This document shows, piece after piece, positions 1 through 39,953 of a stretch of DNA of 39,953 nt. A program made the position numbers and the translations under genes. Numbering within the stretch: the stretch's first letter is position 1; the number at the start of each line of letters is the position of its first letter. Origin of the DNA: Labilibaculum filiforme (GTDB lineage: Bacteria > Bacteroidota > Bacteroidia > Bacteroidales > Marinifilaceae); NCBI RefSeq assembly GCF_002843315.1, contig NZ_MVDD01000026.1, positions 1 to 39,953 of the forward strand, read 5' to 3'. The notes beneath the pieces were generated by a model. It saw nothing but the letters and a program-made list of their open reading frames with translations, ran no database searches and was not told the origin of the DNA.

Positions 1-90
1 AATGCAAAACTGAAAGCATTCAGAGCATCACTTAGAGGGGTGAGGGATATTAACTTCTTCCTTTTTAGAGTCGCTAAAATATATGCTTAA
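1..90 (+). CDS. Transposase, C-terminal end only (ISAon1/ISL3-like); runs in from the left
   Basis: Reading from base 1 in frame 1 gives 29 residues and then TAA at 88-90. The peptide starts NAKLKAFRASLRG and ends FFLFRVAKIYA. This is the conserved tail of Bacteroidota ISAon1-type (ISL3-like DDE) transposases as I remember them. The rest of the gene lies outside the window, so it cannot be judged whether the element is intact. The last codons are duplicated in the 48-bp tandem repeat that follows. Family assignment rests on recognising a short tail, so confidence is moderate. Confidence 0.68.
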   Translation, partial: NAKLKAFRASLRGVRDINFFLFRVAKIYA

Positions 91-175
91 AAAATCTTAC
101 TCCACCTGATATTCGAATTGATCCAAATATATGCTTAAAAAATCTTACTCCACCTGATATTTGAATTGATCCAAA
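77..175. repeat. 48-bp tandem duplication of the IS right end
   Basis: Two copies with a period of 48 bp (77-124 and 125-172, similarity continuing to 175) differ by one base (attcg versus atttg). Each carries the last transposase codons (AAA ATA TAT GCT TAA) followed by the same AT-rich flank ending in gaattgatcc. The second copy therefore looks like a duplicated IS terminus rather than part of a gene. The following stretch, 176-224, holds nothing else recognisable. Confidence 0.8.
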
Positions 176-224
176 CATTGTTGTGGATTATAGAGAATAC
201 AAAATATCAAAAAAACATTTAAAT

Positions 225-258
225 CAAAAAAGCCTCCGAATCAAAAGAATCGGAGGCT
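225..258 (-). terminator. Rho-independent terminator of the tRNA-Asp array
   Basis: A 9-bp GC-rich stem (agcctccga 231-239 with tcggaggct 250-258) is followed on the minus strand by a T-rich tract (complement of 221-230). It sits just downstream of the leftmost minus-strand tRNA. Confidence 0.85.
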
Positions 259-271
259 TTCTGTTTTATTT

Positions 272-348
272 TGGCGGTCTGGACGAGACTCGAACTCGCG
301 ACCCCATGCGTGACAGGCATGTATTCTAACCAACTGAACTACCAAACC
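272..348 (-). tRNA. tRNA-Asp (anticodon GTC), copy 1
   Basis: The minus strand folds as a full cloverleaf. The acceptor GGTTTGG pairs with CCAGACC, with G as discriminator and an encoded CCA at 274-272. The anticodon stem CATGC/GCATG encloses loop CTGTCAC, giving anticodon GTC. The T-stem is GCGAG/CTCGT with loop TTCGAGT. It is the last unit of a minus-strand array whose promoter lies near 770-796. Confidence 0.95.
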
Positions 349-399
349 AAAATTTCACGATCTGTTTATTTTAAGAGAACAAATCAAAACTCTTTATTT

Positions 400-477
400 T
401 GGCGGTCTGAATGACTTGAATTCGTCCCGATTCTCGGGATGACAGGCATGTATTCTAACCAACTGAACTACCAAACC
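400..477 (-). pseudogene. Decayed tRNA-Asp, copy 2
   Basis: The 5' half (acceptor, D arm, anticodon loop CTGTCA) and the acceptor 3' strand with CCA match the intact copies. The 3' side of the anticodon stem, the variable loop and much of the T arm are replaced by a block containing a 6-bp palindrome (tcccga ttc tcggga, 425-439). GCATG, needed to close the anticodon stem, is gone and the T-stem cannot pair properly. It is unlikely to be aminoacylated, although it is probably transcribed from the array promoter. Confidence 0.8.
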
Positions 478-527
478 AAAATTTCACGATCTGTTTATTT
501 AAGAGAACAAATCAAAACTCTTTATTT

Positions 528-607
528 TGGCGGTCTGAACGTGACTTGAATTCGTCCCGATTCTCGGGATGACAGGCATGTATTCTAACCAACTGAACTG
601 CCAAACC
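528..607 (-). pseudogene. Decayed tRNA-Asp, copy 3
   Basis: It carries the same replaced block as copy 2, including the tcccga/tcggga palindrome (555-569), with two extra bases in the T arm, and G for A in the 5' strand (gccaaacc). The anticodon triplet GTC is present but its stem is unpaired on the 3' side. The shared replacement means the change happened once and was then duplicated. Confidence 0.8.
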
Positions 608-675
608 AAAATATATTTAAATTTCCAAAAAGGAAATTACAAATCAAAAATAGTGCAAAGAACTTTTTCTTTTAG

Positions 676-749
676 CGGTCTGGACGAGACTCGAACTCGC
701 GACCCCATGCGTGACAGGCATGTATTCTAACCAACTGAACTACCAAACC
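676..749 (-). tRNA. tRNA-Asp (anticodon GTC), copy 4
   Basis: The 74-nt body is identical to copy 1, with intact acceptor, anticodon and T stems. Unlike copy 1, the discriminator G is followed by CTA rather than CCA, so the 3' CCA must be added enzymatically. It is nearest to the promoter and so is the first gene of the array. Confidence 0.95.
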
Positions 750-766
750 TTTTTTTGATTGCGATG

Positions 767-796
767 CAAAGATAATGCAAGTTTTCTTACTTGCAA
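767..796 (-). promoter_or_regulatory. Promoter of the tRNA-Asp array
   Basis: On the minus strand a perfect Bacteroidota -7 box TATCTTTG (774-767) is preceded after 19 bp by TTG (796-794). Predicted transcription starts about 10 bp before the first tRNA. An inverted repeat TGCAAG/CTTGCA (776-781, 790-795) fills the spacer. The remaining 750-900 interval has repeated TGCAA/TTGCA words and no gene. Confidence 0.7.
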
Positions 797-900
797 TATC
801 TGCATGCAATTTTTTTGTTTGCAATTCTTCTTTATAGTAGTAAAATAGCGGTTTTGAGCTTGTTACGCTTGTGAAAAAAATGCTTTTTTTTTACAAAGAT

Positions 901-1449
901 CTATTCTGATTCTTGTATCGTCTTAAAGAAGCTGAAATTTACACTTCCATAAACTCTTTTTTCAGTAAAATTTGGATGAGCAGAAAAATCATTGCTAGCA
1001 CCGTGCTCAACAATTAAAAGACCATCCTCTGTGAGTAACTCTTTTTCGAAAACTAAATCTGGAATTGTTACCAAAGATTTCATGTCGAAAGGAGGATCGG
1101 CAAATATTAAATCAAATTTTTGAGGGAAATTCCGAAGAAACCTGAATACATCTGATTTGATGACTTGAATTTGTTCAAATTTTAAATCTTTCACGGTTTT
1201 TTGAATAAAGGAAAAATGGTTGTGATTCTTTTCCACACACATTACCTTTTCTGCCCCTCTGGAGGCAAATTCGTAACTAATACCTCCTGTACCACCAAAA
1301 AGATCTAAAACGCTTAAATCTTCAAAATCTATAAAGTTATTTAAAACATTAAAAAGGTTTTCTTTGGCAAAATCAGTTGTTGGTCGAGCCTTAAAATTTT
1401 TATCCGGAGATATTCTTCTTCCCTTATGGGTTCCACTTACTATTCGCAC
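901..1449 (-). CDS. rsmD: 16S rRNA (guanine(966)-N2)-methyltransferase RsmD
   Basis: This is an SAM-dependent methyltransferase that modifies G966 of 16S rRNA in the 30S subunit. The 182-residue length matches the family. It begins MRIVSGTHKGRRI, the usual RsmD opening, then has RPTTDFAKENLFN, the SAM motif DLFGGTGGISYE near residue 49, and the catalytic ADPPFD near residue 117. The start codon at 1447-1449 overlaps the end of the upstream DUF3822 gene by 10 bp, implying one transcript and translational coupling. The pairing with DUF3822 is typical of Bacteroidota. Confidence 0.95.
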   Translation of the reverse strand: MRIVSGTHKGRRISPDKNFKARPTTDFAKENLFNVLNNFIDFEDLSVLDLFGGTGGISYEFASRGAEKVMCVEKNHNHFSFIQKTVKDLKFEQIQVIKSDVFRFLRNFPQKFDLIFADPPFDMKSLVTIPDLVFEKELLTEDGLLIVEHGASNDFSAHPNFTEKRVYGSVNFSFFKTIQESE

Positions 1450-2288
1450 CTAGATAAATTTAAAAGATTAATAAATTGATTGTACTCCTGATGTGGAATA
1501 CTTTTGTTTATTCTAAACTCCGATGGAAGTAATTTTACCTCAACCTGACCTAGGTATTTTTTTAGTAGCAGAATTACCTGACTGTCTTCTTGTACAAGTC
1601 CATCAATAATTAACTTACTACGCTCATTATTTAACTTTTGCTGTTTAAAGATATTGAGAATGTAGTAGGCTAAATCGGAACTTGCACTATACGAAAACGT
1701 ATTTATGAAATGTTTCCCGTTTCGATCCGGGATAATTACATGAAAAAAGTTATTCTGAATGTTGAGAAAAACTTGTGGGTGATTCTCAGCAATTTTTTGA
1801 TTCAAAGCTTCTTTGTAAAAAGGGAAACAATGATGATATAGTATACTGTTTTTGAAATGAGATTGTATAAACTCATTTATGTTGTTTGGAAAAGAAAATA
1901 CAATCCAAGCTTTTAATTCAGTAATCTCATTCCACTGCAAACAATCACTCTTATCAAGATGATGAGATAATTGAAAACTCTCGTAAGCAAAGTCCTCCGA
2001 GAAAAATTCCGAGGGAATAAGTAATGCTTTATCCGAAATCCAAACTAGCGAAACATCCTTAAAATCTAAATTTAAGAGTTCGTTGTTTCGAACAATTTCG
2101 ATAAATGAATTTATCGGATTATTGTCGCTATTTGTTTTGAAAGGAATGAATTGATTTAACGCAATACACTTTAAATGTGAGTTGAGTATAGAAAAAGAAA
2201 ATCCATCCAGGCTTACCTGGATGGATAGGGTATATTCTTTTGTTTTGTTTTTATCAAATGACGTATCAACAAATACAAGGTCGTTCAT
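1440..2288 (-). CDS. DUF3822 family protein
   Basis: This 282-residue soluble protein has no signal peptide or membrane segment. I recognise it as DUF3822 from its beginning (MNDLVFVDTSFDKNKT) and from its position immediately upstream of rsmD. The biochemical function is unknown. Repeated beta-strand-like segments and a 'FLNIQNNFFHVIIPD' stretch are reminiscent of an actin/ASKHA-like fold, but that is only an impression. It overlaps rsmD by 10 bp and follows the anchored protein at 2303 by 14 bp, so all three probably form one operon. Confidence 0.85.
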   Translation of the reverse strand: MNDLVFVDTSFDKNKTKEYTLSIQVSLDGFSFSILNSHLKCIALNQFIPFKTNSDNNPINSFIEIVRNNELLNLDFKDVSLVWISDKALLIPSEFFSEDFAYESFQLSHHLDKSDCLQWNEITELKAWIVFSFPNNINEFIQSHFKNSILYHHCFPFYKEALNQKIAENHPQVFLNIQNNFFHVIIPDRNGKHFINTFSYSASSDLAYYILNIFKQQKLNNERSKLIIDGLVQEDSQVILLLKKYLGQVEVKLLPSEFRINKSIPHQEYNQFINLLNLSRCE

Positions 2289-2302
2289 GTAGAATTTTAT
2301 AT

Positions 2303-2944
2303 TTATTCCCAGTTACCAGCGTTATTGTTTGCTTCTTCAAGAGAACCAACCATTAAACCAGGATATTTATTTAAACGAATACGGTTTCCATTTTCTTCAA
2401 GAATTTCTTCACGATATTCTTCCATAATATCACCAAAAATATCTGTGTTAGAAACACTTGCTTCAAAAACTTGAACTTTTACATTCGATCCGGTAACAAA
2501 AACGCCAGCACCTAATTTAAATTGTGCTTTCCCTTGTGTAAACGGTACAAAACGTAAATTCTCAATTGGGTATTTTTTACCAAAAACAGTATCGAGAGCC
2601 GAAATCATAATTGTATCACGAGTTATCAAACCTTTGTTTACAGCTTCTTTTTCAGTCATACCTGCTTCTACTTGCTCATCAGTAAGAGAACCGATAGATT
2701 TAATTAAGGGCATAGAGTCAGTTTTGATAAAGCTAATTAAAGTATCAAAACTTCCGGTATATTTACCATTAACATCTTTGTAAGCACCTTCGGCTTTACG
2801 GATATCTTTCAACTGTTCAATAATTCTATCGTATCTTTGATTTTTAATTTTACCAAATTTAATTGGTTTCATAATACTTTGGTAGCTTAAATAAGCAAGT
2901 GCAACAATAGCTATAGCAAGTAAGATTTGAAAGACTTTTTTCAT
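2303..2944 (-). CDS. Conserved membrane-anchored protein of unknown function
   Basis: This 213-residue protein has a single N-terminal membrane segment (about residues 5-24, LAIAIVALAYLSYQ) and then a polar domain presumably outside the inner membrane. The segment IIEQLKDIRKAEGAYKDVNGKYTGSFDTL (about residues 41-70) recurs in homologues I have seen in Bacteroidales and resembles the post-helix region of pilin-like proteins. No catalytic motif is visible. It is first in a three-gene operon with DUF3822 and rsmD. I do not assign a function. Confidence 0.75.
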   Translation of the reverse strand: MKKVFQILLAIAIVALAYLSYQSIMKPIKFGKIKNQRYDRIIEQLKDIRKAEGAYKDVNGKYTGSFDTLISFIKTDSMPLIKSIGSLTDEQVEAGMTEKEAVNKGLITRDTIMISALDTVFGKKYPIENLRFVPFTQGKAQFKLGAGVFVTGSNVKVQVFEASVSNTDIFGDIMEEYREEILEENGNRIRLNKYPGLMVGSLEEANNNAGNWE

Positions 2945-2975
2945 TTTTATTCTTATTAGTTTGTAAGTTTGTCTG

Positions 2976-2983
2976 CAAATTTA
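2976..2983 (-). promoter_or_regulatory. -7 box for the 2944-901 operon
   Basis: Minus-strand TAAATTTG matches TAnnTTTG and lies 32 bp before the start codon at 2944. No clear -33 box is visible, so confidence is low to moderate. Confidence 0.4.
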
Positions 2984-3031
2984 AAAAAAAAATCTATTTG
3001 AGTATTTTTCTAGCCATTAAAATTATCAGAA

Positions 3032-4465
3032 ATGTTAAAAAATCATATTGCCTTACTTATAACGGAAAGTATGAACTTCGATCCAACAGAAGATCAGCAC
3101 AAGGCAATTCATGGTTTAGCAGATTATGTAACGGATAATGAAAGGGATGGAATTTTTTTGTTAAAAGGCTACGCTGGTACAGGGAAAACTACTTTAGTGA
3201 GTGCTTTAGTGGCTGTTTTAGATAAAATGAAGATCAATTCGGTTTTATTAGCACCAACAGGTCGTGCGGCTAAGGTGCTTTCTCATTATTCAAATAAATC
3301 GGCCTATACAATTCATAAAAAAATCTATCGGCAAAAGTCGTTAACAGATGATTTAGGGATTTTTAATTTGGATCGAAACCTGAGTAGTAATACAGTTTTT
3401 TTGGTCGATGAGGCTTCAATGATTTCTAATTATTCATCCGAGGCATCGGTTTTTGGTTCGGGAAGGTTATTGGATGATTTAATGCAATATGTTTTTTCTG
3501 GGAAAAATTGCCGGTTGATTTTGATTGGGGATACGGCTCAGTTGCCACCAATAGGTTTGGATATAAGTCCAGCACTTGATCCTCAGGAACTAGAATCGTG
3601 CTATAATCTTCCAGTGAAAGAGGTGATATTAACACAGGTTGTGCGTCAGGATCAGGAATCGGGTATTTTAATAAATGCGACTAACTTACGTGGTATGATT
3701 GCTGATGAACGTAGCGGGTATCCGGTTTTAAGTACAGAGAATTATCCAGATATAAAGAGGATAGGTGGTGCAGAATTAATTGAAGAAATATCGAATGCAC
3801 ATTATCAATCAGGTTTGGAGGAAACAATTGTAATTAGTCGATCGAATAAAAGAGCAAATAAATTCAATCAGGGAATTCGAAATACTGTTTTGTACCGCGA
3901 AGAAGAAATTTCGGCGGGCGATTATTTAATGGTAGTGAAGAATAATTATTTTTGGGCACAGGATATCAAAGAAATGGATTTTATTGCGAATGGAGATATT
4001 GTTGAAATTGTTCGGATACATAAGCATGTAGAAATGTATGGTTTTCGTTATGCCGAAGTTACTATTCGTTTTCCCGATTACAAGGATGTGGAATTGGATA
4101 CCATGATCATGTTGGATACTCTTGATATCGAAACGGCATCTCTTGGATATGAAGAAAATAAAAAATTATTTTTTACAATTGCTGAGGATTATGCGGATAT
4201 TCGATCTAAGAAAAAGCGTTACGAAAAAGTTAGAGATAATAAGTTCTTTAATGCTTTACAAGTAAAATTTTCATACGCAGTTACTTGTCATAAAGCTCAA
4301 GGGGGACAGTGGAAAACTGTATTTGTGGATCAAGGATACTTAACCGATGAATTATTGACAGCAGAATATTACCGTTGGCTTTATACAGCGGTAACACGTG
4401 CTACTGAAAAATTGTTTCTTGTGAATTTTAAAAAGGAATTCTTTCCTAATGAGAATGAGATTTAA
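3032..4465 (+). CDS. ATP-dependent DNA helicase, RecD/Dda-like (superfamily 1)
   Basis: This 477-residue SF1 helicase probably acts in DNA repair or recombination. Walker A GYAGTGKTT lies near residue 46, APTGRAA (motif Ia) near 77, Walker B FLVDEAS near 124, and GDTAQLPPIG (motif III) near 168. The C-terminal UvrD_C_2 part has TCHKAQGGQW and YTAVTRA (motifs V-VI). It is shorter than true RecD or RecD2, lacking their N-terminal domains, and matches the stand-alone Bacteroidota form. The first ATG is preferred over M14 because related proteins carry a similar leader before the FxPT-x-EQ motif. It ends convergently with the next gene; the two stop codons overlap by 4 bp. Confidence 0.9.
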   Translation: MLKNHIALLITESMNFDPTEDQHKAIHGLADYVTDNERDGIFLLKGYAGTGKTTLVSALVAVLDKMKINSVLLAPTGRAAKVLSHYSNKSAYTIHKKIYRQKSLTDDLGIFNLDRNLSSNTVFLVDEASMISNYSSEASVFGSGRLLDDLMQYVFSGKNCRLILIGDTAQLPPIGLDISPALDPQELESCYNLPVKEVILTQVVRQDQESGILINATNLRGMIADERSGYPVLSTENYPDIKRIGGAELIEEISNAHYQSGLEETIVISRSNKRANKFNQGIRNTVLYREEEISAGDYLMVVKNNYFWAQDIKEMDFIANGDIVEIVRIHKHVEMYGFRYAEVTIRFPDYKDVELDTMIMLDTLDIETASLGYEENKKLFFTIAEDYADIRSKKKRYEKVRDNKFFNALQVKFSYAVTCHKAQGGQWKTVFVDQGYLTDELLTAEYYRWLYTAVTRATEKLFLVNFKKEFFPNENEI

Positions 4466-5682
4466 AGCTCGATTCCAATAATTAGAATGTCGTCGGTTTG
4501 CTCATTGTTTTCTTTCCAACTCTCAAACCAATTAAAAATATCTGATTTTTGAAGGTTAATGGATTTGGATTGAATGGTTAATAGCTTTTCGTAAAACTGT
4601 TTCTTTTTAAGTGTTTTAAGTTGTTGCCCGCCTAATTGATCCGTGATACCATCTGTGTATAGAAAAATTCGGTCGCCCGCTTTTGTTTCTATTTTTTTTG
4701 ATGTAAATTCTGCAAACTCAGATTCTTTACAAATTGAATTTCGGTCGCCTTGAATTTCGAATAGAGAATATTCGTTATTTTTATCTTTGGCTTCAATGCT
4801 TTCATTGTTACATCTAAGGGGATCGGTAGTTTTTCTGAGCAAAACAAGAGCTCTTTTTGCGCCAACAAATTCTAAAATTTGTTCTTGTGGGTAAATAGAG
4901 CAAAATAATCCATCCATTCCATCGTATTGTGTATAGGTATCGCTGGATGTGTTTAGAACTCGACTGAACTTTTGACTCAGTAAAGGGAAGAGATGTTCTG
5001 CATTAATCTCGTTTTCATTCTGCGAAAGAGTATGCAATTCCATTTGTCCCATAATGGTTAGCATTGCAGCTGGTACACCGTGACCAGTACAATCAAATAA
5101 ACCAATGTTTTTTTTCTGATAGTTTTGCTGAATCCAATAAAAATCGCCACTCACAACATGCTTTGGGAGATTGATGATAAAGGATTTAGAAAACAATCTT
5201 CTAAAGTTCTCAGCATCAGGAAGAATAGATCTTTGAATTCTACCTGCATGAATCATACCTTGATGAATATCGTAGTAGGACTTATATTTAGAAATTTCTT
5301 GTTTTTGTTCATTGATTTGAAAGGCAATCAATACTTTGGTTTGCAGTTCTGTAAAATCAATTGGCTTTTTAACGTAATCCTGAGCTCCTAAGCTTAATGT
5401 TGCTTTTATGGATTCCATCTCGGTCTTGGCCGAAACCATAATCACAGGAATTTCTTTTAACCTTTCATTGGATTGGATTTTCTCAAGAACCTCAACTCCA
5501 TCCATTACCGGCATCATAATGTCGAGAAGGATAACATCAGGAATGTTATCGTTTAGCCAATCGAGAGCTTGCTGACCACCTTCTTTCGAAACGACAATAT
5601 AATCGCGTCTGAAATACGCTTCAATTAATTTATTGTTAATTGGAGAGTCGTCAACAGATAGAATGGTTCTTTTAATTTCCAT
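4462..5682 (-). CDS. Response regulator with PP2C/SpoIIE-type phosphatase output
   Basis: The protein has about 406 residues from the ATG at 5682. An N-terminal receiver shows ILSVDDSP, the phosphoacceptor in VILLDIMMPVMDG, the switch Ser in VSAKTE, and KKPID. A linker of about 25 residues leads to a SpoIIE/PP2C domain with SGDFYWI, DCTGHGVPAAML, FLYTDGITD and the closing TDDILII, all metal-binding aspartates present. Such proteins dephosphorylate anti-sigma antagonist or SiaC-like partners when the receiver is phosphorylated. An upstream in-frame ATG at 5709 lies inside the loop of the preceding gene's terminator, so the start at 5682 is chosen. No histidine kinase is adjacent. Confidence 0.88.
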   Translation of the reverse strand: MEIKRTILSVDDSPINNKLIEAYFRRDYIVVSKEGGQQALDWLNDNIPDVILLDIMMPVMDGVEVLEKIQSNERLKEIPVIMVSAKTEMESIKATLSLGAQDYVKKPIDFTELQTKVLIAFQINEQKQEISKYKSYYDIHQGMIHAGRIQRSILPDAENFRRLFSKSFIINLPKHVVSGDFYWIQQNYQKKNIGLFDCTGHGVPAAMLTIMGQMELHTLSQNENEINAEHLFPLLSQKFSRVLNTSSDTYTQYDGMDGLFCSIYPQEQILEFVGAKRALVLLRKTTDPLRCNNESIEAKDKNNEYSLFEIQGDRNSICKESEFAEFTSKKIETKAGDRIFLYTDGITDQLGGQQLKTLKKKQFYEKLLTIQSKSINLQKSDIFNWFESWKENNEQTDDILIIGIEL

Positions 5683-5687
5683 AGTAA

Positions 5688-5721
5688 GTAAAAAAGTATA
5701 GGGTAGCATAAAGCTACCCTA
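5688..5721 (-). terminator. Terminator of the phospho-sugar mutase gene
   Basis: A perfect 9-bp stem (5699-5707 with 5713-5721, loop ataaa) is followed on the minus strand by TACTTTTTTAC. It lies 6 bp after the stop codon of the 5728-7482 gene. Confidence 0.8.
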
Positions 5722-5727
5722 AAAATA

Positions 5728-7482
5728 TTAGTTTAATTCCAAAGAGCTAATAATTCCTTTAATTTTTTTATTAGCCTTCTCTTCAGTAGCGTAAAAATCC
5801 TTAATAGAAGCAAGGTTTTCGCGCACTTCGAAATAATATTTAATTTTTGGTTCGGTTCCCGACGGACGAACAGAAATCTTAGTTCCATCTTCTAAATAAA
5901 ACTGAAGAACATCGGCTGTTGTCTCAAAATCCAAAGCTGTTTCTTCCCCGGTTACAGGGTTGATAGCTATTCTGGTTGAATAATCTTTCACCAAAACTAA
6001 TGTAGAACCATTAATTGTTTTCGGACGATTGAAGCGATAGTCGTGCATTAATTTTTCAATTTGTTGCGCACCTTCTAAGCCTTCACGAACAATATAAATC
6101 ATTTTTTCTTTCGAGTAACCATACTCTACGTAGATATCTTTAAGGATATCAAATACATTTTTTCCTTGGTCTTTTGCCCAAGCAGCAATCTCTGCCATAA
6201 TACTACAAGAAGATACTGCATCTTTATCGCGGGTAAAATCACCTGGCATATAACCAAAGGATTCTTCACCACCTCCAATGTAATTTTTGTCCGGGTTTTT
6301 TCGGATTACATCAGCAATCCATTTAAAACCGGTGTAAGCATCGAAACATTGTACGTTGTTTTGCTCTGCTACATCTTTAAAAAGTTCTGTTGTAACAATG
6401 GTTTTTACCACATAATCGTTACCGGTTAATAAACCAAGTTCTTTTCTTCTTTTAATAAGATAGTAGTTGAAAATAAGAGCCGTTTGATTTCCGTTTACAA
6501 TTTCCCACTCGCCTTTATCATTTGTAGCAGCAATACCCAAACGGTCACCGTCCGGATCGCAAGCCATTACTAAATCAGCATTTACTTCTTTAGCCTTGTC
6601 AATAGCCATTTTAAGTGCTTCTGGCTCTTCAGGGTTTGCCGACCATACTGTAGGGAAGTTACCATCCACAACATCTTGTTCGGGAATATGAATTACATTT
6701 TCGAATCCATAATTTTTTAGAGACGCAGGAACTAGTCTTACTGTTGTTCCGTGTAAAGGAGTAAAAACAATTTTAAGATCCTTTTGGTTTTTTATTGCTT
6801 CAGGAGAAAGACTTAATGTTTTTACTGTGTCCAGATAAAGTTTGTCCATGTCTGCACCAAGTACTTCAATTAATGCCGGATTTCCTTCGAATTTAATTTC
6901 TTCTAGTTTTACAGCCTTCACCTCCGAAATTACATTCTTATCATGAGGAATAACCAACTGGGAACCATCTTCCCAATAAGCTTTATACCCATTGTATTCT
7001 TTTGGATTGTGAGATGCCGTAATTATAACTCCAGATTGACATCCGAGCTGACGAATGGCAAAAGACATTTCAGGTGTAGGTCTTAAGTCTTCAAAAATAT
7101 AAGCCTTAATACCATTTGCCGAAAAAATATTAGCAACAGTATCTGAGTATAATTTGCTGTTGTTACGGCAATCATAACCAATACAAACAGATAGATTGTC
7201 TTGTCCTGCAAATACTTTATTAATGTAGTTTGCTAATCCTTGGGTAGCTGCCCCAACAGTATAAATATTCATTCTGTTTGTGCCTGGACCCATTTTGCCA
7301 CGTAATCCTCCGGTTCCAAATTCAAGATCTTTATAAAATGAATCTATAAGATCGGTTTTATCTTCTTTTTCTAATAATGATTTTACAGCATTTTTAGTTT
7401 CCTGATCGTATTTTCCGTCAAGCCAGGATTTGGCTTTTTCATTTACTATCTCAAAAATCTCAGTTTTGTTCATCTTCGACAC
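5728..7482 (-). CDS. Phospho-sugar mutase (alpha-phosphoglucomutase, long PgcA-like form)
   Basis: This enzyme interconverts glucose-6-phosphate and glucose-1-phosphate; some relatives also act on mannose phosphates. The 584 residues match the long bacterial form. Visible motifs are RGKMGPGTNRMN, the phosphoserine loop TASHNPKEYNGYK (Ser157), the Mg site DPDGDRLG, the sugar loop GGGEESFGYM, and the phosphate-binding RPSGTEPKIKYY near the C-terminus. It follows rfbD by 17 bp and ends at a strong terminator, so it is probably the last gene of the nucleotide-sugar operon. There it would supply glucose-1-phosphate to RfbA and to UDP-glucose synthesis. Confidence 0.92.
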   Translation of the reverse strand: MSKMNKTEIFEIVNEKAKSWLDGKYDQETKNAVKSLLEKEDKTDLIDSFYKDLEFGTGGLRGKMGPGTNRMNIYTVGAATQGLANYINKVFAGQDNLSVCIGYDCRNNSKLYSDTVANIFSANGIKAYIFEDLRPTPEMSFAIRQLGCQSGVIITASHNPKEYNGYKAYWEDGSQLVIPHDKNVISEVKAVKLEEIKFEGNPALIEVLGADMDKLYLDTVKTLSLSPEAIKNQKDLKIVFTPLHGTTVRLVPASLKNYGFENVIHIPEQDVVDGNFPTVWSANPEEPEALKMAIDKAKEVNADLVMACDPDGDRLGIAATNDKGEWEIVNGNQTALIFNYYLIKRRKELGLLTGNDYVVKTIVTTELFKDVAEQNNVQCFDAYTGFKWIADVIRKNPDKNYIGGGEESFGYMPGDFTRDKDAVSSCSIMAEIAAWAKDQGKNVFDILKDIYVEYGYSKEKMIYIVREGLEGAQQIEKLMHDYRFNRPKTINGSTLVLVKDYSTRIAINPVTGEETALDFETTADVLQFYLEDGTKISVRPSGTEPKIKYYFEVRENLASIKDFYATEEKANKKIKGIISSLELN

Positions 7483-7499
7483 AATTTCTTTTTGGTTAA

Positions 7500-8372
7500 C
7501 TATTCTGTTATTCTTTTAATACAATGTTTAATTCTGCTCCTCCAATGTGGTATTTCAAGCGTAAAAATATGTTTAATTTTCGATTTATTCAAAACACTAT
7601 AGTGTGGTCTTTTTGCAAGGCATTGAAAATCTTTGCTTTCGATGCAGTTAATTTTGCATCGATTTTTTGATGTGTTTTGTATTTCAGTGGCGAAATCGTA
7701 CCAACTACAAACGCCTTCATTAGAATAATGGTAGGTTCCAAAATTATTAAAAAGACTGTTCTCGCTAATAATCTGCATGATATGGAGAATTGTAGAGGCT
7801 AAATCGTATGCGTAGGTTGGTGTTCCAACTTGATCTCCCACAACATCTAAAGAAGCTTTTTCTTTCCCCAAACGAAGCATGGTTTTCAAAAAATTTTTAC
7901 CAAAAGGAGAGTAGAGCCACGAAGTACGAATAATGATGTGTTGTTGGCAAATGTTTCGTACGTATTCTTCTCCTTCAAATTTGGTATTGCCATAAACTCC
8001 CATTGGTTTAGCTTTTTGATCCTCAGCGTAAGGAGTCGAATTGTCACCCGAAAATACATAGTCGGTTGAGATGTGTATTAAGGTGATGTTATTTTGGGAA
8101 GCTACTGTAGCTAAGTTTTTTACAGCATCAGCATTTATTATTTTAGCTAGCTCTTTATTTTCTTCCGCCTGATCAACATTTGTGTAAGCGGCACAATTAA
8201 TAATGTAGGAGATATTTTTGTTCTTGATGTAATCCTTTATTGCATTCAAGGAGCAAATGTCTAACTCTTCAATATCAGTAAAGAAAAATTGAAATTGATT
8301 ATATTTTACGGATAGTTCATTTATTTCAGAACCTAATTGTCCTTTTGAACCTGTAATAAGGATGTTTGTCAT
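7500..8372 (-). CDS. rfbD: dTDP-4-dehydrorhamnose reductase
   Basis: It carries out the last step of dTDP-L-rhamnose synthesis, the NAD(P)H reduction of dTDP-4-keto-L-rhamnose. It is an extended SDR of 290 residues with the nucleotide motif TGSKGQLGSE at residues 7-16, CAAYTNVDQAE near 60, HISTDYVFSGD (catalytic Thr/Asp region) near 104, and the YGNTKFEGE Tyr-Lys pair near 130. RTSWLYSPFGKNF and DQVGTPTYAYDLA are typical of RfbD. It lies 5 bp after rfbC in the same operon. Confidence 0.94.
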   Translation of the reverse strand: MTNILITGSKGQLGSEINELSVKYNQFQFFFTDIEELDICSLNAIKDYIKNKNISYIINCAAYTNVDQAEENKELAKIINADAVKNLATVASQNNITLIHISTDYVFSGDNSTPYAEDQKAKPMGVYGNTKFEGEEYVRNICQQHIIIRTSWLYSPFGKNFLKTMLRLGKEKASLDVVGDQVGTPTYAYDLASTILHIMQIISENSLFNNFGTYHYSNEGVCSWYDFATEIQNTSKNRCKINCIESKDFQCLAKRPHYSVLNKSKIKHIFTLEIPHWRSRIKHCIKRITE

Positions 8373-8377
8373 TTTTT

Positions 8378-8938
8378 TTATTTGCTGTATTTAAAATTCT
8401 TTTCAGCTTCTTTAAAATTCGGATATACTTTATCTTTTGGCGAAATGATTGCCTTTTCAGGTTCTATTCTCCAATTGATATTTAGAAAAGGATCGTTAAA
8501 ACTAATTCCTCTTTCTGCTTCTGGATTATAAAAGTTGTCGCATTTATAAATAAAAGTTGCCGACTCGCTTAATACAGAGAACCCATGTGCAAAGCCTTTT
8601 GGAATTAAAAACTGAATTTTATTATCGGCAGATAGTTCAATTCCACTCCATTGCCCATAGGTTGGGGAACCTTCTCTTAAATCTACAGCAACATCATAAA
8701 CTTTTCCTTCTATTACACGAACTAGTTTTGTTTGCGAGTAGGGTGCCAGCTGATAATGAAGTCCTCTTATCACACCATATCCTGATTTGGATTCGTTATC
8801 CTGAACAAATGAAAGGTTTAAGTTTTTCTGATTAAAAATTTCTTCGTTATAACTCTCGAAAAAATAACCCCTCTCGTCTTCAAAAACTTTTGGTTTGATA
8901 ATTAATAGGTCTGGAATTTTTGTTTTTATGATTTCCAT
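8378..8938 (-). CDS. rfbC: dTDP-4-dehydrorhamnose 3,5-epimerase
   Basis: It epimerises dTDP-4-keto-6-deoxyglucose at C3 and C5. This is a cupin-type enzyme of 186 residues, the normal length. It has FEDERGYFFESYN near residue 20, the active-site RGLHYQ (His near 62) and KLVRVIEGKVYDVAVDLR, then PKGFAHGFSVLS with the second His region near 119. It lies 2 bp downstream of rfbA and 5 bp upstream of rfbD, so translation is probably coupled. Confidence 0.95.
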   Translation of the reverse strand: MEIIKTKIPDLLIIKPKVFEDERGYFFESYNEEIFNQKNLNLSFVQDNESKSGYGVIRGLHYQLAPYSQTKLVRVIEGKVYDVAVDLREGSPTYGQWSGIELSADNKIQFLIPKGFAHGFSVLSESATFIYKCDNFYNPEAERGISFNDPFLNINWRIEPEKAIISPKDKVYPNFKEAEKNFKYSK

Positions 8939-8940
8939 GT

Positions 8941-9828
8941 TTAATTACATTGCTTTTTAATCGTTTCATTAGCTACCATGATCAAATATTCGCCATATTG
9001 ATTCTTGAGTAAAGGTTGCGCTAATTCAATTAATTGTTCTTTGCTGATGAATCCATTTCTGTAGGCAATTTCTTCTAAACAGGCTACTTTTAAGCCTTGT
9101 CTTTGTTCTATGGTTGCAATATAATTGGATGCTTGAAGCATGCTGTCGTGTGTTCCCGTATCAAGCCAGGCAATTCCTCTACCCAAAACTTGTAATTTAA
9201 GTTTTTCTTCTTTTAGGTAGAGTAGGTTTAAATCTGTTATTTCGAGTTCTCCTCTTTTCGAAGGTTTTAGCGATTTTGCTTTTTCAATAACGGTATTGTC
9301 GTAGAAGTAAAGACCGGTAACCGCATAATTCGATTTTGGTTTTTCTGGTTTTTCTTCCAAACTTTTAACTTTTCCATTCTCATCAAAATCTGCAACGCCA
9401 TATCTTTGTGGATCATTAACATGGTATCCAAAAACTAATGCGCCTTCGGTTAATTTTGCTGATGTTGTTAGTTGCTTGCCAAATTCATATCCATAGTATA
9501 AATTGTCGCCTAGTATCATGCACACCGGACTATCTCCTATGAATTCTTCCCCAATAATAAATGCTTGTGCCAAACCATCAGGAGAAGGTTGTTCTGCATA
9601 GGTAATAGTAAGACCAAATTGATTTCCATCTTCCAAAAGATCCTTGTAAAGGTGAATGTCTTTTGGTGTTGAAATGATTAAGATCTCCTTTATTCCTGCA
9701 AGCATTAAAACAGAAAGTGGGTAGTATATCATCGGTTTGTCGTAAACAGGGATGATTTGTTTCGAAATGCTTTTAGTGATCGGATAAAGTCTTGTTCCCG
9801 AACCTCCTGCCAATATAATTCCTTTCAT
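8941..9828 (-). CDS. rfbA: Glucose-1-phosphate thymidylyltransferase
   Basis: It makes dTDP-glucose from dTTP and glucose-1-phosphate, the first committed step toward dTDP-rhamnose. The nucleotide-binding loop [17 protein letters not shown] starts at residue 8, followed by [25 protein letters not shown] near 106, [20 protein letters not shown] near 160, and [10 protein letters not shown] near 221. Its 295 residues fit the long RmlA family. The start codon directly abuts the stop of the upstream decarboxylase gene. Confidence 0.96.
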
Positions 9829-10782
9829 TTAGTGTGTTGCTTGGTTTGATAATAAGTTATCAAAATACGAAATAGTTCGAAGTAAACCTTCATTTAACTG
9901 AATTTTTGGCTCCCAATTGTTTAATTCCTTCTTTGCAAGACTAATGTTCGGTTGTCTTTGGGTTGGATCGTCTTTTGGTAAGGGTAAATGAATTAATTTC
10001 GAGTTCGAATTGGTTAGTTTAATTACTTTTTTAGCCAATTCTAAAATTGTAAATTCATTTGGGTTGCCAATGTTCACCGGACCAATAAATTCTTTTCTAG
10101 AATTCATCATTCGTATCATTCCTTCTACAAGATCATCAACGTATTGAAAACTTCTGGTTTGCAGGCCATCTCCAAAAAGGGTGATATCTTCGCCTTTTAA
10201 TGCTTGAACAATGAAATTGGATACTACGCGACCATCATTTGGATGCATGTTTGGTCCGTAGGTATTGAAAATACGTACAATTTTTATTGCAACATGGTTT
10301 TGCGTGTGATAATCCATAAATAAAGTTTCGGCACAACGTTTTCCTTCATCGTAACAAGACCGAATGCCAATTGGGTTCACATTTCCCCAATAGTCTTCGG
10401 TTTGTGGATGTATTTCGGGATCTCCATAAACCTCACTTGTTGATGCTTGAAGGATTCGAGCATTTATTCTTTTAGCTAATCCCAATAAATTTATCGAGCC
10501 CATTACCGAAGTTTTAGTGGTCTTAATCGGGTTGTACTGGTAATGCACAGGAGAAGCAGGACAGGCCAAATTGTAAATTTGATCTACTTCAGCATAGTAT
10601 GGTTCTGTAATATCATGACGAACTAACTCAAAGTAAGGATTGTCCATTAAATGAGCAATATTTTTTTTTGAGCCAGTAAAATAGTTATCCAAACAGATAA
10701 TGTCATTGCCTTCTTTAAGTAACCTCTCGCAAAGATGCGAGCCAATAAATCCGGCGCCTCCGGTAATCAAAATTCGTTTCAT
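9829..10782 (-). CDS. UDP-glucuronate decarboxylase (UDP-xylose synthase), SDR family
   Basis: It converts UDP-glucuronate to UDP-xylose and CO2. The extended SDR fold shows the NAD motif [11 protein letters not shown] at residues 7-17, [18 protein letters not shown] near 72-90 (diagnostic of UXS), [15 protein letters not shown] near 113, CYDEGKR (catalytic Tyr and Lys) near 143, and [21 protein letters not shown] near 172. The 317 residues match the soluble bacterial enzyme. It follows the UDP-glucose dehydrogenase gene, which makes its substrate, after 115 bp, and abuts rfbA. Confidence 0.93.
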
Positions 10783-10897
10783 ATGTTTTTCCTTTTAAAC
10801 TTTGGTCATATGGAACTTACCATATAATCATCCTATCTTTTTGACTAGAAGTTGCAGTTTGGCATTCTTCATAGTTTAATTTTTCAGGTAAAATTTT
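10783..10897. other. Intergenic gap between ugd and the decarboxylase gene
   Basis: The 115 bp contain a short inverted repeat (ATATGG 10808-10813 with CCATAT 10820-10825) and no convincing terminator or -7 box on the minus strand. Read-through from ugd into the downstream operon is the simplest reading. Confidence 0.4.
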
Positions 10898-12238
10898 TTA
10901 CTCAATTGTTTCTTTTTTTATAATCTCTCGGCCAATAGAATAATAGGTATAACCCAATTCTTTCATTTCATGGAGATCATATATATTTCTTCCATCGAAA
11001 ATTAAATTTTCCTTCATTAATTTCTCCATCACCTTAAAGTTAGGAAGTCTAAATTCCGACCATTCTGTCACTATAAGTAGTGCGTCTGCATCAATTAAAG
11101 CTTCGTATTGGTCTTTTGCATAGCCAATAGTATCGCCTATTTTTCGCTGACATTCTTTTGTGGCAACAGGATCATATGCTGTTACTTCTGCTCCTTCGTT
11201 TAATAATTTACTGATGAGAACAAGGGATGGAGCCTCTCTCATATCATCGGTATTGGGTTTGAATGATAAGCCCCAAATTGCAATTTTTTTACCTTTTAAA
11301 TTTCCATCAAAATGTGCCATCATTTTTTTATAAAGCACGCTTTTTTGGCGGTTGTTTACCAATTCAACCGATTTTAATATTTCAAGAGGATGTCCTTTTT
11401 GTTCGGCAGTTTTAATTAATGCCTGAACATCTTTTGGAAAGCAGGATCCTCCATATCCAGTGCCTGGATAAATGAATTTATTTCCAATTCGACTGTCCGA
11501 TCCAATTCCTCGGCGAACGTTATTTACATCGGCGCCTACAATCTCGCAAAGATTTGCGATATCGTTCATAAATGAGATTTTTGTTGCTAGCATTGAATTG
11601 GCTGCATATTTTGTCATTTCTGCAGAAGGAATATCCATGAAGATTACTGGATGATTATTCATTAGGAATGGTTTGTATAGTTTGGTCATTACTGCTTGAG
11701 CTCTTTCCGATTCAGTTCCAATAACAACTCTGTCTGGTTTCAAAAAATCGTCAATTGCAGCTCCTTCTTTTAAAAATTCCGGATTCGAAGCAACATCAAA
11801 TTGAATGTCTGAATTTCGATTGTCAAGTTCTTCTTTAATTGTGGCTTTAACTCTTTTTGCTGTTCCAATTGGTACGGTACTTTTTGTAACAATTACAAGG
11901 TAGTGATCAATATATCGTCCAATTTCTTTTGCTACCTCAATTACGTATCGAAGGTCTGCGCTTCCATCTTCATCAGGTGGCGTACCAACAGCAATAAAAA
12001 CGGCATCGGCACCTGAGATGTTGTCTTTTAGGTTGTTCGAGAAAAATAATCGCCCTTTTTCCATATTACGTTTCACCATTGGTTCTAGTCCGGGTTCGTA
12101 AATTGGAATAATTCCCTTATTTAAATTGTCTATTTTAGTCTGATCTACATCAACGCAAGTAACAGTAATACCTGTTTCTGCAAAGCAGGTTCCGGATACT
12201 AAGCCTACATAACCGGTACCAACAATTGTAATGTTCAT
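10898..12238 (-). CDS. ugd: UDP-glucose 6-dehydrogenase
   Basis: It oxidises UDP-glucose to UDP-glucuronate with two NAD+. The 446 residues hold the N-terminal Rossmann motif GTGYVGLVSG at residues 7-16, VGTPPDEDGSAD near 86, KSTVPIGTA near 119, NPEFLKEGAAIDDF near 158, the catalytic GGSCFPKD (Cys266), and the C-terminal WGLSFKPNTDDMREAPS domain near 323. It is the first gene of the minus-strand nucleotide-sugar block and provides substrate for the next gene. Its upstream region holds a 9-bp inverted repeat (12269-12306). Confidence 0.95.
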   Translation of the reverse strand: MNITIVGTGYVGLVSGTCFAETGITVTCVDVDQTKIDNLNKGIIPIYEPGLEPMVKRNMEKGRLFFSNNLKDNISGADAVFIAVGTPPDEDGSADLRYVIEVAKEIGRYIDHYLVIVTKSTVPIGTAKRVKATIKEELDNRNSDIQFDVASNPEFLKEGAAIDDFLKPDRVVIGTESERAQAVMTKLYKPFLMNNHPVIFMDIPSAEMTKYAANSMLATKISFMNDIANLCEIVGADVNNVRRGIGSDSRIGNKFIYPGTGYGGSCFPKDVQALIKTAEQKGHPLEILKSVELVNNRQKSVLYKKMMAHFDGNLKGKKIAIWGLSFKPNTDDMREAPSLVLISKLLNEGAEVTAYDPVATKECQRKIGDTIGYAKDQYEALIDADALLIVTEWSEFRLPNFKVMEKLMKENLIFDGRNIYDLHEMKELGYTYYSIGREIIKKETIE

Positions 12239-12268
12239 TTCGTTCGTTTTAGAGTTTTATTTAAATGG

Positions 12269-12306
12269 AGTGAATTATGATGTAAATAAAGCGAAATTAA
12301 TTCACT
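12269..12306. repeat. Inverted repeat upstream of ugd
   Basis: The arms AGTGAATTA (12269-12277) and TAATTCACT (12298-12306) are perfect complements separated by 20 bp, 31 bp before the ugd start. A near-match to a -7 box (TAATTTCG on the minus strand, 12300-12293) sits in and beside the right arm. It could be an operator or a 5'-UTR stem. Confidence 0.5.
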
Positions 12307-12374
12307 AATAAAATGATTTTACTGGCTGTTTTTACTGCTTTGCAGATCTTACATTCCCAAAAAGCATGCTTAAA

Positions 12375-12406
12375 AAAGAGAAGGGATGCTAATTTGTTAG
12401 CATCCC
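12375..12406 (-). terminator. Terminator of the PhnA-like gene
   Basis: A perfect 10-bp stem (12383-12392 with 12397-12406, loop tttg) is followed on the minus strand by TTCTCTTTTTTAAG. Confidence 0.85.
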
Positions 12407-12441
12407 CATTATAATTGTCTTTTCAAGGTTTTAAGTTCGGT

Positions 12442-13020
12442 TTAATTCGCTTTTTTCACATATTTGGTTAGAATTACAATTTGTTGACCTTCTACACGAC
12501 CTTCAATATGTTCTGCGTTATCTGCTACCAATGAAATGTTGCGAACTGCAGTTCCACGTTTGGCGGTAAAACCACCACCTTTTACGTTTAAGTCTTTAAT
12601 CAAAGTCACTGTATCTCCGGTTTGTAGTTGGGCTCCGTTGCTATCGATGTGTTTCACCGCATCTTCGTCGCTATCACCTTCGCCTGTGGCTTTCGCCCAT
12701 TCCAAAGTCTCTTCGTCAAGATATAACATATCCAATAAATCCTGAGGCCATCCTTCCGAACGTAATCGGTTCAGCATGCGCCAAGCCATCACCTGAACTG
12801 CAGGTACAGTACTCCACATGCTATCGTTTAAGCATCGCCAATGGTTGGCATCTACTAGCTCTGGATTTTCAATTTGAGCATGACAGGTTGCACAAACCAA
12901 TATATTTTTATCTGTGGTTCCATTTGTGGGAGCTACTTCGTATGCTTTTAAATCTTCGGTTGCGCCACATAATTCACAAAGTGAGCCACTTCTGCTGTGT
13001 AATTCTTTTTCGATACTCAT
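12442..13020 (-). CDS. PhnA-like zinc-ribbon protein (YjdM family)
   Basis: The 192 residues begin with a zinc-ribbon region: two Cys in SLCELCGAT (residues 14-17) and two in VCATCHAQI (about 43-46). An alpha-helical middle (MWSTVPAVQVMAWRMLNRL) is followed by the C-terminal PhnA domain with DSNGAQLQTGDTVTLIKDLNVKG and EGQQIVILTKYVKK. In E. coli the homologue YjdM was once called PhnA, but the family has no proven role in phosphonate breakdown, so the function is open. It is monocistronic, with its own terminator and a possible -7 box at 13091-13098. Confidence 0.9.
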   Translation of the reverse strand: MSIEKELHSRSGSLCELCGATEDLKAYEVAPTNGTTDKNILVCATCHAQIENPELVDANHWRCLNDSMWSTVPAVQVMAWRMLNRLRSEGWPQDLLDMLYLDEETLEWAKATGEGDSDEDAVKHIDSNGAQLQTGDTVTLIKDLNVKGGGFTAKRGTAVRNISLVADNAEHIEGRVEGQQIVILTKYVKKAN

Positions 13021-13090
13021 TTTTTTATTTTTTTTACTTATGTAGATTAATCAAGAGTTTCCCCCGTTGGGGATTTGTATTTGAAGGGTG

Positions 13091-13098
13091 CAAAGTTA
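13091..13098 (-). promoter_or_regulatory. -7 box for the PhnA-like gene
   Basis: Minus-strand TAACTTTG matches TAnnTTTG and lies about 70 bp before the start at 13020. The intervening leader can form a 5-bp GC stem (13060-13064 with 13069-13073). No clear -33 box was found. Confidence 0.4.
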
Positions 13099-13238
13099 AA
13101 CGAGTTTATTTAAAATGTAAATGCTACGATAAAATTGTTTTTACATCATTAGGGTTTAAGAAATTTAAAATATGATTTTATTTTGATGTATTTACTGAAA
13201 AAATAGCCGTAACTTATTAGTTCTTCGGAATAATTGTA

Positions 13239-13246
13239 TACTTTTG
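13239..13246 (+). promoter_or_regulatory. -7 box for the rpsA operon
   Basis: TACTTTTG is a perfect TAnnTTTG match 52 bp upstream of the rpsA ATG. The -33 region is not convincing. Confidence 0.5.
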
Positions 13247-13298
13247 CACCGATTTTTATATATAATGTCTAATTTATTAGTAAAAAGTAATTTAACAA

Positions 13299-15104
13299 AT
13301 GATTGAAGAAAACAAAAAAGTAGACAATTCTGCTCCAGATGCAGAATTTGATTGGGATGCATTCACAAGCGACGAAGGATTCGCAGGTGGAAACAGAACA
13401 GATTTAGAAGCAATGTATGATAAAACTTTATCTACAATTTCTGAAAAAGAAGTAATTGATGGTACAGTTATTTCAATGAACAAAAGAGAAGTTGTAATCA
13501 ATATTGGTTACAAATCTGACGGTATTATCAGCTTAAACGAATTCAGATATAATGCTGAATTAACAATTGGTGATACAGTTGAAGTTTATGTTGAAAATCA
13601 AGAAGACAAAAAAGGACAATTAGTTCTTTCACACAAAAAAGCTCGTGCATTACGTTCATGGGATCGTGTGAATGCTGCTCTTGAAAAAGACGAAATTATT
13701 AAAGGTTACATCAAATGTCGTACTAAAGGTGGTATGATCGTTGACGTATTTGGAATCGAGGCTTTCTTGCCAGGATCTCAGATTGATGTTAAGCCTATCC
13801 GCGACTACGATGTATTCGTTGGAAAAACTATGGAATTCAAAGTTGTGAAAATCAACCACGAATTTAAAAATGTTGTTGTATCTCATAAAGCTCTTATTGA
13901 AGCTGAATTGGAACAACAAAAGAAAGAAATTATCGCTAAGCTTGAAAAAGGTCAGGTTCTTGAAGGAACAGTTAAAAACATCACTTCTTATGGTGTATTT
14001 ATTGACTTAGGTGGAGTAGATGGTTTGATCCATATTACTGACCTATCATGGGGTAGAGTAACTCACCCAAGCGAGATCGTTGAATTAGATCAGAAATTAA
14101 ACGTTGTTATCCTTGATTTTGACGATGATAAAAAACGTATTGCTCTTGGTCTTAAGCAATTAACTCCTCATCCATGGGATGCTCTTGATGCTGAAATGAA
14201 GGTTGGCGACAATGTAAAAGGTAGAGTTGTTGTTATGGCTGATTATGGTGCATTTGTTGAGATCGCTACTGGTGTAGAAGGATTAATTCACGTATCAGAA
14301 ATGTCTTGGTCACAACACTTGAGATCTGCTCAAGATTTCATGAAAGTTGGAGACGAGGTAGAAGCTCAGATTTTAACTTTGGATCGCGACGAGAGAAAAA
14401 TGTCTCTTGGTATCAAGCAATTGAAACAAGATCCTTGGGAAGGTATTGAAGCTAAATATGCAGTTAACTCTAAGCACACTGCTAAGGTTCGCAACTTCAC
14501 TAATTTTGGTGTTTTTGTTGAAATCGAAGAAGGTGTTGACGGTTTAATTCACATCTCAGACCTATCTTGGACTAAGAAAGTGAAGCATCCAGCCGAATTT
14601 ACTACTATCGGTGCTGAAATTGAAGTTGTTGTTCTAGAAATAGATAAAGACAACAGAAGATTAAGTTTAGGACACAAACAATTGGAAGAAAATCCATGGG
14701 ATGTATTCGAAACAATCTTTACAACAGATTCAGTTCACGAAGGTACTATCGTTGAAATTTTCGAAAAAGGTGCAGTAATTGCTCTTCCTTACGGAGTAGA
14801 AGGATTTGCAACTCCTCGTCACTTAGTGAAAGAAGATGGATCTCAAGCTAAAGTTGAAGAAAAATTAACTTTTAAAGTTATTGAATTCTCAAAAGCAGCG
14901 AAAAGAATTATCCTTTCTCACTCAAGAACTTTCGAAGATGACAAGAAAGCTGATGAGACTGCGAAGAAAAAAGAAGTAGCAAAAATCGCTAAAAAAGGCG
15001 TTAAAAAAGTGAAAGATTCACTAGAAAAGACTACCTTAGGTGATATATCAGAATTAGCTGCTTTGAAATCGCAAATGGAAAATGACGAAGTTGGCGAGAA
15101 ATAA
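13299..15104 (+). CDS. rpsA: 30S ribosomal protein S1
   Basis: It binds mRNA on the 30S subunit during initiation. The 601 residues hold six S1 (OB-fold) domains, at roughly 50-115, 131-200, 218-293, 302-380, 388-467 and 475-545. Domains 3 to 5 carry the clearest signatures (SYGVFIDLGGVDGLIHITDLSW; DYGAFVEI..EGLIHVSEMSW; NFGVFVEI..DGLIHISDLSW). The acidic N-terminus and lysine-rich C-terminal tail are usual in Bacteroidota. Codons look optimised (GGT, GTT, GAA, CGT), consistent with high expression. It leads a tight operon with the STAS gene (17 bp) and rnz (4 bp further). Confidence 0.97.
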   Translation: MIEENKKVDNSAPDAEFDWDAFTSDEGFAGGNRTDLEAMYDKTLSTISEKEVIDGTVISMNKREVVINIGYKSDGIISLNEFRYNAELTIGDTVEVYVENQEDKKGQLVLSHKKARALRSWDRVNAALEKDEIIKGYIKCRTKGGMIVDVFGIEAFLPGSQIDVKPIRDYDVFVGKTMEFKVVKINHEFKNVVVSHKALIEAELEQQKKEIIAKLEKGQVLEGTVKNITSYGVFIDLGGVDGLIHITDLSWGRVTHPSEIVELDQKLNVVILDFDDDKKRIALGLKQLTPHPWDALDAEMKVGDNVKGRVVVMADYGAFVEIATGVEGLIHVSEMSWSQHLRSAQDFMKVGDEVEAQILTLDRDERKMSLGIKQLKQDPWEGIEAKYAVNSKHTAKVRNFTNFGVFVEIEEGVDGLIHISDLSWTKKVKHPAEFTTIGAEIEVVVLEIDKDNRRLSLGHKQLEENPWDVFETIFTTDSVHEGTIVEIFEKGAVIALPYGVEGFATPRHLVKEDGSQAKVEEKLTFKVIEFSKAAKRIILSHSRTFEDDKKADETAKKKEVAKIAKKGVKKVKDSLEKTTLGDISELAALKSQMENDEVGEK

Positions 15105-15121
15105 TTAAAAATTAAGTAATT

Positions 15122-15481
15122 ATGGATTTCAAGATTGACAAGAAAGATGGTTATACCCTTGTACAGGTATTGAAAGACAAGTTGGATACTCATATTGCTC
15201 CTGCTTTAAAATCAGAATTGGTTTTAATTTCTGGAAATGGTGAGAAGAGTATACTCTTAGATTTAACGCCTTGTACATATTGTGATTCATCTGGTCTTAG
15301 TGCAATTCTTGTAGCCAATAGGTTGTGTAAAAATGCTAATGGAACATTTGTTCTTCATGGCTTGCAGCCTGCTGTTGAAAGATTAGTTTCAATTTCTCAG
15401 TTGGATTCAGTTCTAAATATTTCTTATAATATGGACGATGCTATTTCAACCATGAAAGGTCAAATCGAGTTAAACAAATAG
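15122..15481 (+). CDS. STAS-domain protein (anti-sigma factor antagonist type)
   Basis: It is a single STAS domain of 119 residues. The core ILLDLTPCTYCDSSGLSAILVA (about 41-62) includes the DSSGL motif whose serine is the usual phosphorylation site in SpoIIAA-like antagonists. Such proteins take part in partner switching: phosphorylated by a GHKL kinase, dephosphorylated by a PP2C enzyme. No kinase or sigma factor is adjacent; the nearest candidates are the SiaB-type kinase at 23667 and the receiver-PP2C protein at 4462. It sits between rpsA and rnz with short spacers, so it is probably co-transcribed with rpsA. Confidence 0.88.
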   Translation: MDFKIDKKDGYTLVQVLKDKLDTHIAPALKSELVLISGNGEKSILLDLTPCTYCDSSGLSAILVANRLCKNANGTFVLHGLQPAVERLVSISQLDSVLNISYNMDDAISTMKGQIELNK

Positions 15482-15485
15482 TTTA

Positions 15486-16415
15486 GTGAAATTTGAAGTA
15501 ACAATTTTAGGTAGCAACTCTGCTTTACCAACCACCAAAAGATTCCCAACCGCTCAAGTGCTCAATGTGCTTGAGCGGTTTTTTTTAATAGATTGTGGAG
15601 AGGGGACACAAATACAAATGAAGCGGTTCAGACTTCCTATGAGTCGAATTAACCATGTACTGATCTCACATATGCATGGTGATCATATCTTCGGATTAAT
15701 AGGTTTGCTTTCTACATTTGCACTTCAGGGACGAAAGTCCGACCTTCATATTTACGGGCATAGTAAATTGGAAAAATTGATTCGTTTTCAATTAGAACTA
15801 CTAGAAACGAAATTGGATTATGAGATTTTTTATCATACCATATTTGGAACAAACATTCAAACCTTGTTTGAAGACGATTCGTTAATTGTTCAGTCGTTTC
15901 CGTTGAAACATGGAGCAATGCCATGTGCTGGATTTTTGTTTAAAGAAAAGGAGCGACTTCGAACTCTAAAATCGGATATGCTTAGCTTTTACAATATTCC
16001 TATTAAAAATAGACATGGAATTAAGCAAGGAGACGATTTTATTTGTGATGATGGAGAGGTAATTCCAAATGATAAATTAACAAAAGATGCTCCTAAGGTA
16101 AGAAGTTATGCTTTTTGTACCGATACTGCTTACTTGCCTAAAATTGTACCAATAATAGCAGGGGTAGATTTGTTGTATCATGAGGCAACATTTTTAAAAA
16201 CAGAAGAAAAAAGGGCGAAGAAGACTTATCACTCTACAGCAGAGCAAGCTGGGAAAATAGCAGCGGAGGCTAAGGTGAAAAAATTACTAATTGGTCATTT
16301 CTCTGCTCGATTTGATGATTTGAAAGAGCATCTGGAAGAAGCAAAAAATATTTTCCCAAATACTGCACTTGCCGAAGATGGAAAAATATTTTCAGTAGAA
16401 CTTGATCGGGATTAA
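15486..16415 (+). CDS. rnz: Ribonuclease Z
   Basis: It is the tRNA 3'-processing endonuclease, of the metallo-beta-lactamase fold. The 309 residues fit the short form. The zinc motif SHMHGDHIFGL has its histidines at 62, 64 and 67, and GHFSARF contributes a late histidine; LLYHEATF carries another. The start is GTG at 15486, 4 bp after the STAS stop codon; MKFEVTILGSNSALPT is the usual N-terminus. A terminator-like hairpin with eight T residues covers codons 22-34 (15548-15586), described separately. Confidence 0.94.
   Translation: MKFEVTILGSNSALPTTKRFPTAQVLNVLERFFLIDCGEGTQIQMKRFRLPMSRINHVLISHMHGDHIFGLIGLLSTFALQGRKSDLHIYGHSKLEKLIRFQLELLETKLDYEIFYHTIFGTNIQTLFEDDSLIVQSFPLKHGAMPCAGFLFKEKERLRTLKSDMLSFYNIPIKNRHGIKQGDDFICDDGEVIPNDKLTKDAPKVRSYAFCTDTAYLPKIVPIIAGVDLLYHEATFLKTEEKRAKKTYHSTAEQAGKIAAEAKVKKLLIGHFSARFDDLKEHLEEAKNIFPNTALAEDGKIFSVELDRD
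15548..15586 (+). terminator. Intrinsic-terminator-shaped hairpin inside rnz
   Basis: The stem AACCGCTCAAG (15548-15558) pairs perfectly with CTTGAGCGGTT (15570-15580), continues inward through wobble pairs, and runs into T8 (15579-15586). By shape this is a canonical rho-independent terminator, yet it lies in frame inside the rnz coding region, downstream of rpsA and the STAS gene. It may terminate a fraction of rpsA transcripts and so lower rnz expression. Function is inferred. Confidence 0.6.
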
Positions 16416-16476
16416 TTATCTTCAATCAAGTTTTTTTTTACTTTAGCAGTTCATAAAATTTAAAACATATACACAA

Positions 16477-17724
16477 ATGAAACGATTAGTAGTTATTGGC
16501 CTGTCAGTTGTCTTTTGCTCTTCGGCAATAGGACAACAAAAGCAGGATAAATCGAAATTTCAGGAGTACGAACCTGGTTACTATCAAAATTCTATTCTGA
16601 AAGATATTCGTAATGTTGATGAGCAATTGAAAAGTGAAGAGGTGGATAAAAAATTCTTTATGGATCAAAGCTCATACGAATTGCCAAATAAAGTAGCATT
16701 GTATAAAAATAATACCGAATGGGCACAACCAACTTTATCGCAAGGAAATACAGGTACTTGTTGGTGTTTTTCAACAACCTCTTTTTATGAGTCGGAAGTG
16801 TATCGTTTGCACAAAAAAGAAGTGAAAATTTCGGAGTTGTATACTGTTTATTGGGAGTATGTAGAAAAAGCCCGTCGTTTTATTCAAGAAAGAGGAAATT
16901 CTCATTTTGAAGAAGGTGCCGAAGGTAATTCTGTTGCCCGTATGTGGAAAGAATATGGAGCTTGTCCTGAAAGTGAGTTTACTGGCTTGTTAAATGGTCG
17001 TAAATTTCATACTCATGCTAAAATGTATCAGGAAATGATGGACTTTTTGAATGGATTAAAACAGAGCAATGCTTGGAATGAAGAAGAAGCTTTGGCTACT
17101 ATCAAATCTATCATGAATCATTATTTAGGTACCCCTCCAACTAAATTTGCTGTTGAAGGAAAAGAGTATACTCCTAAGTCTTATCTTTCTGATTACTTGA
17201 AATTGGATATGGATAGTTACGTAGAAATTTTATCGTATAAACAAGAGCCTTATTGGACACAAGTAGAATATAAAGTACCAGATAACTGGTGGCATTCTAA
17301 AGAGTATTATAACGTTCCTTTGGACGATTATATGAATGCAGTAAAAAAAGCAGTTCGAAATGGTTACACAATGAGTATTGGAGGTGATGTTTCTGAGGCA
17401 GGTTTCCTAAGAACAACAAACTGCGCAATGGTACCTTCTTTCGATATTCCTTCTGCTTACATTAATGAAGATGCTCGTCAGTTTCGTTTTTCTAACGGTT
17501 CTACTACCGATGATCATGGGATGCATTTGGTAGGTTATTATGTAGGTAAAGACGGTAAAGATTGGTATCTGATTAAAGATTCAAGTTCTGGATCAAGAAA
17601 CATTGATGAAAATTCGGAGGAATTTGGTTACTATTTCTTCCATGAAGATTTTGTGAAACTAAAAATGATGGGATTCACAATTCATAAAGATGCAGTAAAA
17701 GATCTTCTGAAAAAATTTAATTAA
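16477..17724 (+). CDS. C1-family cysteine peptidase (aminopeptidase C / bleomycin hydrolase-like), exported
   Basis: It is papain-fold, 415 residues. The N-terminus (MKRLVVIGLSVVFCSSAIGQ) looks like a signal peptide, so it probably acts in the periplasm, unlike cytoplasmic PepC. The catalytic cysteine lies in NTGTCWCFS (Cys95) and the histidine in DDHGMHLVGYY (His350). Where papain-like enzymes have an Asn in NSWG, this protein reads IKDSSSG, so the third residue is Asp368 and the Trp is missing. It ends at a strong terminator, so it is probably monocistronic. Its substrate is unknown. Confidence 0.9.
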   Translation: MKRLVVIGLSVVFCSSAIGQQKQDKSKFQEYEPGYYQNSILKDIRNVDEQLKSEEVDKKFFMDQSSYELPNKVALYKNNTEWAQPTLSQGNTGTCWCFSTTSFYESEVYRLHKKEVKISELYTVYWEYVEKARRFIQERGNSHFEEGAEGNSVARMWKEYGACPESEFTGLLNGRKFHTHAKMYQEMMDFLNGLKQSNAWNEEEALATIKSIMNHYLGTPPTKFAVEGKEYTPKSYLSDYLKLDMDSYVEILSYKQEPYWTQVEYKVPDNWWHSKEYYNVPLDDYMNAVKKAVRNGYTMSIGGDVSEAGFLRTTNCAMVPSFDIPSAYINEDARQFRFSNGSTTDDHGMHLVGYYVGKDGKDWYLIKDSSSGSRNIDENSEEFGYYFFHEDFVKLKMMGFTIHKDAVKDLLKKFN

Positions 17725-17730
17725 ATTTGC

Positions 17731-17763
17731 AACCCCCTAAGCTATTCTTAGGGGGTTTATTAT
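17731..17763 (+). terminator. Terminator after the C1 peptidase gene
   Basis: A perfect 11-bp stem (17731-17741 with 17747-17757, loop ctatt) is followed by a T-rich tract tttattattt. It lies 6 bp after the stop codon and 12 bp before the SemiSWEET start. Confidence 0.85.
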
Positions 17764-17769
17764 TTACAT

Positions 17770-18033
17770 ATGGAAAGGTCGGATTTAATTTCTATTCTTG
17801 GCTTTGTTGCCGCTTTTTGCACAACAGTATCTTTTGTTCCGCAAGCTTTGCGTGTTATTAAAACAAAACAGACAAAGGATTTGTCACTGGTAATGTACTC
17901 CATGTTTAATGTTGGAATAACGTTGTGGTTAGTTTATGGAGTTTTGATTCTTGCATGGCCAATTATTATTGCAAATATGATTACTCTTGGATTAACCTTA
18001 ACTATTTTGGCTTTAAAGATAAAGTACAAATAG
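17770..18033 (+). CDS. SemiSWEET sugar transporter
   Basis: The 87 residues form three predicted membrane helices (about 5-25, 38-57, 61-83). The PQ-loop is clear: TTVSFVPQALRVIKTKQTKD, residues 18-37. SemiSWEETs work as homodimers that move sugars across the inner membrane by rocker-switch motion. The ATG lies only 12 bp past the previous terminator stem, so its transcription either depends on read-through or on a promoter buried in the end of the peptidase gene. No sugar-metabolism gene is adjacent, so the substrate cannot be inferred. Confidence 0.9.
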   Translation: MERSDLISILGFVAAFCTTVSFVPQALRVIKTKQTKDLSLVMYSMFNVGITLWLVYGVLILAWPIIIANMITLGLTLTILALKIKYK

Positions 18034-18101
18034 ATTATTACTGATTTGTTTTTTTGCTTTATGCTATTCAAATATTGTAGCTAGTGAGAACAAAATTTGT
18101 A

Positions 18102-18109
18102 TATCTTTG
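18102..18109 (+). promoter_or_regulatory. -7 box for guaA
   Basis: TATCTTTG is a perfect TAnnTTTG match 46 bp before the guaA ATG. TTG at 18075-18077 is somewhat too far (24 bp) to be a normal -33 element. Confidence 0.5.
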
Positions 18110-18155
18110 TACGCCAAATAGGATTACTGAACAACCCCTCAATTTATAGATTTTT

Positions 18156-19688
18156 ATGCAGGAAAAAATTCTGATTTTAGATTTTGGCTCACAATATACA
18201 CAGCTGATTGCCAGACGAGTACGTGAATTAAACGTTTATTGTGAAATTCATCCTTACAACAATCCTCCTGTTATCGACGATTCGATTAAAGGAGTAATTC
18301 TTTCGGGAAGTCCATTTTCTGTTCGCGATGAAAAGGCTCCAATTCCAAATTTATCTGAAATAAAAGGCAAGCTTCCACTTTTAGGTGTTTGTTATGGTGC
18401 GCAACATTTGGCACATTGTTTTGGTGGTGAGGTGATGGCGTCGAATAAGCGAGAATATGGCCGTGCAAACCTTACTTCGGTAGATGCAAACTGTGAGTTA
18501 TTGAAAGGTATTAGCTTAAATTCACAGGTATGGATGTCGCATGGTGATACCATCGAAAGCATGCCTTCAAATTATAAAGTTACAGCTTCTACCAACGATG
18601 TGGAAAATGCTGCGTTTGCAATTGAAGGTGAAACAACCTACGGTATTCAATTTCATCCTGAAGTGTATCATACCACTGAAGGAAGCATTCTATTGAAAAA
18701 TTTTATTGTTGATATTTGCAACTGTCATCAGAATTGGACTCCAGATGCATTCGTTGAAACAACAGTTGCTGAACTAAAAGAGAAGCTTGGTGATGATAGA
18801 GTGATTCTTGGTTTGTCAGGAGGAGTTGATTCAACTGTTGCTGCCATGTTGGTGCACAAAGCAATTGGCAAAAATTTGTACTGTATTTTTGTTGATAATG
18901 GTTTGTTGCGAAAGAATGAATTTACGGAGGTATTAAAAAAATACGAAACTTTAGGTTTGAATGTGATTGGGGTGGACGCAAAAGAGAAATTTATTTCTGC
19001 TTTAGCCGGTGTAACCGATCCTGAAACCAAGCGTAAAATTATAGGTAACGCTTTTGTGGAGGTTTTTGATGAAGAATCTCACAAAGTGGAAAACGCCAAA
19101 TGGTTAGGACAAGGAACTATTTATCCAGATGTTATTGAGTCGGTATCCGTAACTGGTGGTCCATCTCAAACCATTAAGTCGCACCACAATGTTGGTGGTT
19201 TACCGGATTATATGAAACTAAAAGTGGTTGAACCTTTAAAATTACTTTTTAAAGATGAAGTTCGTCGCGTTGGTCGTAGTATGGGATTGGAAGATAAATT
19301 TATTAGTCGTCATCCTTTTCCTGGACCTGGTTTAGGTATTCGTATTTTAGGTGATATTACTGCTGAGAAAGTTCAAATTCTTCAGGAGGTAGATCATATC
19401 TTTATATCAGGATTGTTAGAAGATGGTTTATATGATGAAGTTTGGCAGGCTGGAGTAATGTTACTTCCAGTACAGTCTGTAGGAGTGATGGGAGACGAGA
19501 GAACATATGAAAGTGTAGTTGCTCTTCGTGCAGTTGGATCTACCGATGGAATGACAGCTGATTGGTCTCATTTGCCTTACGAATTTCTTGCGAAAATTTC
19601 GAATAAGATCATTAATAATGTGAAAGGTGTGAATAGAGTTGTTTATGATATTAGTTCAAAACCACCAGCAACAATAGAGTGGGAATAG
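18156..19688 (+). CDS. guaA: GMP synthase (glutamine-hydrolysing)
   Basis: It converts XMP to GMP with ATP and glutamine. The class I glutamine amidotransferase domain (about 1-190) has the nucleophile in GVCYGAQ (Cys79) and FHPE near 167. The ATP-pyrophosphatase domain has the P-loop [10 protein letters not shown] near 222. The C-terminal dimerisation domain has [15 protein letters not shown] and ends in KPPATIEWE, the diagnostic GMPS terminus. At 510 residues it is normal length. It has its own promoter and a shared terminator. Confidence 0.97.
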
Positions 19689-19711
19689 TTAATTTAGTAT
19701 TTATTGCAACA

Positions 19712-19755
19712 AAAAAGCATAAAGCAATATCTTCCATGAAGGTATTGCTTTTTTG
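19712..19755. terminator. Bidirectional terminator between guaA and the HPt gene
   Basis: A 13-bp stem with one G-U pair (19721-19733 with 19739-19751, loop ccatg) is flanked by T6 on the right and an A-rich tract on the left (T-rich on the minus strand), so it serves both convergent genes. Confidence 0.85.
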
Positions 19756-19767
19756 TTAGAAGCTTAT

Positions 19768-20502
19768 TTAGCGTTTAAATTGATTTAGATTGGCAAGATA
19801 AAACTGTCGGGCAGTTTCAATATCAGCAATTAATTGCTTTAATTTTTGAATGGATAATTTTTGCTCATTCTCTAAAATATGCTTTTCTAATTCAATTATG
19901 GTAGATCTTGCTTCCTCCATAGAGAAGTTTGCCAATACTCCTTTCAATTTGTGAGCGGCATCTTTAGCAAGTTTAAAATCTCCATTCATTAAAGGGGTTT
20001 GGATATCATTTATTCTGGAATCCCGAATTTCAAAAAACTTTTCGATAACCGTTTGTATAAATTCTCGATTGTTGTCAACTCGTACAAAGAGATCTTTAAA
20101 ATTAATAATAGCCACTTTTTTATCTCCTCTCTTTTCTTCTTTTGGAAGTTCTATTAGTTTCAATATTAGCGATTTTAAGTTGAGCGTATCGGGAAAGAAT
20201 AGTAGTTTTTTCTCTTTGCAAATTTGTTCTTCGTCCAAATTGGTGGTAATAATTAGAAGCTTATTTTTTTTTGGAGCAGTATTTGCGTAGTAGTTTTTTA
20301 CAGATTCTGCCGATTGATTTAATTCAATAGCAGTTTGATCATCTAACTGAAATTTTGTAATAATTAAATCAAAATTATCTTGGATGATCAATTCAATTGC
20401 TTCCTTTCCGGTTTTGCAATTCGTAAAACTTATTTGAGTCATCGAATCAAAGTTCAATGATTTATGAAAACCAATAAGAAGTATGTGCGGTTTATGTTTC
20501 AT
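19768..20502 (-). CDS. Degenerate receiver plus HPt phosphotransfer protein
   Basis: The 244 residues form an N-terminal CheY-like domain (about 1-120) and a C-terminal Hpt domain (about 135-240). The Hpt motif DAAHKLKGVLANF places the phosphorylatable histidine at His184. The receiver lacks its acidic pocket (ILLIGFHK where ILLVDD would be expected), and the phosphoacceptor position is Lys50 (DLIITKF). It should therefore be unable to accept phosphate and may act only as a docking domain. No kinase is adjacent. It is a monocistronic minus-strand gene convergent with guaA. Confidence 0.82.
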   Translation of the reverse strand: MKHKPHILLIGFHKSLNFDSMTQISFTNCKTGKEAIELIIQDNFDLIITKFQLDDQTAIELNQSAESVKNYYANTAPKKNKLLIITTNLDEEQICKEKKLLFFPDTLNLKSLILKLIELPKEEKRGDKKVAIINFKDLFVRVDNNREFIQTVIEKFFEIRDSRINDIQTPLMNGDFKLAKDAAHKLKGVLANFSMEEARSTIIELEKHILENEQKLSIQKLKQLIADIETARQFYLANLNQFKR

Positions 20503-20607
20503 GTTTGTATTTTACAATACCTGTATTTCTTATAAAAATTGTATCTTTCGGAGACTTCTTGAATAAGAAATCAATTTGCGCAAAATTTATTAAAAAGCAT
20601 AATTTAT

Positions 20608-22221
20608 ATGAGTAGTAAGAAATTATTTTTGAGGAACGTGGTTTCTATTTGTTTAGTTGGCCTGTTTATATATGTCGGGGAACTTAAGGCTCAATCAGTA
20701 AAGAATCAAGCCATAAAGTATCAAAATTTATTGGCATTAATAGATGCCTTTTATGTCGATACAGTTAGTTTAGAGCGCTTAACAGAGGATGCCATTGTGA
20801 AAGTGTTGGCCGAATTAGATCCACATTCTGTTTATATAAGCAAAGATGAAATTCAGGAAATGAATGAACCATTGCAAGGAAGTTTTAGTGGAATAGGAAT
20901 TCAATTTAATATTTTAAGAGATACACTAATGGTTGTTGCTACTATTCCAGGTGGTCCATCAGAAAAGGTTGGTCTTCGTGCTGGCGATCGAATTTTAAAA
21001 ATAGATCAGGAAAATGTTGCAGCTATCGGTTTGAAAAACAACGATGTTCGAAAAAGTTTACGTGGCGATAAAGGGACAATTGTAAGCTTAGTGGTGAAAA
21101 GAAAAAGAGAAAAAGAATTAATCGATTTTGTAATAACAAGAGACAATATTCCAATTTATAGTTTAGATGCCTCTTACATGATTAACGACGAGATTGGCTA
21201 CATTAAACTAAATCGTTTTGCAGCAACCACATCAGACGAATTTTTAGAAGCTTTAATTAAATTGAAAGCGGAGAATATGAAGGATATGATTCTCGACCTA
21301 AGAGGGAACGGTGGAGGATATATGCAAGCTGCAATTGAGATTGTTGATCAATTATTTAAAGCGGAGCAATTGATTGTGTATACGCAGGGACTTACAAATC
21401 CGCGAAGGGAAAATATATCTACTGCCAAAGGCATTTTTAAAGAAGGAAAAGTAGTTGTTCTTCTTGATGAGGGAGCTGCATCGGCATCGGAAATTGTTGC
21501 AGGTGCAATTCAGGATTGGGACAGAGGATTAATTTTGGGACGCAGATCGTTTGGAAAAGGCCTAGTGCAACGTCAATTTCCACTGTCGGATGGATCTATG
21601 ATTCGTTTAACTACTGCGCATTACTATACTCCAACAGGAAGATGCATTCAGAAACCATATGAAAAAGGATTAGAAGATTACCATTTGGATATATTAAACC
21701 GATATAAATCGGGTGAAATGATAAGTGCGGATAGCATTCATTTTCCAGATTCGTTAAAGTACAATACTTTGGTGAAAAATAGAATTGTTTACGGTGGAGG
21801 AGGTATTATGCCGGATATTTTTATTCCTATTGATACAACAGCTAATTTTAAATATTTCAATTTATTAGTTCGAAAAAATGTAGTTTATCCATTTGTTGTA
21901 AATTATATGGATCGTAATTTAAAAAAATTGAGAAGTAAATATACTAAGTTTGAAGATTTTGAAAAAGACTTTGAAGTTAGCGAAGAGATGTTACAAGAAA
22001 TTGTTGCAATGGGAGAAAAAGAAGGGATTAAGAAGAATGAAGAAGATTATTTAGCGGTAGTTGATGATCTAAAACTTCATGTAAAGGCATTACTTGCGAG
22101 AGATTTGTGGGAGAGTTCGGAATATTATAAGGTCGTAAATAAGAATAACGATTTTATTTTGAAGGCCGTTGAAGTATTGAGTAAACCTAAGCTTTATCAC
22201 AAAGAATTGGATAACGAATAA
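20608..22221 (+). CDS. S41-family C-terminal processing protease
   Basis: It is a periplasmic or membrane-tethered serine protease of 537 residues. The N-terminal segment (residues 10-27, VVSICLVGLFIYVGELKA) is a signal peptide or anchor. A PDZ domain spans about 85-170 (GSFSGIGIQF, GLRAGDRIL). The catalytic dyad is Ser292 in GAASASEIV and Lys317 in GRRSFGKGLVQ, correctly 25 residues apart. A helical C-terminal region (about 390-537) resembles other Bacteroidota CTPs. The likely role is trimming or degrading envelope proteins. It ends at a strong terminator. Confidence 0.93.
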   Translation: MSSKKLFLRNVVSICLVGLFIYVGELKAQSVKNQAIKYQNLLALIDAFYVDTVSLERLTEDAIVKVLAELDPHSVYISKDEIQEMNEPLQGSFSGIGIQFNILRDTLMVVATIPGGPSEKVGLRAGDRILKIDQENVAAIGLKNNDVRKSLRGDKGTIVSLVVKRKREKELIDFVITRDNIPIYSLDASYMINDEIGYIKLNRFAATTSDEFLEALIKLKAENMKDMILDLRGNGGGYMQAAIEIVDQLFKAEQLIVYTQGLTNPRRENISTAKGIFKEGKVVVLLDEGAASASEIVAGAIQDWDRGLILGRRSFGKGLVQRQFPLSDGSMIRLTTAHYYTPTGRCIQKPYEKGLEDYHLDILNRYKSGEMISADSIHFPDSLKYNTLVKNRIVYGGGGIMPDIFIPIDTTANFKYFNLLVRKNVVYPFVVNYMDRNLKKLRSKYTKFEDFEKDFEVSEEMLQEIVAMGEKEGIKKNEEDYLAVVDDLKLHVKALLARDLWESSEYYKVVNKNNDFILKAVEVLSKPKLYHKELDNE

Positions 22222-22230
22222 GTAATTATA

Positions 22231-22262
22231 GCAAGCCGAAAGTTAAACTTTCGGCTTTTTTT
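22231..22262 (+). terminator. Terminator after the S41 protease gene
   Basis: A stem of at least 10 bp (AAGCCGAAAG with CTTTCGGCTT, 22233-22242 with 22248-22257) runs into T7. Confidence 0.88.
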
Positions 22263-22306
22263 GGTAATAATCTTTCCAAAAATCTATGTTTTTAAGTGCT
22301 AAAGAT

Positions 22307-22314
22307 TAATTTTG
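22307..22314 (+). promoter_or_regulatory. -7 box for the THUMP methyltransferase gene
   Basis: TAATTTTG matches TAnnTTTG about 106 bp before the TTG start, implying a leader of about 100 nt. No strong -33 box was seen. The 22263-22419 gap holds nothing else recognisable. Confidence 0.4.
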
Positions 22315-22419
22315 TAGCCGAAATGCGGATCGAAAGCTTTGGTTTTTGAAATGAATAAGGAAATTCTTTTTCTTGTAACCGTTATTTGAAATAATTAAAA
22401 GACATTTAAAAAGATCGTT

Positions 22420-23583
22420 TTGAAGACAGACTCGGAAAAATTCAGATTAATTGCAAAAACCTTTCATGGTTTAGAGGAAGTATTGTTTCACGAATTGGAA
22501 CAATTAGGTGCAGAAGAGATAAGAATCTTAAAGAGAGCTGTAAGCTTTGTTGGAGATAAAAGTATGATTTATAAAGCGAATCTTCATTTAAGAACAGCAA
22601 CCCGAGTTATAAAACCGATCCATAAATTTACTGCAAAGGACACCGACGAGCTATACAATGGTATTAAGGAGATAGATTGGAGCGAATATATCAGTCATCG
22701 CGATACAATTGCTATTGATAGTACCGTAAGTTCGGAAGATTTCAAGCATTCTAAGTTTGTTACTTATCGTGTAAAAGATGCCATAGTTGATCAATTTTTT
22801 GATAAGATTGGTGATCGTCCAAATGTTCGCGTAGTTAATCCAAGCCTAAGAATTAATATTCACATTGATAAAAATACTTGTACTGTCTCTTTGGATAGTT
22901 CTGGAGAATCTTTGCACAAAAGAGGTTATCGTGTTGCAGAAACAGCAGCTCCTTTGAATGAAGTTATGGCTGCAGGTATGATTCTGTTATCTGATTGGGA
23001 TAAAAAGATGAATTTTATTGACCCAATGTGTGGTTCTGGTACGCTTTTAATCGAAGCGGCTCTTATTGCATATAATATTCCTCCAGGATTGTATCGTAAA
23101 GAATTTGCGTTCCAAAAATGGAAAGGATATGATGAGGAAATGTGGGAAGATATTTATAATGAGGAAACCGAAGTTGATTTTGATGGGAAAATATTAGGTT
23201 CTGATATTTCCGATAAAGCAATGGAGATTGCGGAAGCAAATATACGTAATGCAGGTTTGCGCAGAAAAATTGATTTAAAAATTACACCTTTTCAACAATT
23301 TGTACCTCCAACTGAGAAAGGTATAATGATTACGAATCCACCTTACGGAGAAAGATTGAAGATAAAAGATTTGGAAGGATTGTATTCGATGATTGGAGAG
23401 CGTTTAAAGCACAATTTTGCAGGCTATGACGCTTGGATATTGAGTTACTCTGAAGAATGCTTTCACAGTATTGGATTGCGTCCTTCTCGTAAAATTACTC
23501 TATTCAATGGTCCTTTGGAATGTAAATTTCAAAAGTATTCTATGTTTGATGGAAAAAAGAGCGATAAGTATAAAAAGAATTAA
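22420..23583 (+). CDS. THUMP-domain class I RNA methyltransferase (RlmL-N/YpsC-like)
   Basis: It probably makes N2-methylguanosine in 23S rRNA (homologous to the RlmL N-terminal half; the position is inferred). Its 387 residues hold a ferredoxin-like plus THUMP region (1-165) and an UPF0020 methyltransferase domain with DPMCGSGTLLIEAALIA near 205, LGSDIS near 257 and the catalytic NPPYGER near 307. The start is TTG at 22420; no in-frame ATG precedes it and KFRLIAKTFHGLEEVL is the expected N-terminus. Confidence 0.88.
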   Translation: MKTDSEKFRLIAKTFHGLEEVLFHELEQLGAEEIRILKRAVSFVGDKSMIYKANLHLRTATRVIKPIHKFTAKDTDELYNGIKEIDWSEYISHRDTIAIDSTVSSEDFKHSKFVTYRVKDAIVDQFFDKIGDRPNVRVVNPSLRINIHIDKNTCTVSLDSSGESLHKRGYRVAETAAPLNEVMAAGMILLSDWDKKMNFIDPMCGSGTLLIEAALIAYNIPPGLYRKEFAFQKWKGYDEEMWEDIYNEETEVDFDGKILGSDISDKAMEIAEANIRNAGLRRKIDLKITPFQQFVPPTEKGIMITNPPYGERLKIKDLEGLYSMIGERLKHNFAGYDAWILSYSEECFHSIGLRPSRKITLFNGPLECKFQKYSMFDGKKSDKYKKN

Positions 23584-23606
23584 TATTGAAAATTGATTCT
23601 AGATCT

Positions 23607-23624
23607 ATATCAGCTCACTGATAT
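23607..23624. repeat. 7-bp inverted repeat in front of the SiaB promoter
   Basis: ATATCAG (23607-23613) and CTGATAT (23618-23624) flank ctca, ending 5 bp before a -7 box. It could be an operator over the -33 region or a weak terminator of the upstream gene. Confidence 0.5.
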
Positions 23625-23629
23625 TTTAT

Positions 23630-23637
23630 TATATTTG
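23630..23637 (+). promoter_or_regulatory. -7 box for the SiaB/SiaC operon
   Basis: TATATTTG is a perfect TAnnTTTG match, 29 bp before the ATG at 23667. Confidence 0.5.
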
Positions 23638-23666
23638 TCTAACGAGTAACAATAATTATATTATTT

Positions 23667-24206
23667 ATGAACTTTAATTTAAACCAGTGGTATTCCGAAA
23701 AGATAGATGAAGATGCTATATTCGACTATATGGGGAGAATTGAAGACGAGGATGTTACGAATATTTTGGAGTCGATTGAGCAAATATTGCAAGATAGAAA
23801 TGAATCACCGAAACTATTTAAGAAAATATTTAACGTATTGGTAGAATTAGTTCAGAATTTGCATCATCATGGTGAGGTTCCTTCCGATTTCGATGTTTCT
23901 TATGAAAAATTTGGTGTTTTAATTCTACGAGATGAAGGAACTCAATATCGAATTTGTGCGGGGAATTTTATTAAAGTAGATGGATTAAGACTCATTCGAG
24001 ACAGAATTGATCAAATTAATACTTTATCCTCGACCGAAACTCAAAGTTTGTATCGAATCATTTTAGGAAACGACCAATTTTCCGAAAAAGGTGGTGGTGG
24101 TTTAGGAATGGTTGATATCGCAAGAAAGAGTGGCAATAATATGGAGTATCAGTTTTTCGAATATAATCCTAATTTTTTGTTTCTCGCTATAGATGTAATT
24201 ATTTAA
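23667..24206 (+). CDS. SiaB-family protein kinase
   Basis: The protein has 179 residues with a GHKL-type ATP fold. The N-box appears as LVELVQNLHHHGE (about 61-73), and the glycine-rich lid as EKGGGGLGMVDIARKSG (about 143-159). In Pseudomonas aeruginosa SiaB phosphorylates SiaC, controlling a diguanylate cyclase. Here the SiaC-like substrate is the next gene, 22 bp downstream. A SiaA-type phosphatase is not adjacent; the receiver-PP2C protein at 4462-5682 is a candidate. No SiaD-like GGDEF protein is in the window. Confidence 0.88.
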   Translation: MNFNLNQWYSEKIDEDAIFDYMGRIEDEDVTNILESIEQILQDRNESPKLFKKIFNVLVELVQNLHHHGEVPSDFDVSYEKFGVLILRDEGTQYRICAGNFIKVDGLRLIRDRIDQINTLSSTETQSLYRIILGNDQFSEKGGGGLGMVDIARKSGNNMEYQFFEYNPNFLFLAIDVII

Positions 24207-24228
24207 TAACAATCAAAAATAGATTTTC

Positions 24229-24609
24229 ATGAATTCACTTATTATAGAAGGTAGCCCAAAAACACCAAATATTAATTTTGATGGAAATGAAGGGTCTTTT
24301 TTAATTTCCGGACGATCGATTCCAGAGAATTCCTTAGATTTTTACAAGCCAATTATTGAGTGGCTTGACGCATATATTAGTGAACCAAAGGAAACTACAA
24401 CAGTAAATATTAGACTGGAATATTTTAACACAAGTTCTTCAAAGTGTTTGTTAGACGTGTTTAAGAAGCTAGAAGTTATATTTAAACGTGGACAAAAGGT
24501 TGGAATTAATTGGTATTATGAAGCGGATGATGAGGATATGCTAGAAGCAGGAGAGGATTATCAGTCTATTATAAAGATTCCATTTACCATGATAGAAGAG
24601 GAAGAATAA
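24229..24609 (+). CDS. SiaC-family regulatory phosphoprotein (DUF1987)
   Basis: This is a small STAS-like protein of 126 residues. The signature YFNTSSSKCLLDVFKKLE (about 64-81) contains the Thr/Ser cluster that matches the phosphorylated Thr of P. aeruginosa SiaC. It opens with EGSPKTPNINFDG, typical for DUF1987, and has an acidic tail. It is co-transcribed with the SiaB-type kinase and ends at a terminator. The downstream target is unknown here. Confidence 0.9.
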   Translation: MNSLIIEGSPKTPNINFDGNEGSFLISGRSIPENSLDFYKPIIEWLDAYISEPKETTTVNIRLEYFNTSSSKCLLDVFKKLEVIFKRGQKVGINWYYEADDEDMLEAGEDYQSIIKIPFTMIEEEE

Positions 24610-24624
24610 GACATTATTTAGAGA

Positions 24625-24661
24625 TAAAAAAAACCGCAAGTTTTCACTTACGGTTTTTTTA
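24625..24661. terminator. Bidirectional terminator between siaC and the ABC transporter gene
   Basis: The stem AAACCGCAAG (24631-24640) pairs with CTTACGGTTT (24647-24656) with one mismatch. T7 follows on the right and A8 precedes on the left, so it works on both convergent strands. Confidence 0.8.
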
Positions 24662-24666
24662 TGATT

Positions 24667-27600
24667 TTATCGTGCGAATTTTTTCTTATTAAATCTCTGC
24701 TCAAAAATTCCCAATAATTTCTTAAATAATCCGTAATACAGGATGATATAAAGAGAAAATGTAGAAATCCATATCACCAGAATATTTACCCAATACGTGT
24801 CGAAATATTGGCCCAAAATTCTTTTCTGAGGAGCATAAAAGTGTGCTTTAATAAAGTGTCCTTCTGGATTTCTGTAAATAGGATCAATTTTTTGAAATAA
24901 TCTTCCTTTGTATTCAATAATACGTTCGATATCATTCGAATTTCTAACAAATTCGGTAAGACCATCATTCGCGTATGATTTTTTCATATTTACGAAGGAT
25001 TGTTTATCTAAGAATCCTTTTTGTAACTCGGTTAAACGTTCATCTTTTTTATGGTTCGATACATTGTATAAATTAATGTAGTATCGATTTAACTTCTTAA
25101 AATACTCGCGTGTTGCCTTAATTACATCGTCATTTAAACTGTCAGGATTTAGCTGTTTTAAATGATCAAATGGAATTGCTATTTTCTCCAAATCTTCTAT
25201 CGAAAGCTCATTTCGAAGAAGTAGTAAGCTTTCCGCAAGTTCCTTCTGTTTTTCTGGTAATTTTAGATAGCGTTCGCTAGTATTTAATTTGTTTTTAAGT
25301 ATCGGCAACCAATAATTTTTACGGTAATCTGCTTTACTCATCAACTTCTCGTAGATATAAAAGTTAGCCATGTATTCGTTGTCCTTATACTGTTTTACGG
25401 CTAAAGCTTCATAAGCCCAACGAGCAGTTATAATTTCACCATACCAAGGTATTGTATTGGGAGTAGAAATGGTTGGATTAAGCTTGTCGAACTTTACAAT
25501 TATACCACTTAAAATTAGCTGTGGTATTAGTAGGAAAGGAATTAAAATATAAATAGTAATTACAGTTTTAAAACTATCAGAAATAATTAAACCAAGCATA
25601 TTCGCAAAGCACCAGGCACTGAATAGTGCAAGCCAATATTCAAAAAACATTCCTTTAATTTCCAGTATAGAATTGCCTATTATTGTAAATAGAAAGGCTT
25701 GAAAGGCTGATATTGAGAATAAAATAACAATTTTAGAAAGTAGATAACTAAACTTACTTAAATTTAAAAAGCGTTCTCTTTTAAGAATTTTTCGATCCTT
25801 AATAATTTCTTCGGCACTAAGTGTTAAACCAATAAATAAAGCAACAATTACCGACATAAAAAGATAGACCGGAAGGTTGCTATTGTTACTAAATGTATAG
25901 CCTAAATCATTTGCAACATCAATATTGTAAAATTTAATTATATAACTTAAAAGAAAAGCTAAGAGCGGTGTTTCAAATAAATTAATAAATAGGTATTGAC
26001 GATTGGCTAGTTTAGAAATTACATCCCGTCGCACAAAAACAAGGAATTGTGTGAAGATATTCGGAATTTTGAATGTTACTGGTGGTAATTCCTGAGTATC
26101 TTCTATTGGTTTGTTAGTACTAACATACTCCTCAAACTTTTTATGCCATTGTATTGGCGATACTTTTCGAACTTGTGTAGGTCTGCCATATTCATCCAAG
26201 ACTTCAGATTCAATAATATTAAAAATCAAATCTGCATCCACATTACCACACGACGAGCACTCGCTTTCGGTGCGATTTGCGCGCATGGTTTGCGATTTGA
26301 AATAGGTTATTGCATCCAATGGATTTCCATTAAAAATGAGATAACCACCAGTATCTAAAATTAGTAGGCGGTCGAACATTTTAAAGATATCCGATGAAGG
26401 TTGATGGATTACGACAAAAATTAATTTTCCTTTTAGGGCCATGTTTTTAAGCAGGTCCATGATTTTTGCAGAATCTCTTGATGATAAACCCGAAGTAGGT
26501 TCATCAAGAAATAATACGGATGGTTCACGAATTAATTCTAAAGCAATATTTAATCGCTTTCGCTGTCCACCACTAATTTTTTTATCTAAAGGATTTCCTA
26601 CCTTAAGATTTCGAGCATTGTATAAACCTAAGTCTTTTAATAAGTTTAATACTATTCGAATTAACTGAAAGGTACTGTATTTGTCGAAGCAAAGTTTGGC
26701 ATTAAAATATAAGTTTTCGAATACAGTTAGCGATTCTATCAGTAAATCATCTTGAGAAACATGACCAACAACACCTTCGAGTTGTGACTTGTCTGTAACA
26801 ATATTGTATCCATTAATTTCTACGCTTCCATCACTAGGGTTTTCCGATCCATTTAGTACATTTAAAAGTGTTGTTTTTCCTGCACCACTCGATCCAATAA
26901 TCCCAACCATTTTTCCTGATTCTTCTTTAAAAGAAAGATCATGTACACCAATATTATTTTCTTTAAACCGATATTCAATATTTTTGGTTTCGAATACAAC
27001 TCTTTTTTGATCCAGATCGCGGTGAAAAGTGGTTGCAATATCACTAAAATAAATCGGATCTATTTTAGGGTTGCGAATAGATGAGCCTTGGGTTAAGAGA
27101 TGTACTCTTTCCGGATTAAGGTTCTGACCGTTCATAACCAACTCTTCTATTCCTTTGAAGCGCAAAACAAACATGTCAACTCGCTTCAAACGAAGAATTT
27201 TGATTTCACCAATTAAACCTTCCGAATAGTAATGTTCTCCTATTTCAAAGGTTTTGTTTTCATTACTAACGGTTAATAAACGTTCCGATCGAATAATTTC
27301 ATCAAAATCATTCAGTACAAAATTCTTTAAACGATCATATCCTCCAGCAGGAAGGTTAAAAGTGTCAGCAACAGTTTCAACAAATGCAAATTCTTGATCG
27401 CTGATTTCCTCTTCCGATTTTAGAAATTCTAAAAGTTGGATAAGAACAATAACTTTCTGACGAACAATTAGTTCTTCATTTATTTCGGTACATATGCGAA
27501 GCACTCTCACTGAGCTAGCTGAAGTGTATTTTTTTATTTTAGTAGTTCTGGTAGTGCGTTTCTGGTTCGCTTCGTAGTGCTGATCGTATAAGCTAAGATA

Positions 27601-27735
27601 TTCTTCAGCTGTTTCTTGATCAAGTTGTTGTTTTAGATACCTAGAAACCATTCTTCGCCTCTCAATTGCTGAACTTTTTGGGTGAGCAATGATTGCAAAT
27701 AATTGCATTAAAGCCTTAAGAATTCGTTCACTCAT
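24667..27735 (-). CDS. ABCG-like ABC transporter (ATPase and permease fused) with TerB-like and FHA-like N-terminal regions
   Basis: It is an unusually long half-transporter of 1022 residues. About 1-150 is helical and resembles a TerB domain (EEEISDQEFAFVETVADTFNLP). About 160-245 looks beta-rich and FHA-like (GEIKILRLKRVDMFVLRFKG, GSSIRNPKIDPIYF). The ATPase (about 250-470) has Walker A GSSGAGKTT near 281, signature SGGQRKRL near 387, Walker B LFLDEPTSG near 408 and HQPSSDIFKMF near 445. A CSSC pair lies near 493. An ABC2-type membrane domain follows, with an approximately 230-residue soluble insert (about 740-975) before the last helix. It is third in an operon with two exported proteins. 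The substrate is unknown. Confidence 0.88.
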   Translation of the reverse strand: MSERILKALMQLFAIIAHPKSSAIERRRMVSRYLKQQLDQETAEEYLSLYDQHYEANQKRTTRTTKIKKYTSASSVRVLRICTEINEELIVRQKVIVLIQLLEFLKSEEEISDQEFAFVETVADTFNLPAGGYDRLKNFVLNDFDEIIRSERLLTVSNENKTFEIGEHYYSEGLIGEIKILRLKRVDMFVLRFKGIEELVMNGQNLNPERVHLLTQGSSIRNPKIDPIYFSDIATTFHRDLDQKRVVFETKNIEYRFKENNIGVHDLSFKEESGKMVGIIGSSGAGKTTLLNVLNGSENPSDGSVEINGYNIVTDKSQLEGVVGHVSQDDLLIESLTVFENLYFNAKLCFDKYSTFQLIRIVLNLLKDLGLYNARNLKVGNPLDKKISGGQRKRLNIALELIREPSVLFLDEPTSGLSSRDSAKIMDLLKNMALKGKLIFVVIHQPSSDIFKMFDRLLILDTGGYLIFNGNPLDAITYFKSQTMRANRTESECSSCGNVDADLIFNIIESEVLDEYGRPTQVRKVSPIQWHKKFEEYVSTNKPIEDTQELPPVTFKIPNIFTQFLVFVRRDVISKLANRQYLFINLFETPLLAFLLSYIIKFYNIDVANDLGYTFSNNSNLPVYLFMSVIVALFIGLTLSAEEIIKDRKILKRERFLNLSKFSYLLSKIVILFSISAFQAFLFTIIGNSILEIKGMFFEYWLALFSAWCFANMLGLIISDSFKTVITIYILIPFLLIPQLILSGIIVKFDKLNPTISTPNTIPWYGEIITARWAYEALAVKQYKDNEYMANFYIYEKLMSKADYRKNYWLPILKNKLNTSERYLKLPEKQKELAESLLLLRNELSIEDLEKIAIPFDHLKQLNPDSLNDDVIKATREYFKKLNRYYINLYNVSNHKKDERLTELQKGFLDKQSFVNMKKSYANDGLTEFVRNSNDIERIIEYKGRLFQKIDPIYRNPEGHFIKAHFYAPQKRILGQYFDTYWVNILVIWISTFSLYIILYYGLFKKLLGIFEQRFNKKKFAR

Positions 27736-27783
27736 AAAATGTGAGAGTTAGTGATTGGTTGAAAAAGAAGATTTGAACGGATA

Positions 27784-28200
27784 TTATTGTTTAAATCCTA
27801 TCAGGAGTAGTACAAATCCTGATGTTACTTCTTTTTGATTTAACTTGGCTTCAATGGTGCAATTTATCGAATTGGTAAATTGGAAATCCCAATAGGGAGA
27901 GTTTTGATGATCCTTATTGGAAAAAAGCAAATGATTTTCTTCATCGTAAATCGAGAAAATTACATTTTTTTCCATTTTGCCAGTAGCTCCAACAATACGA
28001 TAATAGTTATTGGCATAAAAGGTGGTGTGAAATTCTGCAACTTCACCACCCGACAATAAGGCTTTATATTGTTGACCATCAGATATAAAACCTGGCTCAA
28101 GATATTTAGTGCAGTTTTGCAAAGTAACGTCTGTTTGAGCATTAGCGGTAAAGCTAAGGCCTGCAAAGAATAAAATTATAAGGGTATAGAAGCGATTCAT
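27784..28200 (-). CDS. Exported protein of unknown function, linked to the ABC transporter
   Basis: This 138-residue protein has a clear signal peptide (MNRFYTLIILFFAGLSFTANAQ). The mature part is a small, probably beta-rich domain (AEFHTTFYANNYYRIVG, NVIFSIYDEENHLLFSN, FQFTNSINCTIEAKL). It has two cysteines, in LQNCTKYL and INCTIEA, that could form a disulphide. It lies 48 bp upstream of the transporter gene and 21 bp after the 310-residue protein. I do not recognise a family; a periplasmic accessory to the transporter is a contextual guess. Confidence 0.75.
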   Translation of the reverse strand: MNRFYTLIILFFAGLSFTANAQTDVTLQNCTKYLEPGFISDGQQYKALLSGGEVAEFHTTFYANNYYRIVGATGKMEKNVIFSIYDEENHLLFSNKDHQNSPYWDFQFTNSINCTIEAKLNQKEVTSGFVLLLIGFKQ

Positions 28201-28221
28201 AAGTCGTTTTTTTTTGTGTGA

Positions 28222-29154
28222 TTACTTGATGATGTGATTACGAATAACACTTACTTTTTCGGTAATAGAGGCTAATTGCTCTTTGTTCATTACCAGTTCA
28301 GCTTTGCTTTTCACAATCGTAAGTTTATTTTTAGCATCAGTAATAGGAGGAATATAGGTGTATTTCTCTTCTATTTCATCGAACGTGTATGCCAAGTCAA
28401 TTAATCGATCTACTAAAAAGTAAAAGTCTTTAGATTCGTTTGAGTAGGGTACTAAAAGTTTTATTAGATTTTCGAGTGGTCTTTTTTGTTCCGAAATTCT
28501 ACCCATTAATTCTTTGTTCGGACTTATTTTGATTTGTTGGGTTAAAATATAAACTGATTCGATCCAACCACCTGCAAGAATTAAAGCTCCGGTATTTTCC
28601 CGATCATTAACTTTTAAATAATTATCGATTTTACGATAAGTATTACTGACAATAATTAATAAAGAATCTCGGTTTTCAATATTTTTTTCAATGCGCTGAA
28701 TTGTTGGCTTATCCATAGCGTTGTACAAACCGATTTCCTGCGAAATAATTTTTAAAACCGCAAAATAACTAGCCGCGTCTTGTGTTTGGCGATAAATGTT
28801 AATGTATCCTAAGTCGGAACCATATATTCCAAAATTTACAGCTTTACTAAAATTTTCAACATAGTCGCTTGCTTTACTGGTACTATGAAGTATATCCCTA
28901 TTGTAAGGAATTCCAGATTGTTCAAGCAACAAAGATATTTGATAAGGCGATGGTAAACTGAAGAGAATATTATTGTATTTAAAAATATTCGCAGATTGGT
29001 CTACATCTTCCAAAATAGCAGCTTCAGTAGACAACTCGTCATCAATGACATCATTTTTCGTTTTATTTTGACGTAAAATCAAAAACGTAACGATTGCTGC
29101 AATGGAAATTAAAATAAGAAATTTGATACTGTTTGGTATTTTGTTTTTTGGCAT
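28222..29154 (-). CDS. Membrane-anchored protein of unknown function, linked to the ABC transporter
   Basis: This 310-residue protein has one N-terminal membrane helix (about 10-27, IKFLILISIAAIVTFLIL) and a largely alpha-helical remainder, presumably periplasmic. No catalytic motif is visible. SLPSPYQISLLLEQSGIPYNRDIL and LILAGGWIESVYI are the most distinctive segments and I have the impression they recur in Bacteroidota homologues. It is the first gene of a three-gene operon ending with the ABCG-like transporter, so a shared function is likely but unproved. Confidence 0.72.
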   Translation of the reverse strand: MPKNKIPNSIKFLILISIAAIVTFLILRQNKTKNDVIDDELSTEAAILEDVDQSANIFKYNNILFSLPSPYQISLLLEQSGIPYNRDILHSTSKASDYVENFSKAVNFGIYGSDLGYINIYRQTQDAASYFAVLKIISQEIGLYNAMDKPTIQRIEKNIENRDSLLIIVSNTYRKIDNYLKVNDRENTGALILAGGWIESVYILTQQIKISPNKELMGRISEQKRPLENLIKLLVPYSNESKDFYFLVDRLIDLAYTFDEIEEKYTYIPPITDAKNKLTIVKSKAELVMNKEQLASITEKVSVIRNHIIK

Positions 29155-29358
29155 CTTGTATAACTTAAAAATTATTAAGCCAATTTAGAAAGAATAAACT
29201 ACTTCTCAAAGTTGAGTACTAACTGCACTACGGATTCGTATTTACAAATTAACTAGAGATCGAGTTTTTCGTTCTTAGTTTGGATTTATATCCAAGCTAA
29301 TTGGTAATTGTTACGTTTAATTATTCATCCATTATTACTCTATTTCTACTAAAAAGGA

Positions 29359-29366
29359 TACATTTG
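29359..29366 (+). promoter_or_regulatory. -7 box for the DPP IV-like gene
   Basis: TACATTTG matches TAnnTTTG, 45 bp before the ATG at 29412. Transcription starting here would exclude the upstream in-frame TTG at 29301, supporting the shorter start. Confidence 0.45.
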
Positions 29367-29411
29367 AAGACGAATTTTTTGAAAAGAAATATAACAACAA
29401 CAAAAAACACT

Positions 29412-31568
29412 ATGAAAAGAGTATTCCTTCTAAGCTATTTATTAATCATTTGTGCCTTTTATACGGTAGTAAATGCTCAAACAAAAAAGTTGAGCATGGA
29501 AGATGCTATCTTAGGACAATGGGGAGAATTCTACCCTGAAAGTTTATCACAATTATCATGGAAAGGAGAGAGTAATGTAATAAGCTATGTTGCCGACAAT
29601 GAAATTGTGGGAGCTAAACCCGGAGATGAAGTAAAGGTTATTTACAGTTTGTCTGATTTAAATGAGATTTTAAAAGCAGCTGGATTGGTCGAAAAAAGCA
29701 GATTTCCAAGATTTTCTTGGGTTAGTGATGATGTGATTCAATACAATGCCGATGGTAATTTAATTCAAATAGACTTATTAAATAAGAAGCTTTTGTTGAA
29801 TCTAGAAATTAACAGAAAGGCTGAAAATACTGAATTTTGTGCAGCTAATTCTTCTGTTGCTTATACCATTGAGAATAATTTATATATTAGTAATGCAAAG
29901 GGAAATGAGTTTGCTGTAACTTCTGATGTAGACAAGAATTTTGTGAATGGTCAGACCGTGAGTAGAAGTGAGTATGGTATTGTTGATGGTATTTTTTGGG
30001 GACCTAAAGGAGAATCTTTGGCTTTTTATCGGAAAGATGAAAGTAATGTTACCACATTTCCTTTGTTAGATATTAGCACACGTGTTGGAGATTTAAAGGA
30101 AATTAAATATCCTATGGCTGGAATGGGTAGCGAAACGGTAAGTTTGGGTGTTTATAATTTGAAAGAGAAAACTACGGTATGGATTCAACCAGACGATTTT
30201 GGAACCGATCAATATTTAACTAATATATCATGGGATGCCGATGGGAAATACATTTATATTCAAGTTTTGAATCGTGCATCGGATCATGCAAAATTAAATA
30301 AATATGAAGCGACAACTGGTAAATTTGTAAAAACACTCTTTGAAGAAAAAGATGATCGCTGGGTAGAGCCATCTCATGAATTAATTTTCTTAAAAACGAA
30401 TCCAAAGCAATTTATTTATCAAACCAATAACCGAGATGGTTTTAATCATGCGTATTTGTATAATACAGACGGAAAATTAATTCAGCAATTAACTTCTGGC
30501 GATTGGGAGATTCTGGAGATTTTGGGTTTCGATAAATCGGAAAAAAATATGTTTTATCTATCAACGGAAGTGAGCCCGATGGAAAAACATGCTTACAAAT
30601 TAAGCCTAAAAACGGGAAAGCGTACTCGATTAACATTGGATGAGGGTTTTCATGCCGTGGAGGTTAGTGCTGATGGTAAATTCATAATCGATAATTATAG
30701 CAGTTTAAATGTGCCACGTAAAATTACAGTTGCTGATGAAAAAGGCAAAGTTGTAAAGGAGTTGGTGAATGCACAAAACAAGTTGAAAGATTATAACCTG
30801 GGCGAAATTTCTTTGGGAACTATTAAAGCTGCAGACAATAAAACTGATTTGTACTATCGAATGGTAAAACCTGCCAATTTCGATGTAAATAAAAAATATC
30901 CGGTAGTTGTATATGTATATGGAGGTCCTCATGCTCAATTAGTAACAAATAAATGGTTGGGTGATGCTCGATTGTGGGAGCAATATATGGCTCAGAATGG
31001 TTATTTAATTTACGTTTTAGATAATAGAGGTTCGGCAAACAGAGGAAAAGAGTTCGAAGCCATTATCCACCGAAAGTGCGGTCAACCCGAGATGGCTGAT
31101 CAAATGAAAGGGGTTGAGTTCTTGAAATCATTGCCGTATGTTGATGCTGATCGTATTGGTGTACATGGCTGGAGTTATGGTGGTTTTATGACTATTTCGC
31201 TGATTACAAATTATCCGGACGTTTTTAAAGTTGCTGTAGCGGGCGGACCGGTAATTGATTGGAAATGGTACGAAATAATGTATGGCGAAAGATATATGGA
31301 TACTCCAGAAGAAAATCCCGAAGGGTATGCAAGGACTTCTTTGCTTGTAAAAGCAAAAGACTTGAAAGGGAAACTTTTAATTTGTCAGGGAGCAATAGAT
31401 AATACGGTGGTTTGGCAACATAGTTTGAATTTTATTCGGGAGTGCGTAAAGAACAATGTTCAGGTTGATTATTTCCCTTATCCAAGTGCAGAGCACAATG
31501 TAAGAGGGCGAGATCGTATTCACTTGAAACAAAAAGTAAGTAATTATTTTGATGACTATTTGAAATAA
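29412..31568 (+). CDS. S9-family dipeptidyl peptidase (DPP IV-like), exported
   Basis: It releases dipeptides from peptide N-termini in the periplasm. From ATG 29412 it is 718 residues, starting with a signal peptide (MKRVFLLSYLLIICAFYTVVNAQ). A beta-propeller (about 30-450, with the SEYGIVDG and FFW-GPKGESLAFYRKDE type motifs) precedes an alpha/beta-hydrolase domain. The triad is visible as GWSYGGF (Ser), GAIDNTVVWQHS (Asp) and SAEHNVRGRDR (His). The reading frame is open back to a TTG at 29301, but that would place about 37 residues before the signal peptide. It is followed by a strong terminator. Confidence 0.93.
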   Translation: MKRVFLLSYLLIICAFYTVVNAQTKKLSMEDAILGQWGEFYPESLSQLSWKGESNVISYVADNEIVGAKPGDEVKVIYSLSDLNEILKAAGLVEKSRFPRFSWVSDDVIQYNADGNLIQIDLLNKKLLLNLEINRKAENTEFCAANSSVAYTIENNLYISNAKGNEFAVTSDVDKNFVNGQTVSRSEYGIVDGIFWGPKGESLAFYRKDESNVTTFPLLDISTRVGDLKEIKYPMAGMGSETVSLGVYNLKEKTTVWIQPDDFGTDQYLTNISWDADGKYIYIQVLNRASDHAKLNKYEATTGKFVKTLFEEKDDRWVEPSHELIFLKTNPKQFIYQTNNRDGFNHAYLYNTDGKLIQQLTSGDWEILEILGFDKSEKNMFYLSTEVSPMEKHAYKLSLKTGKRTRLTLDEGFHAVEVSADGKFIIDNYSSLNVPRKITVADEKGKVVKELVNAQNKLKDYNLGEISLGTIKAADNKTDLYYRMVKPANFDVNKKYPVVVYVYGGPHAQLVTNKWLGDARLWEQYMAQNGYLIYVLDNRGSANRGKEFEAIIHRKCGQPEMADQMKGVEFLKSLPYVDADRIGVHGWSYGGFMTISLITNYPDVFKVAVAGGPVIDWKWYEIMYGERYMDTPEENPEGYARTSLLVKAKDLKGKLLICQGAIDNTVVWQHSLNFIRECVKNNVQVDYFPYPSAEHNVRGRDRIHLKQKVSNYFDDYLK

Positions 31569-31600
31569 GAGCAAATATTTGATTTATAAAAACTAGTATA

Positions 31601-31651
31601 TCGTCGTCCCAATTCCGATATTTTTCGGCAATTTTGGACGACGATTTTTTG
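31601..31651 (+). terminator. Terminator after the DPP IV-like gene
   Basis: A 9-bp outer stem (TCGTCGTCC 31601-31609 with GGACGACGA 31636-31644), with further internal pairing (AATTCCGA with TCGGCAATT), runs into T6. Confidence 0.88.
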
Positions 31652-31683
31652 TTCCCGAAGTCTAGCTTTTGCGGGTTTAAAGA

Positions 31684-33039
31684 GTGAACTTATTAAAAAA
31701 TACAAAATTGAAAACGCAAATTAACTATAAAAGTATTTGGAAAATTGCTTATCCTATTATTCTAGGAAGTGCAGCCCAAAATATTATTGCTCTTACTGAT
31801 ACCGCATTTTTGGGGCATTTGAGCGAAACCGCTTTGGGTGCGGCGGCAATTGCAACCATTTTTTATTTTGCAATTGTTATGCTTGCCTGGGGTTTTGGTC
31901 TGGGAGCTCAAATTGTTATTGCTAGAAGAGTTGGAGAGGGAAATCGGAAATTGGTTGGGAAAACCTTCGATCATTCTTTATATTTTTTAGTGATTTTGGC
32001 TGTTGTTTTGGTTGGATTTATGGAATTACAGGCTCCTCCGATTTTAAAAGCCATTGTAAAATCGGATGCGATTTATGGTGCTAGTATAGAGTATATTTCG
32101 TATCGGGCTTGGGGAATTCTATTTGCTTGTGTAAACATTTTATTCAGAGCTTTTTATATTGGAGTGGCAAAAACAAAAATAATAGGTTATAGTACCATTT
32201 TTATGGCGATTGTAAATATCTTTTTTGATTATGTATTGATATTTGGAAAGTGGGGTTTCCCTGAAATGGGAATAAAAGGAGCAGCTATTGCTTCTGTAAT
32301 TGCAGAACTTTTTGTAATGGTGTTTTTTATTATCTATACTTTAAAAAGAGTTCCTTTTAAAACTTATGCTTTATTCGAATTTGTAAAAATTGATTGGGGG
32401 CTTTATTCACGATTAATAAAGGTTTCTTTTCCTATGATGATTCAGAATTCTTTGGCTTTATCGTGTTGGTTCGTTTTCTTTTTAATGGTGGAAAGAATGG
32501 GCGAGAGAGAGCTTGCCATTTCTAATATCGTGAGAAGTATATATGTTTTATTGATGGTTCCGGTTTGGTCTTTTGCCGCAGCAGCCAATACTTTGGTTAG
32601 TCAAGTTATTGGTGAAGGATATCCAGGTGAGGTTATGAATGTTATTTGGCGAACCATTAAACTATCTTTTTTCTCAGTTTTAGTATTGGTTGGAATCTGT
32701 TTTTTTAATCCGGAATTGCTAATTTCTATTTATACCGACGAGCTAAGTTTAATTGCTGAAACAAAACCGGTATTGTATGTGATTTTTGGTGCGGCTCTTA
32801 TTTTTCCTATTGGTGTCACTCTTTTTCATGGGGTTTCGGGAACTGGAAATACTTTTCATGCAATGTTGCTCGAGATTGCAGTTTTAGTTTGTTATTTAGG
32901 GGGAGTATACCTTTTAATTGCGGTGTTAAAACTGCCAATTGCTGGAGTGTGGACTTCGGAGTATTTTTATGGAGGATTTCTTGGTTTAAGTTCTTGGTTG
33001 TATTTAAAATTCGCTAATTGGAAAGAAAATAAGATATAA
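31684..33039 (+). CDS. MATE-family efflux transporter
   Basis: It is a multidrug and toxin extrusion antiporter of the inner membrane, with 451 residues and about 12 membrane helices in two homologous halves. The first half opens IAYPIILGSAAQNIIALTDTAFLGHLSETALGAAA, the characteristic MATE N-terminal signature. The second half has the matching VSFPMMIQNSLALSCWFVFFLMVERMGERELA. The start is taken as GTG at 31684, 33 bp after the terminator T-run; a TTG at codon 9 is an alternative. The substrate cannot be predicted. Confidence 0.92.
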   Translation: MNLLKNTKLKTQINYKSIWKIAYPIILGSAAQNIIALTDTAFLGHLSETALGAAAIATIFYFAIVMLAWGFGLGAQIVIARRVGEGNRKLVGKTFDHSLYFLVILAVVLVGFMELQAPPILKAIVKSDAIYGASIEYISYRAWGILFACVNILFRAFYIGVAKTKIIGYSTIFMAIVNIFFDYVLIFGKWGFPEMGIKGAAIASVIAELFVMVFFIIYTLKRVPFKTYALFEFVKIDWGLYSRLIKVSFPMMIQNSLALSCWFVFFLMVERMGERELAISNIVRSIYVLLMVPVWSFAAAANTLVSQVIGEGYPGEVMNVIWRTIKLSFFSVLVLVGICFFNPELLISIYTDELSLIAETKPVLYVIFGAALIFPIGVTLFHGVSGTGNTFHAMLLEIAVLVCYLGGVYLLIAVLKLPIAGVWTSEYFYGGFLGLSSWLYLKFANWKENKI

Positions 33040-33066
33040 TTTTGAAGGAGAAGAAGAGGATATTCT

Positions 33067-34989
33067 TTATTCAAAAGGTACAACATCGGGTTGAGTAACA
33101 CTAAAATTGCTGAATTTAGGTCGCTCTTCACCAGATATCTGATATTCAAATTGGTTAAAGTCGGAGGGTGCTTTTGGATAAAAAGCTAGTCGTAATTGTA
33201 TGGTTTTAAATACTAAATTCTCGTTGCGCAACCGAATACCAAATCCTAAACCATAGTAAAATTTTTCTTTGAGGATATTTTTTTGATTACTGCCAATAAA
33301 CCCCATATCGGCAAAGGTGTAAAATGCAAAACGAAAGCCTCCTAAAGTGTATGGTGTAAATGCAACGGTTTCTAAATTAAGAACTAATTTTTGGGTGCCA
33401 ATAACGTCTTCTTTAGAGAATCCTCGAATGCCTGTATCAGAAATTAAACTTATAAACTCTTCGGGAAATCGTCTAATTCCTAAAGTGTATTTCAGATCTG
33501 CAAAATTACGAAGTCGAAGAGGTCCGAGATTGCGAATTCGACTAAAAAATTTGCTTTGTCCAAGCAAAACACCTTGCTCAAATCTTTTGGAATTGAAATA
33601 ACCCCCAATTGCTAGTCGATTAAAGAAATAAGTTCTGCTTTGTCGAAGGTAAATGGCCTTCTGGAAATCGAAACCTAAATAGTTTCGGTGCGAGTATTCA
33701 CGATCTTCGTAGCCCATTGTTATTTGTGCCAAAGAACCATAAGGAATATCCTCTGTTCGCCCAAAGTTGTAAATCAGGTTACTTTTATAGTATTGAATTT
33801 GACTTAGACTTAAACTGGCTAAATAATGGGTGTTATTATGAAAAAATTGATTTAATGTGGCACCTACTTCGGGTCTTTCGTAGAATTTCCGACTCGAAAT
33901 TCTTCCTGCCAGATATAATTTTCTGCGGGCAAATAGTTTTCCCGATTCAACTTTATATGAACGTCCAAACCAAACATTTCCGTAATTAAAATCTAAGGGT
34001 ATTTCATTGATGATAGGGTCATCTTTTTGAATTTCGTCTGACCTCATTGTTTTGGAGAGAGTAAAACCTCCCGCATATTTGGTGTTGTAGGTGGCAAAGC
34101 TTCTGTCTAAATCTAATTGAAGTACACTTTTTTCGTAAGTGTTTTGATAGGTAAAGCTTGCATCGATAAAAGATTTTCGGATGTTTCTAATTTTATATTT
34201 TCCGGTGTAACCATATTTTTGGTCTTTCTCTGTGTCAATTTCAATACTATTGCTGAATTCATGTCCTAAGCCATAAAGGTTTCTACTATATATTTCAAAA
34301 TCAGTTGAAGTTAAGGAACCTATTTTCATATTTGCTCCCCACGAAAACTGATCTTTTACCCATAGTTGAAGATCCACCAATTTATGGGAGCCATATACAG
34401 GAACAACTCTAAAATAAGCATCTTTAATATAGGATAGCTGTCGAATTAGTCGCTCATTATCAGCTAGGTTATATGGATCTACAGCATCACCTTCGTTGAT
34501 ACGTAACAGCTTGCGTAAATGATTTTTTCGGCTGGTGTTATGAAGTTTATTTCCAGTAGTCTCTATCCAAGTTGTTGCAATTTGTGTTGTATCATATAAA
34601 GTAGGTCCAAATGGTTCTAAAACCCGAACAGTTATGTTTCGTATTGTTTTGCCCTGATACTGAACAAAAGCGGTTTCACTGCGTTCTGTTTTTATGGTAT
34701 CTGTTGGATTTAATTTATCAGGTGAAATAAAAAACAGATTATATAATTCTTTGGTAAACTTTCGTTTATTGGCACCTTGTTTTAGCGAATTATAAAATTT
34801 AGATGCGTTTTTTGAATTGTTTTTGTGACGTTTTTCACCTACAGTATCTAATAGAAAAACAATTGTGTCTCTTGAAATAATTGAGGTGTGCTTGTATAAT
34901 TGTAATTGTTGCTTTTTCTCGATAAGCGTATCGCTTTTCGTAATCCTCTGCCCAGTCGCATGGAGAAGGTTTCCTAATAAAAAAACCAA
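33067..34989 (-). CDS. Omp85-type outer-membrane protein (POTRA plus beta-barrel, BamA/TamA-like)
   Basis: At least 640 residues. A POTRA-like segment (about 105-215: YQGKTIRNITVRVLEPFG, LLRINEGDAVDPYNLADNERLIRQ) is followed by about 400 residues of alternating beta-strands (GYEDREYSHRNYLGFDF, FYYGLGFGIRLRNENLV, KTIQLRLAFYPKAP), consistent with an outer-membrane barrel. Omp85 relatives insert or secrete other proteins; the client is unknown. The annotated TTG start gives a truncated signal peptide. The frame stays open upstream to an ATA codon at 35019, which would give MSKIGTYCLILVFLL, a better signal sequence; see findings. Confidence 0.8.
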   Translation of the reverse strand: MVFLLGNLLHATGQRITKSDTLIEKKQQLQLYKHTSIISRDTIVFLLDTVGEKRHKNNSKNASKFYNSLKQGANKRKFTKELYNLFFISPDKLNPTDTIKTERSETAFVQYQGKTIRNITVRVLEPFGPTLYDTTQIATTWIETTGNKLHNTSRKNHLRKLLRINEGDAVDPYNLADNERLIRQLSYIKDAYFRVVPVYGSHKLVDLQLWVKDQFSWGANMKIGSLTSTDFEIYSRNLYGLGHEFSNSIEIDTEKDQKYGYTGKYKIRNIRKSFIDASFTYQNTYEKSVLQLDLDRSFATYNTKYAGGFTLSKTMRSDEIQKDDPIINEIPLDFNYGNVWFGRSYKVESGKLFARRKLYLAGRISSRKFYERPEVGATLNQFFHNNTHYLASLSLSQIQYYKSNLIYNFGRTEDIPYGSLAQITMGYEDREYSHRNYLGFDFQKAIYLRQSRTYFFNRLAIGGYFNSKRFEQGVLLGQSKFFSRIRNLGPLRLRNFADLKYTLGIRRFPEEFISLISDTGIRGFSKEDVIGTQKLVLNLETVAFTPYTLGGFRFAFYTFADMGFIGSNQKNILKEKFYYGLGFGIRLRNENLVFKTIQLRLAFYPKAPSDFNQFEYQISGEERPKFSNFSVTQPDVVPFE

Positions 34990-35131
34990 GATGAGACAAT
35001 ATGTACCTATTTTACTTATGATGAGGATATTTAATTACAATCAGGATAATCTTCCTTCAAAGATATATAATTTGTAATTCGATTGTGCGTAACAAATTAT
35101 AAGAATCGTATTTTAAATAACTCCGAAATAG

Positions 35132-35593
35132 TTAAGTTATTTTACTATTTGTGATAATAGTAAGTTTTTTATCAAGATTATTAATGTTATCCTCTGTCCA
35201 TTTCCACTTGCCTTCTTTTCTTATTTCACCAACTAAAATTTTCCCTTTAAAAAGTTCAAGAGTTTCAATAGCACTTCCAAAGCCATATCGTTTTAAACTC
35301 ATTTTGTAAACAGTTTTATGGTAGTTGATATTTTCAGAACCTCGAAAAAAAATTAAATAGTAGTAAAATAATTTTAATTCTTTGGTACTGTCATTAAATT
35401 CGATTTTGTAAATAATTCGATTTCTTTTCAGCAATAAAAGAAGGGTGTACATGAATAGGACCGTAGTTAAATAAACTACATTAATTCCTACGAAAAATAG
35501 GAGGATTATAATTAGAAGAGCAAGTAAGGAAAGTTCCTTTTTTATTCTTTTCCCTAATGGATATTCTGTAGGGTTTAATTCAAATTTTTCCAT
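35132..35593 (-). CDS. Small membrane protein of unknown function
   Basis: This 153-residue protein has a cytoplasmic N-terminus, then two closely spaced membrane helices (about 22-40 and 42-57), and a C-terminal domain of alternating strands (IIYKIEFNDSTKELKLFYYY, VYKMSLKRYGFGSAIETLELFKG) that resembles a bacterial PH-like domain. It is transcribed away from blaI, sharing the intergenic region that holds the BlaI-like operators. Operator 1 (35687-35700) could also affect its promoter. No known family recognised. Confidence 0.65.
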   Translation of the reverse strand: MEKFELNPTEYPLGKRIKKELSLLALLIIILLFFVGINVVYLTTVLFMYTLLLLLKRNRIIYKIEFNDSTKELKLFYYYLIFFRGSENINYHKTVYKMSLKRYGFGSAIETLELFKGKILVGEIRKEGKWKWTEDNINNLDKKLTIITNSKIT

Positions 35594-35686
35594 CGCTAAT
35601 TTTTTGCATAGTTAGCGAAATAGCTCACAGTAATCAAGATGAAATAGATAATAATACAAGCTAACTTAAATTATTTTGCACAAACT

Positions 35687-35742
35687 ACTAAATTTTTAGT
35701 TGTAATATTTGACTACTAAAAATTTAGTACTAAGTTTGTAGT
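35687..35742. promoter_or_regulatory. BlaI-type operator array over the blaI promoter
   Basis: Three 14-bp dyads occur. Site 1 (35687-35700) is ACTAAATTTTTAGT and site 2 (35715-35728) is its exact reverse complement, ACTAAAAATTTAGT. Site 3 (35729-35742) keeps only ACTA-N6-TAGT. Sites 2 and 3 abut; sites 1 and 2 are 28 bp apart centre to centre, twice the 14-bp spacing of sites 2 and 3. The TACTA/TAGTA-type half-sites fit the BlaI/MecI/CopY operator pattern, so autoregulation is likely. Confidence 0.85.
35708..35738 (+). promoter_or_regulatory. Promoter of the blaI-M56 operon
   Basis: TTTG (35708-35711), 19 bp, then TAAGTTTG (35731-35738): perfect Bacteroidota -33 and -7 elements. Operator 2 fills the spacer and operator 3 covers the -7 box, so repressor binding would block transcription. 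The predicted start is about 35745. Confidence 0.8.
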
Positions 35743-35768
35743 AGATTAATCGAAAGAATGAAATTGTT

Positions 35769-36140
35769 ATGAATGATTTAACCAAAGCAGAAGAACAGGT
35801 AATGCAAATTGTATGGGATTTAAAAGAGACGGCAGTAAGAGATGTTGTTTCTCGTTTTCCAGATCCTAAACCAGCTTACACAACTGTTGCTACAGTTATG
35901 AATGCATTAGATAAGAAAGGTTTTGTAAATAAAGTGTCGGCAGGTAAATCACATCTTTTTTCTGTGAAAATATCAAAGGAGGATTATTCGGGATTTAAGG
36001 CTGGAAGTCTAGTGAAGAATTACTTTAATGGTTCATTTTCAAGTATGGCTTCTTTTTTTGCCAAGGATAATAAGTTGAGTATTCAGGAATTGGAAGAGAT
36101 GATAGAAATAGCCAAAAAACAAATAGAAAAGGAGAAATAG
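35769..36140 (+). CDS. BlaI/MecI/CopY-family transcriptional repressor
   Basis: It is a winged-helix repressor of 123 residues: MNDLTKAEEQVMQIVWDLKE, then the recognition region PKPAYTTVATVMNALDKKGFV (about 33-53), and a C-terminal dimerisation part ending in LEEMIEIAKKQIEKEK. In the beta-lactam systems the partner M56 peptidase triggers its cleavage; here the M56 gene starts 2 bp after the stop codon. It probably represses its own operon through the dyads at 35687-35742. The regulated target beyond the operon is not evident, and no beta-lactamase gene is nearby. Confidence 0.93.
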   Translation: MNDLTKAEEQVMQIVWDLKETAVRDVVSRFPDPKPAYTTVATVMNALDKKGFVNKVSAGKSHLFSVKISKEDYSGFKAGSLVKNYFNGSFSSMASFFAKDNKLSIQELEEMIEIAKKQIEKEK

Positions 36141-36142
36141 AT

Positions 36143-38851
36143 ATGATCGTTTTATTTGAATACTTATTGCAGGTATCGTTTATTTTAGCTTTGTTTTATG
36201 CTATTTACTATCTCATTCTACGTAATGAACGATTTTTTGTGGAAATACGAATTTACTTGATAATTAGTATTCTTCTGTCACTTCTATTGCCATTTGTGAG
36301 AATACCTTACACTGTTATTGTTGAAACGGTCCAAGCTTCTGTTCAATCGGACTTGATTCCTATGTTTTCTGGAGTAATGGATGTGGAGCCAACAAAACAA
36401 AACTACTTTACGATGTCGAATATGTTATTGATTGGATATTTAATTGTAGTTGCTGTCTTATTGATTCTTAGCCTGCTGAAAATAAGTCAAATATGCAGGT
36501 TGGTGTTGGGTAAAAAGTATACTATAATTGAAGATTGTAAGCTAGTTATATTGGATAAATATATACCAGCATTTACCTTCTTCGGATATATCGTAATGAA
36601 TAGAGAGGAGTTTACCGATGAATCTCGAACAAATATATTAGCACATGAAAAAGTTCATGCAGACCAAAAGCATTGGATCGATCTGCTTTTAGTCGAATTG
36701 TTAACCATATTAGTTTGGTTTAATCCAATTGTATGGCTTTATCAAGTAGCAATAAAACAAACGCATGAATTATTGGCCGATGATGGAGTTATAGCGCGTG
36801 GCTTCAATATTGGGCAATATCAGGCAACTTTAATTAATCAATTAATGGGAACGGAAGTATTAGGCTTGGCCAATAACTTTAACCATTCCATTACTAAAAA
36901 GAGAATGATTATGATGTCAAATATAAAAAGCCCAAAAAATAGGCGCTATAAATTATTGATAATGATTCCGGCTGTACTTGCCATACTTCTTTTTAATTTA
37001 AAAATTGTAGAGGTGCAAGCTCAGGAAAAAACAATAAAAGAGGTTGTAAATGTAACAACGGTTTCTGGACAAGTTCTTAATGAAGATAATGAGCCAATTG
37101 CAGGAGTTGCAGTATTGGTTCAAGACTCTAAAACAGGAACAGTTACTGATATGGATGGTAAATTTTCTCTTGTAGTACCATTAGATGCTAAACTTGTTTT
37201 TTTAGGTGTTAATTTCAATAAAGAGATAATCTCTGTAAAAGGATTTATGGAGTATGGCAAGAAAACAGATAGTGGTTACGATATGAATGTTCAACTAAGT
37301 TCTTCATCTGCAAAAGAAGTTAGAGAACAGAAAACTTACAAAGGGGAACCTATTTTTGTGATTGTAGAAGACATGCCTGAATATCCAGGAGGACCAAAAG
37401 CTTTACGGGAGTATATAGCCGAAAATGTAAAGTATCCTGCAGAGGCAATTAAAAATAATATTCGTGGACGGGTATTCGTAACTTTTGTGGTTACTAAGGA
37501 CGGGAATGTTGATCAATCTCGTGTAGTTAGAGGTGTTGAACCTTCTTTAAATGCAGAAGCAGTTCGTGTTATTAATACAATTCCAAAGTGGAAACCTGGA
37601 AAACAAAGAGGTCAGGCTGTAAATGTGGCTTATACAGTTCCTATTAATTTTGATTTCGAGGATGATACAACGAAAGAAGAAGAGGAGAGAAAGGCAAGTT
37701 CGGATTCGAAGGGGGAACAAATTTTTGTTAAAGTAGAAAAAATGCCTCAGTACCCTGGTGGATCTGAAGCTTTATTAGCCTATATCGAAGAATCAACAGT
37801 TTATCCATCGGTAGCTTTTGTAAATGGAATTAAAGGTAGAGTATTTGTAACTTTTGTAGTAAATAAAGAAGGAGATGTAGATCAGGCTCGGGTAGTTAGA
37901 GGAGTGGAAACAACTTTAGATGCTGAAGCATTGCGTGTAGTTAAATCATTGCCTAAGTGGACTCCTGGTTATGAGAAGGGAAAAGCCGTAAGTGTTTCTT
38001 ATACCGTACCAATTAATTTTGATTTTAACGATGATAAAAAAATAGATGAAGTAAAGGTTGAAGGAAAGAGTAAAATAAACCAATTGGATGGTACTGCTCC
38101 TAAGTTTCCTGGAGGAGAATTGGAATTACAGAAATTTGTAGCACGAGGTGTGAAGTATCCTAAAGACGCTCAGGAAAAAGGAGAGGAGGGAAGAGTGTTT
38201 GTTACATTTACTATCAATAAATTGGGTATTGTTGAAAGTGTTCGTACTGCGAAAAGTGTTTCACCTTCTTTGGATGCAGAAGCCATTCGTGTGATTAAAA
38301 CATTGCCTACTTGGATTCCTGCAAGTAGGAATGGTGAGTCTGTTGAGGCGACTTACACATTACCTATTAATTTTGAACTGAAAGATAATCAAGGTGTTAC
38401 TGTGATGGGTGAAGCTGAAAAAGAAGAGTTTACTAATAACGACGAGTCTGGTTCAACTATTACAATGCTTAATAAAACGGAAAATAAAAAGACTAGCACG
38501 GGAAATAAGACTTATAATGGCGAACCTGTTTATGTTTTAGTGGATGATATGCCGAAATATCCAGGAGGAGCTTTGAAGTTAAAAGAGTATATCGAAAGTG
38601 AGGTTTCAAAATTGGATTCAAAATATATTATTCATAAACGATGTTTTATTACATTTTTAGTTACAAAGACTGGTGCGGTTGATAATTTAAAAATTGCTCG
38701 TGGCACTAATAATGTTGTGGTAGATAATAAAGCACTAGAAATTATTAAGAATATGCCTAAGTGGACACCAGGTTATGAGAAGGGCATAGCCGTTAGTGTA
38801 TCTTATACTGTGCCAATTAATTTTGACCTTAAGAATGATGAGAAGAAGTAA
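36143..38851 (+). CDS. M56 (BlaR1-like) metallopeptidase with a carboxypeptidase-regulatory-like domain and four TonB C-terminal domains
   Basis: This is a 902-residue inner-membrane protein. The M56 part (1-290) has four predicted helices, HEKVH (168-172) and a downstream HELLADD (Glu209) as zinc ligands. After the last helix (about 272-287, IPAVLAILLFNLKIV) the periplasmic portion has a beta-sandwich typical of TonB-dependent receptors (VSGQVLNEDNEPIAGVAV, about 307-388). Four TonB_C repeats follow at about 402-507, 525-628, 646-747 and 793-902, each with a (Y/F)PGG and a YTVPINF- or YTLPINF-type motif. It is coupled to the BlaI-type gene. Probably it senses an envelope or outer-membrane receptor state and relieves repression. 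Confidence 0.88.
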   Translation: MIVLFEYLLQVSFILALFYAIYYLILRNERFFVEIRIYLIISILLSLLLPFVRIPYTVIVETVQASVQSDLIPMFSGVMDVEPTKQNYFTMSNMLLIGYLIVVAVLLILSLLKISQICRLVLGKKYTIIEDCKLVILDKYIPAFTFFGYIVMNREEFTDESRTNILAHEKVHADQKHWIDLLLVELLTILVWFNPIVWLYQVAIKQTHELLADDGVIARGFNIGQYQATLINQLMGTEVLGLANNFNHSITKKRMIMMSNIKSPKNRRYKLLIMIPAVLAILLFNLKIVEVQAQEKTIKEVVNVTTVSGQVLNEDNEPIAGVAVLVQDSKTGTVTDMDGKFSLVVPLDAKLVFLGVNFNKEIISVKGFMEYGKKTDSGYDMNVQLSSSSAKEVREQKTYKGEPIFVIVEDMPEYPGGPKALREYIAENVKYPAEAIKNNIRGRVFVTFVVTKDGNVDQSRVVRGVEPSLNAEAVRVINTIPKWKPGKQRGQAVNVAYTVPINFDFEDDTTKEEEERKASSDSKGEQIFVKVEKMPQYPGGSEALLAYIEESTVYPSVAFVNGIKGRVFVTFVVNKEGDVDQARVVRGVETTLDAEALRVVKSLPKWTPGYEKGKAVSVSYTVPINFDFNDDKKIDEVKVEGKSKINQLDGTAPKFPGGELELQKFVARGVKYPKDAQEKGEEGRVFVTFTINKLGIVESVRTAKSVSPSLDAEAIRVIKTLPTWIPASRNGESVEATYTLPINFELKDNQGVTVMGEAEKEEFTNNDESGSTITMLNKTENKKTSTGNKTYNGEPVYVLVDDMPKYPGGALKLKEYIESEVSKLDSKYIIHKRCFITFLVTKTGAVDNLKIARGTNNVVVDNKALEIIKNMPKWTPGYEKGIAVSVSYTVPINFDLKNDEKK

Positions 38852-38864
38852 TTCTTGATCATTT

Positions 38865-38906
38865 TAGCCAAAAAATAAATGCCTCAAATTTTAGTTTGGG
38901 GCATTT
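38865..38906. terminator. Terminator between the M56 and tag genes
   Basis: A 12-bp stem with one G-U pair (38877-38888 with 38895-38906, loop ttttag) has a T-rich tract on the minus strand (complement of 38869-38879), so it serves tag best; the plus-strand tract is short. Confidence 0.75.
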
Positions 38907-38910
38907 GGAT

Positions 38911-39474
38911 TTAAAGTTCTTTGTAACGAAAGCAATCTTTTGTGTGATCGTTTACAATTCCGGTTGCCTGCATAAAGGCATAACAAATGGTTGGGCCAAC
39001 AAATTTAAAGCCTCTTTTCTTTAGGTCTTTGCTCATTGCTGTTGCTTCCTCTGTAAAAGCAGGCACTTCGGCTATTGATTTCCATAAATTTTGAATGGTT
39101 TTGCCATTTGTAAAACTCCAGATGTATTTGTCGAAGCTTCCAAATTCTTTTTGAACCTCGAGAAAGGCCTTTGCATTTTTAATGGTGGAATTTATCTTTA
39201 GTTTGTTCCGAATAATACCTTCGTTCTGAAGTAATTCTTCAACTTTTTTGGGAGTGTAATTTGCAATAATATTAGGATCGAAATTATCAAATGCTTTGCG
39301 GTAATTTTCACGCTTTCGCAAAATTGTGATCCAACTTAATCCTGCCTGAGCACCTTCTAAAATTAAAAATTCAAAAAGCATCTGGTCATCGTGTTGAGGA
39401 ATTCCCCATTCATTATCGTGATAATTACAGTAAAGAGGATCTTCTCCAGCCCACCAACATCGGGTTTTAGTCAT
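38911..39474 (-). CDS. tag: DNA-3-methyladenine glycosylase I
   Basis: It excises 3-methyladenine from alkylated DNA. The 187 residues match Tag. It begins with TRCWWAGEDPLYCNYHDNEWG; zinc ligands Cys6 and His19 pair with His177 and Cys181 in NDHTKDC. LILEGAQAGLSWITIL contains the conserved glutamate of the base pocket, and RGFKFVGPTICYAFMQA is the C-terminal helical signature. It is monocistronic and convergent with the M56 gene. Confidence 0.96.
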   Translation of the reverse strand: MTKTRCWWAGEDPLYCNYHDNEWGIPQHDDQMLFEFLILEGAQAGLSWITILRKRENYRKAFDNFDPNIIANYTPKKVEELLQNEGIIRNKLKINSTIKNAKAFLEVQKEFGSFDKYIWSFTNGKTIQNLWKSIAEVPAFTEEATAMSKDLKKRGFKFVGPTICYAFMQATGIVNDHTKDCFRYKEL

Positions 39475-39662
39475 GGTGTTAATTTTTTAATGTACTGATA
39501 AAAATAGAAAATAATATGTTGATTTATTATACCTGGAATGCTAAAACCTACCATTTTAGCTGGTTTTGTTAGCTAAAATAAAAAGTAGTAAAACAGAAAA
39601 AGCTTGGATCCCCATCCAAGCTTTTCTACTAACCACTATTTACTAACCTAAATCTATTCTCT

Positions 39663-39728
39663 ATGAAAAAACGTTTACCACTCGTTTACCTTACAAACAT
39701 ACGGGATTGTTTAGTTAAGTGCCTTTAA
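39663..39728 (+). CDS. Possible 21-residue peptide in repeat unit 1
   Basis: The ATG follows a leader reading aacctaaatctattctct, a sequence type seen before SusC-like receptor genes in Bacteroidota. The peptide begins MKKRLPLVYL and ends CLVKCL*. It may be a leader peptide, a relic of a signal-peptide coding start, or chance. No Shine-Dalgarno sequence is present. Translation is unproved. Confidence 0.3.
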   Translation: MKKRLPLVYLTNIRDCLVKCL

Positions 39729-39866
39729 CAGAAGTTAAAGAATGCTAAAACCTACCATTTTAGCTGGTTTTGTTAGCTGAAATAAAAAGTAGTAAAACAG
39801 AAAAAGCTTGGATCCCCACCCAAGCTTTTCTATTAACCACTATTTACTAACCTAAATCTATTCTCT

Positions 39867-39932
39867 ATGAAAAAACGTTTACCACTCGTTTACTTCACAA
39901 ACATACGGGATTGTTTAGTTAAGTGCCTTTAA
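39867..39932 (+). CDS. Possible 21-residue peptide in repeat unit 2
   Basis: This is the same ORF as in unit 1, with a single residue change (Leu10 to Phe, CTT to TTC) and an intact stop codon. Both base changes in the ORF fall in that codon; the frame is kept, which is compatible with either recent duplication or coding selection. Confidence 0.3.
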   Translation: MKKRLPLVYFTNIRDCLVKCL

Positions 39933-39953
39933 CAGAAGTTAAAGAATGCTAAA

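Follow-up and report, generated by a model that had tools for sequence, protein, structure and literature searches.

RNA-based control of polysaccharide uptake is known from gut Bacteroides, and published accounts describe several systems against which the present locus can be set. In Bacteroides thetaiotaomicron, the small RNA (sRNA) FopS (Rfam RF04319) pairs near the start codon and represses susC translation, and RbpB counteracts it; there are 14 FopS paralogues, which have sigma-ABfr promoters, and the FopS RNAs are tied to RbpB (PMC11697453). DonS, an sRNA of Bacteroides fragilis covered in the same source, represses a glycan-utilization operon (PMC11697453). The consensus of Bacteroides sigma-ABfr promoters is given as TAnnTTTG with TTTG at -33 (PMC7366714). 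Tandem sibling sRNAs are described from other phyla, where they include OmrA/OmrB, PrrF1/F2, AbcR1/2 and the csRNAs (PMC4211561).

We analysed a stretch of 39,953 nucleotides from Labilibaculum filiforme (the window), the right end of which holds a tandem repeat of 204 bp. Judged from the sequence, it is very likely that each repeat unit is an sRNA gene on the minus strand. The best explanation of the locus goes further, and we hold it with considerable confidence: each unit would be a complete gene for an sRNA of about 100 nt that is antisense to susC starts and down-regulates glycan-uptake operons.

Layout and probable transcribed strand of the repeat units

The repeat (39536-39953, period 204) comprises two full units that are 98% identical over 204 nt and the beginning of a third, as a preliminary description of this DNA had stated (Table 1). 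The array also continues past the window, as anticipated there: after a run of 230 N comes one more unit, of which the promoter half is present, and then a last unit that is truncated and has no promoter (C26:40275-40418). Extension to the right thus reached the end of the array, where a sulfatase gene follows and not susC, while the total number of units is hidden by the gap. On the left the array is flanked by a methyladenine glycosylase gene, and contig C26 contains no susC homologue over the cut-off. The window's left end holds two further tandem repeats, at 77-175 (48 bp x 2.1) and 311-612 (130 bp x 2.3). Elsewhere in the window, positions 35769-38851 (+) encode a penicillinase-repressor-type regulator and then a 902-aa M56 peptidase protein, the latter with a CarboxypepD_reg-like domain and four TonB_C stretches.

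Table 1. Positions of the array features within the window.
Feature	Position	Strand	Remarks
Array unit 1, complete predicted sRNA gene (promoter, seed, terminator)	39536..39739	-	
Array unit 2, second complete predicted sRNA gene	39740..39943	-	
Unit 3, start	39944..39953	-	followed by the 230-N gap (C26:39954-40183), then C26:40184-40418
Unit 1, predicted sRNA core (seed and terminator)	39590..39669	-	R1 match of 103.8 bits; itself a row of R1
Unit 2, predicted sRNA core	39794..39873	-	R1 match of 102.6 bits; also a row of R1
Unit 1, predicted seed, about 45 nt	39628..39671	-	antisense to susC translation starts
Terminator hairpin AAAAGCTTGGAT-GGGG-ATCCAAGCTTTT	39598..39625 (unit 1), 39802-39829 (unit 2)	-	
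-7 box TATGTTTG (TAnnTTTG)	39694..39701 (unit 1), 39898-39905 (unit 2)	-	
-33 region TTAAC, unit 1	39714..39718	-	17 nt upstream of the -7 box start
Upstream promoter element CTTTAACTTCTGTTAAAG (the 7-bp hairpin)	39723..39740	-	its TTAAC 37 nt upstream of the -7 box start
9-bp hairpin	39553..39579	+	spacer beyond the sRNA terminator
21-codon ORF	39663..39728 (unit 1), 39867-39932 (unit 2)	+	not conserved across the family; judged no gene

All three hairpins attributed to the unit are present, with arms at 39553-39561/39571-39579 (9 bp, by eye), 39598-39609/39614-39625 (12 bp) and 39723-39729/39734-39740 (7 bp, CTTTAAC/GTTAAAG, again by eye), and the 21-codon ORF exists in both units. Two details need amending. 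The A-to-G change in the first stem of unit 2 is real and lies at 39779, one position from where it had been placed (39780), and the A-C mismatch noted in the 12-bp hairpin of that unit occurs on the plus strand only, the minus strand having a G.U pair there. The region of the 9-bp hairpin differs in sequence in the array on contig C19 and in relatives.

On the minus strand, the end of the arm of the 12-bp hairpin leads into TTTTTCTGTTTT (39601-39590), an arrangement like that of an intrinsic terminator. The predicted transcript of unit 1 would extend from about 39687, a start placed by means of the -7 box, down to 39590. The "SusC-like leader plus ATG" of the earlier account is the complement of the unit 1 seed; a susC-like leader in raw sequence can thus be the reverse side of an antisense gene. 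Base changes in the terminator stems discriminate between the strands. Watson-Crick pairs account for 826 of the 923 stem cells in 78 distinct aligned copies (from the 96 copies at 40 bits or more described below), and minus-strand G.U pairs for another 89; one cell is A.C, which would be G.U on the plus strand, and the remaining 7 are of other kinds. Although copies share descent, so that such conservation counts are not independent, 89 G.U against 1 A.C is strong evidence for a minus-strand RNA. The covariance model R1 was built from 10 copies of the L. filiforme genome. In the terminator, 98.3% of 119 cells are paired, 4 of the 12 pairs have changed on both sides and the covariation score is higher than in all 500 shuffles; the number of doubly changed pairs was matched by 37 of the 500, and further pair types number 10 against a shuffled mean of 11.0. 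Paired changes have preserved the terminator stem, contrary to the decay in relatives that would have spoken for a neutral repeat. The predicted RNA fold is modestly better than that of shuffled sequences (z -1.65; 12 of 200 as good), and the unit 1 seed is unpaired in the centroid fold and partly paired in the minimum-energy fold.

These observations bear directly on a plus-strand interpretation, suggested at the outset as an attenuator or leader-peptide array, in which the repeats would form a 5′ leader and translation of the ORF, or the hairpins, would control read-through. A plus-strand ATG does stand behind a susC-like leader, and a sulfatase gene on the plus strand begins about 260 bp after the last unit. 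The frame of 21 codons is, however, kept in only 25 of the 96 copies, the others ranging from 2 to at least 52 codons; the ATG is missing in 3 of 96, and one copy in the L. filiforme genome reads MKKR-stop. It is only on the minus strand that stem changes leave pairing intact (89 to 1); the T tract and the promoter are on that strand as well, and arrays at other sites have different neighbours (GNAT and ABC genes). The short ORF is not conserved among these copies, as it should be in front of a gene controlled by a leader peptide, and we regard the leader interpretation as extremely improbable. Another suggestion made at the outset, a family of small RNAs, proved right as to the kind of element and wrong as to its strand.

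Promoter, copies and distribution of the probable sRNA family

The minus-strand promoter lies outside R1 and is hence not modelled by it. Of 93 distinct copies, 74 carry an exact TAnnTTTG at a distance of 20-60 nt upstream; for random places the figure is 3.0%. Alignment on a -7-like box was possible for 91 copies, and 84 of these show TTAAC at -36 to -38; the consensus of box-aligned copies has a second TTAAC at -17. The -7 box is like that of Bacteroides sigma-ABfr promoters, whereas the -33 part is TTTG there and TTAAC here. A matrix of the promoter only was made from 19 of 23 non-redundant promoters, 4 odd rows being dropped. When applied to 800 kb of the L. filiforme genome without the arrays, it found a single site scoring above 14 (27.9, at C4:6737), and this site is followed directly by a CATAGATT seed and a terminator, which make up a member of the family absent from the R1 list. 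A matrix of the full 23 rows scores C4:6737 at 26.0 and one other site at 14.1; a Markov control of three sequences (2.4 Mb) gave 2 sites above 14 and 0 above 20. In five loci with better copies there are 13 matrix promoters, of which 11 lead to a seed and terminator, 1 to an assembly gap and 1 to an insertion sequence, and eight loci with weaker R1 matches, including C3:63051 (itself among the 14 R1 matches of the genome), have 0. Within the DNA examined, the promoter is exclusive to this sRNA family. The member found through the promoter only (G000:C4:6737 (+), in L197) is divergent and consists of TTTTATCATAGATTGAGATTGGGGTTAAATT with a hairpin and a T tract.

Not every copy has kept the promoter. 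Copies C26:45916 and C26:40329 have lost theirs, C24:4663 has a promoter match and C27:18172 has none. The weak R1 matches probably include some that are no genes, and since C27:18172 and C3:63051 lack a promoter, neither is relied upon. In a genome that has an RRM_1 protein (G064, locus L239), a FopS match over the Rfam cut-off shows TACCTTTG and an upstream stretch TTTTTAAGCTCCATTACTT that by eye resembles the element here and sits about one helical turn nearer to the -7 box; the upstream element may be older than this sRNA family.

R1 was built from the lineage's own copies, with C24:4663 and C27:18172 excluded from the alignment as divergent and having stems misaligned by MAFFT, and distant relatives would escape it. 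At E<=0.01 it gives 14 matches in the L. filiforme genome, in arrays and as single copies (C26 and C19, 5 each; C24, C8, C3 and C13, 1 each), and 106 in 32 fetched loci. Of the latter, 96 at 40 bits or more were kept, and the 10 below that score, which included matches antisense to true copies, were excluded from the counts. Five genomes of the genus (G002, G003, G004, G006 and G007) have an array of 4 to 7 copies between GNAT and ABC-transporter genes, with copies spaced mostly 197-218 apart, and five further loci carry an array on a stretch with the same ABC-transporter gene. In L. filiforme this site is split: the GNAT gene and 2 copies end contig C26, and 5 copies and the ABC gene begin C19.

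The end of C26 (L012:7010-7141) and the start of C19 (L013:1-140) carry the ends of an IS3-type element, which interrupts one unit of the ancestral array between its -7 box and its seed, with an apparent 3-bp repeat, TAC (by eye). The sRNA of that unit is promoterless, and its orphan promoter is now directed into the element. A full relative of the element, named by eye, lies at L213:15616-16736; hmmscan with the 22-aa start of the IS open frame gave no match. An ABC-transporter protein of 1022 aa is encoded next to the ancestral array (L013:1276-4344 (+)) and has a paralogue of 41% identity in the window, at 24667-27735 (-).

The window array is a second array, 5.3 kb from the GNAT-ABC site. 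Among the R1 matches listed for nine genomes of the genus it was seen in L. filiforme only, a status that is not firm because 3 of the 9 (G001, G005 and G008) are drafts with copies on short contigs or low completeness. In a tree of 42 of the 96 copies (those at 80 bits or more), units cluster within arrays for G003, G016 and the window, and units of others mix between species, with 15 of the 36 inner branches weakly supported; this fits an old array that was amplified locally. A rival explanation is a neutral relic, a decayed susC gene start amplified by slippage, as the preliminary description had envisaged in its "relics of a repeated receptor-gene start". On the plus strand the units do resemble a susC leader followed by an MKK... 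start, and arrays amplify and can arise at new sites, the window array apparently being a case in point. Across genera, however, promoter, seed and terminator are conserved while the spacers diverge, the terminators have changed in both arms and the coding frame is not kept, all of which makes a neutral relic very improbable. The units behave instead as maintained minus-strand genes; a susC start as the source of the seed is possible and would be compatible with the sRNA interpretation.

The homologous units sought elsewhere are present in other genomes, which speaks against a neutral local duplication: at E<=1e-4, R1 matches 24 of the 56 family genomes, in 7 of 17 genera. Of 295 other genomes drawn evenly from the phylum (L. 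filiforme excluded), 4 have one match each, and a search of 84,980 named species genomes for the exact seed pattern returned 49 stretches, all from Labilibaculum, Marinifilum or Marinifilaceae. RRM_1, the domain of RbpB, was found neither in the L. filiforme genome nor in any of the 24 carriers (0/24), and it is present in 28 of the 32 other family genomes. This absence is a striking correlation without independent repeats; the 24 carriers may go back to one event, and the mutual exclusion of RRM_1 and sRNA is therefore to be read only as a correlation. Elsewhere in the order, among 16 genomes from other families, 7 have no RRM_1 and yet at most 2 weak R1 matches and no arrays, which indicates that absence of RRM_1 does not by itself accompany arrays. 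Weak single FopS-like matches occur in RRM-positive genomes (L240 and L242).

Predicted targets and proposed mode of action

Duplex energies, which disregard mRNA structure and competition, were calculated against gene starts taken at the first ATG of the frame, in fetched stretches that had been selected as rich in susC. Over 588 gene starts (-80 to +60), the unit 1 seed gave a mean of -23.6 kcal/mol for 13 susC genes and of -16.3 kcal/mol for the other 575 (p about 1e-7), and its best target is susC C4:89829-93155 at -32.7 kcal/mol. Seven seeds were tried and all favour susC (p 3e-8 to 1e-3). For the seed of C26b the top four targets are all susC, as are 9 of the best 25; the preference is weaker for the C8-type seed (2 of the best 25; p 0.001), and unit 1 lies near C26b with 8 of 25. 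With the unit 1 seed, the predicted duplex extends across the start codon in 22 of 26 susC genes; with that of C26b, it does so in 21 of the 26. A first target-site pattern was rejected, being one base out of register with the array copies; its backward control also gave more matches (22 and 19) than the pattern itself (7 and 5).

The remaining places among the best 25 are held by other genes, 17 for unit 1, 16 for C26b and 23 for the C8 type, and this raises the possibility that the sRNAs are real and their main targets broader, namely mRNAs of exported proteins with A-rich MKK... starts, of which susC would be the most visible class. The 5′ TTTTTTCATAG fits ATGAAAAAA starts generally and on its own yields part of the susC preference. 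Shuffling of the seed separates the two components. Against all 26 susC genes over the cut-off minus 100 other genes, the unit 1 seed shows a difference of -7.4; 60 shuffled seeds gave -0.65 (sd 0.84; 0/60 as low), and 40 seeds with TTTTTTCATAG fixed and the rest shuffled gave -3.2 (sd 0.97). About 40% of the unit 1 preference thus survives when TTTTTTCATAG alone is kept, and the intermediate value indicates that the preference is split between a general anti-start tip and the remaining seed. Since susC pairs better even in comparison with the TTTTTTCATAG-fixed seeds (0/40 as low), and the four best C26b targets are all susC, we consider the broader target set unlikely, though it deserves more weight than the other alternatives. 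By these computed energies, susC is likely to be a main target, and the match of the sRNA tips to the starts of sugar-importer genes suggests that the RNAs are probably used in switching off sugar uptake.

A mechanism is proposed in which the sRNAs would bind at about -40 to +10 of susC-type mRNAs and cover the start codon. This would block susC translation and lower the output of glycan-uptake operons, a mode of repression modelled on B. thetaiotaomicron FopS, for which it has been demonstrated experimentally (PMC11697453). The dosage of the RNA could be set by the length of the array, and most copies would respond jointly to one regulator through their shared promoter element: as this dedicated element is common to most copies, a single regulator would drive about a dozen sRNAs at once. 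Dosage control of this kind, with one common regulator and without RbpB, is plausible.

High copy number and uniform sequence would also suit a sponge or decoy, whose chief effect would be to titrate an RNA-binding protein, or some factor that binds leaders, and not to silence susC. A related arrangement is described in Bacteroides, where RbpB titrates FopS off its targets (PMC11697453). A partner of the RbpB kind is, however, missing here, the RRM_1 search having been empty in L. filiforme and the 24 carriers, and we think a sponge improbable. Returning to sRNAs that act on susC, we tentatively suggest, as an idea that may well fail, that marine Marinifilaceae control glycan import through an RNA regulon of their own, in which one regulator would govern about a dozen anti-susC RNAs, arrays that grow and shrink would serve as dosage control and the FopS-RbpB circuit would have been rewired, in a lineage lacking RRM proteins, to work independently of RbpB. 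A FopS-like family in genomes where no RRM_1 was found makes the need for a protein partner, and the replacement of that partner, accessible to experiment. Tandem arrays with a promoter that is confined to the family in the DNA sampled would be a simple setting in which to study the dosage of sRNA genes, and the promoter element itself provides a route to the regulator via its binding site.

Comparison with described small RNAs

The closest likeness is to FopS. Both combine a single-stranded 5′ seed with a Rho-independent terminator, many paralogues, sigma-ABfr-type promoters and a seed directed at susC starts. The FopS consensus of Rfam, GUGUUUUUCAUgGUAUUAGAUUUAAGGUUAAuAAA, can be aligned with gaps to GUUUUUUCAUAGAaAAUAGAUUUAGGUUAGUAAA in the unit of a relative; the R1′ seed lies near the 5′ end in this gapped alignment and is partly paired in the minimum-energy fold, and a Rho-independent terminator follows it. 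The copies are paralogous (14 matches) and have promoters of the sigma-ABfr type with TTAAC, not TTTG, at -33; complementarity of the seed to susC initiation regions is, in the present case, computed. The differences are equally clear. The seed here is extended by TAGTGGTTAG, the terminators differ, tandem arrays of up to 7 copies and a fixed TTAAC upstream element are present, and none of the 24 carrier genomes has an RRM_1 protein; the RRM-1 protein RbpB was likewise not found in L. filiforme. The word "tandem" does not occur in the main text of PMC11697453.

The gathering score of the Rfam model is 56 bits, and the L. filiforme genome gives 11 matches at E<=1, with 23.5-29 bits and 0 over the cut-off. 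Among the 56 family genomes, RF04319 exceeds the cut-off in one (G064, a non-carrier); below the cut-off, at E<=0.01, it matches 11 of the 24 carriers and, besides G064, 7 of the 32 non-carriers. The Bacteroides sRNA BTnc231 (RF04180) has a nearly identical 5′ end, ACGUUUUUUUCAUAGAGAUUUAGA, and matches the minus strand of the window with E 0.003; the score is 27 bits against a cut-off of 80, and the long internal part of the 154-nt model is missing here. The name BTnc231 was not found in the main text of the literature searched, and in that literature we found no published account of an sRNA family of this kind from Labilibaculum or Marinifilum. Matches to MicC, MicX, cyano_het_sRNA, OrzO-P and others in Rfam were far below their cut-offs and are taken as chance.

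DonS is comparable as an sRNA against a glycan-utilization operon, a role that is predicted here. DonS is divergent to its operon, whereas the window array lies between methyladenine glycosylase and sulfatase genes, not beside susC, and its seed matches many susC genes. With the tandem sibling sRNAs the family shares the adjacency of related sRNA genes; the tandem cases consulted in PMC4211561 are pairs, and the arrays here reach 7 copies. By analogy, the family described here would be FopS-like in its working, and by the Rfam criterion it stands outside FopS.
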